In this document: one piece after another, positions 1 through 40,708 of the stretch
Layout of the letters: each line of letters opens with the position of its first letter
How positions within the stretch are numbered: the first letter of the stretch is position 1
Notes under the pieces: model-generated
Databases searched by the model: none
Seen by the model: only the letters and a program-made list of their open reading frames with translations
What the model was told of the DNA's origin: nothing
From: a bacterium
GTDB lineage: Bacteria > UBP6 > UBA1177 > JAKLFG01
DNA length: 40,708 bases
Direction of reading: 5' to 3'
NCBI GenBank assembly: GCA_029573155.1
Contig: JAKQHE010000252.1
Span: 1 to 40,708 of the forward strand
Position numbers and translations under genes: made by a program

Positions 1-476
1 AGCGTCTCGGCGCACCGCTTCCCCTCGTCGTAGCAGGAACGGGGCCCTATCGGATTCACATTCCCGCGGTAGTTTTCGGTCTGCGGGTGGATCTCCGGGT
101 CGCCGTACACCTCCGAGGTCGAAGCCTGCAGCGTCCGCATCCTGCCCCTTTTTGCCATCTCCAGAATGTTGATGGATCCCATCACCGAGGTCTTGACCGT
201 GGCGACTGGATCGTACTGATAGTGTACCGGGCTTGCCGGACAAGCGAGGTTGTATATCTCGTCGACCTCGAGGAAGATGGGGGCGGTGATGTCGTGTCGC
301 ACGATCTCGAAAAAGGGATCGGGCAGAAGATGGACTATGTTGTTCTTTGATCCGGTAAAAAAATTGTCAAGGCAGATGACATCATGCCCCATGCCCAACA
401 GTTTTTCGCACAGCGCCGAACCGATGAAACCGGCGCCGCCGGTGACCAATACTCGTTTTCTCGCGTAGGGGGTCAT
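1..476 (-). CDS. UDP-glucuronate decarboxylase (UXS-like), C-terminus cut off by window edge
   Basis: NAD-dependent short-chain epimerase/dehydratase; the family member that converts UDP-glucuronate to UDP-xylose fits best. Only the first 158 residues are in the window. Visible are the Rossmann motif TGGAGFIG (residues 12-19), a LDNFFTG strand end, NLACPASP near 76-83, STSEVYGDP near 119-127, and the catalytic pair in YDEGKR (Tyr149, Lys153). The ACPASP and YDEGKR signatures are characteristic of UXS-type enzymes. The ATG overlaps the stop of the upstream glycosyltransferase by four bases (ATGA), so the two are translationally coupled. It is the last visible gene of the long minus-strand polysaccharide operon and would supply a pentose donor. 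A related dTDP-glucose or UDP-glucose epimerase is less likely. Confidence 0.9.
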
Positions 477-1312
477 CTTGTCCTCCTGAACATTCCGAAC
501 ATATCCCTGATGGTCTTCTTCTTTCGAACATTTCGCACTCCCGGGAGAACGAACCATGTTGCCCTCAACATCCGCATCTTGGCCTCAGCATCGTCCTGTC
601 GGAGTCCCTCTTCGGCCCACTCCTGAAAATCGGCGAAGATCAATCGACGCTGCATATCAGTATCGGTCGATGCCTCCCGACGGATCGATTGTGCTGGAGC
701 ATCAAGATAATACAACAGGGGAGCAGAGCAGTAAGAAATATCCGCGCACGAAGCTATGCGCAGCCAAAAGGCGTAGTCCTCGATCGCTTTCATTGCCGGG
801 CACTCCGGAAAGAACCCTGTCCGGTCGAAAAGAGAGCGGTGTATCAAGGCGGAACTGCAAATCACCCAATTCGTTTCGACAAGCTCCTCGAATGTAAGAA
901 TCTCTTTTTCTCGCGACAGATAAGCTCCTGATATGTGACCGTTCGGCAATAAACATAAGGCATTTGCTGAACACGCCTTTGTTTTCGTGCGATCAAGCAA
1001 GGACATCTGCATCATCAATTTATTAGGCAACCAAATATCATCGCTATCAAGAAACGCGATCCATTCGCCGGACGCCGCTCGGATACCCCGATTCCGCGGA
1101 ATAGCGGGCCTTCCGCCGCGAGGACCGGGCAACCATTTCACGCGGGGATCTGCGATCCGTCGTACGATATCGGCCGTATCGTCGGTCGAACCATCATCAC
1201 AGACAAGCACCTCCATGTCATCATATGTCTGTGAAAGCACACTGCGGACGGTCCGTCCAATGCAATACCCCCGGTTCCATGTGGGGATGATGACCGAGAC
1301 CTTATCGGCCAT
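473..1312 (-). CDS. Glycosyltransferase family 2 (GT-A)
   Basis: A 279-residue inverting GT-A glycosyltransferase. It opens with [10 protein letters not shown], has the nucleotide-binding DDGST at residues 39-43, and the metal/donor-binding DSDD at 89-92. The start was set at MADK because AGGAGG lies five to six bases upstream of that ATG; an ATG eight codons further out has no comparable site. No membrane segment is evident, so it is probably cytoplasmic at the inner membrane face. Sugar and linkage cannot be read from sequence. It lies between a methyltransferase and the UXS-like gene in the polysaccharide operon. Confidence 0.88.
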
Positions 1313-1332
1313 GGAACCTCCTTGAGACGGCC

Positions 1333-1980
1333 TCACTTTTCATCATCGCCCGACATTCGTTCATGTTGGCGGTGCCAAGCAACCATCCAGACCTCCAGCA
1401 ACGCCACTTCGCTCTCATCGAGAAGATAGTGCCGCAAATAATTCCGTGCCCGCTCCTCAGGATTGACATCGACCACATCGATCCTTTTGAATGCGACAAC
1501 TTCGATATTATAGGTCCCCTGCCAGTCGTTATAAGTCACCGATCGGACGGCAAACCCGAAATGCTTCAGAAGGTGGCTGAGCGTCGCGGAGGTATATCCC
1601 TCGTAGTGGGCAGCCCACCCCGCCTCGTGTGATCCAAAGAGGTGACGGATCCCCACCAGTTTTCGTGCCATCGGAACGAATCGGGAGTTTATTTTCTTCG
1701 CGGTCCTCTCTAGGTCAGGGACCTCCAAACGCAACACGCCCTCCGGGACGAGCCACCGATGCCAACCCGCGAGAAGAGCGCATGCGACGGGTCGGGTGAA
1801 GTGCTCAAAGACATGGCGCAACCGCACCTCTTCGATGCTGTTGGCGGGATAACGCAATGAAAGCAGGTCAACGCATAGGTCGGCTTTCGTCGTCCTCTGG
1901 ACCGAATGGGCCTCGAGCGGAAAGTCTATGTTGACATACCCGTCCAGATATGTCTCGCCGCACCCCAGATGCAGTTTCAT
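1333..1980 (-). CDS. Class I SAM-dependent methyltransferase, short type
   Basis: A 215-residue protein starting MKLHLGCGETYLDGYVNID. The LHLGCG is motif I of a SAM-dependent methyltransferase placed right at the N-terminus, as in short sugar-cluster methyltransferases. RLRHVFEHF and LRLEVPDL follow as later motifs. The start was chosen at MKLH, which has GAGGAAGG just upstream. It is followed after 20 bases by a GT2 gene and preceded by another, so methylation of a glycan residue is the likely role (inference). The acceptor is unknown. Confidence 0.8.
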   Translation of the reverse strand: MKLHLGCGETYLDGYVNIDFPLEAHSVQRTTKADLCVDLLSLRYPANSIEEVRLRHVFEHFTRPVACALLAGWHRWLVPEGVLRLEVPDLERTAKKINSRFVPMARKLVGIRHLFGSHEAGWAAHYEGYTSATLSHLLKHFGFAVRSVTYNDWQGTYNIEVVAFKRIDVVDVNPEERARNYLRHYLLDESEVALLEVWMVAWHRQHERMSGDDEK

Positions 1981-1987
1981 GCCTTCC

Positions 1988-2791
1988 TCACCACCATAAC
2001 AACCCCATTCTTTCAAACCTCTTCTCTATGCCGCTCCCCGGCCCCATCTCCTTCTCGATCCAATCGCCGATGTCCCCCTTCGCCGGATCGTAGAAAATAC
2101 CGGTCCACTTCCTGAGGTACCGTTCCCAGTCATCCTTCTGCAACGCGAGGTTCGATGCCCTCGCACGCATGTTTGCATGCGAGTAGTGCTCCACATAGGA
2201 GTCCTCTCCGGCGATGATCTCGCGACCGGCGTGCCACATTTTTAGACTGAGATCTCCGTCGCCATGGTAGAACGAAAGGGTCTCCTCATCGCAGTAGCCG
2301 ACATCTTTCATCGCATCGTTCAAGTATAATCCATGGTTGACAAACATCCTCCGCCCCAGAGTCAGTCCTACCCAGTACTTCTTCATCTCAGGCCAGTTCC
2401 TCCAGTAGAAGGCGACAGCACCAACCCTCCGTCCTTCCGCGAGCGATCGCTCGAAGAGTTCGATACCGTTCCGTATGGCGCCGGGTACCACCAGACAGTC
2501 GTCGCTCAACATACAGATGTACTTTCCTTGTGCACACTTGAAGCCGAGGTTCATGAAGTAACCCCACGAACGCCGTCGTACCGGACGCCCCTCCCACTCC
2601 CCCCTGTTGTGCTGCAGGATGGCGATGATGTCCTTCTGCGCGCAGAGCCACTTGAGCGACCCGTCGGTCGAGCCACCGTCAACCACGATGATCTCATGCT
2701 CGATATCGCGGCACTCCTCGCGGACGCTCTCTATCGCCAACTTCAAGAATCGCTTGCGGTCGTAACTGCCGATGACGATCGAAACCTTCAT
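1988..2791 (-). CDS. Glycosyltransferase family 2 (GT-A)
   Basis: A 267-residue GT-A protein. Its N-terminus reads MKVSIVIGSYDRKRFL, followed by IIVVDGGSTDGS (nucleotide-binding strand) and CMLSDDCLV (DXD-like metal site). A GYCDEETLSFYHGDGDLSLKMW stretch matches the acceptor-side region often seen in this family. It overlaps the upstream GT4 gene by four bases (ATGA). It belongs to the same operon as its neighbours; donor and acceptor are unknown. Confidence 0.87.
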   Translation of the reverse strand: MKVSIVIGSYDRKRFLKLAIESVREECRDIEHEIIVVDGGSTDGSLKWLCAQKDIIAILQHNRGEWEGRPVRRRSWGYFMNLGFKCAQGKYICMLSDDCLVVPGAIRNGIELFERSLAEGRRVGAVAFYWRNWPEMKKYWVGLTLGRRMFVNHGLYLNDAMKDVGYCDEETLSFYHGDGDLSLKMWHAGREIIAGEDSYVEHYSHANMRARASNLALQKDDWERYLRKWTGIFYDPAKGDIGDWIEKEMGPGSGIEKRFERMGLLWW

Positions 2792-4017
2792 GTCAGCACC
2801 TGTTGATATACATCCACATACTGCGATACGATCTTCTCGATACCGAAGCGCTCGATGACGTCGTTACGTATCCATTCAGGGTCATACTTGGTATTCAACG
2901 CTTTCGCTATCCCCTCCCGGAGCGACTCGACGGTGAAATCGACCGTGCGGATACCGTTCCTTTCATTTATCAGTTCCTCGGTCCCGCTGCACGGGAAGGC
3001 GACCACCGGTACGCCGCAGGCCATCGCCTCTAAAGGAGCCTGAGCAAAAGCCTCCTGAAAAGAAGGCATCACGAACAAGTCGGCGGCCGAATACGCCGCC
3101 GCCATTAAACGTTCATCACGCACTAGCCCCAGAGAAAATGTCTCTTGATCAGATATTCCTTTTACATCGCCGGCACCGACCGCACATAGCACGATGTCCG
3201 GACGCCTCAAACTCTTCAAGGCCACCAACAATTCCTTGAGTCCCTTGCGAGTATCCCAGAGGCCGAACGACACAAAACATAATATCTTTTTATCCTTGGG
3301 CAGACCCAACAGTTCTCTCGAGAAGAATTTGTCGACCGGACGAAAGGTCATGTGATCGACCGGGTTGTGTATCACTCGGTGTTCTCGATCCGTGAAAGAT
3401 CTATGGGAAACGGCGAATTCTCTCATCATGCGCGACAGGGAAACGATCGTGACCTTCCTCTGGCGCGCCAAACTTCTCTGCTTGATACTTGCCAACTCAT
3501 CATCCAATTCATCAAGCAGAGGATACTCCTCTCGCGCTCTTCGATAATGCCAACCACCCATGTAAAGATTCTCGTCATGAACGGTCCATACTATCGGCTT
3601 GTTCACTTTGGCAAAAAAACTGGGATAATCAAGAAAGTCCGCCACCCAATGCAGATGAATGATATCCGTCTCCCGCACAAGCGGATGCCCAGCGAGATCA
3701 AGATCGGAAACCGGAAGGGTGAAAAAGACCTGGCGCCCCTCTCGTAGTTTATTAAGGCGGTCACGGTAGCGTTCGACCCGAGACAACGGGATCCCGAATT
3801 TGCGCGCCGTCAATGCGAGATAGGGCCACACAAAAGATATCGGGAAGGGCGGCTTTTCGCTTTTTTGTTCAAAACGATATAACTCTGGCTCATTTAATGT
3901 CTTATTCAGGACAAGCACCTTGCTTTCTCTGCCGTTCGCCAAGAGCCCCTTATGCAACCGGATACAGCAAAGTCCGGCCCCTCCCGAATCACCGGTTGAA
4001 ATGTGCAGTACCTTCAT
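2788..4017 (-). CDS. Glycosyltransferase family 4 (GT-B)
   Basis: A retaining GT-B glycosyltransferase of 409 residues. It begins MKVLHISTGDSGGAGLCCIRLH, has IIHLHWVADFLDYPSF in the N-terminal domain, and ends with the family-4 donor site: DLFVMPSFQEAFAQAPLEAMACGVPVVAF, including the E-x7-E pattern, then SGTEELI. The start at MKVLHI replaces an ATG 24 codons upstream that would run into the preceding gene. The protein resembles enzymes that extend O-antigen or exopolysaccharide chains in the cytoplasm. Its start is two bases from the stop of the upstream methyltransferase gene. Confidence 0.9.
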   Translation of the reverse strand: MKVLHISTGDSGGAGLCCIRLHKGLLANGRESKVLVLNKTLNEPELYRFEQKSEKPPFPISFVWPYLALTARKFGIPLSRVERYRDRLNKLREGRQVFFTLPVSDLDLAGHPLVRETDIIHLHWVADFLDYPSFFAKVNKPIVWTVHDENLYMGGWHYRRAREEYPLLDELDDELASIKQRSLARQRKVTIVSLSRMMREFAVSHRSFTDREHRVIHNPVDHMTFRPVDKFFSRELLGLPKDKKILCFVSFGLWDTRKGLKELLVALKSLRRPDIVLCAVGAGDVKGISDQETFSLGLVRDERLMAAAYSAADLFVMPSFQEAFAQAPLEAMACGVPVVAFPCSGTEELINERNGIRTVDFTVESLREGIAKALNTKYDPEWIRNDVIERFGIEKIVSQYVDVYQQVLT

Positions 4018-4019
4018 CC

Positions 4020-4658
4020 CTAGTCGCCCTCTCTTCTTGCGACGATCTTCACCTGATAGATATTGTTCTTTTTCGCCTCTCTGCGGCATAACTCATGGAA
4101 TTTCGCCTCGCCATGCCTCTTGAACAACTCCTCGAAACCGGAAGGCCACTGGTGCTGTATCAGTTCAACGCAGTCCACCGCAAAACCGGCGACGGAAAAG
4201 AGGTTCCCCAGCGTTAGGCGGTTCCATGTGTAGAGATGTTTGTGGACATCGTTCGGCATCCATTCCTCGGGATAGGAGTTGTGCGGCACCACAAAGACAG
4301 CGACACCTCCCAAGATCAACTTCTTTCTGAGCTCCACTATTTCGGCATGTGGGTTGAAAACATGCTCCAACGCATGATTGGAGATGAGCACATCGACGGT
4401 TTCGTCCGGGACCTCGCCGGACGTGGCGAAGGTCTTGACGCCGTTCTCCTCCGCGGCCGAACGCGCGGCGGGATTGATCTCCACACCGTACCGGGCGGCA
4501 CACGGCAGGTTCTTCAGAAGATAACCCCCACCGCAGCCGAAATCGAGTACCCGATGGTTCGGCAGAACATGCTCCCTGAACTTGAACAGGTTGGCGACGC
4601 CGCCGAACTTCCCCAGATCTTTCTGCCATGCGAAATAGTCCTTATCGTAGTAACTCAC
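4020..4658 (-). CDS. Class I SAM-dependent methyltransferase
   Basis: A 212-residue methyltransferase of the UbiE/COQ5-like type. Motif I is VLDFGCGGGYLL around residue 38, followed by YGVEIN (acidic ribose-binding residue), LISNHALEHVFNP and a GGVAVFVVPHNS strand. It starts with GTG: AAGGAGG lies five bases upstream of this codon and no ATG is nearby. It sits between a GT4 and another glycosyltransferase, so sugar methylation is the plausible role (inference). Confidence 0.85.
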   Translation of the reverse strand: MSYYDKDYFAWQKDLGKFGGVANLFKFREHVLPNHRVLDFGCGGGYLLKNLPCAARYGVEINPAARSAAEENGVKTFATSGEVPDETVDVLISNHALEHVFNPHAEIVELRKKLILGGVAVFVVPHNSYPEEWMPNDVHKHLYTWNRLTLGNLFSVAGFAVDCVELIQHQWPSGFEELFKRHGEAKFHELCRREAKKNNIYQVKIVARREGD

Positions 4659-4668
4659 CGGCCCCTCC

Positions 4669-5622
4669 TTACTGTTTTTCCAATATCCATCTATACGATC
4701 TGACCGCCAGTTGCCGTATCTTCAACGCCCGACGCATTATCCCTGCCGACAGCGGCTCGCGCGGCAGGTTTCTATAGAATCTCTTCAGATAGAATCGCCC
4801 TATCCGCGACTGCCTAAACGGTATGCGGCGCACCGGTATTCTGTTCCCCGTCAGCGGCGGCTCATAGGGATTAACCGTACCGGCAACGCCGCAATGGACC
4901 CCCGTTCCGTCGAAACCGATGTTCTGCACCAGCGATTCCCGTGGATAGAGACAGAGCCCCTCCTCCAGATAGATCGTGGTGAACCACTTGGTCGCCCATG
5001 TCCTTATCTTTCCTTGGATATTCTCCTCCAACTGGCCATGGAAAGAAAGGACACCGTCCAGATTGTAGTCATGGATCGCGCCCCTTTTCAGGAGTTCGTC
5101 ATACAGCGCCTTTGCATCGGGGTTGAACTTCGCCCACGCGCGGCGCCAGGTCGCCCAGCCCCAGCAACTCATGAAGCGGAGGAAGAAGGTCGGCGGCAAA
5201 AGCCACGAGAAGCCCGATCGCGGCAGAAAACCGCTCACATGCATGACCCGTTCGTCATGCTCATAAATCCGCAAAGCATCGTTCATATAGCGAAGGAAAA
5301 ATGGGGATGTCACGATGTCGTCCTCCAACACGATGACCCGGCCATAGCTCTCGACCACCTCGGTGACGCCGGCGACGATGGAATCGGCCAGCCCCCGATT
5401 CTCGTCGCGCTCGATGACCGTCACCGAGTTGAATCCCTGAACGGTCTTCAGGTACCCGCGGACCTTCGCGACCGCCTCCTCGTCACCCGTCTTCGGGCCA
5501 TCGGAATAAATGAAGACATCGCTCTGCGAAGCTTCGCCGTTGCGAAGCAGCGCCGTTATCGTCCTCTCGGCATGCTCAGGCCGATTGTAGGCAAAAAGAA
5601 CTACGGGGGCAAGCATTGACAT
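4669..5622 (-). CDS. Glycosyltransferase, GT-A, with LEDDIVTSPFFL motif
   Basis: A 317-residue GT-A type protein. The N-terminus APVVLFAYNRPEHAERTI, the FIYSDGPK strand, and VIVLEDDIVTSPFFLRYMNDAL (EDD metal-binding motif) place it with sugar-cluster transferases distantly like the GnT-I fold. A SCWGWATWRRAW stretch follows. Three ATGs are close together; the one at 5622 has the best spacing (five bases) to an AAGGAG site, although 5625 and 5616 are possible. Its neighbours are a methyltransferase and the asparagine-synthase-like gene. Substrates are unknown. Confidence 0.82.
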   Translation of the reverse strand: MSMLAPVVLFAYNRPEHAERTITALLRNGEASQSDVFIYSDGPKTGDEEAVAKVRGYLKTVQGFNSVTVIERDENRGLADSIVAGVTEVVESYGRVIVLEDDIVTSPFFLRYMNDALRIYEHDERVMHVSGFLPRSGFSWLLPPTFFLRFMSCWGWATWRRAWAKFNPDAKALYDELLKRGAIHDYNLDGVLSFHGQLEENIQGKIRTWATKWFTTIYLEEGLCLYPRESLVQNIGFDGTGVHCGVAGTVNPYEPPLTGNRIPVRRIPFRQSRIGRFYLKRFYRNLPREPLSAGIMRRALKIRQLAVRSYRWILEKQ

Positions 5623-5665
5623 CATTACTCCTTCTTTTAACGACTTGACGGCTGGCCACACAAAA

Positions 5666-7606
5666 TCAAAATCGTTCTCTCCGCACCACCGACCGATACC
5701 ATATCTCCAGTAAGATCAGTTTATACAAAAAAAACTGTTTCGGTGGGTCATTCGGCCCGCTCTCTTTCAAGAAAGATTCAAGCCGCGACATGTCAAGTAT
5801 CCCGGAATTAACGAGAAGTCCTTCGCGCAACAAGGCCCCGTATCGTTCCCTCGCCCCATCAAGCCATGCCATTATCGGTGGCTGGAATCCCGACTTGGGA
5901 CGGGTCAGCACCTCATCCGGTAACACCTCCTTGAGCGCCGCGCGAAGCCACGCCTTGTGACCCCGTTGATGGTCGGGATGCCTCCGGCGCAGCGCCATGA
6001 CGCTCTCGATGAGCCGCGCATCAAGAAAGGGAAGGCGCACCTCGACGCCGCACCCCATGCTGACCCGGTCGCCCAAGGCGATGCAGTTCGAGGTCAGGTA
6101 GGTGTCGAAAAGGAGTCGCAGGGTCGTCGCGGGGATATCAGCCTCGGAAAGAGCCGTCAGCGCCGTAGGAAGAAAGACATTGTCAGCGGAGATATCGCGC
6201 ATGGCGGGGCCGTACACCCGGGTACGCAATGACCGCGCATTGACAAAGTCCTTGACCATCTCGTAGAAGAACAACTGTTCGGGCGGTTTCCGCATGTCGA
6301 TGACGGAAATTTCCCGGAGGATCGTCGAGTAGGCATTGAGCAGTCGGGAATGGCTGCAGACCTTCCACAGCGGCTCATATCTCCACAGTCCTTTGGGCAG
6401 GTGCCGCAGCCGGCTCACGAAGGGATGGCGGAGGAGGAACTCGTTTATCTCGATTGAGCGAACGACCCACGGGTAGCCCCAGAAGACCTCGTCGCCGCCG
6501 GTTCCCGAAAGAAGCACCTTTATCCCGTGCTCGGCGGCCGCCCGCGGGACGGCATAATGCCCGAAGGCGGCGATATCGGCGATCGGCTCGTCCATGATCG
6601 AAACGAGCGTCGGGAGGAAAGCGACAAAATCATCCACCTTGAGTTCGACCTCGTGGAAGGTGATGCCCAGTTTGTGCGCGAGGCCCTTCGCCTGCTCGCG
6701 CTCGTCGTAGGGCGGGCGCCCCGGGTAGCCGATGCCGAAAGCGTGGAACTGGTCCGCCGTATGCCTTCTGGCGAAGGCGGCGATCGCCCCCGAATCGATG
6801 CCTCCCGAAAGGGCCAGTCCGACAGGGACATCGGATCGTAGCGTCAACGCGACAGACTCCTCGAGGCGGGCCCGGATGATGTCGGGGATGTCCCGCGGCT
6901 GCGCGGAGGCATACTCCGGCGTCTCCGCCGACCTGACATCCCAGTAGCGGACCGGCTCGGCGTTCCAATCGTCATGCGACAGAAGGAGGGTATGCGCCGC
7001 CGGCAGTTTGCGGACCCCCTGCAACAACGTAGAGGGCTCCGGGACATACTGATAGTGCAGGTACATGTCTATCGCGGATGGATCGAGCGACGGCGTGTGG
7101 GGGAGGAGCGGCAGGAGCCCCTTCAATTCCGAAGCGAAATAGAAACACTCTCCGTCACGGTAGAAGAAGAACGGTTTTTCGCCGCACCGGTCACGCGCCA
7201 TGAACATCGTCCGCGCGGTCCTGTCGTACAGCGCGAAGGCGAACATGCCCCGGAAGCGCTCCACGCATCTCTTCCCCCAGACGCCGTAGGCCGCCAACAG
7301 CACCTCGGTATCGGAGGCGCCATAAAAGCGGACCCCCTGATCGGCGAGTTCCCGGCGCAACTCGATATAGTTGTATATCTCGCCGTTGAAGGTGACGGTA
7401 TAGCGGCCGTCCCTCGTGCTCTGGGGCTGCGCCCCCCCTTCGGTGAGGTCGAGTATCGAGAGTCTCCGGTGCCCCAGCGAGACATGCTCATCGTTGTAGA
7501 GGCCCTGCGCGTCGGGGCCACGGTGGTGAAGGGTGTCGACATCTTCCCGCGACAGCCGCCGGGGAGTCTCCGGACGGCGATTGAAGATGCCAATCACTCC
7601 GCACAT
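5666..7606 (-). CDS. asnB: Asparagine synthase (glutamine-hydrolysing)-like amidotransferase
   Basis: A 646-residue two-domain enzyme. The start is placed so that Cys2 follows Met1 (MCGVIGIF), because that cysteine becomes the N-terminal nucleophile of the class II glutaminase; an extra ATG immediately upstream would spoil this. HRGPD, GHRRLSILDL and FNGEIYNYIELR are glutaminase motifs. The synthetase domain carries the ATP pyrophosphatase loop SGGIDSG at 267-273 and a later LSGTGGDEVFWGYPW. Length fits the family (about 600-650). In a polysaccharide operon such proteins often amidate a sugar carboxylate rather than free aspartate; that is an inference here, supported by the nearby uronate-processing enzyme. 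Confidence 0.9.
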   Translation of the reverse strand: MCGVIGIFNRRPETPRRLSREDVDTLHHRGPDAQGLYNDEHVSLGHRRLSILDLTEGGAQPQSTRDGRYTVTFNGEIYNYIELRRELADQGVRFYGASDTEVLLAAYGVWGKRCVERFRGMFAFALYDRTARTMFMARDRCGEKPFFFYRDGECFYFASELKGLLPLLPHTPSLDPSAIDMYLHYQYVPEPSTLLQGVRKLPAAHTLLLSHDDWNAEPVRYWDVRSAETPEYASAQPRDIPDIIRARLEESVALTLRSDVPVGLALSGGIDSGAIAAFARRHTADQFHAFGIGYPGRPPYDEREQAKGLAHKLGITFHEVELKVDDFVAFLPTLVSIMDEPIADIAAFGHYAVPRAAAEHGIKVLLSGTGGDEVFWGYPWVVRSIEINEFLLRHPFVSRLRHLPKGLWRYEPLWKVCSHSRLLNAYSTILREISVIDMRKPPEQLFFYEMVKDFVNARSLRTRVYGPAMRDISADNVFLPTALTALSEADIPATTLRLLFDTYLTSNCIALGDRVSMGCGVEVRLPFLDARLIESVMALRRRHPDHQRGHKAWLRAALKEVLPDEVLTRPKSGFQPPIMAWLDGARERYGALLREGLLVNSGILDMSRLESFLKESGPNDPPKQFFLYKLILLEIWYRSVVRRERF

Positions 7607-7609
7607 CAT

Positions 7610-8950
7610 TCAACCCCGGTCCAGACAGTGTTTCACGCACGAATCGAGCGCATCGGCAAACCTCTCTTCGCTGAAATCGGAGCGGTACTTCGCAAAACCG
7701 TATGAGGTGCCGGGCCGTGTCGCCAGGACATCGAGCGCCTCCGCTATCCCATCGACATCCCCTTCAGCAACAGTCAGGCCCAACGAGTAGCGGCGGACGC
7801 GCTCCCCCATCACATAGCGGCCGCTAACCAATATCGGTTTCTCAAAACAGGCCGCCTTGGCCAGCATGTTGCTGCTGAGCCTGAAATCTCGATACACCGC
7901 ATAGATGATATCCGAGGCCCGTATCAGCGCGTTGAATTCGGCCTCGTCGGGCAAAAAGCCGGAAAGACAGAAGAAATTTTCCGGCGGATCCTTTATCACC
8001 GCATCATAAGCCGCCCTATCTTCAATGCTCAAGGTGCCTTCGATGACCTCGCCAACCTGAAGGAAATAGAAACGGCCTTTGCTGGCGGTCCGTATCAGCT
8101 CATACCATGTCGCGAGATCCTTCTGTCCGCCGATGGTGCCTCCCATGAAAACGATCTTCCGCCCGGCGCTCTTGCGGCGGACCTCCGTTTCGAACACGGT
8201 CGGCGACGTGGGAAGTCGCGTATCGGTCACGTCGGACAGGAAGGAGATATGCTTGTCCCCGAAATAAGCGGCGTACCGCTGCGCCGCCCCTTCGTCAAGA
8301 AAAAATGCGCCACGGCAGGATCCGATGCGGCAGAACCCGTCACGGCAGGGGTCGGCCGGCGGGTCGAAGCGCACCCCGACCCACGGTGTCGGGCACACCG
8401 ATTCGTAGCGAGCCCACGCATCTTCGGTCATGTCGTACATGTCAAGGTACAGGTGGATAATGAGGTCGGGCTTTCTCGTGGTGCCATGCAACGCCCGGGC
8501 GATCCGTATCGCGGCGGAACGGGGAGGGTCGAAAGGGACGGCATCGCCTTTGTCAGGATGGAAGAAACGGGGGAACAGCGATCCGGTCAGCGAATAAAGG
8601 GGGGGGGTTATCTTCCTAAAAAAGGCCCTCCTCTTTCTTGCGAGGGAAGAAATATCCTGCTCCGGGTCTCCGGCCGGCGACCCGCCGCCGTGCCTTTTCA
8701 GGAACTCGCGCAGGTAGTCCCTCGCGCGGGAAAAGGAACGGACATGCCACGGCCTGATATCGCGGGTCCACGGCAGGAGGGTCAGCCTTTCGCCGCCGGG
8801 CATTTCACCGCGGTCAACGATAGCGGCATTCTGCGTCAAAAGAAGGACCTCGTGGCCCCGCCGCAATAGGTTGTGGGCAAAAATACCGGTCCAGGAATCA
8901 AGGTGGCCGCGATACGAAATGGGGTTATATAACAGGACGCACCGGCTCAT
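7610..8950 (-). CDS. Probable GT-B glycosyltransferase (GT1/GT4-like)
   Basis: A 446-residue protein with GT-B features. The N-terminal half opens MSRCVLLYNPISYRGHLDSW and contains FAHNLLRRGHEVLLLT. The second half has IVFMGGTIGGQKDLATW, a strand leading into the donor domain, and ASDIIYAVYRDFRLSSNMLAKAACFEKPILVS, which resembles the donor-binding region of family 4 but lacks the clean E-x7-E pattern. It is therefore divergent, and a non-catalytic GT-B protein is possible. The stop abuts the start of the asnB-like gene. Between it and the next gene upstream (8951-9011) nothing is visible. Confidence 0.7.
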   Translation of the reverse strand: MSRCVLLYNPISYRGHLDSWTGIFAHNLLRRGHEVLLLTQNAAIVDRGEMPGGERLTLLPWTRDIRPWHVRSFSRARDYLREFLKRHGGGSPAGDPEQDISSLARKRRAFFRKITPPLYSLTGSLFPRFFHPDKGDAVPFDPPRSAAIRIARALHGTTRKPDLIIHLYLDMYDMTEDAWARYESVCPTPWVGVRFDPPADPCRDGFCRIGSCRGAFFLDEGAAQRYAAYFGDKHISFLSDVTDTRLPTSPTVFETEVRRKSAGRKIVFMGGTIGGQKDLATWYELIRTASKGRFYFLQVGEVIEGTLSIEDRAAYDAVIKDPPENFFCLSGFLPDEAEFNALIRASDIIYAVYRDFRLSSNMLAKAACFEKPILVSGRYVMGERVRRYSLGLTVAEGDVDGIAEALDVLATRPGTSYGFAKYRSDFSEERFADALDSCVKHCLDRG

Positions 8951-9011
8951 CGGTCTGACACCCGAACAGGTCGGCGGACAATGCCTGACAGCGGCACGCA
9001 GCCCGTACGCA

Positions 9012-9935
9012 CTATGCTTTTCTCCTCAATATCAGGGAGCGGATCATCTTTGATGCCGGCTCGTAAGAATAGTGCGACAGATAGGCGACCGCCTTCGACC
9101 GGCGGAGGTCGTCAAGCGATGCCGCGAGGTCCTCTATCACGATGATATCGGGCCGGTATCTGTTCCAGTCATTGGATCGCAGGACGCCCATCTCTTCCCC
9201 TTCCACATCGATGGAAAGGAGGTCTATCCGGGTCCCCGGCGCCGCATGATCGTCCAGTATGCCGGCCAAGGTCCTCTGCGGGATCTCCCTTTTCTCCCTC
9301 AGCGGGCATCCCGTCGCGACATAGGTCTCGGCGAGTTCGCTGTTGAATGTGTTGTATGCCGCATCTTCAAAAAGGTAAAAGGTCCGCGGGGCCGTGTCGT
9401 CCGAAACGGCCGATTCGATGTTGATGTCCTCGGGCCGCATCTTTCTAAAGAGCTCCATGGAACCGGGGGTCGCGTCTATATTGATCCCCCGCCAGCCTTT
9501 CCGGTAGAGGGTATAGGTGTTGGAGAAACGGACCGGATGATGGGCCCCAACATCGACGAAAAATCCCTTTTCGGGCATCCCCATCTGCTCCAGGAGGGTA
9601 TCCTCCGCCTCCTGCCCGTAGTGCAGCACCGCACCGGTGGCCTTGCGGATAAGGTCGAGGTACCGCTCGGGGAGGGCCCGATCCCGCGATGCATCGGCGA
9701 ATATCTCAAGTAGAGGAGCGAGCAGACGCTCCTCCCTGCCCTCGTCGAGTTCCTTCCGGAGTTCCTCGCCGGCAGATCCCCGGTGCGCGGAGAATGTCGA
9801 GAGGATCTCCGCAGGATATTTTTCCAGCAGCCGGTGGATCACCTGCAAGCGCGCCCTCTTAAAAGACAAAAGAAGCAAAATAAGTCCAGACAAAATCTCT
9901 CGGGTCGGTCTATGCATTGGAGTCCTCATCGCCAA
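9012..9935 (-). CDS. FkbM-family methyltransferase
   Basis: A protein of about 307 residues. After an alpha-helical N-terminal third, the FkbM methyltransferase domain begins with GFFVDVGAHHPVRFSNTYTL (motif I), then GINIDATPGSMELF, and LLSIDVEGEEMGVLRS, the family's conserved DVEG segment. FkbM proteins O-methylate sugars or related acceptors. The start is a TTG five bases after a GGAAGGAG site; an ATG two codons inside is eleven bases away, so TTG is slightly favoured but not certain. It lies directly after wzt in the operon. Confidence 0.85.
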   Translation of the reverse strand: MAMRTPMHRPTREILSGLILLLLSFKRARLQVIHRLLEKYPAEILSTFSAHRGSAGEELRKELDEGREERLLAPLLEIFADASRDRALPERYLDLIRKATGAVLHYGQEAEDTLLEQMGMPEKGFFVDVGAHHPVRFSNTYTLYRKGWRGINIDATPGSMELFRKMRPEDINIESAVSDDTAPRTFYLFEDAAYNTFNSELAETYVATGCPLREKREIPQRTLAGILDDHAAPGTRIDLLSIDVEGEEMGVLRSNDWNRYRPDIIVIEDLAASLDDLRRSKAVAYLSHYSYEPASKMIRSLILRRKA

Positions 9936-9959
9936 CTACACTCCTTCCCCAAAGTAGCA

Positions 9960-11258
9960 TCAACCATCGATCGACCACTCTCCCCTAACCATTACAAGAG
10001 CACCGATGTCGCCGCTCATGGCCCTACCTGTACGGTAAAAATCACCGGGGAGGATACTGAAAACACCCACCGGTTCCCGAAGATAGTCAGACTCTATGCC
10101 GTCGGCTAGCAATCGCCCCCTGATCCAGACAGAACCAGGCGAGAGAGGGAGGTCTCGTATCAAACAACGTACTATCATCTCTGCCCCGGCATCTATTGCG
10201 AACAATTGGTCCTGATAGGAACTATATAAGACAAAGAGTCTCTCCTCCAAAGAGCTGTGGAACGAAAAACCGAGATCAACCGCTCTCTTTTTCCTTGATC
10301 TATTCCTTAAGGTAAAAACGAACACCGCATCATCTCCGGTGAAAACAGAGGATATCCCTGTCTTCCCGTTACTTTCGATATGAAAAGCAGAAAAGATCAC
10401 ATCCCTTGTCCCCGACCTATCGGTTATTTCTCCGAGATCGTTCTTTATTTCGATGTCATTCATGTGCATGTAGGTCTCTATAGCCTTCTCCGTCGGTGCA
10501 TCGACAGCGATGCACCCATGTTTCAGCAGGAGACATCTTCCGCACAAATTCCTCACCGCCGCCATATTGTGACTCACGAAGAGCACTGTTCGTCCCTCTT
10601 TCTTGCTCACATCATCCATTTTGCCAAGGCATTTCTTCTGGAATTCGGCGTCGCCGACGGCCAAAACCTCATCAACCACGAGGATCTCAGGGTCAAGATG
10701 GGCCGCGACCGCAAAGGCAAGGCGGACATACATGCCGGAAGAATACCGTTTGACTGGCGTGTCGATGAACTGCTCGACCCCGGAAAAATCTATTATCTCG
10801 GTGAGTTTCCGGTCTATCTCCCGCTTCTTCATCCCGAGGATGGCGCCGTTCATGTAGATATTCTCGCGCCCGGTCAGTTCGGGGTGGAAGCCGGTACCGA
10901 CCTCCAGCAAACTGCCGATACGTCCTTTTATCTTCACACACCCCGATGTCGGCGCCGTGACGCGTGACAGTATCTTGAGGAGCGTCGATTTCCCTGCACC
11001 GTTCTTGCCGATGATGCCGAGCACTTCTCCCTGCTTTACCTCGAACGACACATCCTTCAGCGCATGGATGATGCCATTCTCGTCGGCGAATTGCTCCATT
11101 TTTTTGCGGCGGCCGCCATCCACCGGCAGATTGGGGTCATCTTTGCCCCTTCGGCGGGCCCACCACGATTGCAGGTCGCGCTGGAAGGTACGGTGAGTGA
11201 TAGCGCCTATCCGATATTGTTTTGAGAGGTTCTCTACCGAGATCACCACATCGGACAT
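9960..11258 (-). CDS. wzt: Polysaccharide ABC exporter, ATP-binding subunit (Wzt/TagH type) with C-terminal domain
   Basis: A 432-residue ATPase of the ABC-2 polysaccharide export class. Walker A is GKNGAGKST (84-92), the signature YSSGMYVRLAFA follows, and Walker B is ILVVDEVLAVGD. An N-terminal insertion (residues about 20-62) before the ATPase core is common in TagH/Wzt proteins. Residues about 265-432 form an extra beta-rich domain of the Wzt C-terminal kind, which in E. coli O9a binds the modified end of the O-chain before export. Its presence suggests chains finished in the cytoplasm, which fits the methyltransferases downstream. It pairs with the permease one base upstream. Confidence 0.93.
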   Translation of the reverse strand: MSDVVISVENLSKQYRIGAITHRTFQRDLQSWWARRRGKDDPNLPVDGGRRKKMEQFADENGIIHALKDVSFEVKQGEVLGIIGKNGAGKSTLLKILSRVTAPTSGCVKIKGRIGSLLEVGTGFHPELTGRENIYMNGAILGMKKREIDRKLTEIIDFSGVEQFIDTPVKRYSSGMYVRLAFAVAAHLDPEILVVDEVLAVGDAEFQKKCLGKMDDVSKKEGRTVLFVSHNMAAVRNLCGRCLLLKHGCIAVDAPTEKAIETYMHMNDIEIKNDLGEITDRSGTRDVIFSAFHIESNGKTGISSVFTGDDAVFVFTLRNRSRKKRAVDLGFSFHSSLEERLFVLYSSYQDQLFAIDAGAEMIVRCLIRDLPLSPGSVWIRGRLLADGIESDYLREPVGVFSILPGDFYRTGRAMSGDIGALVMVRGEWSIDG

Positions 11259-11259
11259 G

Positions 11260-12123
11260 CTACACCGTATCTATAAAGGTTCTTTCCACGCGATTAAAAA
11301 AGAACAGCCCGATAACGAGGAGCAAAAGCGTTACCGCAATCCCCGTGCCGAAGACCGACAGCGGTGGCAGAGCCGTACCGAAAAAGATATGCTTGAACGA
11401 TTCCATCGCGGGGATGATGGGATTCAATGAATACAGCGTTTGCCATCTTTCCGGCACAAGCGAGACCGGGTAGACTATGGGGGAACCGTAGAGCCACAAT
11501 TGCATGAGGAACGATAACCCCACCTGAAGATCACGATAGCGGGTGGTGAAAGCGCTGATGATAAGCCCGACGCCGAATCCAAGTATCGCGACATAGGAAA
11601 GCGTCAGGGGGAACAGAAGTATCGTCCAGTTAATGGCGCTTTTCATGCCGATAACAAGATAGAAAACATACAGTGCCGCGAACAGCACGAACTGTATGGC
11701 GAAGCGGCCGAGACCCGCCACGACCTGCGCTATCGGCACGACCAACCGGGGAAAATAGACCTTGGAAAAGAGATGGACATTGCTGATCAACACCGATGAG
11801 GTCTGGGTAAGGATGCCCGAAAAGTAATTCCAGACGATAAGCCCCCCCATATAGAAAAGCGGCTGGGGCACGCCATCGGTCGGTATATTGGCGATCTTGC
11901 CGAAGACCACGAGGAACATGGCGGTGGTCAGGAGCGGCTGGATGAGGAACCATGCGGGACCAAGTATCGTCTGCTTGTATTGCGTGATAAAATCGCGCTT
12001 GATGAACAGGGCGATAAGGTCGCGATAGACCAGAAGTTCAGCGATATCAACAAGGCGACGATCCCGCACCGGCGTAATGACCGTCGTCCATCGGTCCGGA
12101 GCGTCGCTTCCCTGCATCATCAT
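11260..12123 (-). CDS. wzm: Polysaccharide ABC exporter, permease subunit (Wzm/TagG type)
   Basis: A 287-residue integral membrane protein with about six transmembrane segments (for example TTAMFLVVFGKIANI and LLLLVIGLFFFNRVERTF). The N-terminal RDLIALFIKRDFITQYKQTILGPAWFLIQPLL is the conserved amphipathic start of ABC-2 exporters of O-antigen or teichoic acid. Three consecutive ATG codons begin the ORF and GAGGAG lies nine bases upstream of the first. It is the first gene of the twelve-gene polysaccharide operon and has its own promoter inside the end of the pilin gene upstream. Confidence 0.93.
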   Translation of the reverse strand: MMMQGSDAPDRWTTVITPVRDRRLVDIAELLVYRDLIALFIKRDFITQYKQTILGPAWFLIQPLLTTAMFLVVFGKIANIPTDGVPQPLFYMGGLIVWNYFSGILTQTSSVLISNVHLFSKVYFPRLVVPIAQVVAGLGRFAIQFVLFAALYVFYLVIGMKSAINWTILLFPLTLSYVAILGFGVGLIISAFTTRYRDLQVGLSFLMQLWLYGSPIVYPVSLVPERWQTLYSLNPIIPAMESFKHIFFGTALPPLSVFGTGIAVTLLLLVIGLFFFNRVERTFIDTV

Positions 12124-12157
12124 CAGGTGGGACTCCTCTGAAAAAGGTACGCAGGGA

Positions 12158-12186
12158 AGTATAGCAGGGAACTATTGATGGTGCAA
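12158..12186 (-). promoter_or_regulatory. Sigma-70-type promoter for the polysaccharide operon
   Basis: On the minus strand TTGCAC (12181-12186) and TATACT (12158-12163) are separated by 17 bases. The -10 box differs from consensus at one base; the -35 box is weak. Transcription would start near 12151, about 28 bases before the wzm start codon. The -35 box overlaps the last codons of the second pilin gene, so the pilin module and the export operon are probably separate units. Confidence 0.6.
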
Positions 12187-12651
12187 GTCTTTCGTAGTGT
12201 TCATGCAAGCCCCCTCCGTCCAGTCGTCGGGGACCATAAGAACATCCCTCGGGATGGCACTACCGATGCCGACACCCGAGACGACACCAGATCCGCAACT
12301 AAAGGTCAGATCGTTGTGCGCGTTGAATATCCAGTACTTGCCGTCCACATTCTCATAACTCTTCGTCGCCATCACCGCTTGTGTGATGGCTTCTCCGTTG
12401 TTGTATGTCTGGAGGGAGGTGGTCCACTGCAAGGTGCCTATGCGGGTAGCGTAGTGATCGGTCCGCCCTCCGTCGGGATCCTCCCAGAAGACGAACTGCG
12501 CCTTCGCTATCTCCTTGAGCATCTCGGGGACCTCGATGGTGCGGGCTTTTTTGGTGTAGTCGGCGTACATCGGGATGGCGGCGACCGCAAGGATGGCGAC
12601 AATGGATATCGTTATCATGAGTTCAAGCAGGGTGAATGCCTTAAAAGACAA
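12172..12651 (-). CDS. Type IV pilin-like protein, second copy, TTG start
   Basis: A 159-residue prepilin-like protein. The leader would be MSFKA, followed by the processed helix FTLLELMITISIVAILAVA with Phe at +1 and Glu at +5. The residue before the cut is Ala instead of the usual Gly. The start is inferred as TTG because AGGAGG lies six bases upstream; the ATGs at the ORF's end would give a leader of more than 20 residues. It is a paralogue of the PilA-like protein at 14616-15113: both share [22 protein letters not shown], a EDP-GG stretch and a C-terminal VP-DW--GACM. Likely a minor pilin or a second major subunit. It closes the pilin module. Confidence 0.85.
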   Translation of the reverse strand: MSFKAFTLLELMITISIVAILAVAAIPMYADYTKKARTIEVPEMLKEIAKAQFVFWEDPDGGRTDHYATRIGTLQWTTSLQTYNNGEAITQAVMATKSYENVDGKYWIFNAHNDLTFSCGSGVVSGVGIGSAIPRDVLMVPDDWTEGACMNTTKDLHHQ

Positions 12652-12708
12652 CCGGATCCTCCTACTGTTATCTTTCACTAAGCAATCATCATTCCGCCGG
12701 ATCATCAT

Positions 12709-14604
12709 CTATATCGGGTCGGGGAGCGCATCGATCCTCTCCTCCGTCTCGCGGGCGCGAATCATCTCGCGACGCCAGTGGTCGACATCAAGCCCCGGAG
12801 TCACCGAAACAAGCTGTAAGTGTTCAGAAAAACGGATGTTCGCCGCCGGGATATCGAACCGAAGAAGCGTTTTCTGAAGTCGTTCCGATATCGCGGCCCG
12901 GCGATCGGGGGGTATCGCCGCGTCGCCGACCATCCGTTCCCATATCGGGCGCAGTTCGACCCCGATCCCGGCATCCGCAAGCGCATCGACCCATGACGGG
13001 TCATCCGGGAAACGGTCCCGGCGAAATTCCTCGCACCGCGTAGCCATCTTTTTGGCGAACCGGGTCGCCACCGCATCAGGGACACTCGCGGCGACGGCGC
13101 GGGCCCTCCCGCAATCACCGGCTACGAGATGAAGCAGGGAAACATGAGCCGAGGCGGAGAGCGAAAGGGCGCTCCTCGCGCCGAATTCACCGTAAAGCAG
13201 AAGCGCCGCGCGATGGTCACCTTTTACGATATGGTAATTGATGAGATTGCCGTACAACGACGCGTCGCGGAACCCGGTATCCCACGCCCGTCGGTAATAG
13301 CGGAACGCGCGGTCGGGGAAGCCCGCTTCGAGATAGAGCGCCCCCATGGTATAGAGTCCCCGGAACGATACGGGGCGCCAGCGGCTGTCGGCGATGAGCA
13401 CCGTGTGGATATCGTGCATCTCCCCTACCCGTGCCAGCGACTTGATCGCGAACAGGACCGCAACGAGCGCGCAGAGCAGGGCGATGACCATGACACGCCG
13501 CGAGGCCGAAAAGATGGCGGTGGTCGCACCGGCCTCGAACGGCGCCGCGCACTCGCCGATGAGACCGGCGACGCCGACGAGCGGCAGGTAGAGATAGTGA
13601 TCGGCCGCTATCTCGTGAAGCGGCACGATCTGGAGGACCGGCAGAAGCGTGACGAGGAAAAAAGCCATGAAGAAGGAGGCCGGGCGGTATCCCTTACGGA
13701 ACAGGAGGACCGCGACCGTTATGAACAGGCCTGCTCCGAGAAGCGAGGCCGCGAATTTCATGTTCAGTGAGGTCACCAGCGGATAATTGGCATTGTCGAG
13801 AACTAGTTGCAACGGAAAGAGACTCTGTTTCAGGTAGTAGGTGAAAAGCGTCGGCGCCGTCAGGTAATGGGTCAGCGGATCGCCGCCGTGAAAGGAGGGT
13901 CGCAGGCCGTGAATGAGTGCGCTCCCGCCGCCCGTTATCGCCAAGAGCCCGAGGATACCGGTCAGCGTCACCCCCGCCACACCCCAACGCAAAAGGCGCG
14001 ATCCGGAGCACTTTTCGTACTGCCACAGGTAGAGCAACGCCACGAGCGGTAACATTGCTGCCATCTCCTTGGCCAAAAAACTGAACAGGCCGCAGACCGT
14101 AGCGCCCAGCAGGAACAGCGGTCGCCGCCGCTCGACCGCCACCACGAGAAACAAGAGTGCCGTCACGAAGAAAAGGGAGGTCAGGATGTCGCGGCGTCCC
14201 GATATGTAGGCGACCACCTCGGTATTGATCGGGTGAAGCGCATAGAACGACAGTGCGACGAGCGCCGCGAAGGGCGAAGAGGAAAGTCGACGGAACAACA
14301 TCCAGAGCACAGAGAGCATGCACAGGTGGTAGAGGATGTTCATCGCCCGGAACCCAACTGGGCTTTTACCCAAAAGCAGATGGTCGATCGCGAAGGAGAC
14401 GGTCCGCAGGGGACGATAGGCGTGCAGAAACGCGGGGACCGCGGGGGTCGTCACCAGATCGTTCTCTACGGTGAGCGCGCGATCGTCAAAGATAAAGTCG
14501 TTGCGCAAAGAAGGAAGATACAGAAGGACCGTGACAAGAAAAACAAATCCAAGAACTAAAAAAAGGGGGAGGCGCAAGCGCCCCCCCCCAGCAGAAAGGA
14601 ACAT
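12709..14604 (-). CDS. TMTC/PMT-like polytopic glycosyltransferase (GT-C) between two pilin genes
   Basis: About 631 residues. The N-terminal two thirds are membrane segments. The luminal first loop carries RNDFIFDDRALT, then AYRPLRTVSFAIDHLLLGKSPVGFRAMNILYHL and ALHPINTEVVAYISGRRDIL, the pattern of TMTC-type O-mannosyltransferases and bacterial relatives. The C-terminal 200 residues look helical and TPR-like. The start is uncertain: ATG 14604 has no clear ribosome site, and a TTG nine codons inside follows a run of G. The first codons overlap the terminator of the upstream pilin gene. Location between two pilin genes suggests pilin glycosylation (inference, by analogy with Pseudomonas TfpO, which is encoded next to pilA). 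Confidence 0.8.
   Translation of the reverse strand: MFLSAGGGRLRLPLFLVLGFVFLVTVLLYLPSLRNDFIFDDRALTVENDLVTTPAVPAFLHAYRPLRTVSFAIDHLLLGKSPVGFRAMNILYHLCMLSVLWMLFRRLSSSPFAALVALSFYALHPINTEVVAYISGRRDILTSLFFVTALLFLVVAVERRRPLFLLGATVCGLFSFLAKEMAAMLPLVALLYLWQYEKCSGSRLLRWGVAGVTLTGILGLLAITGGGSALIHGLRPSFHGGDPLTHYLTAPTLFTYYLKQSLFPLQLVLDNANYPLVTSLNMKFAASLLGAGLFITVAVLLFRKGYRPASFFMAFFLVTLLPVLQIVPLHEIAADHYLYLPLVGVAGLIGECAAPFEAGATTAIFSASRRVMVIALLCALVAVLFAIKSLARVGEMHDIHTVLIADSRWRPVSFRGLYTMGALYLEAGFPDRAFRYYRRAWDTGFRDASLYGNLINYHIVKGDHRAALLLYGEFGARSALSLSASAHVSLLHLVAGDCGRARAVAASVPDAVATRFAKKMATRCEEFRRDRFPDDPSWVDALADAGIGVELRPIWERMVGDAAIPPDRRAAISERLQKTLLRFDIPAANIRFSEHLQLVSVTPGLDVDHWRREMIRARETEERIDALPDPI
14558..14589 (-). 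terminator. Strong Rho-independent terminator after pilA, inside the next gene's 5' end
   Basis: Read on the minus strand, a run of G and GCGC (from 14589) pairs with GCGCCTCCCCC, with one G-U pair and a CUUG tetraloop at 14575-14578, followed by seven U (14564-14558). It lies 27 bases past the pilin stop codon. The same bases encode residues about 6-16 of the GT-C protein, so the T run is also Phe-Leu codons of its first membrane helix. Confidence 0.85.
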
Positions 14605-14615
14605 TCGACGGGAAA

Positions 14616-15113
14616 TTAGTAGTGGATCAGGCTCAGGCTGTTCCCCATGCACGCGCCATGCACCCAATCATTGGGAACCTGCGCGGAATTGATCGGAAAA
14701 CCGACGCCGATACTGGCAGCCGCGGTGATGTCGGATGTTGATCCACAACCGCCACCAACGGCATTCTCGCCCGCATTGCCCGACGAATACGCAAAGAACT
14801 TACCGCAGGCGTAGACATAGGTCGCGCCTGAAATAGTGGCACCCGCCGAACAGTTCGTCGGCGCAGCGCCGCTGGTGTTCAGGTTGGTCTTCCAACCGAT
14901 CGAACCGATGTTGTCGGCCCAGCCACCGTTACCGCCCTGCGGGTCTTCACGGAAGGCGATCTGCTGTTTCACGATCTCTTTGAGTGAGCCGGGCACCTCG
15001 GAGGTGCGCGCCTTCTTGGTGTAGTCGTTGTACATCGGGATGGCGACGGCCGCGAGGATGCCGATGATCGCGATAACGATCATGAGTTCGATGAGCGTAA
15101 AGCCTTTCTTCAT
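14616..15113 (-). CDS. Type IV major pilin-like protein (PilA-like)
   Basis: A 165-residue class III prepilin: leader MKKG, cut before Phe, then [20 protein letters not shown] with Glu at +5. The C-terminal part is Gly/Ser-rich and has four cysteines (in NCSAG, YACGK, GGCGS, GACMG), so disulfides are likely. AAGGAG precedes the ATG at good distance. The short leader and hydrophobic helix mean processing by a prepilin peptidase (PilD) not in the window. A sigma-54 promoter precedes it and a strong terminator follows. It could be a T4P subunit or a T2SS-type major pseudopilin; the promoter type favours T4P. Confidence 0.92.
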
Positions 15114-15184
15114 TTGGTCTCTCCTTCTTTCAAACCATTAATAAGCCACGAAACACGCACGGTGTTTTCTTCGGTGCCATAATA

Positions 15185-15201
15185 AGCAACGAGCGTGCCA
15201 A
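15185..15201 (-). promoter_or_regulatory. Sigma-54 (-24/-12) promoter of the pilin gene
   Basis: On the minus strand the sequence TGGCACG-N4-TTGCTT fits the sigma-54 consensus TGGCACG-N4-TTGCA/T at every fixed position, with GG at -24 and GC at -12 and the obligatory spacing. Transcription would begin near 15174, about 60 bases before the pilin ATG. pilA is sigma-54 dependent in several Proteobacteria. No enhancer-binding activator is in the window. Confidence 0.82.
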
Positions 15202-15212
15202 AAAAAGGCGCA

Positions 15213-16205
15213 TCATCTACGGGCGATCGAAATAATTGTTTTTCCTCCACGATTATGGATAATTATCGGATAATAGTCGGCCCGCTCGGCCGTGCCGCGC
15301 AAAAAACCGACGATATCTTTCATGGTGCGCGCCCCGAAGGCCTGCCCCCGGAATCTCCTCACCAGATGGGCCATCGCGGCGGCCCAGAAACGGTCGGACC
15401 GCGAGAGGATCTCTTCGCGGGAGAGCAGATACCGGAAAGATCGTGGCGATGCACGACGCATATCCCAGAAACTATCGAGCGCCACACCGACGACATCATC
15501 GTAACCATACGCGATATCAGATAGTTGTGCGACATGCTCTCCCACCGAGGATCCCAGGGTCTTCTCAAGGAACGGTATCACTTTGTGGCGGAACAGATTG
15601 CGGCGGATGGCGGTATCGGTATTGGTCGCGTCCTCTACCCATCTTTTCCCCTGCATGAAGTCCTGTATTTCCTTACGCGAGAAAGAAAGTAACGGCCTGA
15701 CATAACTTATATTTCCTCGCATCAAGAGATCGGATATGCCCATAAGCCCTCGCAGGCCGCTCCCCCGGTCGAGGATACGCATCAGGACCGTTTCCACCTG
15801 ATCGTCACGGTGATGGGCCGTCAGCACATACCGGATGCGCTTTTTTTTCGCTATCCTCTCAAGTATCCGATATCTCTCGTTTCTTGCAATCTCCTCCCTG
15901 TTCCCCTTTTTTTCTTTCCAGAGATCTGCGGGTATCTCCTCAACAGAACACGCGAGACCATGCTTCTGACAAAAATTGTCAACAAAACGCGCATCGCGTC
16001 GGGAATCTTTTCTCAAATTGTGGTCTATATGGGCAACGACCGGGGTCACCTGCAGTTCGGAACTGTTTTCGAGGAACAGATGCAACAAGGCCATTGAGTC
16101 GAGTCCACCCGAAACTGCTAGAAGCACTTTTCGACCAAGTATCTGGGGAAACTTTTTTTTCACATGACGAACGAATCGCCATCGAAGCGGCGGGACCGAC
16201 ACCAT
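15213..16205 (-). CDS. tilS: tRNA(Ile)-lysidine synthetase
   Basis: A 330-residue enzyme that attaches lysine to C34 of the CAU-anticodon tRNA(Ile) so that it reads AUA. The PP-loop SGGLDS is at residues 32-37, and LTAHHRDDQVETVLMRI and VRPLLSFSRKEIQDFM are family motifs. The start at 16205 has GGAGG four to five bases upstream; ATGs further out are possible. The C-terminal domain is short, as in the compact TilS forms. It ends immediately before the sigma-54 promoter of the pilin gene. The upstream region (16206-16347) is shared with the divergent membrane-protein gene. Confidence 0.93.
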   Translation of the reverse strand: MVSVPPLRWRFVRHVKKKFPQILGRKVLLAVSGGLDSMALLHLFLENSSELQVTPVVAHIDHNLRKDSRRDARFVDNFCQKHGLACSVEEIPADLWKEKKGNREEIARNERYRILERIAKKKRIRYVLTAHHRDDQVETVLMRILDRGSGLRGLMGISDLLMRGNISYVRPLLSFSRKEIQDFMQGKRWVEDATNTDTAIRRNLFRHKVIPFLEKTLGSSVGEHVAQLSDIAYGYDDVVGVALDSFWDMRRASPRSFRYLLSREEILSRSDRFWAAAMAHLVRRFRGQAFGARTMKDIVGFLRGTAERADYYPIIIHNRGGKTIISIARR

Positions 16206-16313
16206 ATGCCCTCCGGTCAAAAACATCTTCCCCTTGCCAAGACCCAACCTCTATACTCAAATGAAGAACAAAACAATTTTTCCCGCATTTTTCCCATATT
16301 CGCTCGTCAAAAT

Positions 16314-16341
16314 TTGACAGAGGGCGCACCTTCCTTATAGT
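16314..16341 (+). promoter_or_regulatory. Sigma-70 promoter, start point apparently at the ATG
   Basis: A perfect -35 TTGACA (16314-16319) and TATAGT (16336-16341), 16 bases apart. Counting seven bases past the -10 box puts the transcription start at or within a base or two of 16348, which is the ATG of the following gene. No Shine-Dalgarno sequence is present, so the mRNA may be leaderless. Confidence 0.7.
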
Positions 16342-16347
16342 GTCAAC

Positions 16348-17829
16348 ATGTGTAGGATACCCCCCCTCCTCCTCAAATGGATCGGTATCGTTACCATCGG
16401 AGCGATATTCTCCTGCGCGATACTCTTCCGCCTTATCTTCCTTGACCACATACCCGGGCTGAACGGCGACGAGGCATGGTACGGCATACAGGCGCTCAAC
16501 CTCATGTATGGCCGCCCACTGGAATGGATGGCCCCTTCCGGCAGACCGCTGCTCAACTTCTTCTTTTTCATCCCCATATTCATCCTGCAACTTTTCTGCG
16601 AACCAGCATTCTGGATACTTCGCTTCCCTTCCGTCATCGCCAGTATTATCGCCATCTTCCTCTCGTATCGCCTGTTTCTCGACATTCTCGGTCGTCCTGC
16701 GGCGATATCGCTTGCGCTCCTCACCGCCACGCTTCCTATCAACATCGCCTACTCCCGCTTCGGCTGGGATCCCAGCCTGCTTATCGTCTATGCCGTGCTG
16801 ATCATCTATTTCTCTTTTCGCGGCAGTTTGAAGGGGGTATTGATCTCGACGCTGTTGGGCTTGACGGCGCATCCAGTGATCATTTTCCTCGGCCCCGTCG
16901 TCGTCATGACGGCGTTGACACAGAACGGCTCCGCGCTGTTGCCCTCCCACCCTCTTCAGAAAAAGATCGGGGCGGTGCTCATACTGACCTGCATCATCGC
17001 CGTGGCGGTCTACGCCGCGGGCATTGAAGCGACCACCCATCGTCTCTCAACACCACAGGATGCGTGGCTCTTTCTCTCGCTCATCGGCGGACTTTTCTCA
17101 GGAGAGACCGTGTACCGTTATATTGTTGATCCGGCAACCACTCTTGCCATCCTTGACCCCGCCTCGATAGGCGCAATACTCGCCGTCCTGTCGGCGATCG
17201 CCTTCTGGCGTATTTCTTCAAAGACATCTCAGATAGGGGCACTCGCCTTCCTCTCCGGCATCTTTTTCGCCCTTCTGTGTGGGTATCTCATGTTCGGCCC
17301 CTGGTTGCTGCTCCCTCACACCGAACGGTACGGAATCTATCTGGTGTTCCCCCTCACCTTGCTTTTCGTCATCATCCTGCACGGTGCCTTTACCGCCGAG
17401 CGACAACACTGGCCGGTAGCCATCGTCATGGCCCTTTCGCTTTCCCTGCTCGCCGGCTTCCATCGCCACTATCTTCAACCCATCCGCGAGACCGGAGGCA
17501 ACTCTCAAATCGCATTCAGAACCGGAGTACTGGACCCGAAACAGGTGGCCTATCTCGGCATACTCGATGAGACGCGGGGACGCCCCGTTCGTATCTTCGC
17601 ACACCAGTGGTGGATCTGGCAACCGCTGAAATACCTTGCTTCGAAAGACCCGACGGTGGAGGTTATCGAACTGCGGGAGTTCAGCAGGCCGATCAAGGGA
17701 GATTATGTCGTCACCTTCGCGGGGGAGCCACTTGACATCGTGGCACGTAAGGATCCCTCGACCTATGCGACGCGTTGGTCGGTGCTTGACTATGCCCGAC
17801 GAGAGGTCATCGCCGTTTACCGCCTATGA
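16348..17829 (+). CDS. ArnT/PMT-like membrane glycosyltransferase (GT-C), first tandem copy
   Basis: A 493-residue protein with about ten to twelve membrane segments. The first extracytoplasmic loop holds LDHIPGLNGDEAWYGIQA, with the acidic pair Asp41-Glu42 that is catalytic in GT-C (PMT/ArnT) enzymes using polyprenyl-phosphate sugars. GRPLEWMAPSGRPLLNFFFFIP and ILRFPSVIASIIA follow as in that superfamily. The short C-terminal soluble part ends RREVIAVYRL. Its stop overlaps the start of a paralogue by four bases (ATGA), so both copies are co-translated. The acceptor is unknown. Confidence 0.82.
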   Translation: MCRIPPLLLKWIGIVTIGAIFSCAILFRLIFLDHIPGLNGDEAWYGIQALNLMYGRPLEWMAPSGRPLLNFFFFIPIFILQLFCEPAFWILRFPSVIASIIAIFLSYRLFLDILGRPAAISLALLTATLPINIAYSRFGWDPSLLIVYAVLIIYFSFRGSLKGVLISTLLGLTAHPVIIFLGPVVVMTALTQNGSALLPSHPLQKKIGAVLILTCIIAVAVYAAGIEATTHRLSTPQDAWLFLSLIGGLFSGETVYRYIVDPATTLAILDPASIGAILAVLSAIAFWRISSKTSQIGALAFLSGIFFALLCGYLMFGPWLLLPHTERYGIYLVFPLTLLFVIILHGAFTAERQHWPVAIVMALSLSLLAGFHRHYLQPIRETGGNSQIAFRTGVLDPKQVAYLGILDETRGRPVRIFAHQWWIWQPLKYLASKDPTVEVIELREFSRPIKGDYVVTFAGEPLDIVARKDPSTYATRWSVLDYARREVIAVYRL

Positions 17830-19382
17830 ACAAAGAAAAAGTCTTCACCTCTTATTGCAGGGGACTAAAAAACACCTTCGGGAAAACCGTCATCACAAAC
17901 AAACGATCCCTTGACTTGGCAAGAAGGGCAAGCCTTACGATGATCTTAGGCATCTTCTTTTTCGCGATAGTTTTTCGCCTGATCGATCTCGACCATCTCC
18001 CCGGCTTTTACGGCGACGAAGCATGGTATGGCATACAAGCCGCCAACCTCATGCATGGGCGCCCCATTGAATGGATCGCTCTCTCCAACAGACCCCTTAT
18101 CAATATCTTTTTTTTTATCCCCGTATTCCTTTTGCAACTCTTTTTTGAGCCATCACTTTGGATACTTCGCTTCCCATCGGTCATCGCCGGGCTTCTTGCC
18201 GTGCTTCTTTCCTACTATCTCTTTCATAAGATCATCGGTCGTCCCGCGGCGATCTCGCTCGCGCTTCTGACCGCCGCGCTTCCCATCAATATCGCCTATT
18301 CCAGATTTGGCTGGGACCCGAGCATCATCATTTTATACGCGGTTACAATAATTTATTTTGCCCTTCGCGACAACTTAACGGGCGTACTGATATCAACATT
18401 GCTTGCGTTAACAGCGCATCCGACCGCCATATGTCTTTTTCCCATCGTCATCACCATAGCTCTCGCGCGGGAAGATTCTACCCTATTGCCCACCGGCCTT
18501 TTGCAGAAAAGAACCGGGGCGGCGATACTTTTGACCTGCAATATGATCGGAGCGATCTATGCAAGAACCCTAAACATCGCTGCCTTCCGCTTCCCTCCAG
18601 CGGAAGAAGAAGTCCCGTTCTTTCTAAATCTCGGCAGACTTTTTTCAGGCGAGACCACATATCGCCACATAGTCGATCTCTCAATTTCTCTAGGAGCAAC
18701 CGATTATTCCATATTGCTGGGAACGCTTTTACTTTTATCAGTATTCTTTTTTCGACATGCCGGCTCTACGCCAGACCAATTCGGAAAGATCCTCTTCCCT
18801 CTTGGTCTAGGCCTTCTTTTCTCTCTGTTGTGTGGATACCTCATGACAGGCCCGTGTTTTATCCTTCCCCACGCTGAACGATATGGTGTATATCTCATTT
18901 TCCCCTGTACCCTGTTCTTTGTTGTTCTTCTTCACGGCGCTTTTCCTATGTCAAAAAAATACTGGCCGATCGCCATTACCGTCATGCTTTCCTTTTTTCT
19001 CTTGATTGGTTTCCAGCATCATTATTTCTCTCCCCTCCATGAAACCGGAGGCAACTCCCACCTCGCATTCAGAACAGGGGAAAGAGAACTTAAACAATCA
19101 GCCTACTTCCATGTGCTTAAAGAGAGCGGCGGCGCTCCGATAAGAATATTCGCTGACGGGTGGTGGCTCTGGCAACCATTCCTGTATTTTGCCACGAACA
19201 ACTCTTCGGTTAGCATATTAGAGTTGCGAGAGTTCAGTAAACCCGTTAAAGGTGACTATGTTGTTACTTTTGCCGGGGAACGACTTGATCTGGCGATACA
19301 GAAAGAACCTGACTCCTATGAAAAGCGCTGGACGGAGCTCGATTATGCCGGAAGATCGATTCTAGCCATCTACCGCCTTTGA
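17826..19382 (+). CDS. ArnT/PMT-like membrane glycosyltransferase (GT-C), second tandem copy
   Basis: A 518-residue paralogue of the preceding protein, alignable over nearly its whole length. It has the same loop with GDEAWYGIQAANLMHGRP (Asp64-Glu65), the same SRFGWDPS and GGNSHLAFRTG segments, and the same end, ILAIYRL. It has an extra N-terminal stretch of about 23 residues. Its codon use is visibly richer in A and T than the first copy. Its 3' end overlaps the convergent YfhO-like gene by 21 bases. Confidence 0.82.
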   Translation: MNKEKVFTSYCRGLKNTFGKTVITNKRSLDLARRASLTMILGIFFFAIVFRLIDLDHLPGFYGDEAWYGIQAANLMHGRPIEWIALSNRPLINIFFFIPVFLLQLFFEPSLWILRFPSVIAGLLAVLLSYYLFHKIIGRPAAISLALLTAALPINIAYSRFGWDPSIIILYAVTIIYFALRDNLTGVLISTLLALTAHPTAICLFPIVITIALAREDSTLLPTGLLQKRTGAAILLTCNMIGAIYARTLNIAAFRFPPAEEEVPFFLNLGRLFSGETTYRHIVDLSISLGATDYSILLGTLLLLSVFFFRHAGSTPDQFGKILFPLGLGLLFSLLCGYLMTGPCFILPHAERYGVYLIFPCTLFFVVLLHGAFPMSKKYWPIAITVMLSFFLLIGFQHHYFSPLHETGGNSHLAFRTGERELKQSAYFHVLKESGGAPIRIFADGWWLWQPFLYFATNNSSVSILELREFSKPVKGDYVVTFAGERLDLAIQKEPDSYEKRWTELDYAGRSILAIYRL

Positions 19383-21665
19383 GCGACCGGACCGGGACAA
19401 CGGATACAGAAAAGCAAGCACGAAAAGCAACGACCAAGAAAGAAAAGCGGTCCACGCACCGATGGTGAACGAAAGCGGAGCATATTCAAGCAGGAGACGA
19501 TGGCTCCCGGCCGCGAGCGGTACCGCGCGGAAGATATAGTCGGCCGGCATGACCTCGTAGTCGCTCTGCGCGCTTCCCTCCAGCGGGGTCGCCCGCCAGT
19601 GCCGACTGTATCCGTCGGTCACCAGCAGTATCCGCGGAGAGGAAAGTTCGGCCTCGATGATCAGCGTATCGGTATCGCCACCCACCACTTTTACCACACC
19701 AGTCATCCCATCGGCGAGCGGTTTTATCGCAGGATCTTTTTCCAAAATAACGCTATGCCTTGGATCAAATGAGGTGTTGGTGAGCACCTTAAAGATATCC
19801 TCCTCCCGCCTGTGAACTTCGAAACGATCCACCAGCAGCACACGGGGTAGCGGTTCTCCTCGTACCTTGTAGCGCGTGACACCTCCCCTCTCCCATGCAT
19901 TCAGATACCGAAGCCTAAGCAGATCGGCGATCCGAGCCGGTCCCACCACGGAACCATCAGACAATAGAGTCCAGTAGGATGGAACAAAAAAGGTGTCCGA
20001 AAATCTCTTGTAACGATACAGCGCCACCTTGGTATTGTACCCATTGGCATCGTACAGACCATAGATCATCACCCGATTCGGCGCAAAATCACTGTATATC
20101 CTGTCATCGCCGAGTTCTCGGACATATGGCGCCTCCAGATCGGGAGAACGCATCTGTTCCTGCGGAAAGGTCCGGCCATAGGAGCGGGCGAAGAACAGAA
20201 GGTCCAACACCACAAGACACAGGATCGCGTAGAAAGCTTCTCTACGATAACGCATCGCGGCAACGAACAGGGCGATCAGAAGCAGTTTTCCGGCGACGCC
20301 GTAAAGCGACACTGCCGCGGATCCCTGCGCCCGCTCGATGAACGCCGCATCATTAAATATCGCCGGGTCACCGTACCACAAGAACCGACCGTCGCCGGGA
20401 CCCAGGGACCACATGAGGGCGCGCCATTCCTCAAGCGAAGCGGCATTGCCGACCGCATACGCCGCTCCGCCGGCGACCAAAGCTGAACCCGCGACGAGAC
20501 CGACGGTAAGCCACGAGGGACGCTCTTCCCGGAGTCGGAAGGCACCGCGCGCCATAAGCGGGACAAGCAATATCGTCGCGCCGAATATGAACTTGCCGTG
20601 TCCACGTAATTTGTTGAGGAACGGCACATACCGCGAGGTGACGGCGAACAGTGGAGTATGCGCTCCCAGCGCGATGAGCAGGACAAGGAACGCCGCCAAC
20701 GCCAAGAGTTTGCCGGACCGGTCGCGTATGCCGTAGATGATCAGAAAAAGAGAGCCAACACCCAGAAAGATCGACTGCTCCCAAAGATACTCTTTGCCCC
20801 AATACGGCACCGTATCCATATTGCCGAAAAAATCTGGGGCGATGAGAGTAAGAAGATTTTCGGGATGAAACGAAAAAGAGGCAAGGTACGAATCGGTCAG
20901 TGCGGAGCGATAGGATTCGGAAAGACCGTCAACCGCCGGGAAGGCCTGCGCCGCCCCCAGAAACACGCCGCCACCGTACCAGCAGAGTACACACCAGAGG
21001 GTCCGAACCTGTCGCCTCTCCGCAGCGAGGAATAGGGCATACAGCGCGGCGGCCGTCGCCGAAATGATGACATACTGCAGGTGGCCGGCAAGGAAAGACA
21101 TACCCGCCGCGAAAAGACCGGCAAAGAACCAGTTCTTTCGCCACTCCTCGGCATTCCGGTCAAGTGACAGGAGAAGAAGCGGGGTCCATGCGGCGGTCGA
21201 GAGGATACCGAGATGCCCGGCATAGGTGTGCATGAAATAGGCACCACCGAACATCGCAAGCGATCCCGCCATGAGCGAGACCACAGGGTCGTTCCCCAGT
21301 CGCCGGATCCACAGGGAGGTCAGGGTTCCCAAAAGCGTCAAGTGCAAGATCACCGAGGTATTGATCGCCAACGGCGTCGGCAGAAAAAGGAATACCCAGT
21401 TGAGCGGATAAAATATGCCCGTCTCCGGGTCCATAAGAAATGGGGCACCACTGTAGATATGCGGATTCCAAAGAGGTATGTTCCCGGCGAGCAATTCGCG
21501 CGCGGTGAAGCCCCGCATGTGGTAGAACTCGAGAAAAATGTCGGTGTCACCCGGCGAGATGATGCCGCCATCCCAGAGTCCGGCGCCAAACACCGCGCAA
21601 GCCATCGTCGCGAAAATCACGACCGTGGCCGATACGATAAGGGCGGGAAAAGCACATTCTCGCAA
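19362..21665 (-). CDS. YfhO-family polytopic membrane protein
   Basis: A 767-residue membrane protein with roughly a dozen helices and a C-terminal soluble domain, matching the YfhO family (GT-C-like fold; YfhO-type proteins are implicated in lipid-linked sugar transfer). Conserved segments include GDTDIFLEFYHMRGFTARELLAGNIPLWNPHIYSGAPFL in the first loop, LRGHGKFIFGATILLVPLMA and VTDGYSRHWRATPLEGS near the end. The start is TTG: GAGG lies eight bases upstream and a promoter 28 bases further, with no ATG near. Its end overlaps the convergent gene. Confidence 0.8.
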   Translation of the reverse strand: MRECAFPALIVSATVVIFATMACAVFGAGLWDGGIISPGDTDIFLEFYHMRGFTARELLAGNIPLWNPHIYSGAPFLMDPETGIFYPLNWVFLFLPTPLAINTSVILHLTLLGTLTSLWIRRLGNDPVVSLMAGSLAMFGGAYFMHTYAGHLGILSTAAWTPLLLLSLDRNAEEWRKNWFFAGLFAAGMSFLAGHLQYVIISATAAALYALFLAAERRQVRTLWCVLCWYGGGVFLGAAQAFPAVDGLSESYRSALTDSYLASFSFHPENLLTLIAPDFFGNMDTVPYWGKEYLWEQSIFLGVGSLFLIIYGIRDRSGKLLALAAFLVLLIALGAHTPLFAVTSRYVPFLNKLRGHGKFIFGATILLVPLMARGAFRLREERPSWLTVGLVAGSALVAGGAAYAVGNAASLEEWRALMWSLGPGDGRFLWYGDPAIFNDAAFIERAQGSAAVSLYGVAGKLLLIALFVAAMRYRREAFYAILCLVVLDLLFFARSYGRTFPQEQMRSPDLEAPYVRELGDDRIYSDFAPNRVMIYGLYDANGYNTKVALYRYKRFSDTFFVPSYWTLLSDGSVVGPARIADLLRLRYLNAWERGGVTRYKVRGEPLPRVLLVDRFEVHRREEDIFKVLTNTSFDPRHSVILEKDPAIKPLADGMTGVVKVVGGDTDTLIIEAELSSPRILLVTDGYSRHWRATPLEGSAQSDYEVMPADYIFRAVPLAAGSHRLLLEYAPLSFTIGAWTAFLSWSLLFVLAFLYPLSRSGRSKAVDG

Positions 21666-21692
21666 AAGGTGATCCTCGGAAGTGGCGTACCA

Positions 21693-21720
21693 ATTGTAGA
21701 TGAGGCGACCGGAAAAGCAA
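21693..21720 (-). promoter_or_regulatory. Sigma-70-type promoter for the YfhO-like gene
   Basis: On the minus strand TTGCTT (21715-21720) and TACAAT (21693-21698) lie 16 bases apart. Predicted start near 21686 gives a leader of about 21 bases that still contains the GAGG site, which supports the TTG start of the gene. Confidence 0.5.
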
Positions 21721-21727
21721 GGTTAAC

Positions 21728-21756
21728 TTGATTTTTTGGCCCATTTTTCGCATACT
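21728..21756 (+). promoter_or_regulatory. Sigma-70-type promoter for the polyprenyl glycosyltransferase gene
   Basis: TTGATT (21728-21733) and CATACT (21751-21756) with a 17-base spacer; start near 21763, about 23 bases ahead of the ATG and upstream of its GAGGAG site. It is back to back with the promoter of the divergent gene. Confidence 0.5.
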
Positions 21757-21785
21757 TCCCATCATACCGTGTGAGGAGCACGATC

Positions 21786-22745
21786 ATGAAGATATCGGTC
21801 ATTGTACCCTGTTACAACGAACAGGAGGTATTGCGAGAGACCTGCCGCCGCATCAAGGATGTGCTGGCCAGCAATGGCCTGACCGACCACGAGATGCTCT
21901 TCGTCAACGACGGAAGCACCGACGGCACCCCCCTTCTGCTCCGCGAATTCGCCGAACGGGACCGTGCGGTCAAGGTGATACATTTCTCGCGCAATTTCGG
22001 CCACGAGGCGGCCACCGCCGCAGGCATCCAGCACTGCTCCGGGGACATCGCCTTCCTGCTCGACGCCGATCTGCAGGACCCGCCGGAACTCATCCCCGAG
22101 ATGATCGCCCTTTGGCGTAAGGAAAAAAGCAATGTCGTGTACGGGGTCCGTAAAAGTCGCGAGGGGGAGACCTTTCTCAAAAAACTGACCTCGAAACTCT
22201 TCTATCGCTTTTTTAACGCCATTTCCGATGTCCCCTTCCCCATCGACACCGGCGACTTCCGACTCATCGACCACAAGGTCATCGCCGAATTCAAAAGACT
22301 CGGCGAGCGGAAGATGTATGTACGCGGACTTCTGACCTGGGTCGGGTTCAAGCAGATACCGTTCTTCTACGAGCGCCAGAAACGGTTCGCCGGGACGACG
22401 AAATACAACTACCGAAAACTGCTCCGACTCTCCTTCGACATCATTTTCTCCTTCACTAAACGACCACTCAAACTGGCGCTCGAACTCGGCGCCGCGTCAG
22501 TGATCATCTCGTTGCTTCTTCTCCTCTATGCCTTTGTCAGCCGCTTCATCGCACCGCTCCCCGGCTGGGCCTCGACCATCATCATCATTATCTTTTTCGG
22601 CGGCGTACAACTTCTGACTATCGGCGTCATCGGTGAATATATCGCCATTATTTTCGACGAGGTGAAACGGCGACCGCAGTACATCATCGACGAGTTGATG
22701 AATCTTGACGCACCTGTCGACAAGGACCGGTCGAACAGACGATAA
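21786..22745 (+). CDS. Polyprenyl-phosphate glycosyltransferase (GT2, GtrB/DPMS-like)
   Basis: A 319-residue protein that should transfer a sugar from a nucleotide donor to a polyprenyl phosphate at the cytoplasmic face. The GT-A domain starts MKISVIVPCYNEQEVL, has FVNDGSTDGTP and FLLDADLQDPPELI (DXD), and the amphipathic region ERKMYVRGLLTWVGFKQ typical of GtrB. Two membrane helices close it (ASVIISLLLLLYAFV and IIIIIFFGGVQLLTIGVIGEY). The ATG is preceded by GAGGAG at seven bases. It likely supplies lipid-linked sugar to the GT-C proteins around it (inference). Nothing recognisable lies in 22746-22893. Confidence 0.9.
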   Translation: MKISVIVPCYNEQEVLRETCRRIKDVLASNGLTDHEMLFVNDGSTDGTPLLLREFAERDRAVKVIHFSRNFGHEAATAAGIQHCSGDIAFLLDADLQDPPELIPEMIALWRKEKSNVVYGVRKSREGETFLKKLTSKLFYRFFNAISDVPFPIDTGDFRLIDHKVIAEFKRLGERKMYVRGLLTWVGFKQIPFFYERQKRFAGTTKYNYRKLLRLSFDIIFSFTKRPLKLALELGAASVIISLLLLLYAFVSRFIAPLPGWASTIIIIIFFGGVQLLTIGVIGEYIAIIFDEVKRRPQYIIDELMNLDAPVDKDRSNRR

Positions 22746-22893
22746 TGTCCATCTTTTGAACGAGCAACAGCGGTTCCCCTACTGGTGGTTCCGGAGACGC
22801 GATCGGATACTTAACCCCATGATTCCTATCCATCAATATGGCCTCAGTCTCATCGCTCATGCGCGGAAGTGAGGCGCCATTCATTCGGCGGGA

Positions 22894-24576
22894 TCAGAAC
22901 ATCTCTTCGAGCAGTTCTTTTTGTTCGTTACCGAGGAACGGCTGTCGATAGAGCGTCATCAGCACTTCGCGATAAAAACCGCCTCTTTCGGCGGTATACT
23001 TTTTAAGCCTTTCAAGTTCTCCCGCCAACTCATCAAACCGCCCCGCCGCAACTGCCGCGCCGATCTCGCGCACATCGCTGTTCCAGCGGCTGATGATGCG
23101 GAACGGCATCAATGCGACCGTATCGCGGATGCGGGGAGATCCGTACAAGGCATACCGGTCGTCGAAATGATACAGCGCCCATCCCTCCGAGAGCAGTATC
23201 CGCTCCACATGTATCTCGTGGGTCTGATACGAAAGGATGTCGGGGCGACCAAGCACGATGTAATCGACCGGCAACGAAAGGACATGGTCCCGCAGATCCT
23301 TTTCATTGGTGACATTCCAATACCGGGAGGCGAACTCGTACGGATAGAGGCCCGGAACGCGGATGTCGACCGCCACCTTGACCCGCGGATAGGCATAGGC
23401 CATCAGGAAATCGGTGGAGCCCGAATAGATGCCGAAAAAATTCCCCGCGAGATCATGGTCGCGTATGAACTCGCCCGCATGCAAGGGGACCTTGTCGGGA
23501 TCTATGCCGACACCCCAATGATAGTTGAGTTGCTGCATCGACCTCACGCCGAGGGCCATCGCAACGGCAAAGACCAGCGCGTAGAGGAGCGGTCGCACCG
23601 GCGTACCGGGCATCCGCTCCGCGATGAGCGGCACCGCCAGTACACCACCCACGAGCGCAACATCGGCAGCGAAACGGGCATGGAGATACGCATTGACGAG
23701 CAGGAGCAGTGTCACAAGCGCATAAAAAGGCCTGGTACGGCGGCTTTCCCATACCGCCCAGAGCATGAGTGCGCTGAAAAGATAGAACAGTATATAATAC
23801 TGACTGTACCGAAGAGGCCCCAGCGAAAAGATAGAACTCCACTCATGGAGAGGATGCGGCCCGAACTGTAACGAGAGGTAATGCCCCGCGACCAGAGGTT
23901 GCGGGGTCGCGAAGACCACGGAAACGAGCCCGAACAACAGGAGTGCGGTCTCCTTTCCCGTCAGGTGTGTTTCGCGGGAAAGCCATCGGTCCGCGACCAA
24001 CACCGCGACAAGAAGCACCGCCAGTACCCAGGAGGGATGCGCGTTGCGCAGAAAGACCAGTATCCCCCAGAGCACGGCGGCGCGCCCCGACCTGATATCC
24101 TGCAGGGTCGTCGCGAGATAGACGACCGCGGCGATCAACAGATAGGCAAAGAATTGGGGTCGGTCGCTGACGCGCTGTTGCACCAGAAGAAATACCGTAA
24201 GGACCGAAGAGAAGGAAAGGAACAGGTCGCCGTCCGAAAGACGACGGAACAAAGCAAAAAGCACCAAGCAAAGCAGGAAAGCGGTGAGAAGACGGAAAAA
24301 GATGATACCGGCGGGACCGAGGTGCATCCACAGCAACGCCGAAAGGATATTGTGCGCCCATTCCCAGTTGACCCACGGCTGTCCGGCATGGGTGAAACTG
24401 AACATATCGGCATCAGGTATCCGGCGGTGTTCCAGCATGTCCAACCCCTGTGCGAGGTGGACCCAGAAATCACAGTTCGGTATAAGATATATCGTCAACA
24501 CCACACAGAACAAAAGAAAAGCCGTGCCGAGAAGGAGATACTGAAGGAAAGGCCTCTTCCCGTCAGAACTCGGCAT
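22894..24576 (-). CDS. Polytopic membrane protein, GT-C-like, DFWVH/HEW family
   Basis: About 560 residues and ten or more membrane segments. The first loop reads [43 protein letters not shown]. This belongs to a conserved but unnamed family with the pattern D-x-W-x-H-x3-G, P-D-x-D-x-FS-T, W-x-x-EW; such loops are compatible with a GT-C enzyme. Near the C-terminus [20 protein letters not shown] matches a second conserved segment. It is a paralogue of the protein at 26010-27704. The start (MPSSDGK) overlaps asnS by 14 bases and lacks a strong ribosome site; a GTG at 24609 is the alternative. Function unproven. Confidence 0.7.
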
Positions 24577-25954
24577 TCTTGGGTGTCCGGGGGAAAGGTT
24601 GGACATCACGGATATTGGTCATGCCGGTGAGGTACATGACGGCCCGTTCGAAACCGAGACCGAACCCGGCGTGCGGACAGCCGCCGAAGCGACGGATATC
24701 GAGGTACCACCAGTAATCTTCCTTTTTCAGACCGAGTTCTTCTATGCGGCGCAGAAGACGATCATGCCGCTCTTCGCGTTGAGAACCACCGATGAGTTCG
24801 CCGATGCCGGGGACGAGCATGTCCATCGCGGCGACGGTCTTGCCGTCGTCGTTCTGGCGCATATAGAAGGCCTTTATCTCTTTCGGATAATCGATGACGA
24901 ACACCGGCTTCTTGAAGACCTCTTCGGTGAGGTAGCGTTCATGTTCGGTCTGGAGATCGCTCCCCCACTCGATCGGATAGTCGAAGGTCTTTCCCGACTT
25001 CTTGAGCAGGTCTATCGCATCGGTATAGGTGACGCGGCCGAAATCGGATGATGCGACCTGTTCCAGCCGCTCGAGCAGCCCCTTGTCGATCATCGCGTTG
25101 AAGAACTTCATCTCTTCGGGGGCGCGCTCCAGCACGAAACGGATGATGAACTTGGTCATGTCCTCGGCCAGTCGCATATCCTCTTCGATGCCGGCAAAGG
25201 CGATCTCCGGCTCTATCATCCAGAACTCGGAGGCGTGGCGCGTGGTGTTGGAATTCTCGGCGCGGAATGTCGGACCGAAGGTGTATACATCGCGGAACGC
25301 CATGCAGAAATTCTCGACGGCAAGTTGGCCCGACACCGTCAGGTTGGTCTCCTTGCCGAAAAAGTCCTTCGAGAAGTCCACCTTCCCTTCTTCGGTGAGC
25401 GGCGGCGACTTCGGGTCGAGCGTGGTCACGCGGAACATCTCCCCTGCCCCTTCGCAATCGGATCCGGTGATGATGGGGGTATGGACATAGACGAACCCGC
25501 GGTCCTGAAAGAACGAATGGATGGCGTGGGCGAGCAGGCTTCGTACTCGAAACACCGCCGAGAAGGTGTTGCTGCGCGGCCGCAGATGGGCGATGGTCCG
25601 CAGGTACTCGAAGGAATGGCGCTTTTTCTGGAGCGGATAATCGCTGTCGCAGGCGCCGACGATCTCGATGGCGGTGGCCGCTATCTCGAACGACTGCTCC
25701 TTGCCGGGGCTCGCGACCACCGTGCCGGTGACGGCGATAGCGCTGCCGGTACCCAGTTTCGAGACCGCCTCGAAGTTGGAAAGCGTATCCTGAAACACTA
25801 TCTGGACACCTGAGAAGAACGACCCGTCGTTGAGTTCGATGAAACCGAGATTCTTCGACACGCGCAGGGTACGGACCCAGCCGGCGACAGAAACGGCAGT
25901 GTTCATACATTCGCCATGGCGTTTGAAAAGATCCTTCAGCAAGAGGTATGACAT
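24563..25954 (-). CDS. asnS: Asparaginyl-tRNA synthetase
   Basis: A 463-residue class IIb aminoacyl-tRNA synthetase. An OB-fold anticodon domain is at the N-terminus ([23 protein letters not shown]). Motif 2 is around [22 protein letters not shown], and motif 3 and the end read [34 protein letters not shown], diagnostic for AsnRS over AspRS. GGGGGAG lies five bases before the ATG. It has its own promoter in the end of the upstream gene and is followed, with overlap, by a membrane-protein gene, an odd partner for a housekeeping gene. Confidence 0.96.
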
Positions 25955-25989
25955 GAAACTCCCCCTGTGGGAAAAAACCGTGACGGTCA

Positions 25990-26017
25990 GTTATACCAGA
26001 GAACGACGATTAGTCAA
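25990..26017 (-). promoter_or_regulatory. Sigma-70-type promoter for asnS
   Basis: On the minus strand TTGACT (26012-26017) and TATAAC (25990-25995) with a 16-base spacer. Each box differs from consensus by one base. The -35 box includes the Val-Asp-stop codons of the upstream gene. The start point would be near 25983, about 29 bases before the asnS ATG. Confidence 0.72.
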
Positions 26018-27704
26018 CAGGCCCGTACTTGGCTATCTCGGCCCGCATGAGGTCATAGAGTTGCTGTTGTTCGGGTTGCCGCACGAGCGTCAGATAGTGG
26101 GCGAGTTCCCCCCGAAGGATGGGCAGATTGCCCCTTTCGACCACCTGCCGCATGAGTCGCTCGCTGGCAAGATTGATTGGGTAGAGCATCCGAAACGACC
26201 GTATCGCAGGATACCGTGCGATGACCTCCTCCTTCATGAACAGGGCCCAGTGCTGGTCGAAATAGACCAGTTCATACGGTGAAGGAGCAGCCGCAAGAAA
26301 CTCGGCGTCATGTCGATCAAGACCACTAATAGCAATATCTTTCACTATATAATCTACCGGATATTTCGTGACGATCTCAGAAAAAGACAATGACAGATAA
26401 TCTTTTATAAAATAAACAGGATAGACCTGCATGTCCCGACCATCGAAAAACACTTTTATTTCCGGCCAGGAGCGAAACATGAAGTAAGCGTGGAAAGAAA
26501 GATTGGTCGCATACAAATTGCCGGCAAGGCCTTTCTCTTCCATGAAGTCGGCCAACCATACCGGGTTCTTTGTCGTACTTACGCCAACCCCCCAATCTCG
26601 ATACATAAGTACAGTGCTTTCCGCCAGAGCGACCGCAAGAATTGCGTTAAGCATGACAACAGGGATCCGACGCAACAATCGAAGGTCGCGATCAAACAAG
26701 AATTCGGACAAATAATGGATCATGATCGGTAAGGAAATAATGAGAAATTCCGTCATGAAGCGACTGCTCCTGAACGGGAGAATCGCTACGATAAAAACCA
26801 AGAAGCCGTAAAAAGGTTCAGTTCGGATGATCCTCAAAGAAAAGAGTATCAGAAGCAGATAGTACGGGATCGTCACCGCAAAGAAGGGATGGAGCGAGAG
26901 CCAGTACAGATAGGATTTCCACTCATTGTTGTCAAGCACAAAAAAATGAGATAAAACGAAAGAAAGGGGTCCGTAAAAAAGAAGCAAGGTCATCAGGATC
27001 AAAAGAGAAGAGGAAATCGCTATCACCCGCCATCGGTATTGTCTGGCGAGACGCAACATGTCTTTCAGAAAGCGGATCCCGTCGCCCCACTTCCATCGCA
27101 GGTATCGGTCCCCTATCGTCGTTACCACCGCAACGACGCCAAGCACCCATGAGTAGTGGAAAAAAGACCACGCCGCGAAAAATAAAAGAGACTGACCAAG
27201 TAGTAACCAGCGATCCTTCCAGACAAGGGGACGCTGTAGCCGCCACACAAGCCCGGAAAGGAAGAGATATCCCAGAAGATGCGGTCTAATGGCTATGCGT
27301 ATTTGTATAACGAGCAAGATGAAAAATAACAGGGAAAAAGAAAAGGAAAGCGAAGGTGGAGACGCTCCGGCGCGAACTCGATGCTCTCGAACCGCGCCCC
27401 ATAGAAAGGCCACTATCCCGAATAATACCAGCCACCGGTACAGGAAGAAACCGACCGGCCCGGCGTAATCCCACACGAGTGAGATGAAGAGACTGAAACC
27501 CCACTCATGATTATGCCACGATGAACCCGCGTAAGTAAAACTGAACACATCCACATCGGGCACACGCATCTCAGCCCTTATCAGGCGCCCTGTGGCGACA
27601 TGCCACCAGTGATCATCGCACCCGATCTCGTGATAGGAAAGCACTCCTGTCACGAGCAGGGTGACGAAAAAGAAAATGATGAAAGCGTTACGACGGTTGG
27701 GCAT
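26010..27704 (-). CDS. Polytopic membrane protein, GT-C-like, WWH/HEW family
   Basis: About 564 residues with ten or more membrane helices. It has CDDHWWHVATGRLIRAEMRVPDVDVFSFTYAGSSWHNHEW in the first loop, the same family signature as the protein at 22894-24576, and a matching late segment (WPEIKVFFDGRDMQVYPVYF). The start at MPNRRN overlaps the upstream permease gene by 17 bases with no clear ribosome site; ATGs five and eight codons upstream (in the same frame) are alternatives. The middle of the gene is richer in A and T than its neighbours. Function unproven; membrane glycosyl transfer is possible. Confidence 0.7.
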   Translation of the reverse strand: MPNRRNAFIIFFFVTLLVTGVLSYHEIGCDDHWWHVATGRLIRAEMRVPDVDVFSFTYAGSSWHNHEWGFSLFISLVWDYAGPVGFFLYRWLVLFGIVAFLWGAVREHRVRAGASPPSLSFSFSLLFFILLVIQIRIAIRPHLLGYLFLSGLVWRLQRPLVWKDRWLLLGQSLLFFAAWSFFHYSWVLGVVAVVTTIGDRYLRWKWGDGIRFLKDMLRLARQYRWRVIAISSSLLILMTLLLFYGPLSFVLSHFFVLDNNEWKSYLYWLSLHPFFAVTIPYYLLLILFSLRIIRTEPFYGFLVFIVAILPFRSSRFMTEFLIISLPIMIHYLSEFLFDRDLRLLRRIPVVMLNAILAVALAESTVLMYRDWGVGVSTTKNPVWLADFMEEKGLAGNLYATNLSFHAYFMFRSWPEIKVFFDGRDMQVYPVYFIKDYLSLSFSEIVTKYPVDYIVKDIAISGLDRHDAEFLAAAPSPYELVYFDQHWALFMKEEVIARYPAIRSFRMLYPINLASERLMRQVVERGNLPILRGELAHYLTLVRQPEQQQLYDLMRAEIAKYGPVD

Positions 27705-28803
27705 TAGTGGGCGCATCGGCAGGGGCATTGTAGATGGCGCTCGCCTTGTACTTCTCGACGAAGTAGGTCCCGATGAGTTTCAGTATCGCGAAGGTCGGCA
27801 CCGCGACGAGCACACCGAGGAAACCGGCCAGTTCGGCGCCGGCGAAGAGCGCGATGATGACGAAGACCGGGCTGACGCCCACATTGCGCCCGACGATATT
27901 CGGAGTTATCGCGATCATGTCGGTCATCTGAATGACGGCGAACACGATAAGCACCTTGACGAAAAGCAGAGGGCCGCCGGCGCTGAGCGCCAATAGCGAC
28001 GCGACGATGATGCCGGTGATGATGCCGATGTATGGTACGAAGCAGAGCGTGCCGATGAGGATGCCGAGCGAGGCGCCGTCGGGCAGGCCGATGACCGTGA
28101 GCCCGAAGGCATAGAGCGAACCGAGCACGAAGCAGACGCCGAGTTGGCCCCGGATGAACCCGGCGAGCACCCGGTCGAACTTATGGAGCCACTCGACCAT
28201 CTCTTCCTTCCGGGCCGGAGGGAACAGGGAAACAAGCGCGTCATAGACCGCCGGGAGCCGGGTGCTCACAAAGAAGGTCACCACCGCGTAGATGAGCAGG
28301 TCCACGAGAAAGAAGAGCGCCGAGAAGGTCTGGCGGAACACCGTCCCCATGAACTGGGGCATCGATTGAAAACTCGGCACCACCGTGCCGAGCCGTTCGA
28401 GTAGCGCCTCTTCGGTGAGATTCTGGTATTCGCTGATGTTGATGCCGTTCTCGTACGCCTTCTCGTATACCCAATTGACGGTGGATACGGCGAGCAGCGG
28501 CAGTCGCTTCACCGCATCGGCGAGTTGCGCGAATATGGCGGGAAGTATCACGAAGACAAGGAGCGCGAGGAACAGGAGCGCCAATATCATGAGCAGGATC
28601 GTCGCCACGCTGCGCGGCAGGCGCATCCGGTTGTTCATGAAGGCGACGAGCGGCGATACGGCATAGGCGGTGAAGAAGGCGGCGAGCAGGATGGCGCTGA
28701 TGTGCGGCAGGAGTACGAGGATGAAGAGGAATATCAGAAAAAAACCGAGCGGTATCCAGCCCTTACGCTCGACAAAAAACGCGTATATCTTCTCTTGTAT
28801 CAT
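27688..28803 (-). CDS. AI-2E family (PerM-type) transporter
   Basis: A 371-residue inner-membrane protein with about eight helices. FILVLLPHISAILLAAFFTAYAVSPLV near the start and LIGTLCFVPYIGIITGIIVASLLAL, MTDMIAITPNIVGRNVGVSPVFVIIALFAGAELAGFLGVLVAVP in the second half are the conserved AI-2E/PerM family segments. Substrates for the family range from autoinducer-2 export to ion antiport, so the name is only a family label. The start is one base after the FecR-like gene stop, so it is co-transcribed with the secreted-protein genes. Confidence 0.9.
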   Translation of the reverse strand: MIQEKIYAFFVERKGWIPLGFFLIFLFILVLLPHISAILLAAFFTAYAVSPLVAFMNNRMRLPRSVATILLMILALLFLALLVFVILPAIFAQLADAVKRLPLLAVSTVNWVYEKAYENGINISEYQNLTEEALLERLGTVVPSFQSMPQFMGTVFRQTFSALFFLVDLLIYAVVTFFVSTRLPAVYDALVSLFPPARKEEMVEWLHKFDRVLAGFIRGQLGVCFVLGSLYAFGLTVIGLPDGASLGILIGTLCFVPYIGIITGIIVASLLALSAGGPLLFVKVLIVFAVIQMTDMIAITPNIVGRNVGVSPVFVIIALFAGAELAGFLGVLVAVPTFAILKLIGTYFVEKYKASAIYNAPADAPTNAQPS

Positions 28804-28804
28804 A

Positions 28805-29545
28805 TCACTTCACCGGCGCGTTCTCGCGGTACCACGCATCGGCGTTGGCAGCCCCGATGGGGACGGGTTTGGAAAGCGTCCCGTCGGCGGAGAACTTGAC
28901 CATCTGCATCGCCTCGACGACGATCTTCTCCCACTCCTGCACCCCTATCTCCTTCGGTCCGGCGACCTCCTGTTTCGAACGGTTCTTCTTCCATTCCTGA
29001 ATGTTCATCTTCTTCGGCTCGGCCGGCTTGGCGGGCACCGCGATCTCGACCTTGCCGTTCTCGACCATGAGCGCTCCGGCGCCGTTCGTCTCGACCACGA
29101 AGCCGAAACTGGTGCCGCGCACCCCGGCGACGGCGTTCTTCGACTCGACGACGAAGCCACCCGCCTCGTTCTTGCTGACCAGTTTCTTCACATTCGACCA
29201 TATCTTGCCGAAAAAGACCTTCATCTTGTAACTCTCGCGTTCACAGGAGGAGTTCGACACTATCTCGGTCAGACTGACGAGCGAGTTCTCACCCACCTTG
29301 AGCGCCGAGCCGTCGGGGAATATCAGCATGAGCCGGGAGGCCGACTCGGTCTTGACGAAATGGGAGGCGGGCACCTCCTGCCCCGACTTCAGGGGCGTCC
29401 ATGCCTGCTGGTCGGGCGACGACTTCGCCGTCCCTTCCAGTTTATCCACCTTCACGGCGCCGGCGGCGCCGCACTCCGCCGCGCCGAGCGTCGATGCGCA
29501 GACGGCAAGGGCGACGCACAAGGAAACAAGGAGCATATTCCGCAC
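28805..29545 (-). CDS. Secreted FecR-domain protein
   Basis: A 246-residue protein with a Sec signal peptide (MRNMLLVSLCVALAVCAST). The FecR domain follows: AWTPLKSGQEVPASHFVKTESASRLMLIFPDGSALKVGENS, VFFGKIWSNV, and NAVAGVRGTSFGFVVE, the last being a strongly conserved motif. Here it stands alone, without the transmembrane anti-sigma part, so it is probably periplasmic and structural or sensory. The start is a GTG, because AAGGAGG sits five bases upstream; the ATG eleven codons earlier has no such site. It lies between the FlgT-like and AI-2E genes. Confidence 0.85.
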   Translation of the reverse strand: MRNMLLVSLCVALAVCASTLGAAECGAAGAVKVDKLEGTAKSSPDQQAWTPLKSGQEVPASHFVKTESASRLMLIFPDGSALKVGENSLVSLTEIVSNSSCERESYKMKVFFGKIWSNVKKLVSKNEAGGFVVESKNAVAGVRGTSFGFVVETNGAGALMVENGKVEIAVPAKPAEPKKMNIQEWKKNRSKQEVAGPKEIGVQEWEKIVVEAMQMVKFSADGTLSKPVPIGAANADAWYRENAPVK

Positions 29546-29584
29546 GATCCCCTCCTTCAGGAAAACCTTCGGTGCCATGATAGA

Positions 29585-30739
29585 CTATTTGGGCTCGACC
29601 ACAACTTTTTTCCCGTCGATGCCGGTCGCCTTGAATTTGTCAGCCAGCGACTGCGCGAGCCCGTTGGCGTCGCCGCGGAACATGACGCGGAAGGTCGCCG
29701 TGCCGCCTTCGAACGACTGCACCACCACGCCGGTCACCAGTTTGTTGGCGCGCACCGCCTGTTCCGCCTTGAACATCGCGACCGAGTCGGGCAGTTTGCC
29801 GACCACGAGCGTGAACTCCTCGCCGTTGTTGAGCGTCTGGGTCCACGACTTCACCATGTCGGTCACCAGTTTCTGCGACGCGTTCTTCGCCGCCTTGTCT
29901 ATCGCCATGGTGCCGCCGGTCACCGGGTCGATGTGGGCCTGCGCCGCCTGCCCCGCCGACGAGCCGAGCACCTTGCCGTCCTTGAGGTTGATGGCGCGCA
30001 TCGTGACATTTGCCTGATTCGAGGTCATCGTCGAGCCGGCGACCGACCCGAGCGTGCGGGCCATCGCCTTGCCGACTATCACGATGTCGGCGTCGATGTT
30101 CTTGGTGAGTTGCAGGACATCCTGATTGCTGATGTCGACCACCTGAAAGGCCGGCTTCACTTTGGCGCCGGTCGCAAGCGCGTTGCGATCGACGATACGG
30201 AAGTTCTTTTCGAGCAGGGCCGCGGTGAGCGCCTGTTCGGCCGCGCCGATGTCGCTCTGCATCGTCTGCGCGGTCGCGCCGCCCCACCAGAACGAGAACA
30301 CCGTCGCGCCGACATTCTGCTCAGCCATCATGACGACCACTTTGGGATAGTTCATCCGTTCGAGCGTCGTCTGGAGGAGTTCGAGGTCGTTCTTGAGGTC
30401 GCTTTCCTTCACGGTCACCTCGACCTTCGCCGTCACGACCCCCTGCGCCTCCTTCGCTTCGAGTACCTTATAGGCCTTGATGTAGCCCTTCACTTTCGAG
30501 ATTATCTTGTCCGACACCAGTTGGTAGTTCTCGACGACCGTCTCGGCCGAAACGGTCGCACCGATGACCATCTCGAGCGCGCGCCGCAGGGCATCCTCGG
30601 TCGCCTCCTTCTTGGCCAGTTCGACATTGCCGTTCACCACGGCGCCGAACCCTTCGACCGTCACCTTCTTCTCGGACGCCTCGACCGCGCCGAACATCAG
30701 CGCCACCGCGCAGAAGACCATAACAAAGGATCTTTTCAT
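29585..30739 (-). CDS. Secreted FlgT-like protein (N-terminal FlgT domain)
   Basis: A 384-residue protein with a signal peptide (MKRSFVMVFCAVALMFGAVEA, cut before Ser). Residues 25-110 resemble the N-terminal domain of flagellar assembly protein T: VTVEGFGAVVNGNVELAKKEATEDALRRALEMVIGATVSAETVVENYQLVSDKI. A middle domain (about 135-270) with VVVMMAEQNVG and DADIVIVGKAMA follows the same architecture. GGAGGG precedes the ATG. No flagellar gene is seen in the window, so the flagellar link is uncertain; similar proteins occur in envelope lipoprotein operons. It is 14 bases from the LPP20-like gene. Confidence 0.75.
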   Translation of the reverse strand: MKRSFVMVFCAVALMFGAVEASEKKVTVEGFGAVVNGNVELAKKEATEDALRRALEMVIGATVSAETVVENYQLVSDKIISKVKGYIKAYKVLEAKEAQGVVTAKVEVTVKESDLKNDLELLQTTLERMNYPKVVVMMAEQNVGATVFSFWWGGATAQTMQSDIGAAEQALTAALLEKNFRIVDRNALATGAKVKPAFQVVDISNQDVLQLTKNIDADIVIVGKAMARTLGSVAGSTMTSNQANVTMRAINLKDGKVLGSSAGQAAQAHIDPVTGGTMAIDKAAKNASQKLVTDMVKSWTQTLNNGEEFTLVVGKLPDSVAMFKAEQAVRANKLVTGVVVQSFEGGTATFRVMFRGDANGLAQSLADKFKATGIDGKKVVVEPK

Positions 30740-30753
30740 GACACGCCCTCCCG

Positions 30754-31587
30754 TCAGTACAGAATGACCACCCGACCCTCGCTCAGCGCGTCGGGGGCGA
30801 GTTTCGTTTGTATCGCCGTCACTTCGGCGGCGCCGACGACCAGGTCGGACTTATTCTTGAGTTTCGACGCCTTCACCACGAGCAGCGTCGAGGCGTCGCC
30901 GTACAACGCCGCCACCGCATCGAGATCGTTCTTGACATAGCGCGCCACCCCGTTCGCCTTGAGCGCCTCATCCTTGACCTGCTTCTTGCTGTACACGATC
31001 TTGCCGTCGTCGGTGTAGACCGCCGGGAACATCGTCGGCGCGAATTTGAGACCGCGCGCATCGAACACGAGCGTCTTCTTGGCGTCGGCCGCCGGTGCCG
31101 CCGCGCCCGCCTTCACCGATTCCTTCGACGCCAGTTCCTTGTCGGCGGCGCCGGTCGCGGCCGCCTTATCGTACAGCGAGGAGAGCGGGACCCGTATCAC
31201 GACATCCACCCCGCCATCGGAGTAATATTTCGTCGTGACGATCTCGGCCCCCCTGACGAGTCCCTCGACCGAGGTCTTGACCTCCATGGATTCCTCCATC
31301 GAGTTCTTCATGGTCGTGGTCCCGACGACCGTCACCCCCTTGATCGCCTCGAGCAGGTTGCGGTATGCGTCGGCCTTGGCCACCCGTTCGGCCCCGAGCC
31401 GCGCGACCGCCACATTGGGCGCCTTCAGGTCGGGCGCGCCGCTACCGGTCGCGTAGACATACTGCTTGGTCCAGTTTATCTTCCCGCTCGGCACATCCTG
31501 CACCGCATCGCTCTTGTCGGCCTCCTGTGCCGTCAAGATACCCCCGAGGAAAGCCAGCACCGTCAAAAGAGACATCATCCGCGCCAT
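30754..31587 (-). CDS. Secreted LPP20-like protein
   Basis: A 277-residue protein with a signal peptide (MARMMSLLTVLAFLGGILTAQEA). There is no lipobox cysteine, unlike typical LPP20 lipoproteins. The family segment is YVYATGSGAPDLKAPNVAVARLGAERVAKADAYRNLLEAIKGVTVVGTTTM, then DGGVDVVIRVPLSSLYD. The C-terminal half (PTMFPAVYTDDGKIVYSKKQV) resembles the tail of this group. AAGGAG precedes the ATG at six bases. It is the first of the run LPP20-FlgT-FecR-AI-2E and begins 71 bases past glgA, so it may share the glgA transcript. Confidence 0.78.
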   Translation of the reverse strand: MARMMSLLTVLAFLGGILTAQEADKSDAVQDVPSGKINWTKQYVYATGSGAPDLKAPNVAVARLGAERVAKADAYRNLLEAIKGVTVVGTTTMKNSMEESMEVKTSVEGLVRGAEIVTTKYYSDGGVDVVIRVPLSSLYDKAAATGAADKELASKESVKAGAAAPAADAKKTLVFDARGLKFAPTMFPAVYTDDGKIVYSKKQVKDEALKANGVARYVKNDLDAVAALYGDASTLLVVKASKLKNKSDLVVGAAEVTAIQTKLAPDALSEGRVVILY

Positions 31588-31658
31588 GGCGTTCTCCTTA
31601 AAAAAATCCGCGATCATCATAGACCTGTCGATCACTCTATTATTCGAAAAACACTTCA

Positions 31659-33110
31659 TTATTTTTCCACCAGCACCCGTTCATAGACCGCGAGGTACCG
31701 GCCGGCCGGCTCACGCCAGCCGAGGTCGGCCGTCATGCACCGCCGGGCCATGAGGCGATAGCGGTCGCGATCGTCGCGGAACAGGGAAACGGCGTCGGCG
31801 ACGCGCCGCTGGAGCGCCTCCGGCGTGTAGTCGCGGAACTTGAGTCCCGTCCCGTGGGCCGGATGCTCGTCCATGTCGATGACCGTCTCGTCGAGCCCGC
31901 CGACCGCCCGGACGACCGGCACCGTCCCGTAGCGCATCGCGTACATCTGGTTGAGCCCGCACGGCTCGTGGCGCGACGGCATGAGGTAAAAATCGCTCCC
32001 GGCGTGGATGAGGTGCGCCAGCCGCTCGTCGTAGGCGGTCTTCAGCACGATACGGTCGGAGAACCGTTCGGCGAGATTGCGCAGGGCGTCGGTCAGTAGT
32101 TTCTCCCCGTCGCCCAGTATCGCGAAGAGCGCGTCGCCGCGTGCCGCCGCCTCGCCGAGCATCCGCACAAGAAGATCCACCCCCTTGTCGATGTTGATGT
32201 GGGTGACCATCCCGAACAGCGGCAGGTCGGTCGCGCGGTCGAGCCCGAACTCGGCGAGCAACGCCGTGCGGCATGCCGATCGTCCTTCGTCATCGGGCGT
32301 GGCATAGCGGACCGGCAGGTGTATGTCGTTCTCGGGGTCCCAGTGGTCAGCGTCGATACCGTTGCGGATCGGCGTCATCTTGTGGGCCATCTGCCGCATG
32401 AGCCCGTCCAGTCCGTGACCGAACTCGGCGCTCCGTGTCTCCTCGGCGTAGCGGTGACTGACCGTCGTGATGGCGTCGGCATAGACAATGCCGCCCTTCA
32501 AGTAGTTGATATGGTTATAGAATTCCAATTTATCGGGGCTGAACACCCCCCACCCGAGGTTCAGGATGTGCAGATCGTACATCCAGAACTTGCCCTGATA
32601 GGCGATGTTGTGGATGGTGAGCACCGTCCGCGCCGTCGCCAAACGACCGTAGGGCGCATAGGCCTCCTTTAGATAGACCGGCACGAGCGCCGTCTGCCAA
32701 TCGTTGCAATGGATGAGGTCGGGCCGCACGATGTTCTCGGCCACCTCGACGACCGCCCGTGAAAAAAAGACGAACCGCTCCGAGTTGTCGGGGTAATCGC
32801 CGGTCGCGGTGCCGTAGAGGGCGTCGCGCTCGAAATAGTGGCTCGCGACGAAATAGACCGGCACCTCGCTCCCCGGCAGGGTCCCCTGCCATATCTCGGC
32901 CGGCTCCTCGTGGTCCGACACCGATATCGGGAAACGGTGCGGCGTCCGCTCGATGCCGAACCGTTCGCTGTCTATGATGGCGTAGAGCGGCATGACCATC
33001 GCGACCTCGCACCGGCCCGCCAACGCCTTGGCGAGCGCGCCGACCGTCTCGGAAAGCGCACCGGCCCGGGTGAACGGGTAAATCTCGGAAGAAGCGATAA
33101 GGACCCTCAC
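31659..33110 (-). CDS. glgA: Glycogen/starch synthase (GT5)
   Basis: A 483-residue GT5 enzyme that extends alpha-1,4-glucan from an NDP-glucose donor. Family segments are clear: IHCNDWQTALVPVYLKE, LTIHNIAYQGKFW, YADAITTVSHRYAEE, NGIDADHWDPEND, and SDFYLMPSRHEPCGLNQMYAMRYGTVPVVRAVGGLDETV. The normally invariant N-terminal KTGGLADV is RAGALSET here, with Arg15 where E. coli has Lys15. The start is a GTG in MRVLIASSEIYPF, with GAGGAA upstream and a promoter 41 bases away. No other glycogen gene is in the window. Confidence 0.92.
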   Translation of the reverse strand: MRVLIASSEIYPFTRAGALSETVGALAKALAGRCEVAMVMPLYAIIDSERFGIERTPHRFPISVSDHEEPAEIWQGTLPGSEVPVYFVASHYFERDALYGTATGDYPDNSERFVFFSRAVVEVAENIVRPDLIHCNDWQTALVPVYLKEAYAPYGRLATARTVLTIHNIAYQGKFWMYDLHILNLGWGVFSPDKLEFYNHINYLKGGIVYADAITTVSHRYAEETRSAEFGHGLDGLMRQMAHKMTPIRNGIDADHWDPENDIHLPVRYATPDDEGRSACRTALLAEFGLDRATDLPLFGMVTHINIDKGVDLLVRMLGEAAARGDALFAILGDGEKLLTDALRNLAERFSDRIVLKTAYDERLAHLIHAGSDFYLMPSRHEPCGLNQMYAMRYGTVPVVRAVGGLDETVIDMDEHPAHGTGLKFRDYTPEALQRRVADAVSLFRDDRDRYRLMARRCMTADLGWREPAGRYLAVYERVLVEK

Positions 33111-33150
33111 AGCCGCCGTTCCTCTTAAATAAGAAAAAAGACCAAGCGAC

Positions 33151-33179
33151 AGTATAGCAACAAACGGCCCCCGAGTCAA
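33151..33179 (-). promoter_or_regulatory. Sigma-70 promoter for glgA
   Basis: On the minus strand TTGACT (33174-33179) and TATACT (33151-33156) with an ideal 17-base spacer. Start near 33144 leaves a 33-base leader to the GTG. The -35 box ends about a dozen bases from the truncated end of the transposase remnant. Confidence 0.78.
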
Positions 33180-33191
33180 CTTTTTGAAGGG

Positions 33192-33958
33192 GTCGCTCGC
33201 GCTCTGCGGGCGATACGGAAGAAGACCGGCCCGACCGCCGATCAGACGCAGTCATGGAAGACCTTCCTCAAGAATCACCGTGACGGCATCGCGGCGATGG
33301 ACTTCTTTACGGTGCCCACGGTGAAGTTCCAACTCCTGTATGTGTTCTTCGTCATCTCCCATGCGCGGCGGCGGATCATCCATTTCGCCTGTACGCTCAA
33401 TCCCACGGCCGAATGGGTGTTGCAACAGCTCCGGGAGGCATTCCCGTTCGACGAGGCGCCGCGATATCTTATCTTCGACCGGGGCTGTCCGTTCCCGTCG
33501 CTCAGGGCATCGATCCGGGCGATGGGGATATCCCCTATCATGACCGGCTATCAGTCGCCGTGGCAGAACGGCGTCGCGGAACGATTCGTGTTGAGTGCCC
33601 GTTCGGACTTGCTGAATCGGGTGATCGTGCTGAACGAGAAACATCTGCATCGGCTGATGAAGGAGTATGTCGCATGAGCGGTTTTCGGCCCTCGTAAACC
33701 TCACCCCCAACCCTCTCCAAAGTGGAGAGGGAGAATTCGGTCACCTCATCCAATGCGAGGGCGACAAAGTCCTTCTCCGTTGCGGAGAAGGTGAAGGATG
33801 AGGTTGTCTGGGCAACGAGGACCGTTGTCATCTGGCCGTTTCGCGCGACTCGCCTATCGGCAGAGAGAAAGAGACGCGGCCTGAAAAGGCGGAACTCATC
33901 GCTTTGCCGCGGCTCGGTGGATTACAGCATCGCTACACATGGAAGAAAGCGGCGTAAC
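33192..33958 (+). pseudogene. Integrase-core (rve, DDE) transposase remnant, truncated and split
   Basis: Two pieces of one gene. Piece one (33192-33675) lacks the N-terminal helix-turn-helix part and reads QSWKTFLKNH, GIAAMDFFTVPT (first catalytic Asp), YLIFDRG (second Asp), then SPWQNGVAERFV (Glu) and IVLNEKHLHRLMKEYVA before a stop. Piece two (33848-33958), in another frame, reads DSPIGREKETRP, then LPRLGGLQHRYTWKKAA and stop, the normal C-terminus of this family. About a dozen residues (YYH-DRTH region) are replaced by 172 bases at 33676-33847 that contain an inverted repeat. The gene is dead. Confidence 0.85.
33698..33805. repeat. Inverted-repeat element inserted in the transposase gene
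   Basis: An imperfect long inverted repeat: the left arm (33698-33719) begins AACCTCACCCCCAACC and the right arm (33784-33805) is its approximate complement ending GGATGAGGTT. Each arm also carries a small palindrome, CCCTCTCC-AAAGT-GGAGAGGG and CCTTCTCC-GTTGC-GGAGAAGG. It encodes nothing and looks like a MITE or a folded intergenic repeat. Confidence 0.7.
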
Positions 33959-33972
33959 GGCCGCCGCTTTTC
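33947..33972 (+). terminator. Terminator-like hairpin at the end of the transposase remnant
   Basis: AAAGCGGC (33947-33954) pairs perfectly with GCCGCTTT (33964-33971) around a nine-base loop and is followed by one more T. It overlaps the stop codon of the second transposase piece. From here to 34173 no gene or repeat was recognised. Confidence 0.45.
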
Positions 33973-34173
33973 ACTTCGAAGCTAAATTCGGTGAGGGGAG
34001 AACTGCATCGAAAATGGCTTCTGAACGGCATTTTCTCGCGGTTTGACGCTGTTTCTTCGCGTCTCACCTCCCCTACTTCGATCCGCGTGAGAAAAAGGGT
34101 CGGCAACAGGGATTCCCAACCGTGGATCGGCGCGCTTTTCAGGGTTCCCGAGGATTTCGAACCTTTTGATCAA

Positions 34174-34449
34174 CTATTGAATATCACTATCCGACAATGA
34201 TTTGACAGAGGACAGGTACTTGCGGTCCCCCTTTACGATGTAGTCGGGGCTGTTCACGCCCAGCCCATAGACATACTGCTCAAGGATGCCGCCGTCGGCG
34301 TCAACCTTCGCTACGGGGGTGAGTTGTCCTGCATAGAGCAAGCGGTACTCCACTATTGCGTCCGCCTGCGGGCCGTAGCCTTCGGCGGAGGACCCGTCCT
34401 TCTTCGTCTTGGCGATGAGCCGGTTCAGTTTTTTTTCTTCATCCTCTTC
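34174..34449 (-). pseudogene. Displaced RHS core fragment
   Basis: A 91-codon open stretch without a start, in the reading frame of the gene before it and separated from it by two stop codons. It reads KKLNRLIAKTKKDG, then VEYRLLYAGQLTPVAKVDADGGILEQYVYG and NSPDYIVKGDRKY, the conserved RHS stretch ahead of the core, before diverging and stopping. The same stretch occurs in the RHS gene at 34847-35830 with about 90 per cent DNA identity. This is an RHS orphan left by recombination. Confidence 0.78.
34217..34323 (-). repeat. Direct repeat copy 1 (RHS core, downstream of immunity gene)
   Basis: 107 bases that align without gaps to 35612-35718, with about eleven mismatches, most of them clustered at 34257-34269. 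The pair flanks the toxin tip and immunity gene. Confidence 0.9.
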
Positions 34450-34455
34450 TCACGA

Positions 34456-34842
34456 TCACAGATCCGTCGGCGGCCGAGGGACTGTTTCTTTTCTTATTAT
34501 TGCGTTGAGAAAACCGTGAAATACATTGATAGCGATAATCATTATGAAAGAAAGCCACATGTCTTTGTCGTCTCCGCCCGTGATTATTCCCTTCAAAAAT
34601 GACGGTGCATAAAACAACAATATTATCGAAAAAACGAAGGATGCTATTATCGACATCGCTGATGGATTTTTTAACAGAGCATAGTCCATAAAAGCTATTG
34701 CCATGATCGACCCAAAGATGCTTGCTCCTATGGAGGAACTAAATGTCTGATAATGCATGTACAATGCCGCAGCCAATATCCCGCTGATTAGAAGAGATAC
34801 CAACAAACGGAGAAAAACTATTTTGGAGTTTAGGTTTTTCAT
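34456..34842 (-). CDS. Small membrane protein, putative immunity to the RHS toxin
   Basis: A 128-residue protein with four probable membrane segments, among them VFLRLLVSLLISGILAAALYM, SIIASFVFSIILLFYAPSFL and LSFIMIIAINVFHGFLNAI. No family is recognised. The ATG comes four bases after the RHS stop, with GGTGAGG overlapping the junction, so it is coupled to the toxin gene. It is much richer in A and T (about 35-40 per cent GC in sampled lines) than the chromosome around it, as is the toxin tip. Position, size and composition fit an immunity gene of a polymorphic toxin; this is inference. Confidence 0.65.
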   Translation of the reverse strand: MKNLNSKIVFLRLLVSLLISGILAAALYMHYQTFSSSIGASIFGSIMAIAFMDYALLKNPSAMSIIASFVFSIILLFYAPSFLKGIITGGDDKDMWLSFIMIIAINVFHGFLNAIIRKETVPRPPTDL

Positions 34843-34846
34843 GACC

Positions 34847-35830
34847 TCACCTTGTTTCGTTAATGAACTTCTGTACGAGATTACGAGAGGCGTTTTCTGC
34901 ATCATTATAATTGGAAAAGGGGGTCCATCCAGGATTGAAATATCTTGTGTCAGGGTATTCAGTTAGGGTTAGGAACCCAACCGCATGAGCAAACCATGCA
35001 AAGGCATTATTGATTAGACCGCCATGCGCATATTTGTCCTGAAGCGTATGCATGGCCCTGCCAAGTTCGATGAGCGCGCTTCGTCTGTTTCCTGCCTTTT
35101 GACAAAGAATCGCGTTTTGAAAATGCTTTTCTATGAGTTCCTCTGCTTCCTTGGCGTTATCAGGCATATAATGAGCAGCATTGTTCTTCTGATCATCATC
35201 TACTTTCAGGTTAAATGTTTGGGCTAAAAGTATCTCGTATGGATCAAACCCAAAATCTTTCATAGCGCTGGCTGTCAAATCTTGATGTGCTCGGTCATTC
35301 CATAACCCATTCACATCCACAAAGTTCACCGGATCATTCCCTGCATACACATAGAAGTTGCTCCCCCCATTGAACCCGAGCGGTTCCTTTGAGGTCCAGC
35401 GTGCGGTCTCGGGGTCGTACCACCGTGCGCCGAACTTCGTGAGCCCGGTATCGGTATCGCGGAAGCCGCCCGCGAAGCCGAAGATCAAATCGAAGTCGCC
35501 TTCCTCGTTGATGACCTGTCCGCTCACATCGTAGTCGAGCCGCTTGACCACCGCTCCGTCGTGGGTATCCACCACCAGCCGCACACTGCCGAGATGATCC
35601 TTCACGAGCCGGTACTTGCGGTCCCCCTTCACGATGTAGTCGGGGCTGTTGATGCCGGTGGCGTAGACATACTGCTCAAGGATGCCGCCGGCGGCGTCAA
35701 CCTTCGCCACGGGGGTGAGGGGCCCATTGGGGTCAGGGCGCAAGAAGTGAGTAACTTCATCGGGCCAGTTCCCGCTCCAACTTCTCGATTCGATTCCGTT
35801 TTCCCGCATTTTCCGCCACCTCCCTCTCAA
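34847..35830 (-). CDS. RHS core with C-terminal zinc phospholipase C/P1 nuclease-like toxin tip, 5'-truncated
   Basis: The frame holds 327 codons. From LTPVAKVDAAGG on it is RHS: YVYATGINSPDYIVKGDRKY, KDHLGSVRLVVD, DLIFGFAGGFRDTDTGLTKFGARWYDPETARWTSKEP, YVYAGNDPVNFVDVNGL. The tip (from 35302, 151 residues) has WNDRAHQDLT, AAHYMPDN and GRAMHTLQDKYAHGG, that is His182, Asp near 211-213, His220, His261-x3-Asp265-x3-His269, then His282 and Glu291. This order mirrors the metal ligands of zinc-dependent phospholipase C and P1 nuclease. The long 5' part of an RHS gene is missing: upstream codons (LRPDP and before) lie in a transposon. Expression of this stump is doubtful. Confidence 0.8.
   Translation of the reverse strand: MRGRWRKMRENGIESRSWSGNWPDEVTHFLRPDPNGPLTPVAKVDAAGGILEQYVYATGINSPDYIVKGDRKYRLVKDHLGSVRLVVDTHDGAVVKRLDYDVSGQVINEEGDFDLIFGFAGGFRDTDTGLTKFGARWYDPETARWTSKEPLGFNGGSNFYVYAGNDPVNFVDVNGLWNDRAHQDLTASAMKDFGFDPYEILLAQTFNLKVDDDQKNNAAHYMPDNAKEAEELIEKHFQNAILCQKAGNRRSALIELGRAMHTLQDKYAHGGLINNAFAWFAHAVGFLTLTEYPDTRYFNPGWTPFSNYNDAENASRNLVQKFINETR
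35612..35718 (-). repeat. Direct repeat copy 2 (RHS core, in the toxin gene)
   Basis: Partner of 34217-34323, same orientation and length. Recombination between the two would remove or exchange the toxin-immunity cassette of about 1.4 kb. Confidence 0.9.
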
Positions 35831-36757
35831 ACTGCCGCGCCGCCATCCCCGCCCCCGTCGCCTTCATCTTCACCAGCGCCCCGATCTCGCCCAGCGACAG
35901 CGCCGTGTGCCGCTTGAGCAGCAGAACGAACGCTTTGCGCGGATCGTTGCGGATGCCCCGCGTCGTCAACCGCTCTTCGCTCACACCGTATGCCGCGAGG
36001 ACCGCCTTCCGTATCGCGTCGACGCTTACTTCGCGCAGTTTCCGGTATTCCGGCACCGCGCGCGGGTCGGGTTTTTTCTGTACCCGCTGGAGCGCCTCGC
36101 CGAGGAAACCTTCGTCCCCCAACACCGAGTTCGCGCCGTAGATGAGTCGCGTCTCCGGCTTGTCCGCTCCTATCTCGTCGAGGATCGCGCGGTAGTTCTC
36201 CGCACCGCCGCCCCGCTCGAGGAGCCGTGTCGGATCGACGAGATCGTCCTTTTCGCCCGTCAGGTAGCGGGCGCAACTGCTCCAGCGGTAGGCATCGGGT
36301 TCCTCCACCAGTCCGGCGCGAACCGGGTTGAGGTGGATGTAGACCGAGAGCCGCAGGAGATAGTCGTCGTTCTCCACGAGCACCGCTTTGTAGCGGCTCT
36401 GGAACACCGAGCCGACGAGCCGGTACTTCACGCGGAAGTAGTTGGCGTAGGAACTCTGGAACTGGTGCATCGCCCGCGGCAGGTCGCCCTTCGTCGTTTC
36501 AATGAGCAGGTGATAGTGGTTGTCCATCAGGCAGTAGGCGTGGACGATGAGCCGGTATTTCTGCGCGACGAACAGCAACCGTGCGAGGAACTGTTCGCGG
36601 TCGGCGGTCCGGCGGAATATCTTGTCCTTGCGGTGTCCCCGGTTGATCACATGGTACAATGCGCCGGGGTAGGTTATGCGGAGCGGCCGTGCCATGGAGG
36701 GAGCATAGCGAACATCGCCTCGCTTGTCAAGTTATATAGTTCTTGCGCCCTGACCCC
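35729..36757. mobile_element. REP-type transposon with 29-bp terminal inverted repeats
   Basis: The ends 35729-35757 and 36729-36757 are inverted copies, 25 of 29 bases the same. The outer 18 bases are GGGGTCAGGGCGCAAGAA at the left and their complement at the right; the five inner variable bases fall between GTTA and TTCTTG. The left end can fold (GAAGT-gagta-ACTTC). One gene, the tyrosine transposase, fills the element. Its left end abuts RHS codons, so it inserted into, or was recombined next to, the RHS gene. Confidence 0.82.
35757..36695 (-). CDS. REP-associated tyrosine transposase (Y1, HUH)
   Basis: A 312-residue HUH-type transposase. The start is MARPLRITYPGALYHVINRG, the metal-binding HUH pair is in CLMDNHYHLLIET, and FQSSYANYFRVKY supplies a tyrosine. 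RYKAVLVENDDYLLRLSVYIHLNPVRAGLVEEPDAYRWSS is the family core. The C-terminal half has a helix-turn-helix-like segment (SLGEIGALVKMKATGAGMAARQFERE). The gene is intact and the reading frame open, so the element could be active. No ribosome site is clear at the ATG. Confidence 0.92.
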   Translation of the reverse strand: MARPLRITYPGALYHVINRGHRKDKIFRRTADREQFLARLLFVAQKYRLIVHAYCLMDNHYHLLIETTKGDLPRAMHQFQSSYANYFRVKYRLVGSVFQSRYKAVLVENDDYLLRLSVYIHLNPVRAGLVEEPDAYRWSSCARYLTGEKDDLVDPTRLLERGGGAENYRAILDEIGADKPETRLIYGANSVLGDEGFLGEALQRVQKKPDPRAVPEYRKLREVSVDAIRKAVLAAYGVSEERLTTRGIRNDPRKAFVLLLKRHTALSLGEIGALVKMKATGAGMAARQFEREVAENAGKRNRIEKLERELAR

Positions 36758-36857
36758 TCGGTGTGAGCAACGCCTTCCGTGTGAGCGCGAAAAATTTGCG
36801 TAACCCGCGACTTTATGCTAGCGTCGGCCCGTCAATATCTTCTTAAACGGAGGGTTC

Positions 36858-37601
36858 ATGTCAGGCCATAACAAGTGGAGCAGCATCAAGCATAAGAAGG
36901 GTGCTGCTGACGCCAAGCGTGGCAAACTGTTCACCAAGCTCATCAAGGAGATCACCATCGCCGCGAAATCGGGCGGCGGCGACCCGAACGGCAACCCGCG
37001 CCTGCGCACGGCGGTCCAGAACGCCCGCGCCGCCAGCATGCCGGTCGACAACATCACGCGCGCCATCAAGAAGGGAACGGGAGAACTCGAGGGCGAGGCC
37101 TTTGAGGAAATGACCTACGAAGGGTACGGCCCCGGCGGCGTCGCCATCATGGTGGATGTCACCACCGACAACAAGAACCGGTCGGTCTCCGAGATCCGCC
37201 GCGTCTTTTCTAAGGCGGGCGGCAACATGGGCGAGGCGGGGTGCGTCGGCTGGATGTTCGAGAAAAAAGGCCAGATAACCATCAAGAAGGAACTCGTCAC
37301 CGAGGAGAAACTGATGGAGATCGCGCTCGACGCCGGCGCCGAGGATGTGGTGGACTCGGGTGATTTCTGGCAGGTGCTCACCAAGCCGGCCGATCTCTAC
37401 GCGGTCAACGACTCGATACAGAAGGCGGGGCTCGCCATCGAGGAGAGCATGCTTTCGCGGGTGCCACAGAACACCATCAAGGTCGAGGGGCGGGTCGCCG
37501 AACAGGTGATGAAACTCATCGAGGCGCTCGAGGACAACGACGATGTCTCCAATGTGTACGACAATTCGGACATCGATCCCGCCGATATGCCGAAGGAATA
37601 G
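36858..37601 (+). CDS. yebC: YebC/TACO1-family protein
   Basis: A 247-residue protein with the strongly conserved N-terminus [32 protein letters not shown] and the central [52 protein letters not shown]. Family members act as transcription regulators or as translation factors at difficult motifs. GGAGG stands four bases ahead of the ATG. It heads the ruv cluster, an arrangement common in bacteria. The 100 bases before it, after the transposon end, show no convincing promoter. Confidence 0.97.
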
Positions 37602-37607
37602 CTTCCC

Positions 37608-38093
37608 GTGTCCGCCGGTCCCGGTATCCTCATACTCGGCATCGATCCCGGCAGCATCAAGACCGGATGGGGCGTCATCCGCAAGGAGGGCCAGCGCATG
37701 ATCCATGTGGACAACGGGCTCATCATGCCTCCCGCCGGCATGGCGTTCAAGGACCGCGTCGCTTTCATATTCAAGGGAGTGCTCGACACCATCGACGCCT
37801 TTACGCCCCACCACCTCAGTCTCGAGGACATCTTCATGGCCAAGAACGCCCAGTCGGCGCTCAAACTCGGCCATGTCCGCGGCGCGGTGATCGCGGCCGC
37901 ATTCCTACGCGGCGTCCCGGTCGCCGAGTACACCGCGAGTCATGTCAAGCAGGCGGTCACCGGCAACGGTCGCGCCGAGAAGTTCCAGATACAGGAGATG
38001 GTGCGCGTCATCCTCGGCCTGCGCGAGATAGCGCAGGAGGACGCCTCCGACGCGCTCGCCAACGCCCTTACCCACGCCTTTACGCTGAGGTGA
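37608..38093 (+). CDS. ruvC: Holliday junction resolvase RuvC
   Basis: A 161-residue endonuclease that cuts Holliday junctions in RuvAB complexes. Catalytic acids are visible at Asp13 (LGIDPGS), Glu73 (LEDIF), Asp145 and Asp148 (EDASDALANALTH), with the same three-residue spacing of the last pair as in E. coli. It starts with GTG six bases after the yebC stop, with AAGGAA overlapping the yebC end. Confidence 0.96.
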   Translation: MSAGPGILILGIDPGSIKTGWGVIRKEGQRMIHVDNGLIMPPAGMAFKDRVAFIFKGVLDTIDAFTPHHLSLEDIFMAKNAQSALKLGHVRGAVIAAAFLRGVPVAEYTASHVKQAVTGNGRAEKFQIQEMVRVILGLREIAQEDASDALANALTHAFTLR

Positions 38094-38097
38094 GCCT

Positions 38098-38709
38098 ATG
38101 ATAGGACTGGTACAGGGCACCGTGCAGTTCGTGGACGACCGTTCGTGCGTCCTGCTGACCTCCGGCGGGGTCGGATACGAGATATTCGCCACCGGCACCG
38201 CGCTCGCGGCGCTGACGATCGGCGCGCCGGCGACCTTCCATGTCTTCACCTCGGTGCGCGAGGACGCCATCACGCTCTATGGTTTCTCGTCGCCGGATGA
38301 GAAGAAACTGTTCCTCATGCTGACCGATGTCGACAAGGTGGGTCCGCGCATCGGGCTCTCCATCCTCAGCAGCGGCACCGTCCCGCAGATCATCGGCGCC
38401 ATCATGGCGGGCAACGCCGCCTTCTTCAGCGCCATATCGGGTATCGGCAAGAAGACCGCCGAAAAGATACTCATCGACATGCGCGACAAGGTGCACAAGA
38501 TCGCCCTGTCGGCCGATGTGACGCCCGCCACCGGTCCCGATACGACCGACCGTCAGGCCCGCGAGGCCGAGATGGGGCTCATCGCGCTCGGCTACCACCC
38601 CTCGACGGTCAAGGCGGCGCTCGCCAAGATAACGGGCAAGACGACGAAACGGGCCGAGGAGATCGTGCGCGAGGCGCTCGGCATCATCAGGGAGCAACCG
38701 AAGCGATGA
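38098..38709 (+). CDS. ruvA: Holliday junction DNA helicase subunit RuvA
   Basis: A 203-residue protein. The N-terminal OB fold begins MIGLVQGTVQFVDD and contains GGVGYEIF; helix-hairpin-helix segments are DVDKVGPRIGLSIL and ISGIGKKTAEKILIDMRDK. The C-terminal domain III binding RuvB is at about 150-203 (ALGYHPSTVKAALAKI). The start is four bases after ruvC and the stop overlaps ruvB by four bases. Confidence 0.96.
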   Translation: MIGLVQGTVQFVDDRSCVLLTSGGVGYEIFATGTALAALTIGAPATFHVFTSVREDAITLYGFSSPDEKKLFLMLTDVDKVGPRIGLSILSSGTVPQIIGAIMAGNAAFFSAISGIGKKTAEKILIDMRDKVHKIALSADVTPATGPDTTDRQAREAEMGLIALGYHPSTVKAALAKITGKTTKRAEEIVREALGIIREQPKR

Positions 38710-39728
38710 GCGACGAACGGATCGTCGAGACACAGTTCGTGCCGGAGGACGCGGCGGTCGAGAAACGGCTGCGCCCCCAGCGGCTCGACCAGTATGTCGG
38801 CCAGAAGAACGTGGTGGACAACATCGTGGTCTACCTGCAGGCGGCGCTCAAGGGCAACCGCGCGCTCGACCACATGTTGCTCGCCGGCCCCCCCGGGCTC
38901 GGCAAGACGACGCTGTCGCTCATCATGGCCAACGAACTCGGGGTGCGCATCACCGTGACGAGCGGTCCCGCGCTCGAGAAGAAAGGCGACCTCGCGGGAC
39001 TGCTCACGAGCCTCGGCGAGCGCGACATACTTTTCATCGACGAGATACACCGGCTCAACGCCGCGGTCGAAGAAAGCCTCTACGCCGCGATGGAGGATTT
39101 CCGGTTCGACATCGTCATCGGCGAAGGCCCGCACGCGCGCTCCATGCCGCTCTCGCTCCAGCCCTTCACGCTCATCGGCGCGACCACCAAGACCGGGTCG
39201 CTCTCCTCGCCGCTCCGCGACCGGTTCCAGATAACCTTCCGTATGGATTACTACTCCGACGACGAACTACGCATCATCGTCGAACGGAGCGCCGCGATAC
39301 TCGGCATACCCATCGAAAGGGACGGCGCCTCGGAGATCGCCCGCCGCAGCCGTGGCACGCCGCGCATCGCCAACCGCATCCTGCGCCGCGTCCGCGATTT
39401 CGCCGAGATCGAGGGGACCGGCATCATCGACACCGCCATCGCCAAACACGCCCTGTCGCGCATGGAGATAGACGAGGAAGGACTCGACCAGATGGACCGC
39501 ACGATACTCATGACCATCATCGACCTGTTCCGCGGCGGCCCGGTCGGCATCGAGGCGATCGCCGCGTCGGTCAGCGAGGAGAAACGGACCATCGAGGAGG
39601 TGTACGAGCCCTACCTCATGAAGATGGGCTACATCGCCCGCACCCCGCGCGGCCGGGTCGCCACCGCGCGCGCCTTCAAGAAGTTCGGGCTCGAGCCGGA
39701 CCCCAAACTGCAGGAGCCGCTGTTTTGA
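38706..39728 (+). CDS. ruvB: Holliday junction branch migration ATPase RuvB
   Basis: A 340-residue AAA+ motor. Walker A is GPPGLGKTT (61-69), Walker B LFIDEIHRLN, sensor region GATTKTGSLSSPLRDRF (usually GATTR, here Lys), and the winged-helix end EPYLMKMGYIARTPRGRVAT. RLRPQRLDQYVGQ is the conserved N-terminus. The start overlaps the ruvA stop (ATGA). Confidence 0.97.
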   Translation: MSDERIVETQFVPEDAAVEKRLRPQRLDQYVGQKNVVDNIVVYLQAALKGNRALDHMLLAGPPGLGKTTLSLIMANELGVRITVTSGPALEKKGDLAGLLTSLGERDILFIDEIHRLNAAVEESLYAAMEDFRFDIVIGEGPHARSMPLSLQPFTLIGATTKTGSLSSPLRDRFQITFRMDYYSDDELRIIVERSAAILGIPIERDGASEIARRSRGTPRIANRILRRVRDFAEIEGTGIIDTAIAKHALSRMEIDEEGLDQMDRTILMTIIDLFRGGPVGIEAIAASVSEEKRTIEEVYEPYLMKMGYIARTPRGRVATARAFKKFGLEPDPKLQEPLF

Positions 39729-40708
39729 AAGAATACTACCGGTCGTTCACCGCCCTCTCTTCGTTCAAGAACCCGGACCGCGCCGCACTGCTCCCCTATA
39801 TCCACCGGCAAAAGACCGAGATATCGGCGCTCCACACCATCCGCTATGACTTCTGGACCACGCTCGACTACACGATCGACCTCACGATGCGTCTGCTGAA
39901 GAACCCCAAGGAAACGGTGGGCGAACCGACCCAGACGGTGCTCCGGCCGCTGTTCGGCACCATCAACCGCGAACTCAACACGATACTGCAGAAGGTGACC
40001 GACGACGAGTTCGGGTATCTGAAACACGAACTCAAGGTGTTCCACCACATCGTGACCCACACGATAAACCTCGTGGACAAGAATGTCGCCCACTTCGTAC
40101 CGCGGTTCCTGTTCGTATCACTCATCGAGGACATGCGCCTGCTGTACCCGCTGTGCGAACGGACCCTCAACCCCGCGCTTCTCGCCCGCCGCGATTACCG
40201 CCTGCTCATCACCCGCCATCTGGCCGGCCGATTCGACAAGCGGCTCGTCGGCATCATGGACCTGTTGCTCTGGTATCGAGAGGTAGCCCCGGTGATGGTG
40301 CGCGAGGACCGTCAGGAATACCACGGGAAACTCATGGCGCTCGTACGCGCGGCGCTCGACCAGCCGGTCGAGTTCCTCGGATCGGACGCCTATTCGCTCC
40401 GCGACATGATCGTGGAACTGCGTGAAACGGTCACCGGCTCGCTCATCGCCGAGCGGTTCATGGCCATCCTGAACGAACTTTCCTATGTGCCCGCCGATAT
40501 GCAACTAGACGCCGACAAATGGCTGAACGACCTCTGCGCGGTCTTTATCACCTCCCCCATCGAGGAGCGCAAGAACAACGCCGTTCTGCGCGACCTGTCG
40601 ATAGCCGGCGAGGAAAAGGTGCCGGTGCAGAGTGTCGGGATCCTCCGCCTCGGCCGCCCAAGGTCGCGCTCGAACTCGACATATTCTTCGAGATCATGGA
40701 GTTCTTCG
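39725..40708 (+). CDS. Unknown protein downstream of ruvB, partial, with probable frameshift
   Basis: An open frame starting with a TTG that overlaps the ruvB stop, running to the window edge. The start MKEYYRSFTALSSFKNPDRAA and the body (helical, without membrane segments or signal peptide; for example FKHELKVFHHIVTHT-like stretches with many Leu, Glu and Arg) match no family I recognise. After about 40635 the frame turns into RSRSNSTYSSRSWSSS, while the next frame continues VALELDIFFEIMEFF, so a single-base frameshift near 40630-40656 is likely. Alternatively the start lies at an internal ATG. Confidence 0.7.
   Translation, partial: MKEYYRSFTALSSFKNPDRAALLPYIHRQKTEISALHTIRYDFWTTLDYTIDLTMRLLKNPKETVGEPTQTVLRPLFGTINRELNTILQKVTDDEFGYLKHELKVFHHIVTHTINLVDKNVAHFVPRFLFVSLIEDMRLLYPLCERTLNPALLARRDYRLLITRHLAGRFDKRLVGIMDLLLWYREVAPVMVREDRQEYHGKLMALVRAALDQPVEFLGSDAYSLRDMIVELRETVTGSLIAERFMAILNELSYVPADMQLDADKWLNDLCAVFITSPIEERKNNAVLRDLSIAGEEKVPVQSVGILRLGRPRSRSNSTYSSRSWSSS

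Follow-up and report, generated by a model that had tools for sequence, protein, structure and literature searches.

A candidate pilin O-glycosylation cassette with a TMTC-like GT-C glycosyltransferase in an uncultured bacterial lineage

In a 40,708-nucleotide stretch of bacterial DNA (hereafter, the window), a glycosyltransferase gene of TMTC/PMT-like type lies directly 3' of the major pilin gene on the same strand, an arrangement kept in four related genomes (G001, G002, G004, and G022). Judging from sequence and gene order, we consider that its product probably O-glycosylates pilins (PilA and a minor pilin) in the periplasm, with a lipid-phosphate sugar as donor. In transcription order on the minus strand, pilA is followed by the GT-C gene, with its TPR tail, then by a second pilin gene, and then by Wzm and Wzt; the features are as follows.

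15213..16247, minus strand: tilS, the conserved upstream neighbor of pilA, given as context and not as part of the module (TIGR02432, E 7e-58)
15186..15200, minus strand: sigma-54 (-24/-12) promoter, TGGCACGCTCGTTGC, about 73 bases upstream of the pilA ATG
14616..15113, minus strand: pilA ORF, type IVa major pilin, 165 aa (N_methyl)
14553..14590, minus strand: Rho-independent terminator, proposed attenuator (11-bp hairpin and T7 run)
12709..14667, minus strand: middle ORF as listed, 652 aa (PMT_2)
12709..14589, minus strand: TMTC/PMT-like GT-C glycosyltransferase with TPR-like C-terminal helices, about 626 aa (PMT_2, motifs, Foldseek)
12172..12708, minus strand: second pilin ORF as listed (N_methyl)
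12172..12651, minus strand: second, likely minor, pilin (N_methyl; 43% identical to PilA; AGGAGG ribosome-binding site)
11260..12123, minus strand: Wzm-type ABC-2 permease for polysaccharide export (PF01061, E 1e-19)
9960..11258, minus strand: Wzt-type ABC ATPase (PF00005, E 4e-23; Wzt_C weakly matched)

The original prediction had placed two paralogous pilins around a membrane glycosyltransferase. All three ORFs are present on the minus strand at the positions listed, and the flanking genes are indeed paralogous pilins, with N_methyl matches at E 5e-9 and 4e-6, 43% identity, and a common C-terminal VPxDWxxGACM motif that also occurs in most pilins of the order. The longer version of the middle ORF overlaps pilA and crosses the terminator hairpin, and for this reason the GT-C gene probably starts at or after the TTG near 14589; the second pilin probably starts at the TTG near 12651, behind the AGGAGG. 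The sandwich of pilins is complete in G000, G001, and G004 and partial in G002 and G022, where both loci end at contig borders. Among named genomes, a near-identical locus is found on one MAG contig, JAKLFG010000016.1. Beyond tilS, in divergent orientation to tilS-pilA, lie two tandem paralogous GT-C ORFs of 493 and 518 aa (16348-19382, plus strand), with weak PMT_2 matches and, in one of them, a weak likeness to Agl23 (TIGR03663). They are followed by a 767-aa membrane ORF that matches no family (19362-21665, minus strand); farther on, an asnS-like gene is flanked by ORFs of 571 and 572 aa with no Pfam match (22894-24609 and 26010-27728, minus strand).

PilA has the leader GFTLIEL, Glu5, and the hydrophobic helix of a type IVa pilin, and its genome encodes PilB, PilT, and secretin machinery. 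Its profile picks up T4a major pilins, among them that of Myxococcus (PilA, 8tj2, E 4e-16), and its closest NCBIfam model is also that of Myxococcus PilA (E 7.5e-13, under the cut-off of that model). The Foldseek match to pilin 1ay2 (E 0.017) was not taken as strong proof of the fold. In the second pilin of the window genus, the residue predicted at position -1 of the prepilin is Ala (SFKA/FTLLEL) rather than Gly, which is present in the G004 copy. Such an Ala was seen only in second or upstream pilins, namely those of the window genus (12630-12651) and some of genus g4 (L063, L072, and L042).

The promoter and the terminator are additions that were absent from the earlier prediction. The near-consensus sigma-54 site before pilA (TGGCACG-N4-TTGC) is the sole match in the 40.7-kb window and did not arise in any of 100 shuffles; the second pilin has no site of its own. 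Equivalent sites precede pilA in G001, G002, G004, G022, and G014, as well as in G030, which belongs to an unrelated phylum. The terminator that separates pilA from the GT-C gene folds with a minimum free energy of -23.5 kcal/mol (z -3.1), and equivalents occupy the same place in G001, G002, G004, G022, G030, and G069. In Pseudomonas aeruginosa, pilA is driven by sigma-54. The pilin-accessory cassettes of that species carry a Rho-independent terminator behind the pilin gene, proposed to attenuate expression of the accessory gene (PMC11841053). Since the sigma-54 site, pilA, the terminator, and the accessory gene follow one another in the window, it has the Pseudomonas pilin-accessory layout, and the likeness is stronger than had been claimed, the promoter and the putatively attenuating terminator now being added to it.

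The wider pilus machinery is also encoded. Genome G000 has PilB/PilT-type ATPases and two secretins, and relatives carry a pilB-pilT-pilC-pilS-pilR operon without pilA (gene names assigned by ORF inspection), accompanied by PilD in G001 and G022. This operon content is consistent with PilSR control of the sigma-54 pilA promoter.

The TMTC/PMT-like nature of the middle protein, as originally proposed, is borne out by its motifs, by a PMT_2 match (E 1.3e-7, with no other Pfam family matched), and by structural matches to GT-C folds. The core TMTC/PMT motifs occur in order (DD35-36, Y58-R59-P60, R132xD134, and K174E175, compared with Table 4 of PMC7801869); across the order, DD is invariant and YRP, RxD, and KE are conserved. 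These four are among the seven motifs, M1 to M7, defined for TMTC proteins, and TMTC models place them where the ligand binds (PMC7801869). Full membership of the TMTC family was rejected: DUF1736 (PF08409) is absent from the enzyme, with no Pfam match at E<=5; M5 is DN, the DW being replaced in the clade of the window enzyme; and M7 reads DHxxY or VHxxY instead of ERxxY, with the arginine changed to His in that clade. For these reasons we call the enzyme TMTC-like, and its donor may therefore differ from that of TMTC.

The TPR-like tail noted earlier is also recovered, at residues 432-493 of the 652-aa ORF (phmmer to consensus TPR/CTPR proteins, E 7e-12). Pfam TPR matches on it are sub-threshold, and the array is short and degenerate. 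An AF2 model of the enzyme (pLDDT 76.5, moderate; residues 213-272 low) has STT3, AglB, PglB, Pmt4, and ArnT as its top Foldseek neighbors (E 8e-4 to 6e-2), and the modeled GT-C fold is support rather than proof of superfamily membership because the query-normalised TM-scores are low (0.32-0.39). A PDB sequence search with the enzyme or its profile returned TPR proteins alone among the matches listed.

Within the order, most of the genomes that have the GT-C gene carry one copy of it (G016 and G022 give split matches). The gene stands right behind pilA in family f1 (G000, G001, G002, and G004) and in G022, a member of genus g8 in another family that also shares the upstream order asnS-tilS-pilA with f1; tilS adjoins pilins in G004, G022, G008, and G011 as well. 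The expectation that relatives would keep the gene at their pilins thus held in f1 and g8 (five of the five genomes with the gene) and failed in genus g4, in which 13 genomes have the ortholog away from pilins. Invariable retention of the gene with pilA is thereby ruled out. In the three g4 loci read at length, the ortholog is flanked by a group of genes that includes ispF and by a U32 peptidase gene. The g4 pilins are found next to tilS, frequently as tandem copies, and each has a sigma-54 site of its own. The GT-C gene tree separates f1 from g8 plus g4 and so puts pilA linkage on either side of its root; the PilA-terminator-GT-C linkage is therefore most simply explained as ancestral to the order, with one loss (in g4).

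Other GT-C types abut the g4 pilins, a DUF6056 protein in G008 and a PMT_2 protein in G011. In G019 (locus L062, G019:C43, 6611-10174, minus strand), pilins in tandem that each have a sigma-54-like site are followed by a terminator and a gene for a 757-aa PMT-type GT-C protein, which makes it this cassette with another enzyme; the TMTC-like gene has no match in this genome, which is 77% complete. Such exchange of GT-C genes at the pilins of the order recalls the way in which TfpO and TfpW replace one another between Pseudomonas strains.

A comparable arrangement recurs in the phylum of G030, where a pilin gene, one or two TMTC-like GT-C genes, and the gene for the prepilin peptidase PilD follow on one strand in 6 of 12 genomes from two families, again with a terminator behind the pilin. 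We regard this linkage as an independent recurrence, distinct in origin from the gene order in the window. Two successive TMTC-like genes between pilin and PilD occur at L106, L110, and L111 (G063 and G064).

The main rival to pilin O-glycosylation is decoration of a polysaccharide: the GT-C enzyme would add side chains to the Wzm/Wzt-exported glycan after polymerization, in the manner of Gtr/GT136 enzymes. Adjacency to pilA could then be incidental, as the locus abounds in other GT-C and polysaccharide genes. Directly downstream are those for Wzm, Wzt, and an FkbM methyltransferase together with many GT1 and GT2 genes, and further GT-C ORFs lie at 16348-19382. Elsewhere, GT-C enzymes are known to add side chains to ABC-exported O-polysaccharides (PMC11127046). 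We nevertheless hold this explanation to be unlikely. Pfam scans revealed no dedicated pair of Und-P-sugar synthase and flippase, the accessory domain resembles a TPR rather than a carbohydrate-binding module, and the second pilin separates the GT-C gene from Wzm. In the second phylum, moreover, the partners are a pilin and PilD, and no ABC exporter was seen in the short loci.

Among the observations that count against a pilin substrate are the unlinked g4 ortholog, the position of most bacterial TMTC-like genes away from pilins, and, in the enzyme itself, the altered M5 and M7 motifs and the unmatched DUF1736. Genes of this family were found in 116 of 290 sampled bacterial genomes (E<=1e-45). 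At 97 sampled loci, 8 pilins adjoin a GT-C gene, 3 of them co-directionally, which rules out a general dedication of the TMTC-like family to pilins; most of the loci have no pilin neighbor. The association is still above chance (8 adjacent pilins observed versus 3.6 expected in a within-locus permutation over the 97 loci, p 0.003), although this p value is a guide only because the loci were chosen by score and take in the G030 locus that prompted the survey. Further co-directional neighbors from other families are found at L197 (G163) and L153 (G129). Several genomes have many TMTC-like paralogs, mostly off pilins (11 in G051, 15 in G056, and others in G105 and G220).

The enzyme might instead serve generally in protein O-glycosylation in the periplasm, with numerous substrates such as the many D/T-rich lipoproteins of the lineage, pilin being one among several. 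The retention of a single ortholog in the 13 g4 genomes despite its separation from pilins fits such a role, as does the breadth of the family; linkage to pilA and its sigma-54 promoter (f1 and g8) or to pilin and PilD (another phylum) argues that pilin is the chief substrate in those lineages, and we judge a general enzyme to be improbable, more so than polysaccharide decoration. A nonenzymatic pilin chaperone or accessory protein is very improbable, for although TfpY-type genes likewise stand behind pilA and a terminator and leave the pilin unmodified (PMC11841053), TfpY-like proteins are small, with three TM segments, and the DD, YRP, RxD, and KE motifs of the GT-C protein are conserved across the order.

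Pilin O-glycosylation is favored because a sigma-54 site, a pilin gene, a terminator, and then the accessory gene follow one another not just in f1 and g8 but also in a second phylum; because the core motifs are maintained across the order; and because pilA linkage is most simply ancestral and recurs independently in the G030 phylum. It also draws on the exchange of the enzyme at pilins in G019, G008, and G011, on the adjacency of TMTC-like genes to pilins above the permutation level, and on T4aP machinery whose pil operon lacks pilA in relatives. In the mechanism that we infer, PilR and sigma-54 would drive strong transcription of pilA, with a leaky terminator allowing some transcripts to read through into the genes for the GT-C enzyme and the minor pilin. 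The enzyme would reside in the inner membrane and expose its TPR domain and the catalytic loop with the DD motif to the periplasm, which the globular head of PilA would also face before assembly. Sugar from a polyprenyl-phosphate (or polyprenyl-PP) carrier would be attached through O-linkage to Ser/Thr residues of PilA while it is still in the membrane, and probably of the minor pilin too, with the TPR domain helping to hold the protein substrate.

For the broader proposition that TMTC-type O-glycosyltransferases are recurrent, independently recruited pilin modifiers of uncultured phyla, housed in sigma-54/terminator cassettes in which the GT-C enzyme is swappable, we see the balance as even. 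Bacterial TMTC-like proteins are common, and no assigned substrate was found for them in the literature searched; linkage to pilA at the levels of order and phylum now offers a testable one. If true, pilin glycosylation, which serves in phage escape in Pseudomonas, would be widened to new phyla. The original prediction held TMTC-type enzymes acting on type IV pilins to be little described, and this agrees with our search for pilin together with TMTC, tetratricopeptide/GT-C, or GT39, which found none in the open-access literature, most subscription journals lying outside its scope. The kind of cassette is already known, and a TMTC-type enzyme within one appears to be undescribed in the open-access literature searched.

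Eukaryotic TMTC1-4 are O-mannosyltransferases for cadherins, and the pilA linkage suggests a bacterial precedent for O-mannosylation of that type. The window enzyme resembles TMTC1-4 in having DD, YRP, RxD, and KE in order, a multi-TM N-terminal half, and a TPR C-terminal half (PMC7801869). It differs in its short, degenerate TPR, unmatched DUF1736, replaced M5 W and M7 R, and proposed substrate, a pilin. With the three-component Gtr/GT136 systems it would share a periplasmic GT-C enzyme and a lipid-linked donor, and it likewise lies near an ABC-exported polysaccharide locus (PMC11127046). Unlike those systems, it has no recognized synthase or flippase partners in the Pfam scans, carries a TPR in place of a CBM, and is linked to pilins. 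In Geobacter sulfurreducens, which has a pilA-spc pair, pilin genes similarly lie near an ABC polysaccharide exporter, that of the neighboring xap polysaccharide cluster. The locus numbers are GSU1496 for pilA and GSU1501 for xapD (PMC5585712).

The closest likeness, drawn from layout and description, is to the pilA-tfpW and pilA-tfpO cassettes of P. aeruginosa, in which a pilin gene, a Rho-independent terminator, and an accessory glycosyltransferase gene also share one strand; pilA-tfpW (group IV) encodes a GT-C D-arabinofuranosyltransferase, and pilA-tfpO defines group I (PMC11841053). The window enzyme differs from the P. aeruginosa enzymes in being TMTC/PMT-like with a TPR-like tail, and a second pilin and the Wzm/Wzt cluster follow it. 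The class contrast with pilA-tfpO that had been predicted stands as to the TMTC/PMT-like class and is smaller than had been stated, because TfpW, a closer precedent than TfpO, is itself a GT-C enzyme; just as the accessory enzyme varies by strain in Pseudomonas, the GT-C enzymes vary here.

Follow-up and report, generated by a model that had tools for sequence, protein, structure and literature searches.

The locus between positions 27688 and 31587 (minus strand) of the window, as the whole analyzed stretch of 40,708 nucleotides is called here, raises the question of whether relatives of two flagellar outer-ring proteins, placed beside a FecR-domain protein and a permease, belong to one envelope system, and of which kind. 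Four co-directional, intact ORFs were found, encoding LPP20/FlgP-like, FlgT-like, FecR-domain and AI-2E family proteins, in agreement with the tight run of genes described in the earlier note. The locus and its flanks comprise the following features:

31659..33179, minus strand: upstream neighbour, glycogen/starch synthase (GlgA), a flank conserved in the order and probably not part of the system
30754..31587, minus strand: LPP20/FlgP-like exported protein of 277 aa, without lipobox (Pfam LPP20, profiles, AF2 model, start site)
29585..30739, minus strand: FlgT-like exported protein of 384 aa (Pfam, NCBIfam, profiles, predicted fold)
29546..29584, minus strand: FlgT-FecR junction of 39 bases, the site of CsgG and PEGA lipoprotein genes in genomes G002, G003 and G004
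28805..29545, minus strand: FecR-domain exported protein of 246 aa, counted from the GTG at 29545 (Pfam FecR, start site)
27688..28803, minus strand: AI-2E family permease of 371 aa (Pfam PF01594)
26010..27728, minus strand: downstream neighbour overlapping the AI-2E gene, a protein of 572 aa, polytopic by eye and without Pfam family
24563..25954, minus strand: downstream neighbour, presumably asparaginyl-tRNA synthetase (AsnS; named from its sequence), a flank conserved at the AI-2E end

The exact gaps were 14 bases between the LPP20-like and FlgT-like genes and 1 base between the FecR and AI-2E genes, while the FlgT-FecR gap measured 39 bases from the GTG start and 6 bases from the first ATG of the FecR ORF. 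Ribosome sites preceded both the GTG start at 29545 (AAGGAGG) and the LPP20 start at 31587 (AAGGAG); the ORF spans used in the Pfam scan were 30754..31659 for LPP20 and 28805..29578 for FecR. The signal peptides of the LPP20-like and FlgT-like proteins were identified by visual inspection of the sequence. Promoter and terminator scans yielded values little above those of shuffled sequences (5 vs. 2.5 and 7 vs. 6.5, respectively), and the terminator scan showed no minus-strand terminator-like site within 27688-33179. All four genes are under purifying selection, with dN/dS values of 0.06-0.13 between two congeneric genomes and 0.06-0.16 within a sister genus.

The LPP20-like protein consists of an SHS2-type domain, matched by Pfam LPP20 (5.5e-8, 33.6 bits vs. 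a cut-off of 25.9), and a second domain of the type found in Treponema pallidum Tp0624. Profile comparison related it to Campylobacter FlgP (PDB 9hmf, 1.4e-16) as well as to Tp0624 (1.8e-14), and its AF2 model (pLDDT 85.6) resembled Tp0624 (PDB 5jir; VIA Z 19.4 over 229 aa, 19% identity) and Lpp20 (PDB 5ok8; Z 9.3), indicating that the tandem D1-D2 fold of Tp0624 is present. The match to 5jir reached the last residue of the protein and stopped at entry residue 317, before the C-terminal domain; unlike Tp0624, therefore, the LPP20-like protein lacks the C-terminal OmpA-like D3, and no Pfam match to an OmpA-like D3 or peptidoglycan-binding OmpA-type domain was obtained in any of the four window proteins. 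Relatives of the window protein occur in several phyla. In the text cited, the three domains of Tp0624 are stated not to have been observed together outside Treponema (PMC5104382), and a P. aeruginosa protein is described as carrying a domain like one of them (PMC7716261). The profiles of both the LPP20-like and the FlgT-like protein aligned to Campylobacter FlgP, which builds the basal disk, without gaps through the SHS2 helix and the following stretch, the single one-residue gap of the LPP20-like alignment lying further on than the ring insert. This insertion, which follows the SHS2 helix and precedes strand 2, has been linked to ring oligomerisation (PMC12222027); in the AF2 monomer models it was predicted mainly as helix, in contrast with the beta-hairpin of FlgP. 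The LPP20-like protein further differs from FlgP in its second, Tp0624-type domain and in having no lipobox. The latter had been pointed out as a peculiarity of the window protein; it was correctly read, yet proved to be the rule in this branch, since a strict lipobox was missing from the checked stretch of 27 of 29 aligned LPP20-like sequences, including that of the window, in a list where some starts were set mechanically and may be too early. The two sequences with a strict lipobox, and two more with a looser cysteine by eye, were all from WOR-3 or WOR-3-like bacteria. A protein of 232 aa between GlgA and AI-2E in genome G006 was not counted as LPP20-like (E 0.0015 with one profile, 7.2 with a deeper one).

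The FlgT-like protein was composed of an SHS2-type domain (residues ~24-127), a TolB_N/PelC/CsgG-type domain (~130-304) and a C-terminal alpha/beta domain. Its Pfam FlgT_N match (3.4e-4, 21.5 bits) remained under the cut-off of 28.8, which was exceeded in four scanned relatives (34.3, 36.5, 46.4 and 34.6 bits), and FlgT_M and FlgT_C had no Pfam match up to E 1. Direct sequence matches to FlgT were weak (E 0.0035-0.16). At the structural level, an AF2 model of middling quality (pTM 0.54) matched FlgT (PDB 3w1e) with a Foldseek value of 3.7e-11, but with a TM-score of only 0.30; residues 130-300 resembled PelC, TolB and CsgG (Z about 10), and residues 24-127 resembled Lpp20 and Tip-alpha (Z about 8, near the level that the tool calls common). 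Similarity to Leptospira lipoproteins was detected through NCBIfam, with LipL46 for the FlgT-like protein (3.4e-11) and Lsa33 and LipL45 for the FecR protein (3e-10 and 5.3e-10), all far under the curated cut-offs; in contrast with these lipoproteins, the window proteins have no lipobox.

In the FecR protein, FecR was the sole domain above its Pfam cut-off (4.2e-11, 43.6 bits vs. 24), confirming that it carries no anti-sigma part. A role as anti-sigma factor was rejected, because no sigma gene was found among its immediate neighbours, whereas the other FecR gene of the same genome adjoins a sigma-70-family (Sigma70_r2) gene. FecR genes reached up to 12 copies per genome. The permease was a clear member of Pfam AI-2E_transport (PF01594; 2e-50, 172.3 bits vs. 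a cut-off of 34.3) and the single match in the genome of the window; the family was found in 84 of 99 genomes, usually as one copy each. To our knowledge, the physiological roles of AI-2E permeases are mostly unknown.

Text searches of an open-access library returned no description of this cluster. Its conservation was evaluated in 40 named loci outside the family of the window, recovered with the FlgT-like profile, counting as neighbours the genes within 5 kb with profile E ≤ 1e-8; because a simple gene caller overlooks genes where the GC content is high, clusters were assigned from profile searches run on every ORF. LPP20-like genes accompanied the FlgT-like gene at 33 loci, FecR at 23, CsgG at 15 (a 16th lying beyond 5 kb), PEGA at 5 and AI-2E at 5, whereas three loci had none of these five partners. 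When the four loci equal to training genomes were removed, 29, 20, 14, 5 and 5 of 36 remained, respectively. Homologues were thus not scattered among genomes, the outcome that would have spoken against the proposal of the earlier note. Gene order was loose, as 11 of the 33 LPP20-like and 10 of the 23 FecR neighbours lay on the strand opposite to the FlgT-like gene. LPP20, FlgT and FecR stood directly side by side in a different family of the same phylum (f4), in a run without AI-2E; they recurred, partly with CsgG, PEGA or AI-2E, in Deltaproteobacteria and Myxococcota, and LPP20-FlgT with CsgG-like genes recurred in WOR-3. Considering all genomes with both LPP20-like and FlgT-like matches, the two were ≤5 kb apart in 13 of 31, a count that omits G078, where one gene matched twice. 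Family f2, kept in the 31, made up 15 of the 18 unlinked genomes, four of them with the matches 6.5-8.4 kb apart; its FlgT-like matches were weak and C-terminal (about residues 230-357 only), and the three examined more closely (L076, L078 and L079), that of L076 being DUF6175 by Pfam scan, lie in another three-gene cluster and are probably paralogues.

AI-2E lay ≤5 kb from an LPP20-like or FlgT-like match in 9 of the 39 genomes having AI-2E and either of them, five of the nine belonging to the family of the window and the others representing 4 of 34 genomes outside it. Beyond the phylum the count was 2 of 11, where 0.11 would be expected; in the survey of named loci it was 5, against an expectation of about 0.23. 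These expectations are based on a round, not computed, figure of 0.45 AI-2E genes per Mb, and four of the five named loci form one related group (53-73% identity). One training row of the AI-2E profile (L064) was out of frame; AI-2E proteins still scored 1e-140 or better with this profile within the family, and from 1e-52 to 1e-94 elsewhere. Altogether, AI-2E adjoined one or more cluster genes in at least four lineages, including the partial links LPP20-AI-2E (G018 and G022), FlgT-AI-2E (G032) and FlgT-CsgG-AI-2E (L120).

Part of this linkage is plain synteny, given that GlgA and AsnS flank the cluster across the order of the window too. Taken further, the conservation of these upstream and downstream genes in the order would allow that all four genes adjoin by inheritance, with no common function; this seems very unlikely, considering the tight spacing (14, 39 and 1 bases) and the fact that, outside the order, flanking genes differ while core members stay together. 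A possible, though rather unlikely, explanation is that the exported proteins act only as a brace, stiffening the outer membrane or anchoring it to peptidoglycan much as Tol-Pal or Tp0624 would, and that AI-2E is a neighbour performing a separate task. The LPP20-like protein corresponds to the D1-D2 unit of Tp0624, for which an envelope-stabilising role was proposed (PMC5104382), the FlgT-like protein contains a TolB_N-type domain, TPR- and SLH-domain genes separate members of the cluster in two scanned loci of Deltaproteobacteria (LPP20 from FlgT in L097 and FecR from LPP20 in L116), and the run of family f4 dispenses with AI-2E. However, the repeated adjacency of AI-2E involves differing subsets of the other genes, extending to LPP20-AI-2E pairs without FlgT or FecR within the stretch examined (G018 and G022, both f2), and the four window proteins have no OmpA-type peptidoglycan-binding match.

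In the sister genera represented by G002, G003 and G004, CsgG and PEGA lipoprotein genes were located between FlgT and FecR. The CsgG lipoprotein of G002 (Pfam 5.6e-32) also showed weak FlgT_M and FlgT_C similarity; FlgT-type domains are apparently divided between two proteins in these genera. Both genes were absent from the locus in the genus of the window, and full-length CsgG was not found in its two genomes (best matches 4.0e-9 and 6.1e-9, partial); this genus carries a reduced core of the system, in which the proposed ring and the permease would have to work without that pore. The CsgG genes of the sister genera, those near 15 of the 40 named loci, and the match of the FlgT-like fold (residues 130-300) to both the CsgG curli pore and PelC of PelBC could alternatively indicate a secretion pore of the CsgG or PelC type, exporting curli-like fibres or exopolysaccharide, of which the system would supply the components in the periplasm and outer membrane. 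Such a function appears distinctly improbable, since the four genes are maintained by selection in a genus without that CsgG gene, and the FlgT_M/FlgT_C similarity of the G002 protein is equally compatible with a component of a ring and with one of a pore.

With regard to the flagellum, FlhA, a flagellar export component and the sole flagellar gene searched, was detected in none of 25 genomes of the order, extending to the whole genome, for this one gene, the earlier remark that no flagellar gene lies nearby; a flagellar reading was rejected for the order because of this absence. FlhA was present in all three genomes of family f4, in the same phylum, and in 11 of the 40 genomes from which the named loci come, the other 29, of untold completeness, giving no match. 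The trio of FlhA-bearing family f4, with relatives in the FlhA-less order, might suggest former FlgP and FlgT genes drifting since motility was lost. We consider this hardly credible, as the four genes are under purifying selection, the 29 genomes above carry FlgT-like loci without an FlhA match, and, among the five partner families counted, the usual neighbours of FlgT-like genes are LPP20, FecR and CsgG. A closely comparable known arrangement is that of the H-ring of Vibrio polar flagella, formed by FlgO, FlgP and FlgT (PMC6375700), whose genes flgP, flgO and flgT are consecutive in V. fischeri (VF_1883-1885; PMC3948606). The window likewise places a FlgP-type SHS2 protein beside a FlgT-type one, and the sister genera add the CsgG-type lipoprotein with its FlgT_M/FlgT_C resemblance; the cluster differs from the H-ring in its linkage to FecR, PEGA and AI-2E, in the lack of FlhA in genome and order, and in the LPP20-like protein not being lipidated.

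The occurrence of overlapping gene sets in distant bacteria points to an uncharacterised cell-envelope machine. We would give about an even chance to the reading that the four genes encode a relative of the FlgO/FlgP/FlgT outer ring without a flagellar role, which would serve in the envelope as a scaffold or conduit connected with the AI-2E permease of the inner membrane. This reading builds on the observed domain content, predicted folds, cross-phylum linkage, missing CsgG/PEGA, missing FlhA and purifying selection. The exported LPP20-like and FlgT-like proteins, both apparently bearing the FlgP/FlgT-type SHS2 domain with the stretch that forms the ring of FlgP, would assemble as periplasmic rings or discs beneath the outer membrane; in relatives, the FlgT-like protein would use its TolB/PelC/CsgG-type domain to dock on a CsgG-type lipoprotein ring, FecR would act as a second periplasmic partner, and the permease would be the inner-membrane end. 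The whole may thereby constitute a trans-envelope scaffold or conduit, supporting or gating what the permease moves; ring and complex formation, location, transport and cargo are what we infer here. The envelope complex suggested in the earlier note is accordingly supported in part: the genes recur together across lineages, and physical interaction of their products is presumed.

A more far-reaching version, which we regard as unlikely, would have AI-2E joined through FecR and FlgP/FlgT-type rings to a CsgG-type outer-membrane ring. This non-flagellar machine would be the older one, and the flagellar H-ring (FlgO/P/T) a copy borrowed from it. If true, the genus of the window would be a natural minimal version that has lost the outer-membrane ring. 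FlgP and FlgT have been studied as add-ons of flagellar motors, and relatives that are conserved in organisms without FlhA, kept by selection and tied to a permease are a candidate source of outer-ring parts. The gene set is offered as testable for shared function; it places Treponema Tp0624 inside a wide family and provides AI-2E permeases with a set of candidate envelope partners.

The LPP20-like, FlgT-like, FecR and AI-2E genes described in the earlier note were all present on the minus strand (27688-31587) of this draft genome (2.69 Mb, 288 contigs). Gaps of 14, 39 and 1 bases were borne out when FecR was started at a GTG preceded by an AAGGAGG ribosome site; the FlgT-FecR spacing in the genus was 39 bases, or 6 if counted from the first ATG. 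Three of the four gene names stood above curated Pfam cut-offs, while the FlgT name was weakly supported in the window protein. The FecR domain occurred in the cluster without a sigma partner. Between the window genome and a congeneric one, dN/dS was 0.06-0.13 for all four genes, and purifying selection acts on each of them.

The LPP20-like model (pLDDT 85.6) matched the first two domains of Treponema Tp0624 (Foldseek 1.2e-13; VIA Z 19.4, 3.3 A, 229 residues), with Helicobacter Lpp20 next (Z 9.3), but the protein lacks the OmpA domain of Tp0624. The FlgT-like model (pLDDT 77.8, pTM 0.54) matched FlgT by Foldseek at 3.7e-11 with TM 0.30; its middle domain gave Z scores of about 10 against PelC, TolB and CsgG, and its first domain scores of about 8 against Lpp20 and Tip-alpha, which is roughly what the tool rates as common. 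Both family profiles matched FlgP without gaps through its helix and insert, the LPP20-like at 1.4e-16 and the FlgT-like at 1.1e-6. Overall the cluster shows homology to FlgP and, less strongly, to FlgT, but does not contain a flagellar FlgT. A 2025 cryo-EM study (PMC12222027) connects this stretch with ring formation. The insert was drawn mainly as helix in both monomer models, which counts against a ring-insert match.

FlhA was absent from all 25 genomes of the order searched (that of the window and 24 others); drafts can miss genes, but incompleteness does not explain 25 absences. It was detected in the three genomes of a family of the same phylum outside the order (G025, G026, G027), which carry LPP20-FlgT-FecR, and in 11 of the 40 genomes from which the named loci come; for these the completeness is not stated, and some of the matches could be type III secretion genes.

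The congeneric genome G001 carried the identical four-gene set. Three genomes from two other genera of the family (G002, G003, G004) showed six genes instead: LPP20, FlgT, a CsgG lipoprotein, a PEGA lipoprotein, FecR and AI-2E. The CsgG protein of G002 (CsgG, 5.6e-32) also matched FlgT_M and FlgT_C weakly. Because the FlgT-FecR junction spans 39 bases and the CsgG matches elsewhere in the two genomes of the window's genus were all weak and partial, this genus has either lost CsgG and PEGA or never acquired them. Within another family of the order, LPP20 adjoined AI-2E in G018 and G022, and a GlgA-like gene of reduced length lay upstream in G018; in a third family, G006 had a GlgA-like gene followed by a questionable exported protein of 232 aa, then AI-2E and what looked by eye like AsnS. 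The GlgA-position genes of G018 (L137:8356-9231, 291 aa) and G006 (L144:3889-4704, 271 aa) exceeded the cut-off for the starch-synthase catalytic domain only.

Across 99 genomes, FlgT-like matches occurred in 38, LPP20-like matches in 36 and both in 31, lying within 5 kb of each other in 13 of the 31 (G078 excluded, as one gene was matched twice). The 18 without this link comprised 15 from the family of G018, in which the FlgT matches were weak and covered a C-terminal part, together with G047, G077 and G078. That family also has a conserved three-gene cluster (L076:3081-7431, L079:11675-15991, L078:7451-11763) whose products are a protein of 606-620 aa, without a Pfam match in the single copy scanned, a second that weakly resembles the C-terminal part of FlgT-like proteins and matched DUF6175 in the single copy scanned, and a third of 405-410 aa. 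In G071 (L072:3547-5676), the LPP20-like gene is separated from the FlgT-like one by a CHASE2 adenylate/guanylate cyclase.

Searching named genomes by profile yielded 44 loci, 40 of them outside the family, with record titles of Deltaproteobacteria, Myxococcota, WOR-3, Nitrospiraceae, Schekmanbacteria, Aegiribacteria, some other groups and unclassified bacteria. Within 5 kb (profile E <= 1e-8), these 40, four of which are contigs also used in building the profiles, had LPP20-like genes in 33 (22 on the same strand), FecR in 23 (13 same strand), CsgG in 15 (farther away in a 16th), PEGA in 5 and AI-2E in 5 (all same strand); three had none of the five. The Desulfobacterales locus L097 (5645-17077) bore an extended run of LPP20, a TPR-SLH protein, FlgT, a GNA1162-like protein, CsgG, PEGA and FecR; after these come another FlgT-like gene and CsgG-like genes, of which one has TPRs. 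L110, titled Anaeromyxobacter dehalogenans, had the same gene run as G027 and looks like a mislabelled MAG.

The strongest rival, an envelope brace to which AI-2E is a bystander, appears rather unlikely to us. Of the 39 genomes that have AI-2E together with an LPP20-like or FlgT-like hit, 9 have it within 5 kb of either, and five of these 9 belong to the window's own family; outside the phylum, 2 of 11 were observed vs 0.11 expected. L102, L103, L104 and L106, four of the five named loci with AI-2E, form one related group (53-73% identity), and therefore lineages, not loci, were counted: the window's order, a Myxococcota-like group with G055, Schekmanbacteria (L120) and G032. Downstream genes in L102, L104 and L106 are presumably thrS, infC or rplT.

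The surroundings of the cluster included:
22894-24609, protein of about 570 aa, judged by eye to be polytopic, on one side of AsnS
26010-27728, protein of about 570 aa, likewise judged by eye to be polytopic, on the other side of AsnS
within 33297-36695, integrase-core match, below cut-off
within 33297-36695, IS200-type transposase (Y1_Tnp, 4.7e-12)
within 33297-36695, YD-shell (RHS-like) match, weak
Neither protein of about 570 aa matched a Pfam family, and relatives of the family carry related copies around AsnS. The stretch 33297-36695 is mobile-type debris between GlgA and a gene we take to be YebC; in G014, of the same order, a GlgA-like gene directly adjoins YebC.

In the open-access library searched, neither FecR, CsgG and LPP20 nor AI-2E, FecR and PEGA were found together; the three papers that mention LPP20, FlgT and FlgP jointly all concerned flagellar motors, and none of the 12 papers naming at least two of the six components looked like an account of this cluster. 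Our preferred reading, to which we give an even chance, is that the cluster encodes a periplasmic ring scaffold, which would be joined to the AI-2E permease.
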